Source: Bartonella sp. DB5-6 (GTDB lineage Bacteria > Pseudomonadota > Alphaproteobacteria > Rhizobiales > Rhizobiaceae). From it: 64,000 bases of DNA. The notes under the pieces were generated by a model. The model made no database searches, was not told the DNA's origin, and was given only the letters and a program-made list of their open reading frames with translations. The stretch spans positions 124,001 to 188,000 of the forward strand of contig NZ_JH725115.1 in assembly GCF_000278115.1 (NCBI RefSeq). The letters run 5' to 3'. Position numbers and translations under genes: made by a program. Shown here piece by piece: positions 1 through 64,000 of the stretch; position 1 is the first letter of the stretch, and every line of letters begins with the position of its first letter.

Positions 1-742
1 TTTCAAAATCTTCAACAAAGATATGGGGAGCAGAAAATCCATTGTCCAAAATTAGTTGATTAATTCCTATAAATTGACGGATATCTTTTGCAAGGCGTGT
101 CATTGTTACGTAAGAGAGATCTGTATTTTGTTCCATTTGCATGATTGGCGCATTCATAAGAACTTCTTGATAGTTTCCATCATCCAAAAGTTCATAGGTG
201 CGAGCAGAGGCATCTCCAGCTAAAAAACGGCGATGAATATGACTACGGTTATGGGCTTTTAAAAATGTGCGAATTGCAAAAGATCTCTGTAGACGCTCAA
301 TAGAATGTTGTGCTGATTTAAGAATCACACGACGCCCACAGCCTTCATGCTGTAAAGTAATTGCAAAGGTAGCAGGCCCTAAAATATCAGCCCCTTTTTC
401 TGGCCATTCAATGAGTAAAATTCTTTGTTCACGTTCTTCATGAAGTCCTAATTCATCAATTTCTTCTTCCATAGAAAGACGATAAAGATCAACATGAAGA
501 ACATCAAATTGTGGAAGCTGATAGCTTTGAACAAGAGTGAAAGTAGGACTTGGAACATCTAGAGTATTGTCGTTGGCAAGTGTATAAATGATTTCTCGTG
601 CGATGGTTGATTTTCCTGTTCCAAGATCACCTTGCAGCGTTACAATATCACCTAGCTTTAAAGCGAGGGCTAGATCTTGCGCGAAAAACTTGGTTGCTTC
701 TTCATTTTCAAGAAAAAAATTAAAATGCATTGTGAGTTCCAT
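1..742 (-). CDS. tsaE: TsaE ATPase fused to an AmgK-like sugar/aminoglycoside-type kinase, partial
   Basis: The gene starts at 742 and runs off the left edge, leaving about 247 codons. Residues 1-150 are a TsaE (YjeE) P-loop ATPase, which works with TsaB/TsaD to make threonylcarbamoyl-adenosine on tRNA. The Walker A motif GDLGTGKS lies at residues 38-45, and the family's PSPTFTLV and HVDLYRL blocks follow. From about residue 170 the protein continues into an aminoglycoside-phosphotransferase-like domain (FLAGDASARTYELLDD). That resembles AmgK, the anomeric kinase of N-acetylmuramate recycling, which in many alphaproteobacteria is fused to TsaE and precedes murU. A second in-frame ATG at 730 is possible. 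It lies 41 bp downstream of divL on the same strand, so co-transcription is likely. The kinase's catalytic core is outside the window. Confidence 0.88.
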   Translation of the reverse strand, partial: MELTMHFNFFLENEEATKFFAQDLALALKLGDIVTLQGDLGTGKSTIAREIIYTLANDNTLDVPSPTFTLVQSYQLPQFDVLHVDLYRLSMEEEIDELGLHEEREQRILLIEWPEKGADILGPATFAITLQHEGCGRRVILKSAQHSIERLQRSFAIRTFLKAHNRSHIHRRFLAGDASARTYELLDDGNYQEVLMNAPIMQMEQNTDLSYVTMTRLAKDIRQFIGINQLILDNGFSAPHIFVEDFE

Positions 743-783
743 AAAATGAACGAGAAAAAATTATGTAATGATAAAGAACGAGA

Positions 784-3249
784 TTAAAAAACTTTGTCTC
801 CTTTAGGAATTGGAAAAAAACATTTAACCGTTGTTCCTTGTCCCGTTCCTGTGAGAATTTCAACGTGACCACCATGGAGTTCAACAAAGCTTTTGACAAG
901 GGAAAGTCCAAGACCTGCTCCTGCACGTCCACCATGATGTGAATAAGAAGAAAAACGTTTGAAAATGCGATCAAGAATATCTTCAGGAATATCAGATCCC
1001 TCATTGTGGACACTAAAGACGACGTTATTATCTTGTTCATCAACACAAAATTCAATTGTGCTTGCTTCTGCTGCGAAATTAATCGCGTTACTCAGAACAT
1101 TAACAAAGATTTGATGCAAACGTGTGGCATCAGCAAAAATAAAATTTAAAGAGGGAGAAATTTGTTGTAGAAGTGTAATATGGCGTCCGTTAAGGCGCTC
1201 TTCTACACGTGCTACTGCGTGTATCATAGCATTGGCAATATTAACCGGCTGTATGTCCAACTCCATGATACCAGCATCAAGGGTTGCAAGATCAAGAATA
1301 TCATTAACAATATTCAAAAGAGTGCCTGATTCTGAATGAATGTGCCCAAGATATTCTTTTTGACGTTCATTGATAGAGCCAAAAATTTGATCACGTAAAA
1401 TATCGGAAAACCCTATAATATTGGTAAGAGGTGTGCGTAATTCATAGGAAACATGTTGGACAAATTCATTACGCAAACGATCAGCACTTTCTAAGGCTTC
1501 ATTTTTTTCTTGAAGAGCACGCGCAACATGGACGGTGTCCGTAACATTAACGAAAGTGAGCATCGTTTGCCCATTGGGGAGTGGGACCAATGTGTAGTCA
1601 ATAATCATTTCATTTTTGAGATCCATACGACCTGAATATGTGTCACGTTTTTCAGCAAAACCTGTAATAAATTTGGCAAATTGATCCCATTCTGACCCCG
1701 TGCATAGAGCTGAACAATGGCTTTGTAATTGTGTGATATGGGTACCTTCTACCGATAAATTATAGGGAAGAGACCATAATTTAGACAAAGCTGGATTCGA
1801 TAAACGCAGACGCCCATCAGTGCCAAAAACCACGACTCCTTCTGAAAGTTTATCAAGTGTTTCGCCTTGTATTTTAATGAGTGTGTTATAGCGTCGTTCA
1901 AGATCAATTTTTTCTGTGAGATTTTCGTAAAGCCAAGTGACGCCTCCTTGTGGATGAGGACTGGAAATAACACATACCGTGCGCCCGTCAGGAAGATTCC
2001 AAATTTGTTGATTCGATTCTGTTTGCCGATAGGCTTTAAAAAGTTCTTCTTTCCACGCGCGCCAATCAGGATGTTCCGCAAGGAGTCCTTTTTCACGCAA
2101 GTGTTCAAGAAGCAATGTATGGCTTGGTTTACTTTCTAGAAAAGAACTCTCCAACGGCCATAAAATTTTAAAAGCCTGATTACAAAATTTTAATTTTTGA
2201 TTTGTATCAAAAATGGCTACAGCTGTTGAGATTTGATCAAGTGTCTCACAATGGCTTTGAAGAACGCGCCTCAGTTCATTGGCAAGATTTTCATATGCGC
2301 TGTCATCACGGGCAAAAGCTGCCATTCCTTCTTCTGTTGTAATCCGTGTGAGGTAAAAACAGTGCCGTTCCCCATCAATGACGGTATGAACGTGCTCTTG
2401 AAAAATCGTTTCTATTTCATCTGTTTTAGGTTGTGTTGTTTCATTAAAAAGATCAATGACTTCATTGTTGCTTTCTCTAAAGTTTGTCATTTCTTTAAAG
2501 GCGCGATTGATAAAGCAAACCTTCCCCTCACAATCTCGTATCCATACAGGTTCTTGTATACGATCAAGAAGATTGCGCTGTATTCTCAGTTCGGTGAGAA
2601 TTGTGGCTATATCTTTCTGTAAACGAGCATTTTCGCTCTGTTGTGTTGAAATATCTTGAAAGCGTGCAATGGCTGCTGTTCCGGCGATTATCCCTGTAAC
2701 TTGTAACAGCATATTGTTTGTGGTGGTGATGGAAAGTTCAAAAGGGTGAGAGTTGTAACGCAATTGCGTTAATGCGTAGTCAAGTTCTCGGCTTGAGTTT
2801 TCTTCAAGCCATAAGTTAAAATGCTGAAAGTCTTCCTGATGAATTCCTGCTTTTTGTAATACGGGAATATTACCAACTACACGGGGTGAAGCCGTTGGAT
2901 TTTCCCAAATAAGAAGAGATTGTCCAGTTTCTTCTAAAAGCCACTCATAATATCGAAGTTTTTCAGAACAGTCTGCTTGAAATACCTTCAAAGGCTTTTG
3001 TGAAGCTTTTTTTACGCGCATAATAATAGCCATACACATAAGGAGTAAGGCACAAGAAATTCCTCCGCAGAGCGCTAAAAGAAGCCATGGTCCATCTGGC
3101 AAAGTGAAGGTAGGTGGTAGATGCATTTCCAATGACAGAGCAACAGCGCACGTTGGAGAAAAAAGGAAAAAAAAGCAAAAGAGATGAGTACAGACTCGGA
3201 TCATTTTTTGAGCTTTTTCTTTGGGGGTAATATCACCAAAGTTGAGCAC
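784..3249 (-). CDS. divL: DivL-type multi-PAS sensor pseudo-histidine kinase
   Basis: An 821-residue membrane-anchored kinase-like protein. Hydrophobic segments lie at about 22-38 and 53-76, PAS-like regions span roughly 100-570, a dimerisation helix starts near 590 and a HATPase domain covers about 700-815. In the H-box the usual phospho-accepting histidine is replaced by tyrosine: VSYELRTPL, with Tyr602. That substitution is the hallmark of Caulobacter DivL, which controls CckA-CtrA signalling and asymmetric division. The N-box has NVLSNAINFA. The G1 box reads NEGSDIP instead of DxGxG, so ATP binding may be altered. The GTG start at 3249 has an AGGA 9 nt upstream; an ATG at 3204 is an alternative. 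Its position between ahcY and tsaE matches rhizobial relatives. Confidence 0.88.
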   Translation of the reverse strand: MLNFGDITPKEKAQKMIRVCTHLFCFFFLFSPTCAVALSLEMHLPPTFTLPDGPWLLLALCGGISCALLLMCMAIIMRVKKASQKPLKVFQADCSEKLRYYEWLLEETGQSLLIWENPTASPRVVGNIPVLQKAGIHQEDFQHFNLWLEENSSRELDYALTQLRYNSHPFELSITTTNNMLLQVTGIIAGTAAIARFQDISTQQSENARLQKDIATILTELRIQRNLLDRIQEPVWIRDCEGKVCFINRAFKEMTNFRESNNEVIDLFNETTQPKTDEIETIFQEHVHTVIDGERHCFYLTRITTEEGMAAFARDDSAYENLANELRRVLQSHCETLDQISTAVAIFDTNQKLKFCNQAFKILWPLESSFLESKPSHTLLLEHLREKGLLAEHPDWRAWKEELFKAYRQTESNQQIWNLPDGRTVCVISSPHPQGGVTWLYENLTEKIDLERRYNTLIKIQGETLDKLSEGVVVFGTDGRLRLSNPALSKLWSLPYNLSVEGTHITQLQSHCSALCTGSEWDQFAKFITGFAEKRDTYSGRMDLKNEMIIDYTLVPLPNGQTMLTFVNVTDTVHVARALQEKNEALESADRLRNEFVQHVSYELRTPLTNIIGFSDILRDQIFGSINERQKEYLGHIHSESGTLLNIVNDILDLATLDAGIMELDIQPVNIANAMIHAVARVEERLNGRHITLLQQISPSLNFIFADATRLHQIFVNVLSNAINFAAEASTIEFCVDEQDNNVVFSVHNEGSDIPEDILDRIFKRFSSYSHHGGRAGAGLGLSLVKSFVELHGGHVEILTGTGQGTTVKCFFPIPKGDKVF

Positions 3250-3288
3250 GGTGCGTTTTCCTTTTTTCTTTTAACTGAGGGAAACGTT

Positions 3289-4686
3289 TTAATAACGGTA
3301 ATGATTTGGTTTATAGGGTCCTTGTGGTGTAACTCCAATATAAGCGGCCTGTTCTTCTGATAAAACGCTTAATTTTATTCCTAACCGATCAAGGTGAAGA
3401 CGCGCAACTTTTTCATCAAGGTGCTTTGGCAAAACAGCTACTTCATTTTTGTAATGTTCTGAACGGGTAAAGAGTTCAATTTGCGCTAAAACTTGATTGG
3501 TAAATGAAGCTGACATGACAAAAGAAGGATGTCCAGTAGCATTACCGAGGTTAAGTAAACGCCCTTCAGAGAGCAAAATAATGCGTTTCCCATCAGGAAA
3601 AGTGATCATATCAACTTGTGGCTTAATATTCATCCATGGCAAATTTCTAAGAGCTGCTACTTGGATTTCGTTATCAAAATGGCCAATGTTTCCAAGGATG
3701 CACATATCTTTAACTTGTCGCATATGATCTAATCGTACAATATCTTTATTGCCCGTTGTTGTGATGATAATATCAGCACTGGAGGCGGCATCATCTAAGT
3801 TAACAACTTCATAGCCATCCATAGCTGCTTGAAGGGCGCAGATGGGATCAATTTCTGTTACTTTAACGCGAGCACCAGCACCTGAAAGAGAGGCTGCTGA
3901 ACCTTTACCCACATCACCATAACCACAGACAATGGCAATCTTACCAGCTATCATAACGTCTGTTGCACGTCGAATGCCGTCTACTAGTGATTCTTTACAT
4001 CCATATTTATTATCAAATTTTGATTTAGTGACACTATCATTGACGTTAATGGCTGGGAAAGGCAAAAGCCCTTCATTTTGCAATTGATAAAGGCGTTGTA
4101 CACCCGTTGTTGTTTCTTCGCTTACACCTTTGATTGCTGCACGCTGGCGTATGAAAAATCCTGGTGTAGCATCCATACGTTTTTGGATTTGTTTGAAAAA
4201 AATCCCCTCTTCTTCTGTTTTTGGGTGAGATAGAATATCTTTATTTTCTTCTGCACAGCATCCCATCAAAATATAGTGTGTAGCATCAGATCCATCATCT
4301 AAGATAAGATTGGAGGGATTGCCATCAGGCCATTGGAAAATTGCATCTATATAAGTCCAATATTCTTCCAGTGTTTCACCTTTAACTGCGAAAACAGGAG
4401 TACCTGTGGCTGCAATAGCCGCTGCTGCGTGGTCTTGCGTGGAAAAAATATTGCTAGAACTCCAGCGTATATCGGCACCGATCGCTTTTAATGTCTCAAT
4501 CAAAACAGCTGTTTGAATTGTCATGTGCAATGAACCAGAAATACGTGCTCCACACAAAGGCTGGCTAGAAGAAAACTCTTCACGGCAAGCCATTAAACCA
4601 GGCATTTCAGTTTCAGCAATATCAAGTTCTTTACGCCCATAGGCAGCAAGCGCGATATCTTTGACAACATAATCTAGAGTTGCCAT
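3289..4686 (-). CDS. ahcY: Adenosylhomocysteinase
   Basis: S-adenosylhomocysteine hydrolase, a cytosolic NAD-dependent enzyme that splits SAH into adenosine and homocysteine and so relieves product inhibition of methyltransferases. The 465 residues include the roughly 40-residue insert of the long bacterial/plant subtype (around [19 protein letters not shown]). The active-site block [16 protein letters not shown] supplies the catalytic Lys and Asp, [10 protein letters not shown] is the NAD-binding loop, and the protein ends in the conserved PYKPNHYRY tail. The ATG at 4686 has AAGGA 7 nt upstream. It lies 39 bp upstream of divL on the same strand and is probably the first gene of an ahcY-divL-tsaE unit, since about 775 gene-free bases precede it. 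Confidence 0.97.
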
Positions 4687-5462
4687 TCGTTATTCCTTTA
4701 AAATCAGTTTTTGCAAGACGGTAGGAGAAATTAAAAAAAAATGCAAGTGAAGTGAATAGAAAGGTTTTTTTTACTTAGAAAAAATTTTTAAATTCTCAGA
4801 AATTTTATACAATAAACACGCTTTATTTATTGCGCAATGCTGATACCAGCAGGCTACAAAAAGCACATGCAAGGTTTTCTTAATGAACAAAGTTTACCGG
4901 TATTCGTTCATTTTTTAACTGTTAAGAGGATAAGGTGACAAAGAGAACAGCTATCAGATTCGGCATTCTGAAAAGAAAGAGAGACATATCTATTTTTTCA
5001 ATATAGCTGTACTCTCTTTTGCGGAGTAAGAAATTAATTCAGATGTGAAAAATATATACACTCATGAAGAATAGCATGTCGTTGTGCTGTTCATTCGCGT
5101 ATTTGTTTTAAAGAAACATATCTCATTGCTCTTGATTTCATTTTTTAGCACTACCTATAATGGTATAATGCAAAATGCATTGGATATCATCTCCTTTAAC
5201 TTATACTTGTAAAATAACAAGCCAGAACTATTATCATATTTTTGACTTCCTCTGTCACATTTGCTCCTGTATTAAGGCGGTTTTATAGCGTGCATATTTA
5301 GTCTTGGCTTTTTCTTGTTATGTATACAAGTGAGTGTTTTTTCTGATTCAGAAAGCGATGATTCGAGAAAATATTAACTATCTTCTGTGTACACATTTCA
5401 GTATAGAAAAACAATAAATTATCATTATAAATCAATATATTAAATAATTTTAGGCATATACA
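4687..5462. other. Gene-free stretch upstream of ahcY
   Basis: About 775 AT-rich bases without a credible reading frame. I see no SAH riboswitch, tRNA or terminator. In related rhizobia ptsH would sit directly upstream of ahcY, so this may be one edge of an old rearrangement; that is inference. A small interrupted palindrome (cttgt ... acaag) occurs near 5314-5330 without obvious meaning. Confidence 0.6.
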
Positions 5463-6461
5463 CTAAGCTGGAAAATTTTTGGAAAATTGGCCATGTGGAC
5501 GAAATCGCCAGAGATAACTAGGTAAGAGTGCAGCCATTGCTCTGGGGACAATTCCTACTCCCTCTAAAGTGTATCCGTTTTCTATCGCTGCTTGAGAGAC
5601 AACATTATCTATTTGTAGGAAACGTATTTGATCGGCCGTTAACAATGTGGGCACGAAGGGTAATTTACCGATAATTCCCAAAAGATTTCCAATCAACAGT
5701 CCGGTAAAAAGAGGCATGGGTAGAGTTGTCTTTTTGCGATGAATAATTTGAAATATACTTTTAAGGACATTTTGGAATGTCATAATTTGTGGGCCACCAA
5801 GATCATAGATTTTTCCAAAGGTAACATGCTCCTCTAAAGCGCGTACAACAAATTCCGCGATATCACCTACATACACGGGTTGCAATTTACTTTGTCCACC
5901 ACCAAAAAGGGGCATGATTGGTAAAAAACGTGATAAGTCTGCTAAGGTATTAAAGAAACAATCCTCTGGTCCAAAGATAACAGATGGGCGCATAATAATC
6001 GCTTGAGGATGCTTATTTTGAACGATTTGTTCACCCATAAATTTGACACGTGCATAAAGACATGAAGCACGTTGATTGGCAACAAGTGTTGACATGTAAA
6101 TAAGTGGAATGCCGGCTTTTGCTGCTAATTCAGAAACATTTTGCGTACCTTCAGTTTGTATTTTTTGAAAGTTTGACTGATTTGTTTGCGCTAAGCTACC
6201 AGGAAGAAACACTGCACCATCTGCTCCAAGCAATGCGCGTGCAACAGAGGCGCGATGCTTGATATCGGTTTTAAGCATTTGGGTTTGTCCCACTTCTCCT
6301 ATTTGGAGCATGTAATAAGCTTTTTGCGGACAACGAACAGCAATGCGAACGCGATAACCCCGCTTGGTTAAAGTTTCAACAACATGCCGCCCCACAAATC
6401 CAGAGCCGCCGAAAACAGTAATAAGTTTAGGATGTTGATAAAGTGCAAAATCAAGTTGCAT
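5463..6461 (-). CDS. NDUFA9-like NAD(P)-binding epimerase-family protein
   Basis: A 332-residue extended short-chain dehydrogenase-like protein. The N-terminal dinucleotide-binding loop TVFGGSGFVGRHVV lies at about residues 15-28. The central IYMSTLVANQRASCLYARVKFMGE region resembles the active site, but the YxxxK Tyr/Lys pair is only weakly kept (YARVK). Bacterial proteins of this kind are annotated as complex I NDUFA9-subunit family and may help assemble or stabilise NADH dehydrogenase at the inner membrane; the precise role here is not shown. It lies about 43 bp downstream of folC on the same strand. Other NAD(P)-dependent sugar epimerase-like roles cannot be excluded. Confidence 0.8.
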   Translation of the reverse strand: MQLDFALYQHPKLITVFGGSGFVGRHVVETLTKRGYRVRIAVRCPQKAYYMLQIGEVGQTQMLKTDIKHRASVARALLGADGAVFLPGSLAQTNQSNFQKIQTEGTQNVSELAAKAGIPLIYMSTLVANQRASCLYARVKFMGEQIVQNKHPQAIIMRPSVIFGPEDCFFNTLADLSRFLPIMPLFGGGQSKLQPVYVGDIAEFVVRALEEHVTFGKIYDLGGPQIMTFQNVLKSIFQIIHRKKTTLPMPLFTGLLIGNLLGIIGKLPFVPTLLTADQIRFLQIDNVVSQAAIENGYTLEGVGIVPRAMAALLPSYLWRFRPHGQFSKNFPA

Positions 6462-6504
6462 GATTAAAAGGTCAATCTTTCAAAGCTCTATGAATAATCA
6501 ACTC

Positions 6505-7824
6505 CTAACATGGTGGTGTTTTGTTGTCACGTAAAATATCGCCGGCAAGGTAAAGGGAACCACCAATAAAGACAATTGCATCTTTATGCTCTGAATTAAT
6601 TTTATGTAAGACATCTTGTAGATGAGCTTGAGGGGTAGCAAAAAGTCCTACTTTCCGTGCAGATTCAGCTAAAATCGTTGGACAAATACTAGCGTTGTTG
6701 TCAGTTAATGGGATCGTATAGACTTTATCTACGAGTTTTGCTAGAGGACGGAAATAACCTACAGCGTCTTTAGTATTGAGCATACCAGCAATCATAATGA
6801 GAGGACGATTTGTTTTTTTTCTCCATTGAGTAAACTCTGCCGCAACAACTTTTCCAGCAGCGGGATTATGACCACCATCTAACCATACATCAATATTAGG
6901 GGACAGCTGATCAACCAAGTTTCCATGGGTGAGATGTTGCATCCGTGCTGGCCAGTAAATATTTTGCAAAGCATGGTTTATTGCTTGTTCTGAAAGTTGA
7001 AAACCTGCTTGATACACTGCTTTAAGAGAGGCACCCGTATTAGCAATTTGGTGAGCTCCGATAAGGTTAGGAAGTGGTAGATCCATAAGACCTTGACTAT
7101 TTTGAAATACCATACGTCCATATTCTGTGTAGCTTTGATAATCTTGATCAAACAGGAAATAAGGTGCTTTATTTTTATCCGCAAGGGTTGTTAAAAGTGA
7201 AAGCGTTTCATCATGATCTTGCTTACCGATAACCACTGGAACAGCTGGTTTGATAATTCCCCCTTTTTGAAAAGCGATTTGTGCAATTGTCTTTCCAAGA
7301 AAAGCCTCATGATCATAGTCAATGGGCATAATAAGAGATACGGCTGGTTTATTAATCACATTTGTAGCATCAAAACGCCCTCCTAACCCAACTTCTAGAA
7401 TCACTACATCAGCTGGATATGTGCTAAATAACATAAAGGCAGCTGCTGTAAAAATTTCAAAAACAGTAATCGGTTTGTCACGATTCACTTTTATAACTTC
7501 ACGAAGTGTCTCAGCCAATTGGGTCTCTGCGACCAGTTGTCCACCTCCTATTTGGCCTAGCCGACAGCGTTCATTCCAGTTTACCAGATGAGGTGAACTA
7601 TAGACATGAACGCGGTAGCCTGCGCTTTCCAGAAGAGCGCGACAAATAGCTGAAGCAGATCCTTTGCCATTTGTACCAGCAATGTGAATAACAGGTGCAA
7701 GCTTTAAATGTGGATTACCTAGACGTTCTAAAAGGTGAAGAATACGTTCTAAAGAAAGATCAAATTTTTTTGGATAGTTTTTCAGTAAATCGTCTACCAT
7801 CCTTTGTACTTGGCTTTTCTCCAT
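6505..7824 (-). CDS. folC: Bifunctional folylpolyglutamate/dihydrofolate synthase
   Basis: A 439-residue Mur-ligase-family enzyme that adds glutamate to dihydropteroate and to folates, using ATP in the cytosol. The ATP-binding loop HIAGTNGKGSA lies near residues 47-57. The family's TVFEIFTAAAF and EVGLGGRFDATN motifs follow, and WLDGGHNPAA in the C-terminal half is the Mur-ligase domain signature. The ATG at 7824 lies 4 nt after the accD stop codon, so accD-folC is a tight transcriptional unit, as in other alphaproteobacteria where trp genes often precede it. No trp genes are present here. Confidence 0.96.
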   Translation of the reverse strand: MEKSQVQRMVDDLLKNYPKKFDLSLERILHLLERLGNPHLKLAPVIHIAGTNGKGSASAICRALLESAGYRVHVYSSPHLVNWNERCRLGQIGGGQLVAETQLAETLREVIKVNRDKPITVFEIFTAAAFMLFSTYPADVVILEVGLGGRFDATNVINKPAVSLIMPIDYDHEAFLGKTIAQIAFQKGGIIKPAVPVVIGKQDHDETLSLLTTLADKNKAPYFLFDQDYQSYTEYGRMVFQNSQGLMDLPLPNLIGAHQIANTGASLKAVYQAGFQLSEQAINHALQNIYWPARMQHLTHGNLVDQLSPNIDVWLDGGHNPAAGKVVAAEFTQWRKKTNRPLIMIAGMLNTKDAVGYFRPLAKLVDKVYTIPLTDNNASICPTILAESARKVGLFATPQAHLQDVLHKINSEHKDAIVFIGGSLYLAGDILRDNKTPPC

Positions 7825-7828
7825 GCAC

Positions 7829-8749
7829 TTAAGCTACTTTTGTTGTAGAAACCGATATTTGAGAATTTGTTGAGGATGGATTGGAAGGGTTAACAGCAGC
7901 AGGATATTTCATCATCAAGCGTAAAAGGCGTGCAATGGTCGCTTTCATTTTTAAACGCGATACAACCATATCGATCATGCCATGTTCGAGCAGATATTCA
8001 CTGCTTTGAAAACCTTCTGGTAAGGTTTCACGTATGGTTTGTTGAATGACACGTGGTCCCGCAAAACCGATCATAGCACCGGGTTCGGCAATGTGAATAT
8101 CACCAAGCATGGCATAAGAAGCAGTAACACCACCGGTGGTTGGATTAGTAAGAACCACAATATAGGGGAGTTTTGCATCTTTCATCATTTCAATGGCTAC
8201 GGTTGTACGAGGCATTTGCATCAATGAAAGTGTTCCTTCTTGCATGCGTGCACCACCAGAAGCAGCAAAAAGGACTAAAGGGCGTTTTTCAGCAATCGCG
8301 GTATCAAAAGCTTTTATGATAGCTTCCCCTGAAGCCATGCCAAGAGAACCACCCATAAAAGCGAAGTCCTGAACGGTCGCTATAATCGGTAAGCCCTCTA
8401 TAGTTCCTCGTGCACTTAAAATATTGTCATCAACACCAAGTTTAGAACGATAATCTTTTAACCGGTCAATATAGCGTTTTTCATCGCGAAACTTTAAAGG
8501 GTCTGTTACAACTTTTGGATTTTCAAGAGGCGTATAAACGCCATCATCAAAAAAATGCATGAGACGATTTTTAGCGCTGATGCGCATATGATATCCAGAA
8601 GTAGGAACTACATATTGGTTCACTTCCAGATCTTTATGGAAGACCATTTCGCCACTGATAGGATCTTTAATCCATAGATTCTCTGGAATTTCACGGCGCC
8701 CCAATATAGAGTTAATTTTAGGACGAACATAATTTGTAATCCAGTTCAT
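7829..8749 (-). CDS. accD: Acetyl-CoA carboxylase carboxyltransferase subunit beta
   Basis: AccD forms the carboxyltransferase with AccA and transfers carboxyl from carboxybiotin to acetyl-CoA, making malonyl-CoA for fatty acids. The 306 residues carry the crotonase-like core ([43 protein letters not shown]). The N-terminal region that forms a four-cysteine zinc ribbon in E. coli AccD has no cysteine at all here: it reads [19 protein letters not shown]. Rhizobial AccD proteins, as I recall them, keep at least the Cys at the WIKC position, so the degenerate ribbon is carried further here. It lies directly upstream of folC. Confidence 0.95.
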
Positions 8750-9313
8750 CTTTATAGCCTCTCTTTAAACATTATGCACTTTTTGCACGATTTGAAAAAT
8801 ATAGGACTTCAGTAGTCAGACTCGTTTTGCCATCTGAATAAACAAATCTATTTAATACTTTTACCAGTATACGTATAGCTCTAACTTGATTGTCTTTTAA
8901 TTTTTTATTCCAATATCACAGGTAATTATTTGCATGAAGAGTACTCCTTACAAAAAGCCTCTCAACAGATTTATAACTTACACTATTTGTTTGTTTGCTT
9001 TGATATCAAAATCCACTTTCTCTATAGGTCTGCGAATCCTTCATTTGCTTCTGATGAAAACCAATATTCGATTAACCGTTAATCCAAGTGCCTTGAAGCA
9101 AAGAAACCTTATAATAGAATACCAATAAGGCTATAATAACCCATAAAAACAAACGAATACGATAATGTGTATGTTAACAAATACCAGCACCTGAGAAAGA
9201 TTTTTTTCAAGGAGTTCCTCTGATGAGAAGAATGGGAGCGGTTTTTAAAAGTACAAAGCAAGTTCAAGACTTCTTTTTACTCATGAACTTTGTTGGGTTT
9301 TAAGTAAGTACTA
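8750..9313. other. Gene-free stretch upstream of accD
   Basis: About 560 AT-rich bases. A 64-codon plus-strand frame at 8934-9128 has no convincing ribosome binding site and no recognisable domain, so I do not call it. In many relatives the trp genes lie upstream of accD; no readable remnant of them is visible here. Confidence 0.5.
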
Positions 9314-10033
9314 CTATTTTTGTGTGATGCATACGGTGATCTTGAGGGAAAGCATCTTGTGTAAGTGCGTCATAAAGGCGGCAGCGAAAAGTGGTGTCGC
9401 TAAATTAAGAATGGGAATTGAAACAAAAAGCGCAATCAACAATCCTGCACCAAAAACTGTTGTGTAATGGGTGTGTAAAAAAGCATGCGCTTCTTGTTCG
9501 GATCGAAAACGATAAGCAGCAAACACAAAGTATTCACGGCCAAGCAAGTAGCCGTTAATAACATAAAAGGCAATCAAATTGATACCTGGCACAAAAAACA
9601 AAAGAAGAGCGATTCCATTACCGAAAAGGCTTAAAATAACAAATTTAAAGGAGAGAATGAGAGAACGCCCAAACAATAGAGAATGTCCAATAGGCTCGTT
9701 TGGATAATCTTCTTTTTCAATAATTTCAGCAGCAGAATCAATAAAAAAACCACCAATCATAGCTGTGATTGGAGCGATCAAAAAAGCCATCAGCAAAGCC
9801 AAGCCAAGATTAAAAATGATAAGCATGCCCAATCCCAACCATCCTGCCCAACTTGGTAAACTGGGAAAAAAATAAGCAATCCAAGGCCAAAAGTAGGATA
9901 CAAAAAGTTGATGCACACATAACCATAGAATGATAAGCACAAAAACAGTAATTCCTAAAGCTTTCAATATCATAGTGCGATATTGTGGGGTAAGAAGACG
10001 TTGTAAAGCGCGATAAGCAGCAGTAAAAATCAT
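9314..10033 (-). CDS. EI24/CysZ-family integral membrane protein
   Basis: A 239-residue protein with several hydrophobic segments (for example around LGITVFVLIILWLCV, LGLGMLIIFNLGLALLMAFLI, FGNGIALLLFFVPGINLIAFYVINGYLL read in parts, and the C-terminal AGLLIALFVSIPILNLATPL). The GREYFVFAAYRF segment is typical of the EI24 (Pfam) family that includes CysZ. E. coli CysZ transports sulfate, but no cysteine biosynthesis genes are nearby, so the substrate is unknown. I chose the ATG at 10033 (MIFTAAYRALQRLL). The frame stays open to 10159, but the extra residues look unlike the family's start. Confidence 0.8.
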   Translation of the reverse strand: MIFTAAYRALQRLLTPQYRTMILKALGITVFVLIILWLCVHQLFVSYFWPWIAYFFPSLPSWAGWLGLGMLIIFNLGLALLMAFLIAPITAMIGGFFIDSAAEIIEKEDYPNEPIGHSLLFGRSLILSFKFVILSLFGNGIALLLFFVPGINLIAFYVINGYLLGREYFVFAAYRFRSEQEAHAFLHTHYTTVFGAGLLIALFVSIPILNLATPLFAAAFMTHLHKMLSLKITVCITQK

Positions 10034-10739
10034 AGCAACTAAATAAATAAGAGAAAAAAAGTGAAAACAAGAGTAGATTGAAAAGTACTTTACATATGCA
10101 CTTAATTTTATAAAGCATATAATTTTGTTGATGAGAGATAAACTGCCAAAAGATGGCATTTTTTATCTGTAATGCTGTAGAACATTTTTTGCAGTGCGGC
10201 GTAAGGCGCATTCATGTATATTTAAAAATGCAAAATTGTTTATGTCGGAGTTCATTTTTTTGATCAACCACGTATAGAGGTACAAAACAGTACAGAATAT
10301 TCAGGTTGGGAATTATACATAAGAGCTTATGAAACCAATCACATAAGTGGTCAGCAGACGAAAATCGTCTGAAAAAACCAACTTAATGATAAGCAGGTAG
10401 TGGTTAGGAGTCTTTGTCCTTTAGAGCTTGGAGGATGTTAAGCATTGTAGAAAACCACGATAGAATTTTTCCGCGAGGCTCACAAAATGAACAGCACACG
10501 CAGGTAGCAATAAAAACAACTAATCCCACTATTTTATAAACAGATCAAAATACATAAAAATTTTCACTCTTTCAAGAAAAAGGGATTGTTAAGGTGTTTG
10601 TTTTCTTAGTGAGAATTATACGTACGGATATTTCACCTGATCTGATAAGTGAGTTTCATTTTTGTTTTGTGTTGCACTTTTTAAGTATTTGATGATTTGA
10701 TGTCTGAAAAATTTTTATTTGAAACAGGGCATCTTTCTC
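10034..10739. other. Gene-free stretch between coaBC and the EI24 gene
   Basis: About 700 bases without a credible gene. It contains a perfect 7-bp hairpin (cagacga, loop aaa, tcgtctg) at 10355-10371. On neither strand is it followed by a T-run, so I do not call a terminator. A decayed gene or a small RNA is possible but not shown. Confidence 0.5.
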
Positions 10740-12137
10740 TTATTGATGAATAGGGGTATGAGTGCCGAAAAATGACACAATAATCTTTGCTAATTTTTGC
10801 GCTATTTGTTGTTTACTCATGCGCGGCCACTGTTCAACATTTTCTTTACTAACGAGATAAACTTGATTTGTATCAGAACCCATAACGCTTGTGCCATCAG
10901 CTTGAAGAGAAATATCATTAGCAAGGATAAAATCTGCTCTTTTTTCGATGCATTTTTTTTGCGCATTTGCAATAATATCACAGGTTTCAGCAGCGAAACC
11001 AATCACCAGTGGGGGACGGTTTTGAGCGTGTCCAATTGTTGCCAAAATGTCAGGATTTTCAACCATCTGCAAGGAAGGTTGTAGTTTATGATTGCTCTTT
11101 TTAATCTTGTATGAAGATTGTGTTTGGCTGCGCCAGTCGCAAACGGCGGCGACAAAAAGTGCACCATCAGCAGGCAAGGCAGCCTGAACGGCTTGTAACA
11201 TTTGATGTGCTGTTTCAACATGAATAGCTTTAACTCCTCGTGGATCGGCAAGATTAACTGGTCCACAAATAAGTGTCACTTTAGCACCCAGATACATAAG
11301 AGCTATCGCAATAGCATGACCTTGTTTGCCTGAAGAGCGATTAGCAAGGTAACGTACGGGATCAATTGGTTCATGGGTAGGGCCAGAAGTAACAATGAAA
11401 TGGCGACCAGCAAGTGGTTTTTCTTGCACACCCAAAAGAGTTTCTATTGCAGCTACAATGGTTAAGGGTTCACTCATGCGTCCACAGCCTGTTTCATCGC
11501 GTTCAGCCATTTTTCCAATTTCTGGTCCTACTATATGAACACCATCTGTGCGCAGTTGTGCAATATTGCGAACCGTTGCTGGATGTGTCCACATCGTGGG
11601 ATTCATGGCTGGTGCAATCAAGAGTGGGCATTGTGCTGCTAAAAGCACACAATTAGCCAGATCATCTCCTATACCGTTGGCTATTTTTGCAATACGATTG
11701 GCTGTAGCAGGCGCTAAAATAATGAGGTCAGCATTACGTGCTAATCGGATATGACCAATATCATATTCTTCTTCGCGTGAAAACAAATCACTATACACAG
11801 TATAACCGCTTAAAGCTTCAGCTGCTAAAGGGGTAATAAATTTTTGCGCTGCTTTTGTCATAATAATGTTCAAGTGCGCACCCCGTTCTTGCAAACGGCG
11901 AATCAAATCAAGTGTTTTATAAGCTGCGATACCACCACCAATAATAAGGAGAAGTGATTTTGATTGCAATGATTGCTCTTCAGCAGCACTTGCTTGAGAG
12001 AGGCATGTAGTTGGGGTGGAAGGATTGCTTAAAAGGCGGCGGGCTTCCTCTTCCATAGAAACACCATTTTTTGCAGCACGTATGCGCAAAGATTCTTTAA
12101 CTTCGGGTGAAAGATTACGAATGGTAATACTAGCCAT
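10740..12137 (-). CDS. coaBC: CoaBC (PPC decarboxylase / phosphopantothenate-cysteine ligase) with N-terminal ribbon-helix-helix domain
   Basis: This bifunctional enzyme makes 4'-phosphopantetheine precursors for coenzyme A. Numbering from an ATG at 12146, the CoaC flavoprotein part spans about 64-240: the LLLIIGGGIAAYKTLDLIRR start, the catalytic histidine at 132 in DIGHIRLA, PAMNPTMW with Asn182, and GCGRMSEP with Cys221. The CoaB part (TSGPTHEPIDPVRYLANRSS onward) follows to the end. The unusual part is residues 4-41, which read like a FitA/Arc-type ribbon-helix-helix antitoxin DNA-binding domain (ASITIRNLSPEVKESLRIRA, then SMEEEARRLL). A linker of about 20 residues joins them. I chose the ATG at 12137 (M4), which has GGA 8 nt after a weak SD. 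It follows ubiB by about 70 bp. Confidence 0.95.
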   Translation of the reverse strand: MASITIRNLSPEVKESLRIRAAKNGVSMEEEARRLLSNPSTPTTCLSQASAAEEQSLQSKSLLLIIGGGIAAYKTLDLIRRLQERGAHLNIIMTKAAQKFITPLAAEALSGYTVYSDLFSREEEYDIGHIRLARNADLIILAPATANRIAKIANGIGDDLANCVLLAAQCPLLIAPAMNPTMWTHPATVRNIAQLRTDGVHIVGPEIGKMAERDETGCGRMSEPLTIVAAIETLLGVQEKPLAGRHFIVTSGPTHEPIDPVRYLANRSSGKQGHAIAIALMYLGAKVTLICGPVNLADPRGVKAIHVETAHQMLQAVQAALPADGALFVAAVCDWRSQTQSSYKIKKSNHKLQPSLQMVENPDILATIGHAQNRPPLVIGFAAETCDIIANAQKKCIEKRADFILANDISLQADGTSVMGSDTNQVYLVSKENVEQWPRMSKQQIAQKLAKIIVSFFGTHTPIHQ

Positions 12138-12206
12138 AAGATACATCCAAGAAGTGAATTGATCGCAATGATTTCATTATTAGTATTTTTTAGCATATTA
12201 AGCAGA

Positions 12207-13793
12207 TTAAAAAAGATGAAAAAGGTAAAAAGTGAGACAAACACAACAAAGCGCAATGATAAATAGACTATAACGGCCATAACGGCTGGTGCGACTTTGT
12301 TCGACAGCAAGTTGTTTAAGAGTGGTGGGAGAAAGATTAAGACCTGTTTTTCTCATGTTGTTGAGGTCTTCTTCCATACGTTGAAAATTTTGTATCAATT
12401 GCGGTGTTTTGCGTGCTAGTGAAAGGAGTGATTGCGCTCCTTCACTAAAATCTTTTGCCAGCCCCACGGGTCCTAAATTTTTGCCAATCCATTCTCTGAC
12501 AACCGGTTCAGAAGCTTTCCACATGTTAAAATGAGGGTCTAATGTGCGTGCGACACCTTCAACGACAACCATAGTCTTTTGTAACAGTAAAAGTTCAGGA
12601 CGTGTTTGCATATCAAACAATTCAGTGACTTCAAACAATAAGGTGAGCAGCTTAGCCATGGAAATGCTTTGCGCTGATTGCCCGTGAATTGGTTCACCAA
12701 TGGCACGATTGGCTTGAGCAAAGCTCTCAATATTGTGATGTGAAGGCACATATCCTGCTTCAAAATGAGCACGCGCCACCCGATGGTAATCACGCGTAAT
12801 AAAGCCGTAGAGGATTTCAGCAAGAAAATGCTTTTCTTTTTTTCCAAGACGTCCTGTAATTCCCAAATCAACAGCAACAATACACCCTTTTGGGTCTACA
12901 AATAAATTACCAGGGTGCATATCAGCGTGAAAAAAGCCATCACGCAATGTATGACGAAGGAAAGATTGAATAAGCGTAATTGCGAGCGCTTCTAAATTAA
13001 AACCAGCCTCTTTGAGGGCAGAAATCTCGGATATTCTTATACCATCAATCCATTCCATTGTTAAAACATTGCGTCCTGTTCTCTCCCAGTCAATTTGTGG
13101 AACTCGAAATCCTGTATCACGTTGAATATTCTCAGCCATTTCTGATATGGCAGCTGCTTCTAACCGTAGGTCCATTTCAATACGTGTGGTTTGTGCTAAA
13201 GTGTCAACTACACAAACAGGGCGTAGCCTTCGAGAAGCTGGTATATAACGTTCTTGTAAATGGGCAATGAGATAAAAGCTTCTAAGGTCTTTAGTAAAAC
13301 GCGTCCTGATATTGGGGCGGATGACTTTAACAGCACATTTTTTTTTATGACCGGTTCCATCATTGTATTCAGCTGGATGGACTTGGGCAATAGAAGCGGC
13401 AGCGATGGGTGGATAAAAATTTACAAATAAATCATCAAGAGATCGACCAAGTGAACTTTCAATTTGTGCAATAGCAGCAGTGCAAGAAAATGTTTGGACA
13501 CGATCTTGTAGCTGTGCCAAATCTTCTGCAATATCACGTCCAACAATGTCAGGTCTGGTAGCAAGAAATTGGCCAAGTTTTATGTAAGAGGGACCAAGCC
13601 TATTGATGGCATCGGAAATATTTTCAGATCGCCGCTTTTTTTTTGTTTTTCGGCGTGCTATCACACCTGCTATATGATGACATAATGCCGGAAATCCTCG
13701 AAGATCATCGTGAGGCAGAGCACTCAAAACACCTTCACGTGCTAAAACCCATCCCGCACGCATTAACTGAAAGTAAGTGGAAATTTGCACCAT
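12207..13793 (-). CDS. ubiB: UbiB, ABC1/ADCK atypical kinase of ubiquinone synthesis
   Basis: UbiB is a membrane-bound atypical kinase/ATPase needed for ubiquinone production, probably for handling lipid intermediates. The 528 residues include the family's KxGQ motif in LGPSYIKLGQFLATRPD, the AAASIAQVH (A-rich loop) motif, and HADMHPGNLFVD with VAVDLGITGRLG, the catalytic and metal-binding motifs. A C-terminal hydrophobic stretch (SLFIIALCCVCLTFYLFHLF) would anchor it. A TTG codon at 13808 is in frame, but the ATG at 13793, two bases after the ubiE stop, better fits tight coupling. ubiE, ubiB and coaBC form one transcription unit. Confidence 0.95.
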   Translation of the reverse strand: MVQISTYFQLMRAGWVLAREGVLSALPHDDLRGFPALCHHIAGVIARRKTKKKRRSENISDAINRLGPSYIKLGQFLATRPDIVGRDIAEDLAQLQDRVQTFSCTAAIAQIESSLGRSLDDLFVNFYPPIAAASIAQVHPAEYNDGTGHKKKCAVKVIRPNIRTRFTKDLRSFYLIAHLQERYIPASRRLRPVCVVDTLAQTTRIEMDLRLEAAAISEMAENIQRDTGFRVPQIDWERTGRNVLTMEWIDGIRISEISALKEAGFNLEALAITLIQSFLRHTLRDGFFHADMHPGNLFVDPKGCIVAVDLGITGRLGKKEKHFLAEILYGFITRDYHRVARAHFEAGYVPSHHNIESFAQANRAIGEPIHGQSAQSISMAKLLTLLFEVTELFDMQTRPELLLLQKTMVVVEGVARTLDPHFNMWKASEPVVREWIGKNLGPVGLAKDFSEGAQSLLSLARKTPQLIQNFQRMEEDLNNMRKTGLNLSPTTLKQLAVEQSRTSRYGRYSLFIIALCCVCLTFYLFHLF

Positions 13794-13795
13794 TT

Positions 13796-14578
13796 TTAAA
13801 TTTTCCAACCTGAATGCAACGCTGCGATTGCACCTGTGAGATTGCGGTAGGATACTCGCGAAAATCCTGCACGATTTATCATATGGGCAAAATCATCTTG
13901 CTTAGGAAATTTACGAATAGATTCAACTAAATAACGATAAGCATCGCCATCATTTGCGATGAATTGACCAAGCTTAGGGATAGCATGGAAAGACCAAAGA
14001 TCATAAATTTTGTCAAGCAGTGGCATCTCGACATTTGAAAATTCTAAACATAAGAAACGCCCACTCGGTTTTAAAACACGAAAAGCTTCTCTAAGGGCTT
14101 TATCAATGTAAGGCACGTTGCGAATTCCAAAGGCAATAGTATAAGCGTCAAAACTTTGATCTTCAAAAGGCAGATGTTCTGCGTTAGATTCAACAAAATT
14201 GATTAGAGGGGTGAGTCCATTTTTTTGTGCGCGCTTTTTTCCGATACTGAGCATTGAGCCGTTAATATCAAGCACTGTAACATGGGCTTTTTGGCGTGAA
14301 GCATTAAGAATTCGAAAAGCGATATCACCAGTACCGCCAGCTACATCAAGAACCTTCCAATTGGAAAGTGCAGGTGGAGAGAGCCATGCAACCATAGAAT
14401 TTTTCCACACACGGTGTAGCCCTAACGATAAGATATCATTCATCTTATCATAGTTTTCAGCAACAGAGTGAAACACACCATCAACCATAGATTGTTTTTG
14501 TGCTGCATCAACTCTTGTAAAGCCAAAAGAGTTCTCCATACCACCTTTGGCTCCTAAGCGTTCTGTTTCAGCTGTCAT
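13796..14578 (-). CDS. ubiE: UbiE/MenG C-methyltransferase
   Basis: A SAM-dependent methyltransferase of ubiquinone (and, in other species, menaquinone) biosynthesis, 260 residues. The SAM-binding motif [16 protein letters not shown] comes first, followed by [11 protein letters not shown] and the UbiE signature blocks [20 protein letters not shown] and [13 protein letters not shown] chose the ATG at 14578 ([10 protein letters not shown]) because a GGAAGG lies 8 nt upstream; the ATG two codons earlier is too close to that site. The stop is 2 nt before ubiB. Confidence 0.96.
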
Positions 14579-14699
14579 ATACATGACCTTCCTTATTTTT
14601 CTTTTATCGTAAATGAAGTGAAGTATAAAAAATGTTCAAATACGAAAAAATAATATATAAAACTGTGACGTTTATACAGCCAGAAACAAAAAACTACCT

Positions 14700-17664
<2,965 letters not shown>

Positions 17665-18627
17665 ATGTCTGAGAAGAGTTGCATTTTAATTTTGCAAAAT
17701 GGGGTGAAGATTTTGAACATAAAGAAATCTATATATGCAAAACACCTTCAACTGCGCTTACAGAATTTTCTTCCCAAGAATATATTTAATACTCTTATTG
17801 GATCGTTATTTGTAGCATGGGGATTTTTATTTGCCTCTTTTGCAAAGGCTGAAACGGTTAAAGAACTGCCTTCTTTTTTTGATTCGCATGAACATTTTGT
17901 ACAACCTGATACGACGAATATAATTCGTTTGCGTTTTGTAACAACTTTTGATTTTCCTCCTTTTAACTTTCTTGACAAAACAGGACATCTTGCAGGCTAT
18001 AATCTTGATTTGTTGCGTGCTATTTGCTCGAAATTAGAGCTTGAAAAATTTTGTGAGGTAGAAGTTGTTCCTTGGAAAGAGCTCGTGGACCATGTAAAAA
18101 ATGGTGGCGCAGAAGTGATTATCGCTGGTTTAAAAGAAACAATCAAAACACGTCAAGATCTTCTTTTTACAAAGTCTTATTTGCGCTTTCCGGCTCGATT
18201 TGTTGCATCTCGACTTGTGAAGCTTGATGAGCCAATCAGTGATAGACTAGCACATTTAAACAGTGGATTTTTATTCAACAGTGCTCATGAAAAGCTGTTT
18301 CAGAGTTATTTTCCTAAAGCCAAAGGACAGGGATTTAATAATAGGGAAGAGCTCTATAAAGCGCTACAAGACCATAGAATTGATCTTATTTTTGATGATG
18401 GATTTGCTTTATCTTTATGGCTAAATGATGCAAAATCTATTAATTGCTGCCATTTTATTGGAGGAGCGTATATGGCTCCACAGTTATTAGGGCAAGGAAT
18501 GCGTCTTGCTGTTGCAAAAAAAAACGAAAAATTGGTTGATATACTCAATTATGCTTTGAAATCTTTAGAAGATGATGGCAAGCTTGCAGAGCTTTATCTG
18601 CGTTATTTTCCCATCAGTTTTTATTGA
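17665..18627 (+). CDS. Periplasmic amino-acid-type solute-binding protein (SBP family 3), orphan
   Basis: A 320-residue secreted protein of the bacterial extracellular solute-binding family 3. A hydrophobic stretch (LIGSLFVAWGFLFASFAKAE) ends about residue 62 and looks like a signal peptide, although the region before it is unusually long; a later start is possible. The mature part has the family opening LRFVTTFDFPPFNFLDKTG and the HLAGYNLDLLRAIC block, with an acidic EVEVVPWKELVDHVKNGGAE segment. Such proteins deliver amino acids or opines to ABC permeases, but no permease or ATPase gene is adjacent. It converges with the comM-like gene, with only 12 bp between them. Substrate unknown. Confidence 0.85.
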   Translation: MSEKSCILILQNGVKILNIKKSIYAKHLQLRLQNFLPKNIFNTLIGSLFVAWGFLFASFAKAETVKELPSFFDSHEHFVQPDTTNIIRLRFVTTFDFPPFNFLDKTGHLAGYNLDLLRAICSKLELEKFCEVEVVPWKELVDHVKNGGAEVIIAGLKETIKTRQDLLFTKSYLRFPARFVASRLVKLDEPISDRLAHLNSGFLFNSAHEKLFQSYFPKAKGQGFNNREELYKALQDHRIDLIFDDGFALSLWLNDAKSINCCHFIGGAYMAPQLLGQGMRLAVAKKNEKLVDILNYALKSLEDDGKLAELYLRYFPISFY

Positions 18628-18639
18628 TGAATACTTTCC

Positions 18640-20172
18640 TTAAGTAAGAGCTGTTAGTTTTTCAGTGCCGAGTCGGTAGGAAATAGCTTCTGCGAGATGA
18701 TAGCGTGAAAGATGGTCTGCTTCGTTGAGGTCAGCAATGGTGCGTGCAACTTTGAGAATGCGATGATAAGCACGTGCAGAAAGGTGCATTTTTTCACTCA
18801 CATCTCGTAAGAGTTTAGCTGCGTTTTGGTCAGGAATGGCAATTTCTTCGATGATTTTAGCGGGGCAATCACCGTTGGTGCGAATATGATCAAGTCCCAG
18901 TTTAACAAAACGTTTGGCTTGAATCGCACGGCACCGTGCGACTCGTTTTGCGATATCGCAACTTTTTTCTGATTGTTCTGGTTGCATAAGATCCATAGCC
19001 GTTAAAGCAGGAACATCAATTCGTAAATCAATTCGGTCGAGCAGAGGACCAGAAATACGGGATTGATAATCGATTTGACAGCGTATTCCTTTCGCGCAAA
19101 CATAGTCTTTTTCGCCTGCCATACCACATCGACAAGGATTCATCGCGGCAATGAGTTGGATGCGGGCAGGATAACTGATATGGTGGTTTGCGCGGGCGAT
19201 AACGCATTCTCCGCTCTCTAAAGGTTGACGAAGAGAATCGAGGACTTGTGGAGAAAATTCAGGTAATTCATCAAGGAATAAAACGCCATTATGTGCAAGT
19301 GAAACTTCTCCTGGTCGTCCTTTCAATCCACCACCGATCATTGCTGCCATGGAAGCAGAGTGATGCGGAGCACGAAAGGGACAGTGAAGTGAAATGGTAT
19401 TATGGACTGTTTCTCCTGTGATGGAAGCAATCAGAGAAACATCTAAAAGCTCACGGCTATCAAGAGGTGGCAAAATGGAAGGTAAACGTTGGGCTAACAT
19501 AGATTTTCCAGCACCAGGAGGACCTACAAACAAAAGGTTATGTCGTCCAGCTGCGCAAACTTCTAATGCACGTTTGGCGGTTTTCTGTCCTTTAATTTCA
19601 CAAAGGTCTGGAAGTTCAGTTTGTATAGTATATTGGCGGGGTTGTGGACGTTTTTGAATTTGAGTTCCTTTAAAATGATTGACTATAGTAAGAAGGGTTT
19701 CGGGGGCGAGAATATTCATCTCTGCATTTGCCCATGCTGCTTCAGATCCACATGAATGGGGACAAATGAGCCCTTTATCACACGATAAAGCTGTCATTGC
19801 AGCTGGTAAAACACCATTAACGGCGGTGATAGAACCATCCAGCGATAATTCGCCTAGAATGATGTAGTCTTGCGCAACTTCAGGAGGAAGAAGCCCCATA
19901 GCAAGCATTAAGCCTACAGCTATTGGTAAATCATAGTGTGATCCCTCTTTAGGCAGATCAGCTGGTGCAAGATTAATCGTAACCCGTTTGTTAGGCATAG
20001 AAAGTCCACAAGCATGGAGAGCTGCTTGTACGCGTTCACGACTTTCTGCGATTGCTTTATCGGCTAATCCAACAATAGCCATTCCTATTTTACCGGGAGA
20101 AATCATAACCTGTACATCAACAGGTACTGCTTCTAGACCACGAAAAGCAACAGTTGTAACATGCGCGATCAT
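18640..20172 (-). CDS. comM: YifB/ComM-family Mg-chelatase-like AAA+ ATPase
   Basis: A 510-residue cytosolic AAA+ protein. In naturally competent bacteria ComM promotes branch migration during transformation; the role elsewhere is less clear. The N-terminal Lon-protease-like fold (VDVQVMISPGKIGMAIVGLA) is followed by the Walker A loop LFVGPPGAGKSMLAQRLPSI, the Walker B GVLFLDELPEF, the sensor region ARIQLIAAMNPCRCG, and the C-terminal SARAYHRILKVARTIADL block. Length is typical. It is convergent with the solute-binding gene and divergent from tamA. Confidence 0.94.
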   Translation of the reverse strand: MIAHVTTVAFRGLEAVPVDVQVMISPGKIGMAIVGLADKAIAESRERVQAALHACGLSMPNKRVTINLAPADLPKEGSHYDLPIAVGLMLAMGLLPPEVAQDYIILGELSLDGSITAVNGVLPAAMTALSCDKGLICPHSCGSEAAWANAEMNILAPETLLTIVNHFKGTQIQKRPQPRQYTIQTELPDLCEIKGQKTAKRALEVCAAGRHNLLFVGPPGAGKSMLAQRLPSILPPLDSRELLDVSLIASITGETVHNTISLHCPFRAPHHSASMAAMIGGGLKGRPGEVSLAHNGVLFLDELPEFSPQVLDSLRQPLESGECVIARANHHISYPARIQLIAAMNPCRCGMAGEKDYVCAKGIRCQIDYQSRISGPLLDRIDLRIDVPALTAMDLMQPEQSEKSCDIAKRVARCRAIQAKRFVKLGLDHIRTNGDCPAKIIEEIAIPDQNAAKLLRDVSEKMHLSARAYHRILKVARTIADLNEADHLSRYHLAEAISYRLGTEKLTALT

Positions 20173-20582
20173 CAGTCTGCCCCCCCTTTTTACCTAGAGA
20201 AGAAAATCATATTTGCACATAAAAATCAAGAAGTGTTTCTATGGTTTTTTTGAGTGAGAGATCTATATAGAGGTGCAAGTTTTCTGAATGCAACCATGGA
20301 GAGTAATTTGTACAAATTTAACCATTATTATATGTGGTTAAATAAAACATTTATAATGAACTAAATGAATATGCTAGGAAAAAGGGAGAGAGGCTGCTTA
20401 TATTACACAGTAGTGCAAGGTTTTATGAATATAAGGAGGGGAGGCGTTATGCATTGCAAGAAAAGAATGTTATTTGCTGTGATCAAACGTATGAAATATC
20501 CAGAATAGGTATATTTAGTTTTCTTGTTCAATGTTATTTATAGTACAAAGTGATGTAAAGCATATTGAAGGTATCTGATTTA
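20173..20582. other. Intergenic region between divergent comM-like gene and tamA
   Basis: About 410 AT-rich bases with no credible gene. It should hold the tamA-tamB promoter; I did not identify firm boxes. Confidence 0.5.
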
Positions 20583-22541
20583 ATGGTATATCAGACGAGA
20601 GTTTTTTTTAAATCAGGAACCATACGCAGTGTATTTATAGTTTTATGCTTCGTCTGTGCGTTTCCGCAGCAACTTGCGGCATTTGAGTTTTTCGGCATAC
20701 CTCTTTTTGGTCAAAAAAAAACAAATTCTTTTTCTCATATCAGTGGTACGGAAAAATTTTATAAAGTTGATATTGTTACACCGTTAGGTACTCCATCAGA
20801 AGGCGTTAAGATAGTTAAGGCTGTATCTTCTCTCGTTGTTGATCAAGATAAGGCATCCAGTTCTTCTGGCTTGTTGGCTAAAGCGCGTTCAGATTATCAG
20901 GCAATTCTTTCTGCTCTTTATGCTGATGGACGCTACGGTGGTGTGATCAGTATTAAGATTAATGGTTTAGAAGCTGCTGATTTGAGTCCTATGACTCAAC
21001 TTCCAGCACAATCCAATGTTGTTATTACCATTGATGCTGGTCCACAATATGTTTTTAATGTTGCAGATATAGATAAAGTTGCTCCATTTGTGAAATATGA
21101 AACTAATAGAGTGCCCACAATTGAAGAATTAGGTTATCAGGTTGGGGCTGTTGCCAAATCTGAAACCATTTTGAAAGCAGAAAGATGGGCGATTGAAGGG
21201 TGGCGTAGACAGGGTTATGCTAAAGCTAAAGTTATGAAAAGTGAAGTGGTCGCTGATCATGCAGCCCGTCTTATTGATGCGCAGATTACTGTTGATCCTG
21301 GACAAAAAGCTTATTACGGCCCTTTAACTGTACGTAATGTTAGTAAGAAGCCAAGTGTGGATTCAGCCTACATTGCATGGATGACAGGGTTGAAGATAGG
21401 CCAAAAATATGATTCTTATGCATTAGCCAAAGCAAATGAAAGGCTTGCACGACTTAATGTTTTTCGTGCTGTGGATATACGTGAGGCTGATACAATTAAC
21501 CCTGATGGGAGTTTACCGCTTGCGCTTGTTTTAGAAGAACGTAAACTACGCCGTTTCGGTGTTGGTGGTAGCTATTCAACATTAGATGGTGCTGGTTTTG
21601 AAGCTTATTGGATGCATAACAATCTTTTTGGTCATGCAGAACGCCTCAAAGTTGAGACTAAAATAAGCGGTATTAGCAGGAACAGGGAGAAAGCATATAA
21701 TCTGAAAAATTTTGATTATCTTTTCGGCGGCACATTTTTAAAGCCTAGTATATTCACTCCTGATACTGACTTTATGGCAGAACTGAAAATACAGCAAGAT
21801 GTTCTAGACAATTACACGACAAAAGCCATCAAAGGAAAGTTGGGTATAACGCATATCTTTAATAGTAATCTATCAGGACAAGTTGCTGTAGAAGTTTCTA
21901 ATGGTTATTCACGTGATATTTATTTTGGGAGCCGTAATTTTACAACAATCGGATTACCGAGTGGTTTGATTTATGATAGTCGTAATAATAAGTTTAATGC
22001 GACAAAAGGTTTGTATGGTGAAGTGATTGTTGAACCTTTTTATGAAATGCGTTTTAGTAATTTTGTGACAAAGACGACTGTGGAAGGTCGTTCTTATTGG
22101 ACACTGGATAAAAATGATCGTTTTATTTTTGCGGCTCGGGCAAAATTTGGTACAATTCTTGGGAGTGATACAGCACAAATACCTTCTGATACGCTCTTTT
22201 TTGCTGGTGGTGGTGGTTCCGTTCGCGGTTATGCTTATCGCAATATTGGTATCAAAACAGAAAATGATGCTGTTGTTGGCGGGCGGTCACTTGTTGAGGG
22301 GGCAGCAGAATTACGTTTTTCTTTAAATGATAAGATAGGAGTTGTCGGTTTTCTTGATGGAGGTCTTGTAGGAGAAAAAGTGTTTGTTGATTTTTCTCAA
22401 AAAATGAAATGGGGAGCGGGTATTGGAGGTCGCTATATGACAGGTCTTGGTCCTTTACGCATTGATTTAGCTTTTCCTCTTAAGCGGGAAAAAGGTGATC
22501 CTCGTATTGGTTTTTATGTGGGTATAGGACAAGCGTTTTAA
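20583..22541 (+). CDS. tamA: TamA, outer-membrane BamA-family translocation/assembly protein
   Basis: An outer-membrane beta-barrel protein that, with TamB, helps insert outer-membrane proteins or move lipids across the periplasm. From the ATG at 20583 it has 652 residues: a signal peptide ending about residue 33 (QQLAA), three POTRA-like repeats at about 50-290 (for example SDYQAILSALYADGRYGG), and a C-terminal 16-strand barrel beginning near LRRFGVGGSYSTLDGAG, with SVRGYAYRNIG and a terminal Phe (GFYVGIGQAF) as expected for BAM substrates. I prefer this ATG, with GAAGG 11 nt upstream, over an in-frame TTG at 20565. The stop codon overlaps the tamB start by one base. Confidence 0.95.
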   Translation: MVYQTRVFFKSGTIRSVFIVLCFVCAFPQQLAAFEFFGIPLFGQKKTNSFSHISGTEKFYKVDIVTPLGTPSEGVKIVKAVSSLVVDQDKASSSSGLLAKARSDYQAILSALYADGRYGGVISIKINGLEAADLSPMTQLPAQSNVVITIDAGPQYVFNVADIDKVAPFVKYETNRVPTIEELGYQVGAVAKSETILKAERWAIEGWRRQGYAKAKVMKSEVVADHAARLIDAQITVDPGQKAYYGPLTVRNVSKKPSVDSAYIAWMTGLKIGQKYDSYALAKANERLARLNVFRAVDIREADTINPDGSLPLALVLEERKLRRFGVGGSYSTLDGAGFEAYWMHNNLFGHAERLKVETKISGISRNREKAYNLKNFDYLFGGTFLKPSIFTPDTDFMAELKIQQDVLDNYTTKAIKGKLGITHIFNSNLSGQVAVEVSNGYSRDIYFGSRNFTTIGLPSGLIYDSRNNKFNATKGLYGEVIVEPFYEMRFSNFVTKTTVEGRSYWTLDKNDRFIFAARAKFGTILGSDTAQIPSDTLFFAGGGGSVRGYAYRNIGIKTENDAVVGGRSLVEGAAELRFSLNDKIGVVGFLDGGLVGEKVFVDFSQKMKWGAGIGGRYMTGLGPLRIDLAFPLKREKGDPRIGFYVGIGQAF

Positions 22542-25500
22542 TGAAAAAAAGTGTGCGTTTATCGGCTTTCTTATTTTGTCTTTTATTTTTTTTGGTGAGC
22601 ACTTTTGTTTTTGCCCAGAGAGGCAATTCATCCTCTAGCGAAGCAACAGTGGATGATCGTTCATGGTTTATCTCTTTAATTGAACGTGGACTTTCAGCGC
22701 CTAATCGCCAAGTTCGTTTACATAATATGCAAGGGGCACTATCTTCTCAAACGTCGATTGATGTTATTACTGTGAGTGATAAAAAAGGTGTTTGGCTTAA
22801 AATTACCAATGCTAAAATGGACTGGAACCGCCTAGCGTTAATGAGAGGGCGCATAGATATTAACCAGCTTTCAGCAGAACAGATTACGTTTTTACGCAAA
22901 CCACATGACAATCTTTCTCTTATTGCTTCTCTTGAGGCAGGAAAGTTTTCTTTACCAAAGTTGCCACTTGCCATTTCTATAAACACGCTTACGGCTAAAC
23001 ACGTGGTGTTTGAACAGGATCTTTTTGGTTTTTCTGCTGATGTGTCTTTAAAAGGCAATCTAACCTTAGCTAATGGTGATTTTGATGTTAATATAGCAGC
23101 TCATCGTTTAGATGCACAGGGATCTTTTTTTATTCTAACAAAGATATCCGATAGCAATCGTACAGCTAAAATTGATATTTCTGTTGATGAATCGCAAAAT
23201 GGCATTTTGGCAAATATTTTTAACATTGAAAAGCGTCCCGCATTAAATCTCTCCATGAGAGGTGATGGTACTTTCGATGATTTAGTTGTCAGTCTTTCTT
23301 TAGAAGCCGATCACCGTCCTATTTTGGATGGCAATGTTATTCTTGCAAGTGTTGCAGAAGGGCACAGTTTTTCTACTAAACTGGTAGGCACACTTGGTCC
23401 TTTAATGCCTCCACAATATCGTAGCTTTTTTGAATCTGATGTAACATTGAAAGCAGAGGCAAGGATGACAAAAGACGGTGTGAAGCATCTTGATCATATG
23501 GTGATTCAGAGTAAAACAATGAATATTTTGGCTAATGCTGAAATAACAACAGATGGATTTTTGCGGCGGCTTTTTGTTGATGGCAAAATGGCTCTTGATA
23601 AGGAAAATGATGCTACTCATTTAACAACGTCAAAATCCCCAATGCGTGTAGATAATCTTGCTTTAAATATTGATTATGGCCGTGAAGGGCAACAATCTTG
23701 GAATGGCCGGCTTGTTGTACATCATTTGAGCAATAAAAATATTCATATTCGTAATGCGATTTTTGATATGGGGGGGGTGAGCGAAAATCTTGATAATGCA
23801 GCTTCTCGTCATGTTGGTATTCAGGTTAAGGGAACGTTTCAAGGGATTGAAAAAAGTGAGAGCACGTTGCGAGAAAGTCTAGGACAAACAGTTCATGTGC
23901 ATCTAGATACAGATATTGTTTCTAAAAAGCCAGTTTTGATTCATGATTTTAGTGTTACGAGTCAGGGGTTTTCTGCTTGGTTAAAAGGAAAAATGGATCG
24001 TTTTGTTTTTAAAGGCGACCTTAGTTTAAAAGCCCAAACACTAGCTCCTTTTAGTTTGCTGAGTGGACAATCACTCTCTGGTAGCGCAGATATTAAAGCC
24101 AAAGGAACTATCGGTTTAATTGATGGCGTTTTTGATCTTGAATTATCAGGGATGACAGACAATTTGAAAATAGGCATGGAACCTTTAGATCGTTTATTCA
24201 AAGGAAAATTTACTCTTTCAGGTGGTGCTGTTCACGACACGGCAGGTTTAATTTTGCGTCATTTAAATTTGAAAAGCCAATACGCAAACATAAAAGCTAA
24301 TGGATATTTTTCAAATGAGAGCGCTAAAATGGATTTCTACGCTCAAATATCTGATCTCGCCAGATTAGATCCGAGAATAAATGGTACGCTCATAATCCAA
24401 AGTACTGCTAGAGGGCGCAATAGCCTTATAAAACTTAATACACGTGCTGATGTTGCTGAAGCATTTTTAGTAGGAAAGAAGCTAAAAAACACAACGTTCA
24501 CTATAAAAACTCTGGTGGATAATACAGCGCCGAACACTTCTGTAACGGGTTCTATAAAGGGTGAAGGAACTTTTTCTGAGAAACCATTGCATTTATCTGC
24601 TTCTTTTAAGGATTCTGATCAGATTCGAATGCTTGAAGATATTGATATAAGAGGAGGAAGTGCAAAAATAACCGGCGACCTTTCTCAAAAGCTTGGGAGG
24701 AGTGTGAAGGGAGCTTTGCATATTGACGCTGATGATATTACAGCGCTTGCTGCATTATTTTTGCAAGAAGGCAGTGGAAAAGTAAAAGGAGATTTTATTT
24801 TTGACGAACAAAATGGCAGACAAAAAGCTATCCTAAAAGCGCATGTTGACCGTTTAAGCTTTGCAAAGAATAAAATTAAAAAGTTGGAAGTCGAAGCAGA
24901 TGTCTTTGATCCTTTTGGTATGGCTCAGTTTGAGGGAGTTATCAATGCAGAGCGTATCCAAACGCCTTTGATGATGGTTAATCGTCTAAATGCTCATGCC
25001 AATGGCAACGATGGGCAAACGGCTTTTACTGTTCAAGCGATGTTGCCTAATAATACAAATGCACAACTTTCTGGCCGTATGGTTACGATGAAATTTCCAG
25101 AAGGTATAAAACGAGAAGTGCAGATTGAAACTATAGATGTTAAACAACACGATTTTCACGCGACATTGCCTAAATCGGCTACGATTGTTTTTGATAAAGA
25201 AGGAATAACAATAAATGAATTAGGAATCGCAATTAATGGAGGCAAAGTTATACTTGCGGGAAATGTGCAGGATACCCTTAATCTGTACCTCACAATGAAT
25301 GCGCTTCCTGCTGCTTTAGCCAATTTATGGAAATCCAATCTTGGAGCGGCTGGTACTTTAACAGGGAAGGTTATAATCCGAGGTCCTTTTAAAAAACCTG
25401 ATGTAACCTATAATATAAAAGGTGAAGGGCTAACAACGGTTGCTCTTCAAGATAAAAAAGTAATGCCATTTGTGCTTACTGCTACAGGTAAAACAGTAGA

Positions 25501-27190
25501 TCAAAACCTTACTTTGAATGCAAATTTAACGGGAGAAGGGGTACAAGCACAAGCACAAGGTCGTATATCTTTAGATAAAAATACGCTTGATCTCCATGTT
25601 AATTTGCAAGATTTTCCTGCACATTTGGTTAATAGTTTTATTGAAGGGCAAGCGCTTGGAGGAACGATTGTTGGTAGGGTTGATATTAGTGGAACAATGA
25701 AAGATCCATCTGCTCGTTTTGATCTTTCAAGTCAAAACTTGACTACTATGACGCATAAAGGGCCTATGTCGATCAATATGAATACCAGTGGTTCTTACAA
25801 AAAATCGACTTTTCATATTGAGAATATGATAGCAACTGGAGATAAAGGCTTAGATCTTTCCATAAATGGGCTTGTTGCTCTTAATGGTTCAGAGGCCAAA
25901 TTGAATGTTAAAGGGACAATACCTATTGCTTTTATTGATCTATTATTAGCTAAGCGCGGTGCGCATGTAACGGGTACAGCCAAAGTTGATGCAACTCTTA
26001 GTGGTGAATTATGGAAGCCACAGTTGGTAGGAGATCTCTCTATAGTTGATGGTAGTTTTTTTGATTCAAAAACAAATGTAGGATTGAACAATATAACAAT
26101 TGAAGGAAAATCGAATGGCGATCATATTTTTATAGAAAAAGCTTCAGCTTCTTCATCTGAGGGGGGATTAATTTCTGCTTCAGGCCGTATTTTTCATGAT
26201 GGAGAGACAGATTTGGTGTTTAATCTTGATCACGCCAATTATAATGATGGTTCTATGATTCTTGCAACGTTGTCCGGCAAAATGATAATGACGGGTCATT
26301 TTTTGAGTAACCTTGTTATTGGTGGTGATATCATTGTTGAAAAAGCTGAAGTTCTTGTCCCTGATCATTTTCGGAACGCAAAATTCCTTAATATTAAGAA
26401 TAAGAATTTAACTAAACCGATTCAAAAAACACTTGAACGTGCTGATGTTAAGATCACTACCAAACCCCATGATATCTCTCAAGAATCTTCATCTGTTATG
26501 TTATCAGATATGCGTATTACAGCGCACAATCAATTTTTTGTACGTGGGCGAGGGTTAGATACTGAACTAGGAGGACGCATTAACTTAGCAGGACCATTGA
26601 ATGACGTGCATCCAGTTGGCGAATTTAGGATGATTCGTGGACGTTTTGATATTCTTTCACAGCATCTTAATTTTGATCAAGGGCAAGCAAGTTTTAGCGG
26701 TAATCTTAATCCTACGGTTTACTTTGTCACCAACAATAATAGTGGTGATATTCGCGTCACAGTAACGGTAAGTGGGACAATTGATAATCTTGATATTAAT
26801 TTTTCTTCACAACCGAATTTACCACAGGATGAGATTTTGGCACGTTTGATTTTTAATCGCTCTCTTAATGAATTATCACCATTTCAGATTGCTCAGCTTG
26901 CGGCAGCGGCAGCTGATCTTGCAGGTGCTTCTAATACATCTTTATTGAATGCTCTACGGGCTAAAATAGGTCTTGATGATCTTGATGTTATCGTTGATGA
27001 AAAAGGTAATACCGGTTTACGTGTTGGACGTTATATACACAATAATATTTATTTAGGCTTTGAAGCAGGATCGGATGGAAAGACGAAGGGAACTATTAAT
27101 TTAGACATTTCACGCAATCTTAAAGCTAAAGGCGCTATAGGAAATGAAAAAAATTCTAGTGTTGGCTTATTTTATGAAAGAGACTATTAA
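22541..27190 (+). CDS. tamB: TamB, translocation/assembly module protein (AsmA/DUF490 family)
   Basis: A 1549-residue inner-membrane-anchored, periplasm-spanning protein. The N-terminus (KKSVRLSAFLFCLLFFLVST) is a signal anchor. The long middle consists of repeated beta-rich AsmA-like segments of the type 'G.F..P...G....G', such as GPFKKPDVTYNIKGEGL and GTMKDPSARFDLSSQNL. The C-terminal DUF490/TamB domain (about 1230-1549) includes GGRINLAGPLNDVHPVGEFR and ILARLIFNRSLNELSPFQ. Long TamB-type proteins are thought to form hydrophobic grooves that carry phospholipids or assist outer-membrane protein insertion. Its ATG overlaps the tamA stop (TAATG), so the pair is translationally coupled. Confidence 0.95.
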   Translation: MKKSVRLSAFLFCLLFFLVSTFVFAQRGNSSSSEATVDDRSWFISLIERGLSAPNRQVRLHNMQGALSSQTSIDVITVSDKKGVWLKITNAKMDWNRLALMRGRIDINQLSAEQITFLRKPHDNLSLIASLEAGKFSLPKLPLAISINTLTAKHVVFEQDLFGFSADVSLKGNLTLANGDFDVNIAAHRLDAQGSFFILTKISDSNRTAKIDISVDESQNGILANIFNIEKRPALNLSMRGDGTFDDLVVSLSLEADHRPILDGNVILASVAEGHSFSTKLVGTLGPLMPPQYRSFFESDVTLKAEARMTKDGVKHLDHMVIQSKTMNILANAEITTDGFLRRLFVDGKMALDKENDATHLTTSKSPMRVDNLALNIDYGREGQQSWNGRLVVHHLSNKNIHIRNAIFDMGGVSENLDNAASRHVGIQVKGTFQGIEKSESTLRESLGQTVHVHLDTDIVSKKPVLIHDFSVTSQGFSAWLKGKMDRFVFKGDLSLKAQTLAPFSLLSGQSLSGSADIKAKGTIGLIDGVFDLELSGMTDNLKIGMEPLDRLFKGKFTLSGGAVHDTAGLILRHLNLKSQYANIKANGYFSNESAKMDFYAQISDLARLDPRINGTLIIQSTARGRNSLIKLNTRADVAEAFLVGKKLKNTTFTIKTLVDNTAPNTSVTGSIKGEGTFSEKPLHLSASFKDSDQIRMLEDIDIRGGSAKITGDLSQKLGRSVKGALHIDADDITALAALFLQEGSGKVKGDFIFDEQNGRQKAILKAHVDRLSFAKNKIKKLEVEADVFDPFGMAQFEGVINAERIQTPLMMVNRLNAHANGNDGQTAFTVQAMLPNNTNAQLSGRMVTMKFPEGIKREVQIETIDVKQHDFHATLPKSATIVFDKEGITINELGIAINGGKVILAGNVQDTLNLYLTMNALPAALANLWKSNLGAAGTLTGKVIIRGPFKKPDVTYNIKGEGLTTVALQDKKVMPFVLTATGKTVDQNLTLNANLTGEGVQAQAQGRISLDKNTLDLHVNLQDFPAHLVNSFIEGQALGGTIVGRVDISGTMKDPSARFDLSSQNLTTMTHKGPMSINMNTSGSYKKSTFHIENMIATGDKGLDLSINGLVALNGSEAKLNVKGTIPIAFIDLLLAKRGAHVTGTAKVDATLSGELWKPQLVGDLSIVDGSFFDSKTNVGLNNITIEGKSNGDHIFIEKASASSSEGGLISASGRIFHDGETDLVFNLDHANYNDGSMILATLSGKMIMTGHFLSNLVIGGDIIVEKAEVLVPDHFRNAKFLNIKNKNLTKPIQKTLERADVKITTKPHDISQESSSVMLSDMRITAHNQFFVRGRGLDTELGGRINLAGPLNDVHPVGEFRMIRGRFDILSQHLNFDQGQASFSGNLNPTVYFVTNNNSGDIRVTVTVSGTIDNLDINFSSQPNLPQDEILARLIFNRSLNELSPFQIAQLAAAAADLAGASNTSLLNALRAKIGLDDLDVIVDEKGNTGLRVGRYIHNNIYLGFEAGSDGKTKGTINLDISRNLKAKGAIGNEKNSSVGLFYERDY

Positions 27191-28469
27191 GGACTGAAGC
27201 TCTTAAATTCTAATTACTGAGGTGTTATGCACCCAACTCTCTAATCTCTAAGTAGGAGAAGATTAAAACTTAGATTAGTAATCTCATAAAAGAAGAAGCT
27301 TTTTTATCAAATCGTGAGAGAATACGTCTAAAATATTTGTTTTTTGTTTTCACGCTCTCGAGGAGCACGCTCTTTATGAAAAATAGCACATTGTTATATT
27401 GCTTAGTCATGTGCTTGTTTAATATCTCTCGTTGCTCCAAATCGCATTCTACACTGGTACCGATAAAGAGTATAACGCAAAATCGATAGTGCACCACCAT
27501 TTTTACTAATGCAAGGGTCAAGCGAGTACATCTTTCTATTTACTAGCTCTCAATTTTGTCAGTTGCTCTTGCATTGAGACGGTTTATGAAAAGTATATAT
27601 TTATTGCTTGCCTAAATAGCTTTTTATCCACGCGTTGATCTGTCTTGTGATGTACAAGCAAACAATTTTCCGGCATGATAAGGATTTAAAATGAAGAAAT
27701 CTTACAGTATTCAGAGCTCTCATTTAAATTGCAAAACGATGAATTATCATTATAAACTCATGTGTTGTGTTTCCTTAAAGATGCGTTCGATAAGGTAACT
27801 TTTTTGTAATGATGACCATCACAGCTATGCAATATTTTCCTATTTAAGCAGTAAGGAATGATAGGAATATAGTTTTGCTTCTCACCTGTTTTTTAGCGCA
27901 TTAGGATCATAACTTTTATCAGCAATGACATATGTATTTTATTTTTAAGAAATTAAGGTGCTGAACATTATTCCAGTTCTTAGACGAGAAAATAAAACGT
28001 GAAGTATAGTCCAAGATGTCCGCTACAGCAGGAAGTCTCGTTATAAATAAATTAACGGTTTCTCTTCAATGAGTCCTTTTATGCTAAGCTTATTGTTAAT
28101 TTATGGCGTAATCTAATAACCGGCAGCATGGAAATGGCTGGTAAACAAAGGTGCATCACTCAGATTTATCATCATAGTTCTTAGCAGCTTTTTCAAAATT
28201 TGAAGTCTATTTTTTTGCTGCTATAAAAATTCATAATGTTTATGAATGCGACTCCACTTGCTTGAGGAAAGGGGAAACTCTCGCCATTGAGTCCTCATTT
28301 TTAAAGTAAGATGAATTTCTTCAGTAAAACAATAAGGAAGTTTTTCAATTATCATACAAATCCTAAAAGTGTGTCTTCAATAAAGTGTAATTTTTTTGCC
28401 AATCTCTGCACTTAAGGAATATGAATTCATCCATTTTTATTCTCAAATACTTACTTAAGTATCTAGAAA
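27191..28469. other. 1.3 kb gene-free stretch after tamB
   Basis: The longest stretch without a supported gene. Frames are short and broken on both strands, and the base composition is AT-rich. I found no transposase, phage or tRNA signature. It probably holds decayed sequence, as is common in Bartonella-type genomes, but no ancestor can be named. Confidence 0.5.
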
Positions 28470-30236
28470 CTAAGGCTTATGCTTTTTGAATTGGATATTA
28501 TGAAGCGTTTTGTAAAAACCGTTTTTTTTTGCAAGCAATTCTTTTCGAGTACCTTGTTCGACTAGTTGACCATTTTGTATAACAATAATTTTATGAGCGC
28601 GAGCAATCGTTGAAAGTCTATGGGCAATAGTGATAGTCGTGCGCCCTTTGGTGAGATGGTGAAGAGCTTCATTAATTTGTGCTTCAGTATGCGAGTCTAA
28701 TGCACTTGTTGCTTCATCAAGAATCAGAATTTCACTGTCATGAAGCATTGCTCTGGCGATGGCGAGTCGTTGTTTTTGTCCACCTGAAAGATTACAGCCA
28801 TTATCGCCTATCTGTGTATCATAGCCATTTGGTAGATCCATAATAAAGTCGTGAGCATTGGCTGCTTTTGCTGCTTTAATAATGTCGTTGTCGTGAGCTC
28901 CTGCTTTTCCAAGCTCGATATTGTATTTAACAGTTCCTTGGAAAAGAAAAGTATCCTGTCCTACATAAGCTATCAGATTTCTAAGGGAGCGAAATGTAGT
29001 ATAACGGATGTCTTGATCATTAATAAATATACGTCCCTTTGTGGGGTCATAAAGGCGCATAATAAGGTTTATAAGCGTTGATTTCCCCGAACCAGATGGC
29101 CCTATCAACGCTGTCATTTTTCTAGGTTCTATTTCTAGATTAATGTCTTTCAACACCATTTGGTTACCTGTATATGCGAAAGAAACATCTTCGAAACGGA
29201 TAGTTCCTTGTCTTTTATCCAAATCTTTAGCTTTTGCATGTTCTATAACCGTAAGAGGACGGTCGAGAATTTCAAACATCGTACGGATATTGACCAAGCC
29301 AGCTTCAATTTTAACACGTACATTTGCGAGTCTTTTTGCAGGCTCGTAAGCAAGAAGCAAAGCAACAATAAAGGACATGAACTCACCTTGAACGCCTGTA
29401 CGCTGAGTTGCAAGGTAGCCGGAAAAACAGATAATACCCGCAATGGTAACACCAGCAAGGGTTTCCATAATCGGATTTGTAACGGCTTGAAGTGTTGCAA
29501 TAGTGTTTGCTTGTTTTTCAACATCGCAAATGGCTTTATCCATACGTTTTTTCATGAGCTCTTCTAATGAAAAAGCTTTGATAACACGAATACCAATAGA
29601 ACTTTCTTGTACAATTTTGATAATTTCACCAAGAGAAAGGAGTTCTTTTTCCGCAAGGCTACGAACACGTTTTAAAGCCATTCGAACTCCTAAAAAAGCC
29701 AGTGGTCCTATTATTAAAGTAATGGCGATTAACGTAAAGTTTTGAATAAACATAACAAGCAATAGGCCACTAACGGAAAGCAAATCACGTACAAAAGTTG
29801 TAATAATTGTATCGATGATATTACGCGCGGCTGTAGCATTATGGGTTACACGCACAAGAAGATCAGATGAAGCATTATTATGATAAAAAGAGACTCCCTG
29901 TTCCATAAGGCGTGCGTAAATTTTACGCTGCTGTTCAGCAACAATACTGTTGCCTGCTTTGCTCAAAAAGTAAGTTTGGGCAAAAGTTGCTATCCCTTTG
30001 AGGATAAAAATGAAAGCAATGATGCTAGAAATCAAAACAATCATACTGAAATTTTGCGCGTCAATAATATAATTGACAACGTCACGCATAATCCATGCAC
30101 TGGCTGCTGTTGTGCAGGAAATAATGATCATTGAAAAAACAGCGGCACCATACCAACACGCATGTTTATGAAAATTTTCTCGCAAAAGACGGATGATCAG
30201 ATGTCTATCAAAAGCAGAAATTTGTTTTTTGACCAT
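28470..30236 (-). CDS. MsbA-like ABC exporter, fused permease and ATPase
   Basis: A 588-residue half-transporter with six predicted membrane helices (for example WYGAAVFSMIIISCTTAASA and MIVLISSIIAFIFILKGIAT) and a C-terminal ATPase. The Walker A is GPSGSGKSTLINL, the signature is LSGGQKQRLAIARAML, and the Walker B is ILILDEATSALDS with a following AHRLSTI switch. This architecture fits MsbA (lipid A flippase) or another type I exporter. No lpxK or waaA gene is adjacent, so I do not assign msbA firmly. The gene lies between a gene-free region and infC, on the same strand as infC but separated from it by a strong terminator hairpin. Confidence 0.9.
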   Translation of the reverse strand: MVKKQISAFDRHLIIRLLRENFHKHACWYGAAVFSMIIISCTTAASAWIMRDVVNYIIDAQNFSMIVLISSIIAFIFILKGIATFAQTYFLSKAGNSIVAEQQRKIYARLMEQGVSFYHNNASSDLLVRVTHNATAARNIIDTIITTFVRDLLSVSGLLLVMFIQNFTLIAITLIIGPLAFLGVRMALKRVRSLAEKELLSLGEIIKIVQESSIGIRVIKAFSLEELMKKRMDKAICDVEKQANTIATLQAVTNPIMETLAGVTIAGIICFSGYLATQRTGVQGEFMSFIVALLLAYEPAKRLANVRVKIEAGLVNIRTMFEILDRPLTVIEHAKAKDLDKRQGTIRFEDVSFAYTGNQMVLKDINLEIEPRKMTALIGPSGSGKSTLINLIMRLYDPTKGRIFINDQDIRYTTFRSLRNLIAYVGQDTFLFQGTVKYNIELGKAGAHDNDIIKAAKAANAHDFIMDLPNGYDTQIGDNGCNLSGGQKQRLAIARAMLHDSEILILDEATSALDSHTEAQINEALHHLTKGRTTITIAHRLSTIARAHKIIVIQNGQLVEQGTRKELLAKKNGFYKTLHNIQFKKHKP

Positions 30237-30360
30237 GAAGCGCTTCTACATTTTATTGTTGTTTCATGCAAGATTGAAGCACTCTTATTAAAAACATTTA
30301 GTCGTTTTGATAAAAAGAGTATTCTCTTAATGAGAGAGGTTGGCGCATAACAACTACCAA

Positions 30361-30399
30361 TTTAAAAGTGCCACAACAATAATATGTGGCACTTTTAAA
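30361..30399 (-). terminator. Terminator hairpin after infC
   Basis: A perfect 15-bp inverted repeat (tttaaaagtgccaca / tgtggcacttttaaa) with a 9-nt loop at 30376-30384. The T-rich end of the minus-strand arm gives a rho-independent terminator downstream of infC. The repeat reads alike on both strands. Confidence 0.8.
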
Positions 30400-30458
30400 T
30401 CATATCCATATACTCAACTCTAGATGAGTCATATTTTATATATTATCCCAATGAAACA

Positions 30459-30995
30459 TTACTTAGGTGCTATCACCATCATCATTTGACGGCCTTCGAG
30501 TTTTGGTTCAGATTCGATTTTAGCAATTTCACAGGTATCCTCTTTCACCCGCTGAAGAAGCTTTAATCCAAGATCTTGGTGTGCCATTTCACGACCACGA
30601 AAACGCAAAGTAATCTTTACTTTATCACCATTACCAATAAAGCGATGAACAGCTTTGAGCTTGACCTCATAATCATGGACATCAACATTTGGACGCATCT
30701 TAATCTCTTTGATTTCGATGACTTTTTGCTTTTTACGTGTTTCAGCCGCCTTTTTTTGGGTTTGATATTTCAATTTGCCCAAATCGATAATTTTACACAC
30801 GGGCGGTTCTGCATTCGGCACAATTTCAACTAAATCAAGCCCTGCATCTGCGGCCATAGCAAGTGCTTCTTGTATTGCAACAATTCCCTGATGTTGTCCT
30901 TCATCATTGATAAGCTGAACACGAGGAACCCGAATGTCCTGATTTGAGCGTGGCCCGTCTTTTTGAGTAGGTGTTATTTTAAACGGTCTACGAAT
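30459..30995 (-). CDS. infC: Translation initiation factor IF-3 with AUU start codon
   Basis: IF-3 binds the 30S subunit and discriminates against wrong start codons and initiator tRNAs. Reading from an ATG at 30857 gives only 132 residues and drops the N-terminal domain. From an ATT at 30995 the frame gives 178 residues beginning (M)[18 protein letters not shown], which matches the standard rhizobial IF-3 start. AAGGAG lies 8 nt upstream of that ATT, an ideal spacing. E. coli infC also starts with AUU, and IF-3 then represses its own translation; the same feedback is likely here. The C-terminal domain is intact ([18 protein letters not shown]). infC is a single gene, not linked to rpmI-rplT, which lie at 62 kb. 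Confidence 0.95.
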
Positions 30996-31170
30996 GGTTT
31001 ATGCTCCTTAATTTTGATTAATCTACAATGTAATTTAATATACAATTATACACAGAAAAACAACAAGAATTCGCGCTTTTTTCATTATTTGATTTATGAC
31101 TTTGTGAGAGAATTTGGAAGATAGGAATTTTTCTTTTATAAGAGAAAATAGTTCATAAAGGAAAAGAATC

Positions 31171-31950
31171 ATGGATCAAAACATTCCTTGCCAATTTTTT
31201 TCGTTTGAAGGTACTGCTCTTGCAGTGCGCCATCGCAAAGGTTGCGGCTCTCCTAGTCTGGTTTGGCTTTCTGGCTATCAATCCGATATGTTGGGGGGCA
31301 AAGCGGTGATGGTTGATAGCTTCGCTCAGAAGAATGACTTATCTTGTTTGCGTTTTGACTATTCAGGTCATGGGGAATCAGAGGGTGACTTTTTTCAAGG
31401 AACGATATCGCGTTGGGTCAAAGAAAGTTTAGCGGTTTTTGAAACTTATTGTAAAGGACCACAAATTTTGATTGGCTCCTCTATGGGGGGGTGGATTGCT
31501 CTCAAACTTGCGACGATGCTAGCGCAGAAAAATAAGAGGCTTGCTGGTATGGTGTTGATTGCGCCGGCTCCTGATTTTACACAAACATTAGTGGAACCAG
31601 AATTAGGGCCGGCAGAATGGAAAATTCTGGAAGAAAAAGGATGTATTGAGCGACCTGCTGTTGGTGATACGGAGCCGTTTCTTTTCACCAAGACACTGAT
31701 TGAAGATGGGCGAGATAACTGTGTTATGAAAGGATGCATTGATATTGGGTGTCCAGTTCATATTTTGCAAGGTATGGAAGATACAGAGATACCCTATCAG
31801 CATACACTGACTTTACTTGATCATTTGCCTTTACATGATGTAACATTAACACTTATTCGTGATGCGGACCATCGGCTTTCGCGTCCGCAGGATTTAGAAT
31901 GCCTCGAAGCAGTATTGAGGTCGTTAATTGACAGAATTAATGCAGGATAA
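31171..31950 (+). CDS. Alpha/beta-fold hydrolase
   Basis: A 259-residue cytosolic protein of the alpha/beta hydrolase superfamily, with esterase- or thioesterase-like character. Ser104 in GSSMGG (residues 102-107) is the nucleophile elbow. An acidic residue in ILQGMEDTEIPY and a histidine in IRDADHRLSRP complete a plausible catalytic triad. RFDYSGHGESEGDF is the typical oxyanion-loop region. The substrate is unknown. It is followed 33 bp later by the YgjP-type metalloprotease on the same strand, a neighbourhood found in other rhizobia. Confidence 0.85.
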   Translation: MDQNIPCQFFSFEGTALAVRHRKGCGSPSLVWLSGYQSDMLGGKAVMVDSFAQKNDLSCLRFDYSGHGESEGDFFQGTISRWVKESLAVFETYCKGPQILIGSSMGGWIALKLATMLAQKNKRLAGMVLIAPAPDFTQTLVEPELGPAEWKILEEKGCIERPAVGDTEPFLFTKTLIEDGRDNCVMKGCIDIGCPVHILQGMEDTEIPYQHTLTLLDHLPLHDVTLTLIRDADHRLSRPQDLECLEAVLRSLIDRINAG

Positions 31951-31983
31951 GGGTCAAGTTCATTGAAGATAAAGACATAATGT

Positions 31984-32730
31984 ATGACCGTTTATGAACA
32001 ACATTTTATTTTCTCTGATCGTATTGTACCTATACGCGTACGCAGGCATAAGTGCGCGCGCCGTCTTACATTACGTATTGATGCAAGCGGGCAGGAAATT
32101 TGTGTAACAACACCGCCAGCGATAAGTCTCTGTTCGGTTCAAGATTTCATTAAAAAGCACCGATTTTGGATTGAAACGCGTCTTACGCGTGGATGTGTTT
32201 CTCACGAAAATGCTTATCTCAAAAAAGGTACAACGATTCCTGTATTGGGTGTTGCACATACCATAGGACATAAAGAAGGGCGTGGGGTATCAGAAATTGT
32301 TGTAGGCGAAGCAGGACAGGAACCTCAAATTATCGTTTATGGTCAATTAGAATATTTGCCAAGGCGTGTTGCTGATATTCTAAAAAAACAGGCGGCGCTC
32401 ACTATAACACCATTGGTTGCGTATTATGCACGTAAAGTAGAGCGTAAAGTGAAGTCAGTTTGCTATAAAGATACGAAAAGTCGTTGGGGATCTTGTTCAA
32501 TAGACAAGCGTCTTTCTTTTTCTTGGCGCCTTATTATGGCACCAAAAGAAATTGTTGAATATGTTGTCGCGCATGAGGTTGCTCATCTTGTCGAAATGAA
32601 TCACGGACAAAAATTTTGGGATCTTTGTGAAAAGCTTTGTCCAGATAGTAAAAAGTATCGTGCTTGGTTGAAGAAAAATGGTCATATACTGCAAGCAATC
32701 AATTTTCATCCATATAAGTTAGAAATATGA
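31984..32730 (+). CDS. YgjP-like (DUF45) metallopeptidase-like protein
   Basis: A 248-residue protein of the YgjP/DUF45 (M48-like, SprT-related) family. The zinc-binding signature is VAHEVAHLVEMNHGQKFW, with His197, Glu198, His201 and His207, and YKDTKSRWGSCS upstream is the family's conserved core block. The role is not known for most members, and DNA-protein crosslink or protein maintenance has been suggested for the related SprT group. It probably shares a transcript with the upstream hydrolase. Confidence 0.85.
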   Translation: MTVYEQHFIFSDRIVPIRVRRHKCARRLTLRIDASGQEICVTTPPAISLCSVQDFIKKHRFWIETRLTRGCVSHENAYLKKGTTIPVLGVAHTIGHKEGRGVSEIVVGEAGQEPQIIVYGQLEYLPRRVADILKKQAALTITPLVAYYARKVERKVKSVCYKDTKSRWGSCSIDKRLSFSWRLIMAPKEIVEYVVAHEVAHLVEMNHGQKFWDLCEKLCPDSKKYRAWLKKNGHILQAINFHPYKLEI

Positions 32731-32945
32731 AAAGCCCTTAGAAGATAATATGGGATGGAACTTTTTGTTGAGTGTACCGTTATGTGTGTGCTTAGTCACT
32801 CATGGGTGAAGAAGCCATTGAAGCCTCAGCACGATTATCTTCCCCTGCCTAGTGTGCTGAGTGCCTTCAATGTTTTTACTTTATCTTTTTTGTAATTCAG
32901 CCTAATAATTTCTGGTAACTCCTCAGTTTAGATTGGAAGAGCACT

Positions 32946-34118
32946 ATGCCTGTCCTTACAAATCCAATTCAACTATTACAGGCGCTTATTCGTTGTCCTT
33001 CTGTTACACCTCATGAAGCGGGTGCCTTGTCAACTTTGGAACAATTTCTAGCAAAGATGAGGTTTCATATTGAACGTCCTGTTTTTTCGGATAAGAATAC
33101 AGAAGATGTTGAAAATCTTTATGCAAAAATAGGGGGAGAGGGACCGCATCTTATGTTTGCAGGCCATACTGATGTTGTGCCACCAGGTGTGTTAGAACAC
33201 TGGATACATCCTCCTTTTGAAGCTGTAATAGATCAAGGGAAGCTATATGGGCGGGGTGCTGTTGATATGAAGGGTGGGATTGCCTGTTTTGTTGCAGCGC
33301 TGGCTCGAGTTCTTGAGAAACGCTCCATTAAAGGGACAGTAAGTTTTCTGATTACCTGCGATGAAGAAGGTCCTGCTATTAACGGTACGGTCAAACTTCT
33401 CAAATGGGCGGAGCAAAAAGGTGAAAAATGGACTGCAGCTCTCGTGGGAGAACCAACAAGCGTAAAAGTTGTTGGTGATGTGATAAAGATTGGACGCCGA
33501 GGATCAATCTCTGGTATTATCACGGTTAAAGGTCGCCAAGGGCATGTTGCCTTTCCTGAGCGAGCAGCTAATCCATTACCTTTAGCAAGTAAGCTTATTC
33601 AAGCATTGACGCAAACTGCTTTAGATCAAGGATCAGAAAATTTTCAACCAAGTAATTTGGAATTAACAACTATTGATACGGGAAATTCAGCGGTAAATGT
33701 TATTCCAGCGCAAACAATGATCCGTTTTAATATACGCTACAACGATCTTTGGACAAAAGAAACGCTTATAGCAGAAATTGAAAAGCGTCTTTCTTCAATA
33801 CAATCAAAAAATAAGTCTGATCAATACCCCTCCTATCATCTGGAATGGATTCCAAGTTTGGGAGATGTTTTTTTGACAAAAAATGATAAACTCGTTAAGA
33901 CTTTGTCAAATGCTATTAAAAGCGTAACAGGAAGTATACCAGAATGTTCAACTTCAGGGGGGACTTCGGATGCGCGATTTATTAAAGACTATTGCCCAGT
34001 GGTTGAATTTGGTTTACTGGGGCAAACGATGCATATGGTGGATGAGTGTGTAAATCTTGATGCACTGGAAACTCTCACTGTTATTTATGAACGTTTCATT
34101 GTTGATTTTTTTGCGTAA
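32946..34118 (+). CDS. dapE: Succinyl-diaminopimelate desuccinylase
   Basis: DapE removes succinate from N-succinyl-L,L-diaminopimelate in the lysine and peptidoglycan diaminopimelate pathway, using two zinc ions. The 390 residues carry [11 protein letters not shown] with His74, [10 protein letters not shown] with Asp107, [12 protein letters not shown] with Glu140/Glu141, and the dimerisation domain with [20 protein letters not shown]. The ATG at 32946 follows a GGAAGAGC. dapD, acting earlier in this pathway, lies about 20 kb away on the other strand. In related rhizobia dapE is typically next to truA, which here lies at 55.8 kb. Confidence 0.95.
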
Positions 34119-34219
34119 AAAAGAAGCAATTGTTTTTTAAAAAACATTTTTACCACAAATTAAAAACCGTGAATGCTATATCGCAATTGATGAGAACGCA
34201 GGTTAAAGTCATAAAGATG

Positions 34220-35419
34220 CTAGTTTGCTAATTGGTTGATAATGTGGTCAAGAAGGATGCGTCCTTTTTTTGTCGCTTTTAAGCGCTGATTTCCTAGCAT
34301 TTCTACTAGCCCTTGTTGTTGTAAATCGATAAGCTTTTCCATTGGTAAACCCTTGGGGCTTAAGGTTTCATAACGTGTAAGATTCAAACCTTCGCAAAGA
34401 CGCAATCCCATGAGAAGCATTTCGTTTGCCTGTTGCTCTCTGGTCAATTGTTCTGTTTCAACGCAGCCATGTCCTGTAGTTTCTACCAATTCAAGCCAGT
34501 GTTCAGGATACCTTTCATTGATTGTGACATAACGTTCATGGTTTTCATTGTGTGATAAAGATGTTTTTGAGAAAGCGGAAAAATTGTTCAATGGATGCTT
34601 TATAAAGCGACCATGTGCCCCTGGACCAAAGCCTGCGTATTCATGATAACGCCAATAAAGAAGATTGTGTGCTGATTCGGAACCGGGACTTGCGTGATTT
34701 GAGATCTCATAGGCTGGAAGTCCATGTGTAGTAGTTATTTCTTGGGTAAGATGATACAGATCTGCTGCGAGTTCTGAAGCGGGGAGGATAAGTCTTCCTG
34801 CGGCGTGAAGCCGCTTAAAGGCAGTTCCTTCTTCGATAGTCAGTTGGTAAAGAGAAAGATGGTCTGCTGCCAAGTCAATGGCTTGAAAAAGTTCATTTTT
34901 CCATTGCTCGAGTGTTTGCTCGGGGCGGGCATAAATAAGATCAAAAGATAAACGTGGAAAGATTTTCCGCGCCAAAGCAATCGCGTGAAGAGCCTGTTTT
35001 ACATCATGGAGACGGCCAAGTTGTCGTAATGCCTTGTCATTGAGTGCTTGTACACCTAAGGATAAGCGGTTAATTCCTGCCGCTCTGTATCCGTGAAAGC
35101 GTTCTGCTTCTACACTTGATGGGTTGGCTTCCAGTGTGATTTCGGCTTTATCATCGACCGTCCACTTTTTTGCAACTGCTTGCAATAAAGCATCAACAGT
35201 TTGAGGAGTCATAAGAGAGGGCGTCCCCCCACCAATAAAGATACTGGTAATATGACGTGGACCTATTTTATGGTATTGCGTTTCTATTTCACGTTCAAAA
35301 GCGGTTACAAAGCGTGATTGATCAACACCATGGACGCGTACGTGCGAATTAAAGTCACAATAAGGACATTTAGCAGCGCAAAAAGGCCAATGAATATAAA
35401 TGCCAAAAATTTTATTCAT
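34220..35419 (-). CDS. hemW: HemW, radical-SAM heme chaperone
   Basis: A 399-residue radical-SAM protein that binds heme and may pass it to respiratory enzymes; HemW is often mis-annotated as oxygen-independent coproporphyrinogen oxidase. The [4Fe-4S]-binding cysteines are 14, 18 and 21 in [18 protein letters not shown], the HemW-type signature. GGGTPSLM follows and the PEQTLEQWK block lies in the core. The start overlaps the rdgB stop by 4 bp (ATGA), so the two genes are translationally coupled. Confidence 0.94.
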
Positions 35420-36063
35420 GAGGGTGTTAAAAGGTTTTCTGCGAAAAGCTTGAAAGCACGCGCGCGATGCGAGAGGGGTGTTTTATCATTTAGCTTCCAG
35501 CCATGTTTTTGCTCTGTTGACATTTCACCAAAGGTATTTTCATATCCATCTGGTAAAAAAATGGGATCAAAGCCAAAACCTTTATCTCCACGTGGTGGCC
35601 AAATGAATGTACCTTCAACGCACCCACGGAAATAATCTGCATAAGCATCGGGCCATGCAATGCAGATGACTGATATAAATCGGCCTTTCCGTTGGCTTTT
35701 TTCATGTGCTCCAACTTTTTGGAGTTCATCTTCTACTTTTTGCATAGCTTTTAAAAAATTACGTGTGCCATCAGGTTGAAGGGCAAGGTCAGCTGTATAA
35801 ACGCCCGGTGCACCACCCAATGCATCCACTTCCATGCCAGAATCATCAGAAAGAGCCGGAAGTCCTGTATTTTTTGCTGCTGCAAAAGCTTTAATGTAGG
35901 CATTTTCTTCAAATGTTGTTCCCGTTTCTTTTGGTTCTGGTAATCCGAGCTCTTTTGCGGATTGTATTGTTAAACCAAAAGGGGCAACCAATGCGGTAAT
36001 TTCATGCAATTTTCCGGTGTTATGTGTAGCAATGACGAGTTTTTTTGTTGCTATGCTTCTCAT
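35416..36063 (-). CDS. rdgB: Non-canonical purine NTP pyrophosphatase (RdgB/HAM1)
   Basis: RdgB hydrolyses dITP, XTP and related nucleotides, keeping them out of DNA. The 215 residues begin with the family signature [11 protein letters not shown], then [39 protein letters not shown] and [14 protein letters not shown] chose the ATG at 36063 because GGAG lies 8 nt upstream. The ATG at 36069 has that site too close. It is the first gene of rdgB-hemW. In most rhizobia rph lies between rdgB and hrcA; here that gap is only about 310 bp and holds no rph. Confidence 0.95.
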
Positions 36064-36377
36064 ATACATTTCTCCAGAAATGAAAGGGGGATACTATTTT
36101 TATGCTGGAAACTAGCTTAAGTGACCGTATGATAGGGATCTTATCAGATTTTACAAGACACGATCTTTTTGCATGTTTATTGATATCCTATTTAAATGAA
36201 ATCTTTTGTATTTGATAAGGATAATAATTGCAAAGACATAAAGGCTGTACTCCTTTAATGGTAGCATTTTTTATGATAAATATATAGTGTGCTTTTGCAC
36301 TACTTTAGACTGTTTGACCAAACCTTGGCAAAACTTATATAAGAAGGAAGTATTTTTAGAGTAGTGAATTAATTGTA
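36064..36377. other. Divergent promoter region between rdgB and hrcA
   Basis: About 310 bases with no readable gene. A sigma-70-like promoter for hrcA lies at its right end. No CIRCE repeat (ttagcactc-N9-gagtgctaa) is seen. Confidence 0.6.
36314..36341 (+). promoter_or_regulatory. Putative sigma-70-type promoter of hrcA
   Basis: A -35 box ttgacc at 36314-36319 and a -10 box tatata at 36336-36341 are separated by 16 bp, about 37 bp before the hrcA start at 36378. The match is good but untested. Confidence 0.45.
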
Positions 36378-37448
36378 ATGAAGCACAAACCTATTGATGA
36401 TGAACTAAAATATCTTGATGAGCGTTCACGTGATATCTTTCGTCATATTGTTGAGGCTTATCTTAATGATGGTGAACCTGTAGGATCACGAAATCTTTCG
36501 CGGCTTTTGCAACAGACATTGTCACCTGCTACGATTCGCAATGTGATGAGTGATCTCGAACATCTTGGGTTGATTTATGCACCGCATGTGTCTGCGGGGC
36601 GAATGCCAACACAATCAGGGTTAAGATTTTTTGTTGATGCATTTATGGAAGCGGGTGATTTGCCAAGCGAGGAGCGTGAAAGTATCGAAACGCAAGTCAA
36701 GGAGGCTGGTCATGCACAATCTGTAGAACATTTTCTCGTTCAAGCGAGTCGCGTTCTTTCAGATCTTTCACGTGGAGCGGGGCTTGTTCTAGCAACGAAA
36801 TATGAAGGGACGTTGAAGCATATTGAATTCGTACGTCTTGATGGAGCGCAAGCTCTTGCAGTTTTAGTAACCCAACAAGGGGAGGTTGAGAATCGTGTTG
36901 TTCATTTACCGGAAGGTGTTACCCATGCACAATTGACAGAGGCAACGAATTTTCTCAATGCTCATATTCAGGGGCGTACATTGAGTGAAGCTAAAGAAGA
37001 AATTGCACGTTTATGCTCAGAAACGCGGGCTGCGCTTGATCATTTGTCTCATCATCTTGTTGAAACAGGGTTAGCTCTTTGGGGAGGAGAAGGTGCTGAT
37101 CATAAAATACACCTTATTGTTCGCGGGCGCAGTAATTTGCTTGAAGATGTAAAAGCAGAAGAAGATTTGGAGCGGTTACGACATCTGTTTGATGATCTTG
37201 AAACGCGTGAAAGTATGGCACAGCTTCTTGATTTAACGGATGAAGGTTCAGGAGTTCGTATCTTTATTGGTTCAGAAAACAAATTGTTTTCGCTTTCTGG
37301 TTCTTCTTTAGTGGTGGCACCTTATCGTGATTCAAAGCAAAGAGTTATTGGTGCTTTAGGTGTTATTGGACCCACGCGGCTTAATTATGCTAGGATTGTG
37401 CCCATGGTTGATTATACGGCTCAACTTATATCACAACTGTTGCGTTAA
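36378..37448 (+). CDS. hrcA: Heat-inducible transcription repressor HrcA
   Basis: HrcA represses heat-shock operons such as groESL by binding CIRCE operators and depends on GroEL for folding. The 356 residues start with the winged-helix region (VGSRNLSRLLQQTLSPATIR), followed by GLIYAPHVSAGRMPT and the GAF-like and inserted dimerisation regions. The C-terminus has the GALGVIGPTRLNYARIVPMV block. Length is normal. It sits directly upstream of grpE, a common alphaproteobacterial arrangement. No CIRCE operator is visible in this window, so its target lies elsewhere. Confidence 0.95.
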   Translation: MKHKPIDDELKYLDERSRDIFRHIVEAYLNDGEPVGSRNLSRLLQQTLSPATIRNVMSDLEHLGLIYAPHVSAGRMPTQSGLRFFVDAFMEAGDLPSEERESIETQVKEAGHAQSVEHFLVQASRVLSDLSRGAGLVLATKYEGTLKHIEFVRLDGAQALAVLVTQQGEVENRVVHLPEGVTHAQLTEATNFLNAHIQGRTLSEAKEEIARLCSETRAALDHLSHHLVETGLALWGGEGADHKIHLIVRGRSNLLEDVKAEEDLERLRHLFDDLETRESMAQLLDLTDEGSGVRIFIGSENKLFSLSGSSLVVAPYRDSKQRVIGALGVIGPTRLNYARIVPMVDYTAQLISQLLR

Positions 37449-37507
37449 AACATTTAGGTGAACATTTATATTATAAATATTCATTGTATTAAGATGCGTA
37501 AATACCC

Positions 37508-37536
37508 CTTGATTTTTGCCTGCAGAATTTCGATAT
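37508..37536 (+). promoter_or_regulatory. Putative heat-shock (sigma-32/RpoH) promoter of grpE
   Basis: A -35 box cttgat at 37508-37513 and a -10 box cgatat at 37531-37536 with a 17-bp spacer match the alphaproteobacterial RpoH pattern (CTTGAA ... C.ATAT). It lies about 37 bp before the grpE start. Confidence 0.5.
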
Positions 37537-37572
37537 CGAGAATAACAAATCTTATGAAGGAATGGAATTTTT

Positions 37573-38235
37573 ATGTCTGAAGAAAAAAACAAATTTACTG
37601 ACGCTTCATTTGAAAATCGCGATTTGAAAAATCCAACTGATCGTGATGCACTTAAACAAGCAGCAGATGAGTTTTTAAAAACGCGCGAAGCCGAAGCTCG
37701 CGCAGAGATTTCAAAAGAGGAAAATGAGTTTATAGATCCTTTAGCTGCTTTGCAGAACGAAAATAAAGACCTGAAAGACCAGCTTTTACGTCTTGCTGCA
37801 GATATGGAAAACCTTCGACGTCGTACTGCACGTGATATGGCGGATGCGAAGGCTTATTCAATTGCCAATTTTGCGCGTGACATGTTATCTGTTTCTGATA
37901 ACCTCAATCGTGCTTTAGAGGCTATTCCAGAAGGGGCAAAGGAGAGTGATGCTGGTTTGAAAACATTAGCGGAGGGAGTTGAGATGACTGAGCGTGCAAT
38001 GATAGCAGCGTTGGAACGTCACGGAGTGCAGAAAATTCATCCAGAAGGGCAAAAATTTGATCCTCACTTTCACCAAGCAATGTTTGAAATTCCTAACTCT
38101 GATGTTCCAGATAACACTGTTCAACAAGTTGTTCAGGCAGGTTACATTATCGGTGAACGTGTTTTGCGTCCAGCTATAGTAGGTGTAGCCAAAGGTGGAG
38201 CAAAAGAAGCTTCTGTTAAATCTGATTCAGCTTAA
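37573..38235 (+). CDS. grpE: GrpE, nucleotide exchange factor for DnaK
   Basis: GrpE releases ADP from DnaK and is a thermosensor through its long coiled coil. The 220 residues have an acidic N-terminal part, a coiled coil around [20 protein letters not shown], the [17 protein letters not shown] signature, and a C-terminal domain with [20 protein letters not shown] and [16 protein letters not shown]. The hrcA-grpE gap is 124 bp and contains its own putative heat-shock promoter, so grpE can be expressed alone. A hairpin terminator follows. Confidence 0.95.
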
Positions 38236-38321
38236 AATGCATCAAAAATATACCCACCGCGCAAAGGTGCAGTACTGCATGCAATGCTACACCCGTAAGG
38301 CATTCTATCAAAGAGAGTTCT

Positions 38322-38350
38322 AAAGGATGTTAGAAACATCCTTTTATTCT
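38322..38350 (+). terminator. Terminator between grpE and thpR
   Basis: A perfect 10-bp stem (aaaggatgtt / aacatccttt) with a 3-nt loop ends in a T-rich run. It lies between convergent grpE and thpR and may act on both strands. Confidence 0.75.
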
Positions 38351-38883
38351 TGAAGTGCCCAGCTTCTTTTTACAATGTACGGAGCGTCGCTTGAAGGAGA
38401 CGGTGATAACAATAGAACAAAATGATCGACCTTAAAAGGAGGGAACAAAAAACTACCTCGAGAAGACAAATAAGAAGGAAGATCATCAGGTTTAATATCA
38501 AGCAATCTCGCAAGAGTAATATGCGGAGTAAATTGTTTTTCATCAGGTGTTAAGTGCAGGCTGCTCCGAATACATTGAATCTTTTCATGTAGAAGACTGA
38601 GAGTTTCACAAGGCTCAATACGAACAACAAGGGAATGCGGAGCATTTTCTGAACCAAAAACCTCAAAACCTCTTGCTTGCAGCATAAAAGGAGAGAGCTT
38701 TATTGTGTCAAAAGCACGCACAATTTCATCTGTTAGGGAGCTTTCAATTTCACCAAAAAAAGACAAAGTGACGTGAAAGTTCTGCGGATTGATCCACTGC
38801 GCTTGTGGTAAGCCATTTTGCAGCGATATGAGTGCTTCTGTTGTTTGTTGAGGAATTTGAAGAGCACAAAACAGACGGTTCAT
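38344..38883 (-). CDS. thpR: RNA 2',3'-cyclic phosphodiesterase (2H family)
   Basis: A 179-residue 2H phosphoesterase. The two catalytic HxT motifs are visible: NFHVTLSFFG and FTPHITLARL. The family opens 2',3'-cyclic phosphates and was first described as an archaeal tRNA ligase (LigT). The gene converges on grpE. Its physiological substrate is unknown. Confidence 0.9.
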   Translation of the reverse strand: MNRLFCALQIPQQTTEALISLQNGLPQAQWINPQNFHVTLSFFGEIESSLTDEIVRAFDTIKLSPFMLQARGFEVFGSENAPHSLVVRIEPCETLSLLHEKIQCIRSSLHLTPDEKQFTPHITLARLLDIKPDDLPSYLSSRGSFLFPPFKVDHFVLLLSPSPSSDAPYIVKRSWALQE

Positions 38884-39520
38884 GATATTTCCTTACAGTG
38901 AAAAGATGCCACCACAAACGCAATGGCGAACAACAAGCACAAAGCCTGTACCGCTAAGTATAAGGCGATGATGCAAAAAAATAATGTCTAAAAAATGTCT
39001 ATAATAATTAAATGCATAAATCTTATGAATCTAAAAGAGTGGTTATGATGCAAACAAAAACCATATTTGCATACTTTTTAATACAAAGATGTGCAGTGGA
39101 GGATTGCTTGCGTTTTCATTATAAACACCGTAAATACAGTCTAAGATAAGGAAAGTTGATAAATTTCTGATTTATGTGTTTATCTTTATATTTGTCTAAA
39201 ATAGCTTAAAAGTTGGCATATTTGGCAAAAGGTGAATGTTTCTCTTTTCTGTAGTAAATATTTAGGCATATGTGTTAAGTCGTAATAATAACTATAATAC
39301 ACGATAAACATTCAAATTGATCAAATATTGTTTGGAAGAGAAGTTACACACAAACATTGTACACAACACGGATTATGTTTATGAATAATTATACACCTAA
39401 TCTATCATCGACATGAATGCAGATATTTTTAAGAAAAAATGGGGAAACCAATCAATACAATAATAGAAGAAGTCTCGCCTTATTTCAAAGATAACCATCA
39501 TTCCTTTTTTGTGAGAAGCT
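38884..39520. other. Gene-free stretch downstream of ptsH
   Basis: About 640 AT-rich bases between thpR and ptsH. In relatives ahcY would come directly after ptsH. The HPr-to-ahcY link is broken here, so this is a likely rearrangement edge. No transposase, repeat or tRNA was seen. Confidence 0.5.
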
Positions 39521-39814
39521 TTAGTTTTCTTCTCCAAATTTATTATTGATAAGTTTTTCAAGAGCATCGAGAGCGTCAGTTGCTTCTGGTCCTGATACAC
39601 GGATAGTAAGGTTACAACCAGGGGAGGCTGCTAACATCATAAGTCCCATAATAGATGAACCGCCAACGATTTTTCCATCTTTTTCAACTTCAACAATGGC
39701 GTTAAAATTGTCAACAGTTTGTACAAACTTTGCGGAAGCACGCGCATGTAATCCACGTTTATTACAGATATTAAAATGACGGCTTATACAGGGGAGAGTA
39801 TCTTTAGAAAGCAT
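39521..39814 (-). CDS. ptsH: HPr, phosphocarrier protein of the PTS
   Basis: A 97-residue HPr. The phosphoacceptor His23 lies in CNKRGLHARASAKF, and the serine region GGSSIMGLMMLAASP includes the HprK target. No sugar-specific permease is near. In rhizobia this HPr belongs to the nitrogen-type or regulatory PTS with EI-Ntr, EIIA and HprK. I chose the ATG at 39814. The frame is open to 39853 but would overlap the EIIA gene and adds residues that HPr lacks. Confidence 0.93.
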   Translation of the reverse strand: MLSKDTLPCISRHFNICNKRGLHARASAKFVQTVDNFNAIVEVEKDGKIVGGSSIMGLMMLAASPGCNLTIRVSGPEATDALDALEKLINNKFGEEN

Positions 39815-39839
39815 CAGTGTTTCATTATCCGCTATAAAA

Positions 39840-40229
39840 TTATACTGGTACATTAATATATTTACGCCCTGCTTCTTGTGCTATTCTTAAAGCTTCTGAT
39901 AATGAAATATCAGGACATTGACGAATAGATATCAGTTTAATGAGCATGGGGAGATTAACACCCGCAATCATTTCAACGCGTCCTTTTTCAACAGCAGAAA
40001 TAGCCATATTTGACGGCGTTCCACCGAACACATCTGTTAATATGATTACACCATGGTTTGTATCTGTAGAGGAAACTGCCGCTATAATATCACCTCGGCG
40101 CTGATCTATGTCATCATCGGGATAGACGCATATTGTTGCAAATTTTTCTTGTGTTCCAACAACATGCTCTACAGCATGTAGAAATTCGACAGCCAGCTCA
40201 CCGTGCGTTACAAGCACGAGTCCAATCAT
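39840..40229 (-). CDS. PTS EIIA component, mannose family
   Basis: A 129-residue EIIA-Man domain protein (often named ManX or PtsM in rhizobia). The phosphorylated histidine is His9 in LVTHGELAVE. TDVFGGTPSNMAI is the family's second signature. It accepts phosphate from HPr, and with no EIIB or EIIC partner nearby its role is probably regulatory. The gene lies between hprK and ptsH in the expected order. Confidence 0.92.
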   Translation of the reverse strand: MIGLVLVTHGELAVEFLHAVEHVVGTQEKFATICVYPDDDIDQRRGDIIAAVSSTDTNHGVIILTDVFGGTPSNMAISAVEKGRVEMIAGVNLPMLIKLISIRQCPDISLSEALRIAQEAGRKYINVPV

Positions 40230-40361
40230 TTACACAAACTCCTGTTAACTAAAGACCCGACCATATTGGTGGAAAAGACATTTTACAAGGCTTTGTTCTG
40301 CTGCCAAGAAAAATTTGCAAAAAAAAGGCAAAAATAATGATTTTTTTATTTTTAGAAAAAA

Positions 40362-40826
40362 TCAGACAGATTTACGCCATACTTTTCTAAAAAAGAATGC
40401 TTCAATAGCCTGACAAATGGCTGTACAATCGGCTTCATGAAGGCTAGGAAGTTTTAAAAGAGGAATGCGTAAATTTGCAAATTGAAAAGTTTTATTTATG
40501 GAAAAGCGTTCATATTCAGGACCAAGAAGAATAACACAATCGATAATTGTTTGTTTTTCAAACTCTATCGCATAGAGTCCCGCACCGCGGATTTCAATGC
40601 CTCCTTGTAAACCTTCTGGTGTATATCCGTGAAGTTTTCCATTTTCCACACGGAGCTCAGTGTAATCGTCACTGATAAGTTTTGCTTCACGTTTTGACCA
40701 CTCAGCACGGTCGATCAAAGAAAGGGTAAGGGTTGATTTTCCTGAACCCGATGGGCCTATAATCAACAGCCCCTTTCCTCCGAGCTGAAGACAATTTGCA
40801 TGCAGTAATTCACTTTCTGTTTTCAT
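40362..40826 (-). CDS. hprK: HPr kinase/phosphorylase, short form
   Basis: A 154-residue HprK that phosphorylates HPr on serine. The P-loop GPSGSGKSTL lies near residues 23-32, and the C-terminal catalytic region has the GGIEIRGAGLYAIEF block. The N-terminal domain found in Firmicutes HprK is absent, which is normal for alphaproteobacteria. The gene starts 23 bp after batS, so the two-component system and the PTS regulators are likely co-transcribed. Confidence 0.93.
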   Translation of the reverse strand: MKTESELLHANCLQLGGKGLLIIGPSGSGKSTLTLSLIDRAEWSKREAKLISDDYTELRVENGKLHGYTPEGLQGGIEIRGAGLYAIEFEKQTIIDCVILLGPEYERFSINKTFQFANLRIPLLKLPSLHEADCTAICQAIEAFFFRKVWRKSV

Positions 40827-40849
40827 GCTTTTTGCTTTGGATAAACGAT

Positions 40850-42634
40850 TTATTTAGCGAAGGGAAGCATAATAATAAAACGTGCTCCAGTTTTACTATT
40901 TCCAAGTTTGGGGTCAACAATATTTTCTGCTGTAATTGTCCCATTATGGGCTTCGATGATTTGCCGACTAATAGATAGGCCAAGTCCTGAGTTTTGTCCA
41001 AAAGTATCTTCGTTTGGTCGATCAGTGTAGAAACGTTCAAAAATGCGTTCAATATTATCTGAACGAATACCGGGTCCGTTGTCTTCTATAGTTAAAATGA
41101 GGGTTGAACCATGACTTTTCATAGTTATACAAATTTTACCACTATTATGGGGGATGAAGGAGCGTGCGTTTTCAATGAGATTGGAAATAACTTGCCCTAA
41201 ACGGAGTTCGTGTCCCAACACAAGATAGGCTTTTCCATGAGGAAGTGGGACAACATTAAGGCTTATATCAATGGTTTGCGTATTACGGTATACTTCCTGA
41301 ACAGCATGAACAAGACTTTCCAAGAGCAGTGTCATATCAACAATTTGTGCGGTTTCGCGAGCAAGTTCTGCGTCTAGTCTAGAGGCATCAGAAATATCAG
41401 TAATTAAACGGTCTAGACGACACACATCATGTTGAATAATTTCAAACAATTGCTCCTGTGCTTCTTCATTTTTAGCTAGTGGAAGTGTTTCAACAGCACT
41501 CCGTAATGAGGTAAGCGGATTTTTTAATTCGTGGCTTACATCAGCAGCAAAACGTTCAATGGCTTCAATGCGCATATAAAGGGCATTTGTCATATCACGA
41601 ATAGAAGTAGAAAGATGACCAATTTCATCTTCACGCATTGAAAAATCAGGAATTTCTACGCGCTTATTATTGCCATTGCGCACACGGTTAGCAGAGGCAG
41701 ATAATTTGCTTAAGGGATGCGCAATCGTGTGAGCTAAAAATAAAGAAAGTACCAAAAGCACACTGCCTACAACGGCAAAGACTTTAAAAATGACCAATCT
41801 TTCTCCCTTTACAATGTTGTCAATATCTGAACCGGTGGTAGAAAGAAGAAGTGCCCCTACTACTGCACGGTAGCGTTGAACAGGTACAGCAACAGAAACG
41901 ATTAATTGACCTTGTCTGTTGCGTCGTTGGGTAGTAGAAAGAGTCCCATTTAATGCTCGGTATACTTCTGGGTAAGCAATAGCATTGTTTTTTGTTTGTT
42001 CTCTATCAAGAGCAACACCACTGCCGTAAAATGTGTTTGAAAACCATGAAGAGAGGCGTTCCCATGTATTTTGTTCAGTTTTAAGTGGTGGTAAGTCATA
42101 GCTAAAAACTTCACCACTTGAATAAAGAGCGCGCGAATCAAGAAGGAGAGTGGCATCACGATCATAAATACGCGCTCTCGTTGTTTTGGGTGTGATAAGG
42201 CGTCGTAAAAGAGGGGCAACTTGTTCAGGATTTATGGGAAAGTCCCAAGAGTCTGTTGATTGTGGTGTGGGGGTAACACTTTCTCCAGCTTGTAATTCCA
42301 AAAGTTTTTGGGGATCAATGAGAATAGAATTTGTATCTACCGTTGCAGAAGCGGCAATGGCTCCAGCGATAATTTTTCCTTGAGTAAATAAACTTTCGAT
42401 TTTCGCTTCAATTAAACCATCACGAAATTGATTAAGGTATAAAATACCTGTAACCAGAACAGCAAGGGCAGCAATATTTAATATAACAATGCGGCGTGTA
42501 AGACTAGAAAAAAGCAATTGTCTGAGAAGGCGCTGTATTCGAAGATGCAAATGGGCAAGCATGGGAAACGGCGTTGAAAGGATACCATTTGGTGCTGTTT
42601 TTTGCAGAGTTTCCAGTTGAGTATTTTTTGTCAT
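40850..42634 (-). CDS. batS: BatS/ChvG/ExoS-type sensor histidine kinase
   Basis: A 594-residue inner-membrane kinase of the BvrS/ChvG/ExoS family. Helices at about 48-66 and 279-301 bracket a large periplasmic sensor loop. A HAMP domain follows (HTIAHPLSKLSASANRVRNG). His368 in FAADVSHELKNPLTSL is the phosphorylated residue. The ATPase has NLIENARSF, DNGPGIRSDN and GLGLSISRQI. In Bartonella BatRS responds to host-like pH and controls the VirB/D4 secretion system and adhesins (established for relatives). The gene starts 39 bp after batR. Confidence 0.94.
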   Translation of the reverse strand: MTKNTQLETLQKTAPNGILSTPFPMLAHLHLRIQRLLRQLLFSSLTRRIVILNIAALAVLVTGILYLNQFRDGLIEAKIESLFTQGKIIAGAIAASATVDTNSILIDPQKLLELQAGESVTPTPQSTDSWDFPINPEQVAPLLRRLITPKTTRARIYDRDATLLLDSRALYSSGEVFSYDLPPLKTEQNTWERLSSWFSNTFYGSGVALDREQTKNNAIAYPEVYRALNGTLSTTQRRNRQGQLIVSVAVPVQRYRAVVGALLLSTTGSDIDNIVKGERLVIFKVFAVVGSVLLVLSLFLAHTIAHPLSKLSASANRVRNGNNKRVEIPDFSMREDEIGHLSTSIRDMTNALYMRIEAIERFAADVSHELKNPLTSLRSAVETLPLAKNEEAQEQLFEIIQHDVCRLDRLITDISDASRLDAELARETAQIVDMTLLLESLVHAVQEVYRNTQTIDISLNVVPLPHGKAYLVLGHELRLGQVISNLIENARSFIPHNSGKICITMKSHGSTLILTIEDNGPGIRSDNIERIFERFYTDRPNEDTFGQNSGLGLSISRQIIEAHNGTITAENIVDPKLGNSKTGARFIIMLPFAK

Positions 42635-42673
42635 CGATTTGATCGCTGTTCAAACTTGTGCGACAAAAGAGCT

Positions 42674-43396
42674 TCATACTTCGTGGAAACGATAGCCTAC
42701 ACCATAAAGTGTTTCAATCATTGCAAAATCATCATCCACTTGTTTAAACTTTTTTCGCAGACGTTTAATGTGACTATCGATGGTGCGGTCATCTACATAG
42801 ACTTGATCACTGTATGCGGCATCCATCAAAGCATCACGACTTTTTACAACTCCTGGTCTTTGTGCTAAGGTCTGTAGAATCAGAAACTCTGTGACAGTAA
42901 GGATAACAGGTTTATCTTTCCATGTACAGGTGTGGCGCTCCTGATCCATCACAAGATCTCCACGTTTAAGAGAAGAGGTGGGAGAAGCTCCTGTTGCAAG
43001 CGGCTGGTTACGCGCGTTAGAACGGCGCAAAATAGCTTTCACACGCTCAATGAGAAGACGTTGAGAGAAAGGTTTGGTAATAAAATCGTCAGCTCCCATT
43101 TTGAGACCGAATAGCTCATCGATTTCATCATCTTTAGACGTAAGAAAAATAACTGGAATATCAGACTTCTGTCGCAGTCGGCGCAAGAGCTCCATTCCAT
43201 CCATTCGGGGCATTTTAATATCAAAAATAGCTAAGTGTGGGGGATGAAGAGTTAGACCCTTGAGTGCAGATGCTCCATCTGTATAACTTTCAACCCGATA
43301 GCCTTCTGTCTCAAGCGCAAAAGATAAAGATGTCAAAATGTTGCGGTCATCATCAACAAGTACAATCGTTTGCGTGATTGTTGGTGTATCTTTCAT
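42674..43396 (-). CDS. batR: BatR/ChvI-type response regulator
   Basis: A 240-residue OmpR-family regulator. The receiver has the acidic triplet in [11 protein letters not shown], the phosphoacceptor Asp59 in [12 protein letters not shown], and the KPF end signature ([10 protein letters not shown]). The winged-helix output domain follows ([34 protein letters not shown]). It is the partner of BatS, and batR-batS-hprK-EIIA-ptsH runs as one minus-strand block. Confidence 0.95.
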
Positions 43397-43770
43397 GGCT
43401 TCTTAGACCTTTCTATTGCTGTGGTAGCAAACTACTCACACTATTTATATGGGAGTTCACATTTTTTTTGCAAAACAAATGTGATACAAATTGTAGCAGA
43501 GTAAAAAACCTTTCATTTTTACGGTAAAAGATTGTTTTATCTTTGTAATTTCATAATGTTTTTGCACATGTTAAGATCCCTTTGCTTGAGAGAAAATTTT
43601 CATAAAGGCATTTTTTATCAAAATTTGTTGCTGTCTTTGTCCCAGAATTGAACAGGTTTGCTTTTGATTGTTGAAGTTTAGGAAATTTGCCTATCTGTTT
43701 TAAGAGCAAAGAAAAGAGTGTGCTGACATATGCGCAAAAATTTGCGTACACTGCACACAAGGAGGACATA
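43397..43770. other. Divergent intergenic region between batR and the BON-LysM gene
   Basis: About 370 AT-rich bases with no supported gene. It must hold the batR promoter and that of the LysM gene; no boxes assigned firmly. Confidence 0.55.
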
Positions 43771-44226
43771 ATGGGATTTTTTAATTTTATTAAAACGGTT
43801 GGTGAGAAATTTGGTATTGGTGATCATGAGCCAGAAGAAAAGGATTTTAAGGCTGCATTTGATAATTTCCAACTGGACGCGGGAAAAGTAAATATCCAAA
43901 TTGAAAACGGTAAAGCTGTTTTGAGTGGTGAAGTTCCAGATAGAGAAACTCTTGAAAAAGCACTTTTGGTTGTTGGCAATTCGCAGGGCATCTCTTCTGT
44001 TGATGTTGACCAGTTAAAGATTACAGATACTACACCTACGAAAATTTCTCACTTTTATGAAGTTAAATCTGGTGATAATCTTTGGAAAATTGCTGAAGAA
44101 GTCTATGGAAAAGGGCAAGGCGATAAAAACATGCTTATTTTTGAAGCCAATAAGCCGATGCTGAAATCACCTGATAAAATTTATCCTGGACAAGTTTTGC
44201 GCATTCCTAAAATTGACCGCGTTTAA
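43771..44226 (+). CDS. BON and LysM domain protein (Kbp/YgaU-like)
   Basis: A 151-residue protein without a clear signal peptide. The N-terminal helix is GFFNFIKTVGEKFG. The BON domain covers about residues 30-75 (IENGKAVLSGEVPDRETLEK). The LysM domain covers about 95-150 (HFYEVKSGDNLWKIAEEVYG). E. coli Kbp/YgaU with this architecture is a cytosolic potassium-binding protein. The ATG at 43771 has a perfect ggagg 5 nt upstream, and I prefer it over the earlier in-frame ATG at 43687. A hairpin terminator follows. Confidence 0.9.
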   Translation: MGFFNFIKTVGEKFGIGDHEPEEKDFKAAFDNFQLDAGKVNIQIENGKAVLSGEVPDRETLEKALLVVGNSQGISSVDVDQLKITDTTPTKISHFYEVKSGDNLWKIAEEVYGKGQGDKNMLIFEANKPMLKSPDKIYPGQVLRIPKIDRV

Positions 44227-44285
44227 TCAAGCGCAGGATAGTTTTTTAATTTTTTTTACAGTACACTCCGTGATACTAAAAAATA

Positions 44286-44320
44286 AGAAAGCGTGAAGAA
44301 AATTTTCACGCTTCTTTTTA
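44286..44320 (+). terminator. Terminator after the BON-LysM gene
   Basis: A 9-bp stem (aagcgtgaa / ttcacgctt) with a 7-nt loop at 44289-44313 ends in cttttt. It lies between convergent genes. Confidence 0.75.
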
Positions 44321-44376
44321 TTGTATTGAGTTATATTGAAATGTGCATTGAATGGTGATAAAGACAACAAAATAGC

Positions 44377-44931
44377 TTAGTTCGTAGGAGCTGATTTAGA
44401 AGACGATCTTCCTCCTATAGGGTTTACAGAAAAATCAACGTCAATAGTTCCTGCTTTCTCAAACGTCAATTTTGCGCTGATTTTGTCACCTAACTTGAAT
44501 GGTTGTGCAAGCCCCGTGAACATAATATGATCACCCCCAGGTTTAAGGGTGATTTCACCATTGCCTGGAATTTCAATGCCATTGTGCATTTTTTCCATCT
44601 TCATGATATCGTTAACGACTGCCATAGAGTGGATTTCTGTTGTCTGTACCCCTTTTGTTGAAACAGAAACCAAACGATCTGGAGTACTACCGTGATTAAT
44701 GATGTAGAGATAACCACTGCCAGTTTTTACGCCTTTGGGCGTTGCGCGCGTCCAAGGGTGAAGGATTTCTATATCTCCAACTTGATATTGTTGAGCGGTT
44801 GCAGGTAGGGCTATGAAAGCAAAGAGAAAAGCCCACATTGCGTTTTTGATAAGTTTTTTGAGTGGATATTGTGCGAGAACTGGATATTTAGACACGAGAT
44901 CTTTTATGCTTCCAACGATAAATATCATCAT
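44377..44931 (-). CDS. Periplasmic copper chaperone PCu(A)C
   Basis: A 184-residue secreted protein of the PCu(A)C family, which delivers copper to the CuA site of cytochrome c oxidase. The signal sequence is WAFLFAFIALPATAQQ. The mature part has HPWTRATPKGVKTGSGYLYI and the copper ligands in EIHSMAVVNDIMKM and GDHIMFTGL, matching the H(M)X10M ... HXM pattern. The start at 44931 (MMIFIVGS) is supported by AAGGAGG 8 nt upstream, which lies inside the longer frame that opens at 44958. About 690 gene-free bases follow on its upstream side. Confidence 0.9.
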   Translation of the reverse strand: MMIFIVGSIKDLVSKYPVLAQYPLKKLIKNAMWAFLFAFIALPATAQQYQVGDIEILHPWTRATPKGVKTGSGYLYIINHGSTPDRLVSVSTKGVQTTEIHSMAVVNDIMKMEKMHNGIEIPGNGEITLKPGGDHIMFTGLAQPFKLGDKISAKLTFEKAGTIDVDFSVNPIGGRSSSKSAPTN

Positions 44932-45620
44932 TGATTTACCCTCCTTTGTGATATTCACTTTTATATATTTCTAGCAGAGTTTTTTTTCAAAATAAAAGAG
45001 AGAATTGCCAGAATTATACAAATAAAGATAGGAGATATAGGTCTCTTAGTTTTGTAGGAAGACGATAAGGTTTGAGGTAACAGTATGAAAGGCGAAGGAG
45101 GCATCCTTTTTAGTATACAGGTAAAAAAGGTTATATTGGACGCATTCAAAATATAGTTTGCAAATAAGAGTGAATAATTAGGTTTGTTAGAGGCAGAATT
45201 GTTAAGAGAAAAGGGACAGATAATATCCTCACGAACTATGTGCTTAGCAAGATGAGGTTGAATGGTATAGATAATGTTATTGATCGTATGATATGGCGGT
45301 CATTAAAGATTTAGCTAGGAAAGGATTATAAGCATTGTAGGAAAAATATGCTCCGATGCCTTCCTCCTTAATAAAAATAGCATTTATGCGTAAGTTAGAG
45401 CACCTCTTTTAAAAGAAAAATTTTATTTTTAGAATGTTCTCATTATTCTCTTGTAGCGATAAGAGCCTGTTCTTATATACAAAACAGAAAGGCTTGTTGC
45501 GACTTGCAGTTTATTGTTTGTGTAGCTTGAAGTGAGATGCAGGCTTTAAGTGTTATGAGGAGCTTTCTTGGAAAGATGCTTGATGAAGGTTGAGGGAGCT
45601 TGCTGAATGGAGATTATAAT
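44932..45620. other. Gene-free region upstream of dnaK
   Basis: About 690 AT-rich bases. Its right part holds a putative heat-shock promoter for dnaK (45450-45478). No CIRCE element was seen. A 62-codon minus-strand frame at 44961-45149 has no support. Confidence 0.55.
45450..45478 (+). promoter_or_regulatory. Putative heat-shock promoter of dnaK
   Basis: A -35 box cttgta at 45450-45455 and a -10 box ttatat at 45473-45478 with a 17-bp spacer resemble the rhizobial RpoH consensus. It lies about 140 bp before the dnaK start. The match is weaker than at hsp20. Confidence 0.35.
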
Positions 45621-47513
45621 ATGGCAAAAGTAATTGGTATTGATTTGGGGACAACTAACTCTTGTGTCGCTGTTATGGATGGCAAAAGCGCAAAGGTTAT
45701 TGAAAATTCAGAAGGAGCGCGGACAACCCCTTCGGTTGTTGCCTTTACTGATGGAGGCGAGCGGCTTGTTGGGCAACCTGCTAAACGGCAAGCGGTTACG
45801 AATCCTGAAGGAACAGTTTTTGCAGTTAAGCGCTTGATTGGTCGTCGTTTTGATGATCCTATGGTTGAAAAAGATAAAGCGCTTGTGCCTTATAAAATTG
45901 TTAAAGGTGACAATGGTGATGCGTGGGTTGAAGAAGCGGGTAAGAAATATTCTCCATCACAAATTTCAGCTATGATTTTGCAAAAGATGAAAGAAACCGC
46001 TGAGTCTTATCTTGGTGAAAAAGTTGAACAGGCAGTTATTACGGTTCCTGCGTATTTCAATGATGCGCAACGTCAAGCTACTAAAGATGCGGGCAAAATT
46101 GCTGGACTTGAAGTTTTGCGGATTATCAATGAGCCAACAGCTGCTGCTTTAGCATATGGTTTGGATAAAAAAGATGGAAAAACTATTGCTGTTTACGACC
46201 TCGGTGGCGGTACATTTGATATTTCTGTACTTGAGATCGGTGATGGTGTTTTTGAAGTTAAGTCAACCAATGGAGATACATTTTTAGGTGGTGAAGATTT
46301 TGACATGCGCTTGGTTGGTTATTTTGCCGATGAATTCAAGAAAGAACAAGGGATTGATCTGAAAAATGATAAACTAGCATTGCAGCGCTTAAAAGAAGCA
46401 GCAGAAAAAGCAAAGATTGAACTTTCTTCTTCACAGCAAACAGAAATCAATTTGCCATTTATTACGGCAGATCAATCTGGCCCCAAGCACTTAACGATGA
46501 AATTGACTCGGGCGAAATTTGAATCTCTCGTTGATGATTTGGTTCAGCGCACTATTGAACCATGTAAAGCCGCATTGAAAGATGCAGGATTGAAAGCAGG
46601 TGAGATTGACGAGGTTGTTTTAGTGGGTGGTATGACACGTATGCCCAAGATTCAAGAGGTTGTGCAGAGCTTTTTTGGCAAAGATCCACACAAAGGTGTT
46701 AATCCTGATGAAGTTGTGGCAATGGGAGCTGCCATTCAAGGAGGGGTATTGCAAGGTGATGTAAAAGACGTATTGCTCTTGGATGTAACACCTTTATCTT
46801 TAGGTATTGAAACATTGGGTGGAGTTTTTACACGTCTCATCGAACGCAATACAACTATCCCAACGAAAAAATCGCAAGTTTTTTCAACAGCTGATGATAA
46901 CCAAAATGCCGTGACTATTCGTGTTTTCCAAGGTGAACGCGAAATGGCTAACGATAACAAGTTGTTGGCTCAATTTGATCTCGTTGGTATTCCACCAGCA
47001 CCGCGTGGTATGCCTCAGATTGAGGTTACTTTTGATATTGATGCGAATGGTATTGTGAATGTGTCGGCTAAGGATAAAGGAACCGGTAAAGAACATCAAA
47101 TTCGTATTCAAGCATCAGGTGGTTTAAGTGATGCTGACATAGAAAAAATGGTAAAAGATGCGGAAGAGCATGCGGCTGAGGACAAAAAGCGCCGTGAAGG
47201 TGTGGAGACTAAAAATCAGGCGGAATCTCTTATCCATTCGACTGAAAAATCATTGAATGAATATGGCGACAAGGTATCAACTGAAGAAAAGGAACAAATT
47301 GAAACTGCGATATCTGATTTGAAGTCTGCACTTGATGGCAGTGATACTGAAGAAGTGACAGCAAAAATGCAGAAGTTGGCAGAAGTCAGCATGAAGCTTG
47401 GACAGGCAATGTATGAAGCTTCACAAGCAGCAACAGATAACACTGAAACAGATACCAAGGATGATGATGTTGTCGATGCTGATTTTGAAGAAATTAATGA
47501 CAAGAAGAAATAG
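45621..47513 (+). CDS. dnaK: Hsp70 chaperone DnaK
   Basis: The main Hsp70 chaperone, 630 residues, working with DnaJ and GrpE. The ATPase domain shows [55 protein letters not shown] and [10 protein letters not shown]. The linker [13 protein letters not shown] leads to the substrate-binding domain, and the acidic tail ends in VDADFEEI. The frame opens at 45600, but the ATG at 45621 has ggag 8 nt upstream and gives the standard MAKVIGID start. dnaJ follows after a terminator hairpin, so part of its expression may be read-through. Confidence 0.97.
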
Positions 47514-47544
47514 TGTAAGCAAATGTATTGATTAAATTAATAAA

Positions 47545-47580
47545 CCCAGCCTTTGGGATATAAGGCTGGGCTTTGTTATT
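47545..47580 (+). terminator. Terminator between dnaK and dnaJ
   Basis: A perfect 9-bp stem (cccagcctt / aaggctggg) with an 8-nt loop at 47545-47570 is followed by ctttgttatt. It would lower dnaJ relative to dnaK. Confidence 0.8.
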
Positions 47581-47672
47581 TGAGATGAGTTGCAACTTTG
47601 TGACTAAAAATATAAATTGAAAACAAGTATTATCCATTAAGATGGATAACAAAAAATTATCAGGAATACATG

Positions 47673-48821
47673 ATGAAGGTTGATTATTATGAAATTCTTG
47701 GCGTAACTCGCGAATGTGATGATAAAAAGCTGAAATCTGCGTTTCGTAGGTTAGCGATGCAATATCATCCTGATCGCAACGCAGGGGATAAAGAGGCAGA
47801 GCGAAAATTTAAAGAAATCGGCGAAGCTTATGAAGTTCTCAAAGACCCTCAAAAACGCGCTGCTTATGATCGATTTGGTCATGCAGCTTTTGAAAATAAC
47901 GGCCGAGAAGGAGCAAATCCCTTTAGTGGTTTTGCTGCGGGTGGCGGATTTTCGGACATTTTTGAAGATTTTTTTGGCGAAATTATGGGAGGCGCACACC
48001 GTAAGCGTAGTGATGGTCGCGAGCGTGGTGCAGATCTGAGTTATAATATGGAAGTGACTTTGGAAGAGGCATTTTCAGGAAAAACTGCGCAAATTAATAT
48101 TCCCAGTTCTGTTACTTGTGATGCCTGTGAAGGATCGGGTGCAAAAAAGGGCTCTAAGCCTCAAGTTTGTGGAACTTGTCATGGGGCTGGTCGTGTGCGT
48201 GCTGCCCAAGGTTTTTTTTCTATTGAGCGAACATGCCCTGCATGTCATGGACGTGGTGAAACGATTACGGATCCATGCCCAAAATGTCAGGGGACGAAAC
48301 GAATGGAAAAAAAGCGTTCATTAAGCGTGAATATTCCAGCTGGCATTGAAGATGGTACGCGTATTCGCCTTTCTGGGGAAGGAGATTCTGGCATTCGTGG
48401 TGGTCCTAGCGGCGATCTTTATATTTTTCTTTCCATTAAACCACATGAATTTTTTCAGCGAGAAGGGGCAGATCTTCACTGTCGCGTTCCTATTTCAATG
48501 GTAACAGCGGCTTTAGGAGGAGAGTTTGAAGTTTCCGATCTTGATGGTGTCAAGGCACGTGTTAAGATTCCAGAGGGGACACAAAATGGATGTCAGTTCC
48601 GCCTTAAAGGCAAAGGTATGCCCATGTTGCGTCGTCAGCAGGCAAGGGGTGACCTTTATATTCATATCGCTATTGAAACACCGCAGAAATTAACACAAGA
48701 GCAGCGCGAATTGTTGCAAAAGTTTGAAAAGCTTTCAAATCATGAGAATTCACCGCAATCACACGGTTTTTTTTCGCGGATGAAGGAGTTTTTTGAGAAT
48801 ATTTCTGGTCGAAATGATTAA
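47673..48821 (+). CDS. dnaJ: Hsp40 co-chaperone DnaJ
   Basis: A 382-residue type I J protein. The J domain has [19 protein letters not shown]. The Gly/Phe region is [16 protein letters not shown]. The zinc domain has four CxxCxGxx repeats: [24 protein letters not shown] and CPKCQGTK. The last of these has Lys in place of the usual final Gly. [18 protein letters not shown] begins the substrate domain. AGGA lies 7 nt before the second ATG at 47673; the first ATG at 47670 is also possible. Confidence 0.96.
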
Positions 48822-49746
48822 ATGCTCAACAGAATTAAGGTATGGAAACGCCACTTGAAAGATTATTTTAATTGAATTTTTTATTGCATCACACTCGTTA
48901 GAAAAAAGTGGAGATTCTTCTTGTTTTTGTTTGAGCCCAGATTGGATATTTTTTATAGTTTTTTATTACCAGAGAGCATAAGGTATTTTATAGTTTTTTC
49001 ACTAAAAATATACTTTGCTTTGAGTCTTGTAATTCATTTTTCTTTTAAATTAAAACTGTAAAATCACTTGGTGAAAGATAGGAACCGATGGGGTAGCAAA
49101 GGCTTAGTTAATACATATAGCAGAATTTGAATGAATTGGGATTTCTTTAAATGACTATAATATTTTCATAGTTTCATGCGTTGTTTCAGGAAAATTTGTA
49201 TGGTCTGATAAGATTACAAAGTTGGATTATGCTGCTACGAGGTAGAGCATTCGAGTGGTGTTTTTTAATTTCTAATTATTGTGAAAAAGATGAATTTCTA
49301 GGTTAAGACTTTAGCATATTTGGTATATCTACGGTTGAGTCATTTCTTGTATTAGAGATTAATTTCACCACTATAAAGAATTCTTGTTTTCGTCTTATAA
49401 AATCAATGGTTGTATACATCCACATTCATTGTTAAAGCTCAATAGAGTAAAGATAATGAGTTGAATGTACGGCATAGCTTAGCAGTTCTTCTAAATTCTG
49501 CTTCCTAATTTTATACATAAAATCATAAAGAAATGATATTTTGTACGCTTATTTTGATTAATTTTTCGATGCGAATTTTTAAAAGAAGTTACTTTTTTAT
49601 TATCTCATTATTACTTTGATCGTAATTTAAAGAAAAATTAAGTGTCTTTTAGGGGAACGGATAGAGTAAAACTTATTTTGAAATTTGTTTTCACTTTTTC
49701 TAAACTCTACTAAAAAAGGGTAAAAAGTGATGAGGAGGCCCTTTTA
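48822..49746. other. Gene-free stretch between dnaJ and argB
   Basis: About 925 AT-rich bases. In relatives yidC and engB commonly precede argB, but no such gene or remnant (for example a P-loop GxxNVGKS) is readable here. I see nothing else to call. Confidence 0.5.
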
Positions 49747-50652
49747 ATGGATGATGTTGAAAACGATGTTGCAGATGTTTTTGAAAAACAAGCAGCATTT
49801 TTATCGTCTGCTTTACCTTATATGCAAAAATATGAAAATGAAACGGTTGTTGTGAAGTATGGTGGTCACGCTATGGGTGATCCTGCTTTGGGGCGAGCGT
49901 TTGCGCGTGATATTGCTCTGTTGAAGCAATCAGGAATTAATCCCGTTGTTGTTCATGGTGGAGGTCCTCAGATTGCAGAAATTTTGATGAAAATGGGAAT
50001 TGAGTCGCGGTTTGAAAATGGTTTGCGTGTAACCGATGAGCGGATTGTGGAAGTGGTTGAAATGGTTTTGGCAGGCTCCATAAACAAGGAAATAGTTGCT
50101 CTTATCAATGCAGAGGGTGAATGGGCAATAGGGTTATGCGGTAAAGATGGCAATATGGTTTTTGCCGAAAAAGCTTATAAAACTATAATTGATCCCGATT
50201 CACATATTGAACGTGTTTTAGATTTGGGATTTGTTGGTGAACCTGTTGAAGTTGATCGCACATTACTGGATCTTTTGGCATGTTCTGAAATGATTCCAGT
50301 TCTTGCTCCTGTAGCGCCAGGTCGCGATGGCAAAACCTATAATATTAATGCTGATATTTTTGCTGGAGCCATTGCCGGTGCATTAGAGGCAAAACGCCTT
50401 TTGTTTCTGACAGATGTTTCTGGTGTCTTAGATAAACAGAGTAAACTTTTAAAGAAATTGACAATTTCTGAAGCTGAGAATCTTATAAAAAATGGAACAA
50501 TTTCAGATGGTATGATCCCAAAGGTAGAGACTTGTATAAAAGCTCTCCAAAATGGTGTCGAAGGTGTTGCCATTTTAAATGGCAAAACTCCCCATTCTGT
50601 CCTGCTAGAGCTGTTCACCGAACAGGGAGCTGGAACGCTTATTATTCCATAA
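49747..50652 (+). CDS. argB: Acetylglutamate kinase
   Basis: ArgB phosphorylates N-acetylglutamate in the second step of arginine synthesis. The 301 residues show [13 protein letters not shown] at the start, [16 protein letters not shown], and [13 protein letters not shown]. The C-terminal half includes [20 protein letters not shown] and [17 protein letters not shown] strong gaggagg ... ATG precedes the start (the site is gatgaggaggcccttttaATG). No other arg gene is adjacent. The EamA transporter gene follows at 34 bp. Confidence 0.95.
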
Positions 50653-50686
50653 GATATACGGAAAAACTGGAGGAGAAAAACCTTTC

Positions 50687-51595
50687 ATGATTAATATAAA
50701 ACAGTTGAAACATCCTTTATTGAGCAAGCCAGAATTAGCATTATTTACTGCAACAATATTGTGGGGCATTACATTTTTAGTGATTCACATAGCGGTACGC
50801 TATAGCGGCCCTCTCTTCTTTGTGGGATTTCGTTTTATTATTGCATCGCTTATGTGTGGGGCAATTTTTTGGCGCTCTATGAAAGATATAACTGTTTATG
50901 AAATTTTTGCTGGGATGGCTATTGGTTTGGGAATGTTTTTTGGTTACGCTTTGCAAGCTACAGGGCTGCAAACCATTATGAGTAGTCAGTCGGCTTTTAT
51001 TACAGCGCTTTATGTCCCTATAGTTCCAATATTGCAATGGATTGTTTTTAAAAAGCCACCTCGTTTAGCTTGTTGGATCGGTATCGTTTTCGCTTTTATC
51101 GGGCTTGTACTTATTTCTGGACAAAAGCCGGGAAGGTTTGATTTTTCAAAGGGTGAAATTCTGACTTTGTTAGGTGCTTTAGCAATTGCTGCAGAGGTTA
51201 TACTCATTGGAATTTTTGCTAATAAGGTTGATAGCCGGCGCGTAACGATTATGCAGTTATTTTTTAGTGGTCTTTTATCATTTTTTTGTATGCCTTTTAT
51301 GGGTGAAAGCATTCCCGAATTTTCGTGGGTATGGCTGAGTATTGGTCTAGGATTGGCATTAATGAGTGCTATCATTCAATTGGCGATGAATTGGGCACAA
51401 AAGTCTATTTCGCCTACACGTGCAACACTCATTTACGCAGGTGAACCTGTATGGGCTGGCATTGTTGGGCGTTTAGCTGGTGAGCGTTTGTCCCCTTTAG
51501 CTTTATTGGGAGGAGCATTCATCTTGATTGGGATTGTCGTGGCTGAATTACAACCTTCACAATGGCGGAAAAAAGATAAAGTGAGAAAAAGCTGA
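50687..51595 (+). CDS. EamA/DMT-family transporter
   Basis: A 302-residue inner-membrane protein with two EamA repeats and about ten hydrophobic helices (for example ELALFTATILWGITFLVIHI, EILTLLGALAIAAEVILIGI and GLGLALMSAIIQLAMNWAQK). The AGEPVWAGIVGRLAGERL motif near the C-terminus is typical of the family. The members export or import amino acids and other metabolites, and the substrate here is unknown. It follows argB closely, probably on the same transcript, which could suggest an amino-acid-related role, but that is speculation. Confidence 0.87.
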   Translation: MINIKQLKHPLLSKPELALFTATILWGITFLVIHIAVRYSGPLFFVGFRFIIASLMCGAIFWRSMKDITVYEIFAGMAIGLGMFFGYALQATGLQTIMSSQSAFITALYVPIVPILQWIVFKKPPRLACWIGIVFAFIGLVLISGQKPGRFDFSKGEILTLLGALAIAAEVILIGIFANKVDSRRVTIMQLFFSGLLSFFCMPFMGESIPEFSWVWLSIGLGLALMSAIIQLAMNWAQKSISPTRATLIYAGEPVWAGIVGRLAGERLSPLALLGGAFILIGIVVAELQPSQWRKKDKVRKS

Positions 51596-52032
51596 TTAAC
51601 TTCTCTCTCTTTTTTCATGATTTTACTTTGTGATATTTTGTTTGGAGAGATCGACTTTTACTCCTTTTTCAAATAAATTAAAAGAGATTCGTTACGCTTT
51701 TTCACTTTTAAAAGAAGAAATTTTTTAAAGAGTGTAAGTCTTTTTATTTTGTGTAAAATTGATAAAAAAGTAGGTTATTGTATACAAATAAAAAACAACA
51801 CTTTTTGTAAATTTTATTACAAGTCTAAACTTTATACACATTTCTAATATCGTACGGGCATATAGCATTACTTTTAATTATTGATACTTCGTTTAGCAAA
51901 CAAAAGCTTCATTTTTTAGGTTATAGGAAATTGTGTTTTGAGAAGCTCTTTCCATTTATATTTTCTTGAAAGGTTTTCAAAGAGGTGTAATTGGTCTTTG
52001 CGTTTTGTGCTATTCTTTGCTAAATCGCCCGT
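51596..52032. other. Gene-free stretch upstream of lepA
   Basis: About 440 AT-rich bases without a supported gene or RNA element. Confidence 0.55.
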
Positions 52033-53838
52033 ATGACAGTAGATCGTAATTATATCCGTAATTTTTCCATCGTGGCACACATCGACCATGGAAAGTCGAC
52101 TTTAGCTGATCGTTTGATACAAATGACGGGAGGGCTTGAAACACGTGAGATGAAAGAGCAAGTGCTCGATTCCATGGATATTGAGCGTGAACGTGGAATT
52201 ACTATTAAAGCACAAACGGTACGTTTGCACTATAAAGCAAAGAGTGGTGAAACCTATATTTTAAATCTTATTGATACACCTGGTCATGTTGATTTTGCTT
52301 ATGAGGTTTCGCGTTCATTGGCAGCTTGTGAAGGTTCACTTTTGGTTGTGGATGCGAGCCAAGGTGTAGAGGCGCAGACATTGGCGAATGTTTATCAAGC
52401 TATTGATAATTCTCATGAATTGGTTGTTGTGCTCAATAAGGTTGATCTTCCAGCGGCAGAACCTGAGCGTGTTAAAGAACAAATTGAAGATGTGATAGGT
52501 ATCGATACATCTCAGGCAGTGGAAATATCAGCAAAAACGGGTTTAGGTGTTCCTGATGTTTTAGAAGCAATTGTGATGCAATTGCCACCTCCACGTACTG
52601 GTGATGTTAACGAACCTTTAAAGGCGATGTTGGTTGATAGTTGGTATGATGCATATCTTGGTGTCATTGTTTTGGTGCGGGTAATTGATGGTGTATTGAA
52701 AAAAGGTCAAACTATTCGCATGATGGGTACAGGAGCAAAATATCCAGTTGAACGGGTTGGAGTCTTTACTCCAAAAATGATTCAAGTTGATGAATTAGGG
52801 CCAGGGGAGATTGGCTTTATAACGGCCTCTATCAAAGAAGTTGCCGATACACGGGTTGGTGATACCATTACGGAAGAACGCCACTCTTGTGCAGAAGCGT
52901 TACCTGGGTTTAAACCAGCGCAACCAGTTGTTTTTTGTGGACTTTTTCCCATTGATGCAGCTGATTTTGAAGATTTGCGTGCAGCAATGGGAAAATTGCG
53001 CTTAAATGATGCAAGTTTTTCCTTTGAAATGGAAACATCAGCGGCTTTAGGGTTTGGCTTTCGTTGTGGCTTTTTAGGGCTTCTTCATCTTGAAATTATT
53101 CAAGAGCGGTTAGAGCGTGAGTTTAATTTGGATTTAATTGCAACAGCACCTTCGGTTGTTTATCGCATGAATATGAATGATGGTTCTGTTAAAGAATTAC
53201 ACAACCCAGCAGATATGCCTGATATTGTTAAAATTTCTTCCATTGAAGAACCATGGATTCGGGCTACAATTATGACTCCTGATAATTATCTTGGATCAAT
53301 TTTAGAACTTTGCCAAGAACGGCGAGGGATACAGGTTGGTTTGTCCTATGTTGGGGCGCGTGCGATGGCAACATACGATTTGCCGCTGAATGAGGTGGTT
53401 TTTGATTTTTATGATCGTTTAAAATCAATCTCAAAGGGTTATGCTTCCTTCGATTATCAGATGAGGAATTATGCAGAAGGCGATTTAGTTAAAATGTCTA
53501 TTTTGGTGAATGGAGAGTCTATTGATGCATTGTCGATGCTTGTGCACCGCACTATTGCGGAAAGGCGCGGGCGTTCCATGTGCGAAAAACTAAAAGATCT
53601 TATTCCTCAGCATATGTTTCAGATTCCGGTTCAAGCAGCAATTGGCGGTAAGATTATTGCGCGTGAAACAATTCGTGCTTTGCGTAAAGATGTAACGGCT
53701 AAATGTTACGGGGGTGATGTAACACGTAAGCGCAAACTTTTAGAAAAGCAAAAAGAAGGCAAAAAACGAATGCGCCAATTCGGAAAAGTAGAAATTCCGC
53801 AATCGGCTTTTATTCAAGCGCTTAAAATGAGTAAATAA
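52033..53838 (+). CDS. lepA: Elongation factor 4 (LepA)
   Basis: A 601-residue GTPase related to EF-G that back-translocates or remodels stalled ribosomes. The G motifs are [30 protein letters not shown] and [12 protein letters not shown]. The EF4-specific C-terminal domain ([20 protein letters not shown] and [20 protein letters not shown]) is intact. No clear Shine-Dalgarno precedes the ATG. It converges with dapD. Confidence 0.97.
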
Positions 53839-53914
53839 TGAAAAAAAGATTATTCTCCCTCGTTGATAGTGCTTTTACATTTTGTTGATTGGCTAAGGCT
53901 TTTTAAGCGTATTT

Positions 53915-54763
53915 TTAATCACGCAAAAGATCGTTAATAGATGTTTTCTCTCGTGTTTTTTGGTCAACGCGTTTCACTATGACAGCACAATAAAGATTTG
54001 GACTTGCTTCACCGTTTGGCAATGGTTTGCTAGGAAGAGAGCCTGGAACTACAACAGAATAGGCAGGTACTTCGCCTATAAAAACTTCGCCTGTTGTACG
54101 ATCAATAATCTTTGTAGATTTGCCAATAAAGACTCCCATCCCTAAAACTGCACCTTCACGAATAATACAACCTTCAACGACTTCAGAGCGAGCACCGATA
54201 AAGCAATGATCTTCAATAATTGTTGGGTTTGCTTGCAATGGTTCTAAAACACCTCCGATACCGACACCACCAGAAAGATGAACATTTTTTCCAATTTGTG
54301 CACAGGAGCCAACAGTAGTCCATGTATCAACCATTGTTCCCTCATCGACAAAGGCACCAAGATTTACAAAGGATGGCATCAATATAACATTGGGAGCAAC
54401 ATAGGCAGAATGGCGTACAATAGCTCCAGGCACTGAACGAAAATCGGCTTTTTTAAAATCAGCTTCTTGCCAACCAGAAAATTTCGAAGGAACTTTATCC
54501 CACCAATATGTTCCATCTATCCCACCGGCAATAATTTGCATAGGATTAAGCCGAAAAGAGAGAAGGACGGCTTTTTTTAACCATTGGTGAACATGCCATT
54601 GTCCATTTTTTTGACGTTCCGCTACGCGGATTTCACCTTTATCAAGAAGGTTTAATGCGTGTTCAACACTCTCACGAATTTCCCCCTTTGTGGTAGTGGT
54701 GATAGAATTGCGATCGTTAAATGCTTTTTCAATAATCATCTCAAGTTGTGTAAGATAAGTCAT
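53915..54763 (-). CDS. dapD: Tetrahydrodipicolinate N-succinyltransferase
   Basis: DapD transfers succinyl from succinyl-CoA to tetrahydrodipicolinate in diaminopimelate synthesis. The 282 residues end in a left-handed beta-helix of hexapeptide repeats ([20 protein letters not shown], then [15 protein letters not shown]). [24 protein letters not shown] family block is present as [17 protein letters not shown]. The ATG at 54763 has GGAA 8 nt upstream; the in-frame TTG at 54769 is a poor start. It is divergent from the LOG-family gene. Confidence 0.96.
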
Positions 54764-54867
54764 GATCAAAGTTCCGTTAAATAAGTTGAAAGCTTCAAGA
54801 TGTATTTTTATGACCTACGCGAAGAAATGTGTTTAGTCAATAAAACGATGAGGAAATAGGACAAGGC

Positions 54868-55731
54868 ATGAAAAAGGCTGACAAAGAAAAAAGAGAAAAA
54901 GAACAAAAGAATTGGGTGCCACTTCTCCATGTAAAAGATGCTCTACAACAGATGCATGAAGTTCCTGATTCAGTACAAATGCATTCGCCTACTTATCGTT
55001 TGGCGTATATCGACCAAGAGTTTATGATGCGTCCTGAGTTACGCTCACAACGCATTGGTCTTGAGTTTTTAAAGCCAGAAATAGTGCTTCAGGAATATAA
55101 TATTCAATCAACAATTGTTTTATTTGGTGGTGCGCGTATTCCCGAATCTGGACAAGCAGCGTGGTCGGCAAAAAATGAAACGCAAAAGAAAAATTTACAT
55201 GCTATGTCACATTATTACGATGAAGCAAGGGAATTTGCGCGTTTGTGTTCATGCTATTCTGCCACGACACAGTATCGTGAGTTTGTGGTTATCACGGGGG
55301 GAGGACCAGGGGTAATGGAAGCAGGAAATCGTGGTGCCGCTGATGTTGGTGCACCAACGGTTGGCTTAAATGTTGTTTTACCACATGAGCAAATGCCTAA
55401 TTCTTATGTAACTCCGCATTTATGTTTTAATTTTCATTATTTAGGGATGCGTAAAATGCATTTTTTAATGCGGGCGAAGGCGTTAGCTATTTTTCCAGGA
55501 GGGTTTGGTACCCTAGATGAGTTATTTGAAACTTTAACTTTAATGCAAACAGGACGGATGAAACAGGTTCCAATTTTGATGTTTGGCAAAGAATTTTGGA
55601 ACAATGTTATTAATTTTGATTATTTATCAGCACAAGGTACGATCTCTCCTGATGACCTCACACTGATGACATTTGTCAATACAGCAGCGGAAGCTTTTGA
55701 AGAAATTCGTTCTTTTTATAAGCTTCCTTAA
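54868..55731 (+). CDS. LOG-family (TIGR00730) protein
   Basis: A 287-residue Rossmann-fold protein of the LOG family. The motifs are VITGGGPGVMEAGNRGAAD and AIFPGGFGTLDELFETLTLM, the PGGxGTxxE signature. Related enzymes are cytokinin-activating phosphoribohydrolases or nucleotide 5'-monophosphate hydrolases. The N-terminal extension of about 85 residues resembles the long bacterial type. The role in this organism is unknown. It converges with truA. Confidence 0.85.
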   Translation: MKKADKEKREKEQKNWVPLLHVKDALQQMHEVPDSVQMHSPTYRLAYIDQEFMMRPELRSQRIGLEFLKPEIVLQEYNIQSTIVLFGGARIPESGQAAWSAKNETQKKNLHAMSHYYDEAREFARLCSCYSATTQYREFVVITGGGPGVMEAGNRGAADVGAPTVGLNVVLPHEQMPNSYVTPHLCFNFHYLGMRKMHFLMRAKALAIFPGGFGTLDELFETLTLMQTGRMKQVPILMFGKEFWNNVINFDYLSAQGTISPDDLTLMTFVNTAAEAFEEIRSFYKLP

Positions 55732-55763
55732 TTGCTATTGAAGAAGTAACTTTTGCAGGATGA

Positions 55764-56507
55764 TTAATATTCCACTTTGGTCAAATAAAGCCCTGAAGGT
55801 GGTGCAACGACACCACAACGTTTACGGTCTTTAGCATGAAGAGCCGCTTCAAGATCTCGTGCTGTCCAGCGACCGATACCAACTTCCATGAGGCTTCCTG
55901 CAAATGAACGAATTTGATGATGAAGAAAAGAACGGGCTTGTGCATAGAGGAAAATCTCCTCTCCTTCTCTTTGCACATCAAGGCGTTCAAGGGTACGAAT
56001 GGGGCTTTTTGCTTGGCAATGGGCTGAGCGGAAAGTGGTAAAATCGTGTTGTCCTACAAGTTTTTGGGCAGCTTCATGCATGGCTTCAGCATTGAGGGGT
56101 TTTGGCAACCACCACACGCGCTTGGCGTTTAGAGCTGGTGGTGAGCGGCGATTAAGGATTTTAAAAAGATAATGGCGTTTAACTGCGGAAAATCGTGCAT
56201 CAAAGTTATCGGGGACATTTTGTACATTTAAGATCGAAATATCTTCTCCTTGTTTTTGTAAATACGCATTGAGTGCATCACGTACAGTGTGCGTGTGCCA
56301 ATTTTTTTCAAAATCAACATGTGCAACTTGCCCCGTAGCGTGCACACCTGCATCAGTTCGACCAGCTGTCGTAATGGTTAATTGTTGTCCACAAAAATGA
56401 AAAATAGCTTGTTCAAGAGCCCCTTGTATGGTGTGGAGTTCTGTTTGGCGTTGCCAGCCAGCGTAATTTGAGCCATCATATTCAAGGGTGAGTTTAAAAC
56501 GTGGCAT
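55764..56507 (-). CDS. truA: tRNA pseudouridine synthase A
   Basis: TruA makes pseudouridine at tRNA positions 38-40. The 247 residues start with [20 protein letters not shown]. The catalytic Asp52 lies in [16 protein letters not shown]. The frame opens earlier, at 56570, but the ATG at 56507 lies only one base after the fmt stop and gives the standard start. It belongs to the def-fmt-truA operon. Confidence 0.96.
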
Positions 56508-56508
56508 A

Positions 56509-57438
56509 TTAAAAAACAGCAGAAATATGAGCGCCTCGCAAAAATGTGGCGCTATCAAGAATTTTACCACCAGATCTTTGGAGATGAGTTATTTCTAAAC
56601 GTCCCTTTCCGCAGTGGACAATCAAAGAATTTGGTTCTATCCGACCAATTTCAAGAGAAGGACCCATTGTTAAGCGACTTCCAAGAATTTTTACGCGCTC
56701 TTCTCGTCCACCGATATTCATGTTGCACCAGCAACTAGGAGAGGGAAAAAGTGCACGAATATACCTATGAATAAGTTCTGCTGGTTTTGTCCAATCGATC
56801 CGAGTCTCTTCCTTTTTGATTTTAGAGGCATAGGTTATGCCTTCTTCTGATTGTGGGGTAAGTTTAAGCTGTCCTTTTTCAAGAGCTGACAGAGCTTTTA
56901 CCATAAGTTCTGCACCTATATGTGAAAGTTTGTCTGAAAGTTCACAGGTCGTCATGTTATCGGTGATAGGGATGGAGTGGGAGAGAGCAATAGGTCCTGT
57001 ATCAAGTCCTTCATCCATTTTCATAATCATCATCCCTGTTTTTTTATCACCAGCCATAATTGCACGCTGAATAGGAGCAGCGCCACGCCAACGTGGTAAG
57101 AGTGAAGCATGGGCATTAAAACAACCAAAACGTGGTGTTTCAAGAATAGCTTTCGGTAAGAGGAGCCCATAGGCGACAACAACAACAGCATCAACACAAA
57201 GTGCTGTAAGTTGGGCTTGTTGTTCACCTGTTTTTAACGTTTGAGGAGTGAACACAGGGATGCATTTTTCTTGTGCGGCATTTTGAACAGGTGAGGGGAT
57301 CGGTTTAAGACCACGACGTCCTGCTGGGCGAGGGGGTTGGCTGTAAACAGCTACAATATCATGTCCCGCATTCAACAAAGCATGTAAAATAGGAACAGAA
57401 AAATCAGGTGTTCCCATAAAACTTAACCGTAATGCCAT
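56509..57438 (-). CDS. fmt: Methionyl-tRNA formyltransferase
   Basis: Fmt formylates initiator methionyl-tRNA with 10-formyl-THF. The 309 residues include [16 protein letters not shown] and [20 protein letters not shown], with Asn108 and His110, and Asp146 in [10 protein letters not shown] as the third catalytic residue. The C-terminal OB domain is present. The ATG overlaps the def stop by one base (TAATG). Confidence 0.97.
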
Positions 57439-57968
57439 TACAAAACTGCTTCCTGTGCGTTTTTTTCTTTTGCTCGTTTTTTAAATTTTCGTATCACCAT
57501 ATCACGTTTGATTTTTGAAATATGATCTATAAAAAGGCAGCCGTTCAAATGGTCAATTTCGTGTTGTAAGCAAGTCGCTAGGAGATCATCAGCCTCAATT
57601 TCTGTTTGTTTTCCTTGTCGATCTTGATAGCGAACACAAAGGCGTTTGGGACGTTCAACTTCCGCATAATATTCAGGAATAGAGAGGCAGCCTTCTTTAT
57701 AAATATTACGCTCATCAGAAAGCCATAAGATTTTTGGGTTAATAATAACAAGCGGATTTTTTTGGATATCATCTCCAGAGACATCTATGACCAACATACG
57801 CAGCGGTACACCAATTTGGATAGCAGCAAGACCAACGCCTTGGGCCTCATACATTATGTCCAACATATCATCAGCAAGCTTCTGAAGAGTTGAATCGACA
57901 TGCTCTACGGGTTTGGAGACTTCCCGTAAAATTGGATCAGGTAAAATAATTAAAGAGTTAAGTGACAT
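57438..57968 (-). CDS. def: Peptide deformylase
   Basis: Def removes the formyl group from nascent proteins. The 176 residues have all three family motifs: [17 protein letters not shown] (metal ligand Cys93) and QHEIDHLNG (His136, Glu137, His140). It is the first gene of def-fmt-truA, divergent from rmuC. Confidence 0.97.
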
Positions 57969-58058
57969 AAGTACAAATTAATCAATGGTTTGTTATGGGT
58001 CAATATTGAATAACGAATTCTTGCGCTTTTTTATGATAAGAGCATTATATTACTTGGT

Positions 58059-59243
58059 ATGTTTGATTCGTTTTTTCTTTTTACGCTTGCAGATGAGTCT
58101 TTTGCTAAATTGAGTGCTCTACTTTTATTGATACTCATTTGTTTGGTGTTTTTTATGCTGATACATTCTCATCGGAGAAAGGCACTTTGGGAAAATGAAA
58201 CTGCTGAACGTGCTCGTGAGGCACAAATGCAGATGGCTACATTGCTAAAAACACAAGCTGAAATGCAAGGGCGAATGCAGACTATGGCAGAAATTTTTGG
58301 GCAAAGGCAGGCTGAATTGAATAAGTCACTCAGTGAGCAACTCAATGGGATGACAACCAATTTGGGTCAAACGCTTCAGGTGCAGACCAAATCTACTTAT
58401 GAAAATTTGGCTCGTTTGCAAGAACGTTTAGCGGTGATTGATGCGGCGCAAAATAATATTCAGTCGCTTACAGGGCAGGTTGTTCAGTTGCAGGCTATTT
58501 TAAGCAATAAGCAGACACGTGGCACTTTTGGTCAGGGGAGGATGGAAGCAATTATTGCCGATGCCCTACCAACAAATGCTTATGCTTTTCAGGCAGTTCT
58601 CTCTAATGGAAAGCGCCCAGATTGTCTTATTCATATGCCGAATAAGGCACCTTCTCTTGTGATTGATGCAAAATTTCCTTTAGAGGCTTGGAATGCCATG
58701 CGTAAAGCAACATCAGCGCAAGAACGTCAGGAAGCAGAACGCCAATTCCGTACCGACATGGAAGTTCATATTCGCGATATTGCACAAAAATATTTAATTC
58801 CGGGAGAAACACACGACACTGCTTTTCTCTTTGTGCCCTCGGAATCGATTTTTGCAACAATTTATGAAGATTTTGAGCCATTGGTACAAAAAGCCAATCG
58901 ATCCCATGTGATTATTGTATCACCATCTTTGTTGATGTTATCTGTTCAGGTTGTACAAACCATTATGAAGGATGCGCGGATGCGTGAACAAGCTCACTTG
59001 ATTCAGTCGGAAGTGGCAAAGTTAATGGAGGATTTTGGACGAATGGATACGCGTGTTCGCGCGTTACAGAAGCATTTTTACAAAGCGGGTGAAGATATAG
59101 AGGGAATTTTAATATCATCTTCCAAAATTATGAAACGAGCTAATCGCATTGAAACTTTTGAGTTAAAAGAGAATAGCTTTGAGCCAACGAAAATGACAAC
59201 TTCTATTCAATCTCAAACATTGCATTTGGTAGATGAGGAGTAA
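58059..59243 (+). CDS. rmuC: DNA recombination protein RmuC
   Basis: A 394-residue RmuC-family protein: an N-terminal membrane helix (SALLLLILICLVFFMLIHSH), a long coiled coil rich in Gln and Glu up to about residue 160, and a PD-(D/E)XK-like nuclease domain (VLSNGKRPDCLIHMPNK, VIDAKFPLEAWNAM and FLFVPSESIFATIYEDF). It limits inversions and repeat rearrangements in E. coli. It is divergent from def. Confidence 0.92.
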   Translation: MFDSFFLFTLADESFAKLSALLLLILICLVFFMLIHSHRRKALWENETAERAREAQMQMATLLKTQAEMQGRMQTMAEIFGQRQAELNKSLSEQLNGMTTNLGQTLQVQTKSTYENLARLQERLAVIDAAQNNIQSLTGQVVQLQAILSNKQTRGTFGQGRMEAIIADALPTNAYAFQAVLSNGKRPDCLIHMPNKAPSLVIDAKFPLEAWNAMRKATSAQERQEAERQFRTDMEVHIRDIAQKYLIPGETHDTAFLFVPSESIFATIYEDFEPLVQKANRSHVIIVSPSLLMLSVQVVQTIMKDARMREQAHLIQSEVAKLMEDFGRMDTRVRALQKHFYKAGEDIEGILISSSKIMKRANRIETFELKENSFEPTKMTTSIQSQTLHLVDEE

Positions 59244-59340
59244 AATAAGGCTCCCAGTAATTACAAGATTCTTTATTGATTAGTAATAATTTTTTAGTAT
59301 CCATAATCGCATTAGTTTCCTAATGAGAGGAAAAGAGAAT

Positions 59341-59925
59341 ATGCGGAGCTTTTTTTGGGGGGCATTGGTGTTTCTACTAGAGGGATGTGCAACAACCTCT
59401 CCGATTTATACAAACAATGCTTGCGCCATTTTAGCGCAAAAAAATGGTTTTTTTGATAATTGGGGAAAAGCTTCTAAACGCGCAGAAATGCGCTATGGGA
59501 TTCCTATGCCTATTATTCTTGCAACCATTAGGATGGAATCGAATTTTCGTCACAATGCACGTCCTCCACGCACCAAACTTTTTGGTTTTATTCCATGGAA
59601 ACGTAGATCGACAGCATATGGTTATTCTCAGGCACTTGATAGTACATGGGCAATGTATCTCCGCTCTACGGGACGGACTTTTGCATGGCGGACTAATTTT
59701 GCAGATGCCGCTGATTTTGTTGCTTGGTACCATCGCCAAAGTGTTCAACGCAACGGTGTGAGGTTTGATGATGCATATAGCCTTTATTTAAATTATCATA
59801 TGGGACATGGTGCTTATGCGCGTAGTAGAGGGTATGTAAGTGCAGCGCTTGTCCGAGCGGCACAGCGTATGACAAAAATGTCTAAACAATATGAACAACA
59901 ATTAAAGGCATGTGGGTGGCGTTAA
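59341..59925 (+). CDS. Lipoprotein-like transglycosylase SLT-domain protein
   Basis: A 194-residue exported protein with a short hydrophobic N-terminus and a Cys in LLEGC at residue 16 that could be a lipid anchor, although Glu at -2 is unusual. The body resembles a small lytic transglycosylase: IILATIRMESNFRHNARPP, with the putative catalytic Glu in MESNF, and GYSQALDSTWAMYLRSTGRT. The ATG at 59341 has an AGAGGA 8 nt upstream, better than the in-frame ATG at 59323. It probably trims peptidoglycan, but its partners are unknown. Confidence 0.85.
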   Translation: MRSFFWGALVFLLEGCATTSPIYTNNACAILAQKNGFFDNWGKASKRAEMRYGIPMPIILATIRMESNFRHNARPPRTKLFGFIPWKRRSTAYGYSQALDSTWAMYLRSTGRTFAWRTNFADAADFVAWYHRQSVQRNGVRFDDAYSLYLNYHMGHGAYARSRGYVSAALVRAAQRMTKMSKQYEQQLKACGWR

Positions 59926-60438
59926 AGGAGGATATTCGCAACAGGGATTAGATTGGTATAGACTTAAATACGGAATTTATTATGTCTGGAACGAACGAAT
60001 GTAGTTTTTCTGGTTACACGGGTTGAATAAATCCAGATGACAAAAAACGCTTTCAATGTATTTAAGAATATCATGGGAGTATTTTTTATCAAAGCCTTTG
60101 TTAATAAAGAAATGCAATATTAGAAGGTAAAAAGTTCAAGATAAATGTCGATAACAGAATAAATTCAAAGAATATTAATCAACAAAGATTCCTTCTTAGT
60201 AAAAACAAGACAGCAGAATATCAAAGAAAAAACAGATAGCATCATCCAAAAGATTGATAGTCTGTAAGAGGATAGTAAGAAGTTAAACATAACCGCGCTT
60301 TTTGGTTAAAAAAATTACGATATTTCCGAAACCGGAATGATTTATTTCCAATTTATTCATAAAAAGGCTTATCGTTCGTCGTGCTTTCTCATACAAGACT
60401 AATAGAGTAGATGCTTTCATTATTTTTTGTGCAACAAT
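59926..60438. other. Gene-free stretch before the DUF1150 gene
   Basis: About 510 AT-rich bases between convergent genes. No supported gene, RNA or terminator could be assigned. Confidence 0.5.
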
Positions 60439-60690
60439 TTAGTGCAGAGTTACAATTTTCAGTTCATGCTCATTGGCTCCTGCAAGAGCGATAGCACGCT
60501 CATCGGATAAAATGATTGGATAGCCTGTTTCACCAAAGAGAGCCCATATTGTAATGCCTGGGGTCATTGGTGGAAGATCTGGAAAGTTTTTAGCCAAATC
60601 ATCTGTACAAACCTTTTTTAAATAAGCAATTTGCCCCGTATCGGAGTGAGTTGTATCTTGCAACGGCAGGTTCTGTTTGTGCTCTCCCAT
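60439..60690 (-). CDS. DUF1150-family protein
   Basis: An 83-residue protein of the DUF1150 family, found in alphaproteobacteria right after hsp20 genes. The core GITIWALFGETGYPIILSDE and a final ELKIVTLH block are typical. It starts 29 bp after the hsp20 stop and is probably heat-induced with it. Function unknown. Confidence 0.88.
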   Translation of the reverse strand: MGEHKQNLPLQDTTHSDTGQIAYLKKVCTDDLAKNFPDLPPMTPGITIWALFGETGYPIILSDERAIALAGANEHELKIVTLH

Positions 60691-60719
60691 TTCACTACTC
60701 CTTTACGCTTTAATGTTTA

Positions 60720-61148
60720 TTACTCACCGCTACTACAATTGATCGGAATCTGTACTGTTTGCTTTTTTGATTTCGGTTGATGCAGATTAATTGATAAGAG
60801 ACCATTTTTCAACTCAGCATTTGTAACATGCATTCCCTCAGCGAGAACAAAGATGCGTTGAAATTGACGTGCCGCTATACCGCGATATAAATACTCATGA
60901 TTTTGACTATCCGCTTGTTTACCATGAATGATTAGTTGATTGTTGTCAAGCAAGATATTGAGGTTATTGACTTTAAATCCAGCAACAGCCAAAGTTATGC
61001 GTATATGGTTTGTGTCGTCGTTTTTGTGCAAACGTTCAATATTATAGGCCGGATAAGCCTCATCAGCTTTACCAATACGTCGCAATGCTTTTTCTATAGT
61101 TTCAAATCCTAAAAGAAAGGGATTGGAGAAAGGCGTCACATGTGTCAT
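60720..61148 (-). CDS. Small heat-shock protein Hsp20 (IbpA-like)
   Basis: A 142-residue alpha-crystallin-type holding chaperone. The domain includes FSNPFLLGFETIEKALRRIG, YPAYNIERLHKNDDTNHIRI and the AARQFQRIFVLAEGMHVTNA block with a C-terminal alpha-crystallin motif. The ATG at 61148 (MTHVTPF) has a GAGGA upstream that is part of a ROSE hairpin; an in-frame TTG at 61166 is not a likely start. A strong sigma-32 promoter precedes the leader. It is divergent from nth. Confidence 0.95.
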   Translation of the reverse strand: MTHVTPFSNPFLLGFETIEKALRRIGKADEAYPAYNIERLHKNDDTNHIRITLAVAGFKVNNLNILLDNNQLIIHGKQADSQNHEYLYRGIAARQFQRIFVLAEGMHVTNAELKNGLLSINLHQPKSKKQTVQIPINCSSGE

Positions 61149-61214
61149 TGTGAGTGTCCTCTTCAAAGCGACTCTACTTAAACCAAGCTCTATAACAAAG
61201 TGCTCGCTACATCT
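61149..61214 (-). ncRNA. ROSE-type RNA thermometer in the hsp20 leader
   Basis: The leader of about 66 nt ends in a hairpin that buries the Shine-Dalgarno. In RNA terms UCGCU (complement of 61167-61171) pairs with AGGA (complement of 61157-61160) around a UUGAAG loop, with one bulged G. This UYGCU motif opposite the SD is the defining ROSE feature, and flanking GAG/CUC pairs lengthen the stem. Rhizobial ibpA genes carry such elements; heat melts the stem and frees translation. The 5' limit is inferred from the promoter. Confidence 0.8.
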
Positions 61215-61220
61215 CTCTCA

Positions 61221-61249
61221 ATATGGCGAGTGTGGATGATAACTTCAAG
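61221..61249 (-). promoter_or_regulatory. Sigma-32 (RpoH) promoter of hsp20
   Basis: On the minus strand a -35 box cttgaa (complement of 61244-61249) and a -10 box ccatat (complement of 61221-61226) are separated by exactly 17 bp. This is a near-perfect alphaproteobacterial heat-shock promoter, placed to start the ROSE leader near 61214. Confidence 0.8.
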
Positions 61250-61269
61250 AGAGAAGATAAGAGAGTTCA

Positions 61270-62010
61270 ATGATTCAAAGAAAAATAAAGTTATCACAGA
61301 CACGAAAATCTGTTAAAATATTGTATAGCAAAGACGAAATTGAAGAAATATTTCGTCGTTTTTCTATTCAACGTCCCACTCCTAAGAGTGATCTTATCTA
61401 TACCAATGTTTTTACTCTTTTAGTTGCGGTTGTTCTTTCAGCTCAGGCTACAGATACGAGTGTGAATAAAGCGACAAAAGAATTATTTCGCCTCGCTGAT
61501 CAACCGGAAAAAATGGTTGCATTAGGAGAAGAAGAAATTGCACGTCATATTCGTACAATTGGTCTTTGGCGTGCAAAAGCGCGTAATGTTTATGCACTTT
61601 GCAATTTTTTAATTGATCACTATGGTGGTCAAGTGCCTGATAAACGTGAAGCACTTATGGCACTTCCTGGAGTAGGGCGTAAAACGGCTAATGTTGTTTT
61701 GAATGTTGCTTTTGATCAGCCTACATTGGCGGTAGATACGCATATTTTTCGGCTTGGAAACCGTCTTGGTTTAGCATTTGGCAAAACACCAGAGATTGTT
61801 GAAGAAAAGTTACTAAAGATTATACCGGTGCATTATCTTCGTCATGCGCATCATTGGCTTATTTTACATGGGCGTTATATTTGCCAAGCGCGTAAAGCAC
61901 AATGTACGCAATGTATTATTGCTGATCTGTGTAAAGCAGCCATCAAAACAAATGCAATTCCAGCACCTTTGGTTGAAGTTCAAGGCAATGGGTCTCCGAT
62001 TTTTTTTTGA
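61270..62010 (+). CDS. nth: Endonuclease III
   Basis: A 246-residue DNA glycosylase/AP lyase that removes oxidised pyrimidines. The helix-hairpin-helix has LMALPGVGRKTANVVL with the catalytic Lys, and LAVDTHIFRLGNRL carries the catalytic Asp. The iron-sulfur cluster ligands are C-X6-C-X2-C-X5-C in CQARKAQCTQCIIADLC. It is divergent from hsp20 and precedes rpmI. Confidence 0.96.
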   Translation: MIQRKIKLSQTRKSVKILYSKDEIEEIFRRFSIQRPTPKSDLIYTNVFTLLVAVVLSAQATDTSVNKATKELFRLADQPEKMVALGEEEIARHIRTIGLWRAKARNVYALCNFLIDHYGGQVPDKREALMALPGVGRKTANVVLNVAFDQPTLAVDTHIFRLGNRLGLAFGKTPEIVEEKLLKIIPVHYLRHAHHWLILHGRYICQARKAQCTQCIIADLCKAAIKTNAIPAPLVEVQGNGSPIFF

Positions 62011-62036
62011 TATGGTCTTGCTATTTTGTGTATACT
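62007..62036 (+). promoter_or_regulatory. Putative sigma-70 promoter of rpmI-rplT
   Basis: A -35 box ttgata at 62007-62012, overlapping the nth stop, and a -10 box tatact at 62031-62036 with an 18-bp spacer. It would start a leader of about 130 nt before rpmI. Confidence 0.55.
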
Positions 62037-62041
62037 AGCTT

Positions 62042-62174
62042 ATGAAAACGCTGTTAGAACCGCCCGGCAGGGCATGCCGTGGCTGTTTAAATGCTTATTC
62101 AAGCGTTGTTCCGCCGTTGTTTCGCTTGAGTGAATAGGTCCACTTGAATAAATAAAATTGTATGGAGTAGCAAA
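62042..62174 (+). promoter_or_regulatory. Structured 5' leader of rpmI-rplT
   Basis: Two hairpins are visible: cggca / tgccg at 62065-62079 and ttcaagcg / cgcttga near 62098-62127. In other bacteria L20 represses its own operon through leader structures. An L20-type control site is possible here but untested. Confidence 0.4.
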
Positions 62175-62378
62175 ATGCCCAAGATGAAGACCAAGTCGTC
62201 CGCTAAGAAGCGGTTTAAAATCACTGCGTCAGGCAAAGTTAAAGTAACAGCTGCTGGCAAACGTCACGGCATGATTAAGCGTTCAAATAAATTTATTCGT
62301 GATGCCCGTGGAACGATGGTTTTGAGCGAACAAGATGCTAAAAAAGTCATTCAGTATTATTTGCCAAATGGTGTTTAA
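62175..62378 (+). CDS. rpmI: 50S ribosomal protein L35
   Basis: A 67-residue basic protein with the L35 signature [20 protein letters not shown] and the [17 protein letters not shown] block. ggag precedes the ATG. First gene of rpmI-rplT. Confidence 0.97.
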
Positions 62379-62411
62379 ACTTTACGCTTTTGATTTTTAG
62401 GAGATTATTAC

Positions 62412-62813
62412 ATGGCACGTGTAAAAAGGGGTGCGACAGCGCATGCTAAGCACAAAAAAGTTCTGAAACAGGCTGAAGGTTTTTACGGCCGGCGCAAAAA
62501 TACTATTCGTGCAGCTAAAGCAGCGGTTGATCGTTCAAAGCAGTACGCTTATCGTGATCGCAAGAATAGAAAACGTACTTTCCGTGCTTTGTGGATTCAG
62601 AGAATTAATGCCGCTGTTCGTGCAGAAGGTTTAACTTATGCGCGCTTTATTGATGGTTTATCAAAGGCTGGTGTTGAGGTTGATCGTAAAGTTCTTTCAG
62701 ATATAGCAGTTCACGAAGCAGAAGCTTTTTCTACTTTAGTAGTTTGTGCAAAGAAGGCTTTGGAATATTTAAAAGACACGACGCCTAATGCTTTTGAAGG
62801 CGCTGTCAAGTAA
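62412..62813 (+). CDS. rplT: 50S ribosomal protein L20
   Basis: A 133-residue L20, needed for early 50S assembly. [20 protein letters not shown] opens it, then [20 protein letters not shown] and [20 protein letters not shown]. The length is slightly above E. coli's because of an alphaproteobacterial C-terminal tail. ggag lies before the ATG. It is 33 bp after rpmI and is followed by a terminator. Confidence 0.97.
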
Positions 62814-62852
62814 GCCAGTCGTGTTCTCTTAAAGCATTCATTTATTCAGGGT

Positions 62853-62888
62853 CCCGTACTGGTTTTTACGAGTGCGGGTTTTTTTTAT
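62853..62888 (+). terminator. Terminator between rplT and pheS
   Basis: An 8-bp stem (cccgtact / agtgcggg, with one G-U pair) at 62853-62878 is followed by eight or more T. It lies 19 bp before the pheS start, so it may also work as an attenuator for pheST. Confidence 0.8.
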
Positions 62889-62907
62889 TAAAAAAATAGG
62901 CAAAAAG

Positions 62908-63981
62908 ATGAGCGATGTTGAGCATCTGGAACAAGAAATTTGTTTAGCTTTAGAAGCAGCGGATAATGAACAGGCACTTGAAGCAGTGCGTATTGCGGCG
63001 TTAGGCAAAAAAGGGAGCATCTCTGAAAAATTAAAAACATTAGGAAAGATGAGCGCTGAAGAACGCCATAAAATGGGGCCAGCTCTTAATGGGTTAAAAA
63101 ATCGTGTTTTAGAGTTATGGATGCAAAGGCGTGATCTTCTTAAGAGACAAGCAATGGATGCTCGCCTTTCTAGCGAAACGGTTGATGTAACCTTACCTGT
63201 TCGTTCTTCACCTATAGAACGGGGGCGTATCCATCCTATCTCACAGGTGATTGAAGAAATTATAGCTATTTACACAAATATGGGTTTTTCACTTGCAGAA
63301 GGACCAGATATTGAAACAGATTATTACAATTTTACGGCATTGAATTTTCCTGAAGGACATCCAGCACGCGAAATGCATGATACTTTCTTTTTTGATGTCG
63401 GTAAAACAGGAGAGCGCAAATTATTGCGCACCCATACATCACCCGTGCAAATTCGTACGATGGAAAAACAAAAAGCACCCATACGTATCATTATTCCTGG
63501 AAAAACTTACCGTATGGATTCAGATGCAACTCATTCACCAATGTTTCATCAAGTAGAAGGTCTTGTGATTGATAAAACCTCTAACATTGCACATATGATG
63601 TGGCTTCATGAGACTTTTTGTAAAGCTTTTTTTGAAGTTTCATCTGTGAAGATGCGTTTTCGTCCCTCTTTTTTTCCTTTTACGGAACCATCTATGGAAG
63701 TGGATATCCAGTGTGATCGTTCTGGTTCAGAAGTAAAATTCGGTGAAGGACAGGATTGGCTGGAAATTTTGGGATGTGGAATGGTTCATCCTCATGTATT
63801 AAAGAATGTTGGTTTAGATCCCGATGAATATCAGGGATTTGCGTGGGGAATGGGCATTGATCGCATTGCCATGTTGAAATACGGTATGCCTGATTTGCGA
63901 GCTTTTTTTGATGCTGATCTGCGTTGGCTAGATCATTATGGCTTTCGTTGCTTTGATATGCCTGCTTTTTTCCTGCTTTAA
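62908..63981 (+). CDS. pheS: Phenylalanyl-tRNA synthetase alpha subunit
   Basis: PheS is the catalytic subunit that charges tRNA-Phe, with PheT as partner outside the window. The 357 residues comprise an N-terminal coiled coil, then the catalytic core ([47 protein letters not shown] and [18 protein letters not shown]), and class II motif 3 in [17 protein letters not shown]. The ATG at 62908 gives the usual start; an earlier in-frame ATG at 62872 lies inside the terminator. It ends 19 bp before the window edge. Confidence 0.96.
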
Positions 63982-64000
63982 ATAATGTGTGATCTTATCA

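Follow-up and report, generated by a model that had tools for sequence, protein, structure and literature searches.

A putative ROSE-type RNA thermometer, probably weakened, in front of the hsp20-larA gene pair of Bartonella

The minus strand of the analyzed 64,000-nucleotide stretch of the Bartonella sp. DB5-6 genome (contig NZ_JH725115.1, positions 124,001 to 188,000; hereafter, the window) carries a small heat shock protein gene, hsp20, followed by a gene for a DUF1150 protein, with a promoter and a predicted mRNA leader in front of hsp20. The features, given in the window coordinates, are the following:

61249-61244, minus strand: -35 element, CTTGAA, of an RpoH (sigma-32) type promoter
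61226-61221, minus strand: -10 element, CCATAT, 17 nt after the -35 element
61149-61214, minus strand: predicted 5' leader of the hsp20 mRNA, about 66 nt, its start placed about 7 nt after the -10 element
61184-61206, minus strand: hairpin I, a CGAGC/GCUUG stem, the remodeled counterpart of the AUGCC/GGGU hairpin of relatives
61153-61175, minus strand: hairpin II, ROSE-type, GUC-[G]-CU(U) with (G)AG-GAC, predicted from the letters and the energy in the ROSE register
61171-61167, minus strand: anti-Shine-Dalgarno motif UCGCU, with the bulged G at 61169
61166-61161, minus strand: loop of hairpin II, UUGAAG (UGAA if a U-G pair closes it)
61160-61157, minus strand: Shine-Dalgarno (SD) sequence AGGA, 8 nt before the ATG
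60720-61148, minus strand: hsp20, small heat shock protein of 142 amino acids (Pfam PF00011, E 9e-16), ATG at 61148-61146
60439-60690, minus strand: larA-like gene, DUF1150 protein of 83 amino acids (Pfam PF06620, E 2.3e-21), C-terminus ...IVTLH

The two genes are separated by 29 nt and are likely to belong to the same operon. The DUF1150 protein belongs to the family of LarA, the protein that in Caulobacter is encoded after shsp2 and, according to PMC10665427, activates Lon via a C-terminal stretch of five residues with histidine at the end; the protein encoded in the window also has a histidine as the final residue. Across the promoter from hsp20, there is a divergent HhH-GPD gene with the ATG at 61270, only 20 nt from the -35 element of hsp20; if this ATG is correct, the promoter of the HhH-GPD gene has to share sequence with the promoter or leader of hsp20.

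The promoter has the arrangement of boxes by which RpoH promoters are defined, CTTGAA-N13-18-CNCCATAT-like, with CGCCATAT as the second box, and the distance from the end of the -10 element to the hsp20 ATG is 72 nt. The exact string CTTGAA-N17-CCATAT occurs a single time in the 2.13 Mb genome; when up to one mismatch is allowed, it is found 11 times, compared with 15 times for the reversed control. The string CTTGNN-N17-CCATAT is present in all 23 leaders of the Bartonella clade to which the window belongs, in all nine of a second Bartonella clade and in 81 of 94 other Hyphomicrobiales loci. The cttgaa-N17-ccatat promoter proposed for the minus strand in a preliminary description of this DNA is thus borne out both by the letters and by the orthologous promoters across Hyphomicrobiales, and the promoter string suggests that hsp20 is transcribed by RpoH under heat stress. 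At relaxed Rfam thresholds, the best match beside the promoter, to MIR5285 (E 0.0021, 25.7 bits, with the cut-off of 88.5), and two weaker matches are far below the respective cut-offs and were dismissed as chance.

The same description proposed that UCGCU pairs with the AGGA of the SD in the last hairpin of the leader, with a bulged G and a UUGAAG loop, and all these elements are found in the letters. The gene downstream encodes a small heat shock protein (PF00011), and the start-codon-proximal hairpin contains a U(U/C)GCU motif that is predicted to pair with the SD with its G bulged; these are two of the features by which the ROSE motif is defined. The definition also calls for one or more additional hairpins upstream, for which hairpin I is the candidate, and for a heat-driven increase in translation through melting. 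In the ROSE register, where an A-A mismatch lies below the core, ViennaRNA gives hairpin II energies of -5.7 kcal/mol at 25 C and -3.3 kcal/mol at 37 C; the latter value falls within the spread of the relatives. Free folding arrives at a structure of lower energy than the ROSE hairpin, with a CUUU/GAGG pairing inside GAGU/ACUC, a fold that likewise covers most of the SD. The folding energy of the window leader is no better than that of shuffled sequences (z of 0.54 and 0.16), and the pattern GTYGCT-N4-9-AGGAC is found five times in the genome, compared with 11 times for the reversed control; only the window site among the five has, by eye, an ATG 8 nt after AGGA. Both the energy and the string counts are within the chance expectation and, by themselves, would suit a hairpin that fortuitously surrounds an ordinary SD. 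Because the letters alone do not exceed chance, the evidence has to come from the conservation of the element at this position in front of the orthologous gene of other species.

The comparison set consisted of 126 loci of the orthologous gene with upstream sequence, near copies included (one further locus, L030, comes without upstream sequence). The pattern UYGCU..AGGR precedes the gene in four of the 23 loci of the window clade, in all nine of the second Bartonella clade and in 89 of the 94 other Hyphomicrobiales loci. For the structural analysis, an alignment (A2) was constructed with all Bartonella excluded and near copies (more than 80% alike) removed, which left 62 leaders, of which 54 were aligned; L036, L039, L047, L133 and L138 had been excluded beforehand for a missing or poor match to the pattern (L039 does contain UYGCU..AGGR), and L035, L041, L042, L043, L045, L046, L124 and L127 were omitted from the 62. 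Given this selection, the alignment leans to the motif. On the 54 leaders, RNAalifold gives, unprompted, two hairpins, one of the AUGCC/GGGU type and the other GUC-G-CUY/RAG-GAC, with the conserved G unpaired. Over 645 cells, 92.1% are paired compared with 85.0% in shuffles, and the covariation score is 0.314 compared with 0.187; none of the 500 shuffles attains either value, and when the partners are slid by one column, the pairing falls to 66% or less. Within the hairpin II helix, 96.6% of the cells are paired in these selected leaders. Three of the seven pairs of this helix are invariant and two vary on one side only, so that the covariation support for hairpin II comes from the outer pair (GU, UA or AU, unpaired in 13 of the 54 leaders) and from the loop-closing pair (UA, CG or UG). 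The energies of L037, L119 and L126 are void as the pattern took the wrong register. One of the loci, L089, comes from a record titled Bacillus subtilis and encompasses a Hyphomicrobiales-type hsp20 with a ROSE-type leader that is close to L069; this is likely to be a mislabeled or contaminated assembly.

A covariance model (R1) built from the 54-leader alignment, hence with zero Bartonella sequences in the training set, finds all nine loci of the second Bartonella clade (six distinct leaders), with scores of 30.3-32.9 bits and E-values from 1.3e-5 to 4.9e-5. Bartonella sp. M0177, taken to be a strain from bees, has the same leader as L025 of this clade, and hence the clade is called bee-type here. 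The orthologous position of the window element, the conserved bulged G and the UYGCU..AGGR motif, the covariation in the 54 relatives and the R1 matches in the bee-type clade taken together make the chance origin of the hairpin exceedingly improbable, the unremarkable energy and string counts notwithstanding.

The window leader itself shows no significant match to R1: the match scores 11.1 bits (E 0.61), covers hairpin II only and is the second-best of the three that R1 yields within the window, and in the genome-wide search with E up to 10, this leader is not listed. The best-scoring match in the window, at 50135-50181 (13.2 bits), is devoid of the SD hairpin core and was rejected as chance, as was the one genome-wide match (24.4 bits, E 0.02), which lies antisense inside another open reading frame, presumably serC. 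Among the 23 loci of the window clade, seven (L015, L016, L004, L010, L001, L019 and L017) appear at E-values from 0.29 to 7.8 and the remaining 16 are absent. The poor scores in this clade are accounted for by the remodeling of hairpin I and by the replacement of the first U of the motif with C in 19 of the 23 leaders. With the window failing on the R1 score, the link to the family is made by orthology and the core motif, not by the score.

The Rfam search that the preliminary description suggested as a check came out negative, with no match in the window to the ROSE models RF00435, RF01832 and RF02523 at either the gathering or a relaxed cut-off, and none in the whole genome for RF00435 (E up to 10) or RF02523 (E up to 1). 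Nearly all tested relatives were missed as well. Among 18 non-Bartonella and two bee-type loci compared with Rfam, only L044 has a ROSE match, at 21.3 bits (cut-off 43). RF00435 exceeds the cut-off in one of 61 genomes, and each of its three matches with E of 1 or less directly precedes an hsp20-type gene, whereas RF02523 is above the cut-off in none of the 61 genomes and below it in 13, and also in six of 14 control genomes. The Rfam ROSE models thus overlook nearly all tested Hyphomicrobiales leaders of the hsp20-larA type gene, so that the absence of a match says little against the window leader.

Within the window clade, the leader has changed substantially. The clade alignment (A3) included 21 of the 23 leaders, the remaining two being copies. 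For these 21, RNAalifold recovers a hairpin I stem of the CGAAC/GUUUG type, with both-side changes at three of the five pairs, each in one or two sequences; R1 does not recognize hairpin I of the window. The ROSE hairpin is not returned for the 21 clade leaders; instead, the consensus fold covers the SD with a stem of the C-UUU/GAGG type and pairs GUCA with UGAC across the start codon. The bulged G, the preceding C, the two Us after CG-C/U and the SD AGGA are invariant in all 21. When the motif starts with C instead of U, the energy in the ROSE register is above zero, whereas the four leaders that carry the U have values of -3.3 (the window), -2.2, -0.4 and +1.0 (L016) kcal/mol.

In the window clade, the YCGCU arm can also pair one step over, with CC/GG and CU/AG pairs and with G facing A where the ROSE register has the bulged G; a thermometer that operates in this shifted register is an alternative, compatible with the reading of the leader as a ROSE-type thermometer, which we consider unlikely. 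Each of the 21 leaders can form all four shifted pairs with standard partners (84 of 84 cells, counting G-U), compared with a C-A juxtaposition in the ROSE register in 17 of the 21. In the CCGCU species, the shifted hairpin has an energy of -1.2 to -2.3 kcal/mol, as opposed to positive values in the ROSE register. However, the shifted hairpin of the three CCGUU leaders reaches only 0.0 kcal/mol, its pairs never change on both sides and thus gain no support from covariation, and the window, which could use either register, has the U and favors the ROSE register (-3.3 vs +1.4 kcal/mol). In favor of the ROSE-type reading of the window leader, the predicted opening of the SD between 28 and 42 C rises more in the window, from 0.008 to 0.071, than in the CCGCU species, from 0.011 to 0.035 (medians); three other UCGCU leaders, for which the curve did not rise steadily, were set aside. 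The rise in the window is matched by 34 of 300 shuffled leaders and the closure at 28 C by 97 of 300, with only the base counts preserved in the shuffles; the leader L022 of the bee-type clade, which is recognized by R1, is not special in this respect either (68 and 128 of 300).

To trace the history of the critical letter, a tree of 28 Bartonella was computed from hsp20-larA together with the upstream sequence, with the leader excluded. Parsimony requires at least five changes between U and C, and one loss followed by four regains (in the window line, L004, L016 and L017) fits five changes compared with about 10, by hand count, for losses alone. By parsimony, then, the U in the window line appears to have been regained, on a quick tree with long branches and six of 25 inner branches open, which cannot itself distinguish gain from loss. 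A speculative and rather doubtful extension of this history is that the heat set-point is retuned in Bartonella by a single letter, the U having been lost once at the base of the clade, giving rise to the shifted G-A hairpin, and regained independently in four lines including that of the window, so that closely related species would differ in the response of hsp20 to warmth.

The same genome encodes a second small heat shock protein (locus L059), with the minus-strand leader at 1156-1039 and the ATG at 1038 in the numbering of that locus; this second gene is present in all 37 Bartonella genomes, as judged from the places of the matches. An alignment (A4) of 20 Bartonella leaders, out of the 37 genomes, shows a longer leader in which the first hairpin displays both-side changes in five of eight pairs and a GUC-G-CUC/GAG-GGC hairpin covers the SD, with UCGCU in 19 of the 20 leaders and CUGCU in one. 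On these structural predictions, the second hsp20 has a stronger ROSE-type leader than that in the window. R1 gives L059 only 7.0 bits. No Rfam match above the cut-off was obtained for the 14 second-hsp20 leaders given to Rfam, and among the 20 second-gene leaders, only L147 matches, in the correct place (ROSE_2, 19.8 bits, cut-off 65).

The window-type hsp20, by contrast with the second gene, is absent or reduced to a remnant in nine of the 37 Bartonella genomes (G005, G009, G015, G016, G022, G024, G029, G030 and G032). Remnants with stop codons were detected in four of these (L048 in G022, L049 in G015, L050 in G005 and L161 in G024), and these stretches contain no exact CTTGAA-N17-CCATAT on the strand of the gene. 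DUF1150 is found in 36 of the 37 genomes, the miss being G009, so that larA is an orphan in several lines.

These losses bear on the principal competing explanation, namely, that the window leader is a relic that descends from a ROSE element and no longer senses temperature in this clade, with heat control exerted by RpoH at the level of transcription alone. This is a real contender that we nevertheless hold to be the less probable one. Apart from the gene losses, it gains from the disappearance of UYGCU in most of the clade leaders, the barely detectable R1 score of the window, the clade consensus fold that lacks the ROSE hairpin and the availability of the stronger ROSE-type leader of the second hsp20. 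Against it stand the intact core of the window, with its negative ROSE-register energy, the invariance of the bulged G and three more letters of that arm in the 21 leaders, and the parsimonious regain of the U in the window line.

ROSE elements are a known class, and by its letters the window leader is a member of that type. In rhizobia, the elements described by RF00435, RF01832 and RF02523 precede small heat shock genes and pair UYGCU with the SD, as in the window, and RF02523 shows a GAUGCC/GGGUC first hairpin like that of the relatives of the window; these rhizobial models, however, do not match the window. According to PMC3989490, every class A small heat shock gene in Mesorhizobium loti is preceded by a ROSE element. 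The short ROSE-like thermometers of Pseudomonas ibpA (PMC3669281) share the sigma-32 promoter with the window and, in reporters assayed in E. coli, gave a 3.3- to 8.3-fold increase from 25 to 42 C, whereas the window leader is a prediction from sequence; the latter also differs in the remodeled hairpin I and in the presence of larA behind the gene. The shsp2-larA operon of Caulobacter has the same gene order, a small heat shock gene and then DUF1150, and is directly controlled by sigma-32, according to PMC10665427; the word thermometer is absent from the main text of that paper. A 2005 survey of alpha- and gamma-proteobacteria, cited in PMC3669281 and remarked on in PMC4166951, may already list Bartonella; our literature search, conducted outside that survey, found no Bartonella ROSE element in print among the matches listed. 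PMC8070961 concerns the Brt RNAs, and PMC7143759 names Bartonellaceae only.

In gamma-proteobacteria, IbpA represses its own synthesis via the ibpA 5' leader, according to PMC10474464. By analogy, Hsp20 might bind and repress its own leader, with the hairpins serving this purpose, a mechanism compatible with a ROSE-type thermometer; nothing in the sequence favors protein control over direct melting, and we regard it as highly improbable.

The weight of the evidence favors the view that the window leader is an orthologue of the ROSE-type thermometer that precedes hsp20-larA across Hyphomicrobiales and that it probably hides the SD and melts upon heating. The 'defining ROSE geometry' that the preliminary description saw here stands as far as the core is concerned, given the orthology to the Hyphomicrobiales leaders and the bulged-G hairpin returned by RNAalifold for 54 of these; a textbook ROSE element is not supported, considering the remodeled hairpin I, the low R1 score, the divergent consensus fold of the clade and the lack of the motif U in most of its members. 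Most likely, this is a weakened thermometer that is probably still working. Since the element is weaker than those in many relatives and the upstream hairpin is remodeled, this species probably responds to heat less steeply or with a lower set-point.

Under the proposed mechanism, RpoH would make the hsp20 transcript upon heat stress, in accord with the promoter. At low temperature, UCGCU would pair with AGGA around the bulged G, so that the SD is hidden; heat would then open this weak stem and ribosomes could start on hsp20. Via the operon, the amount of LarA, the Lon activator, may rise too. Such dual heat control, as the preliminary description suggested, may be meaningful for an organism that moves between arthropod and mammal temperatures. 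One heat switch, therefore, may be common to the synthesis of a holdase and, through LarA, to the activation of Lon. The Bartonella leaders form a natural series, from intact to broken by one letter to loss of the gene, which lets one ask what temperature sensing is worth across hosts.
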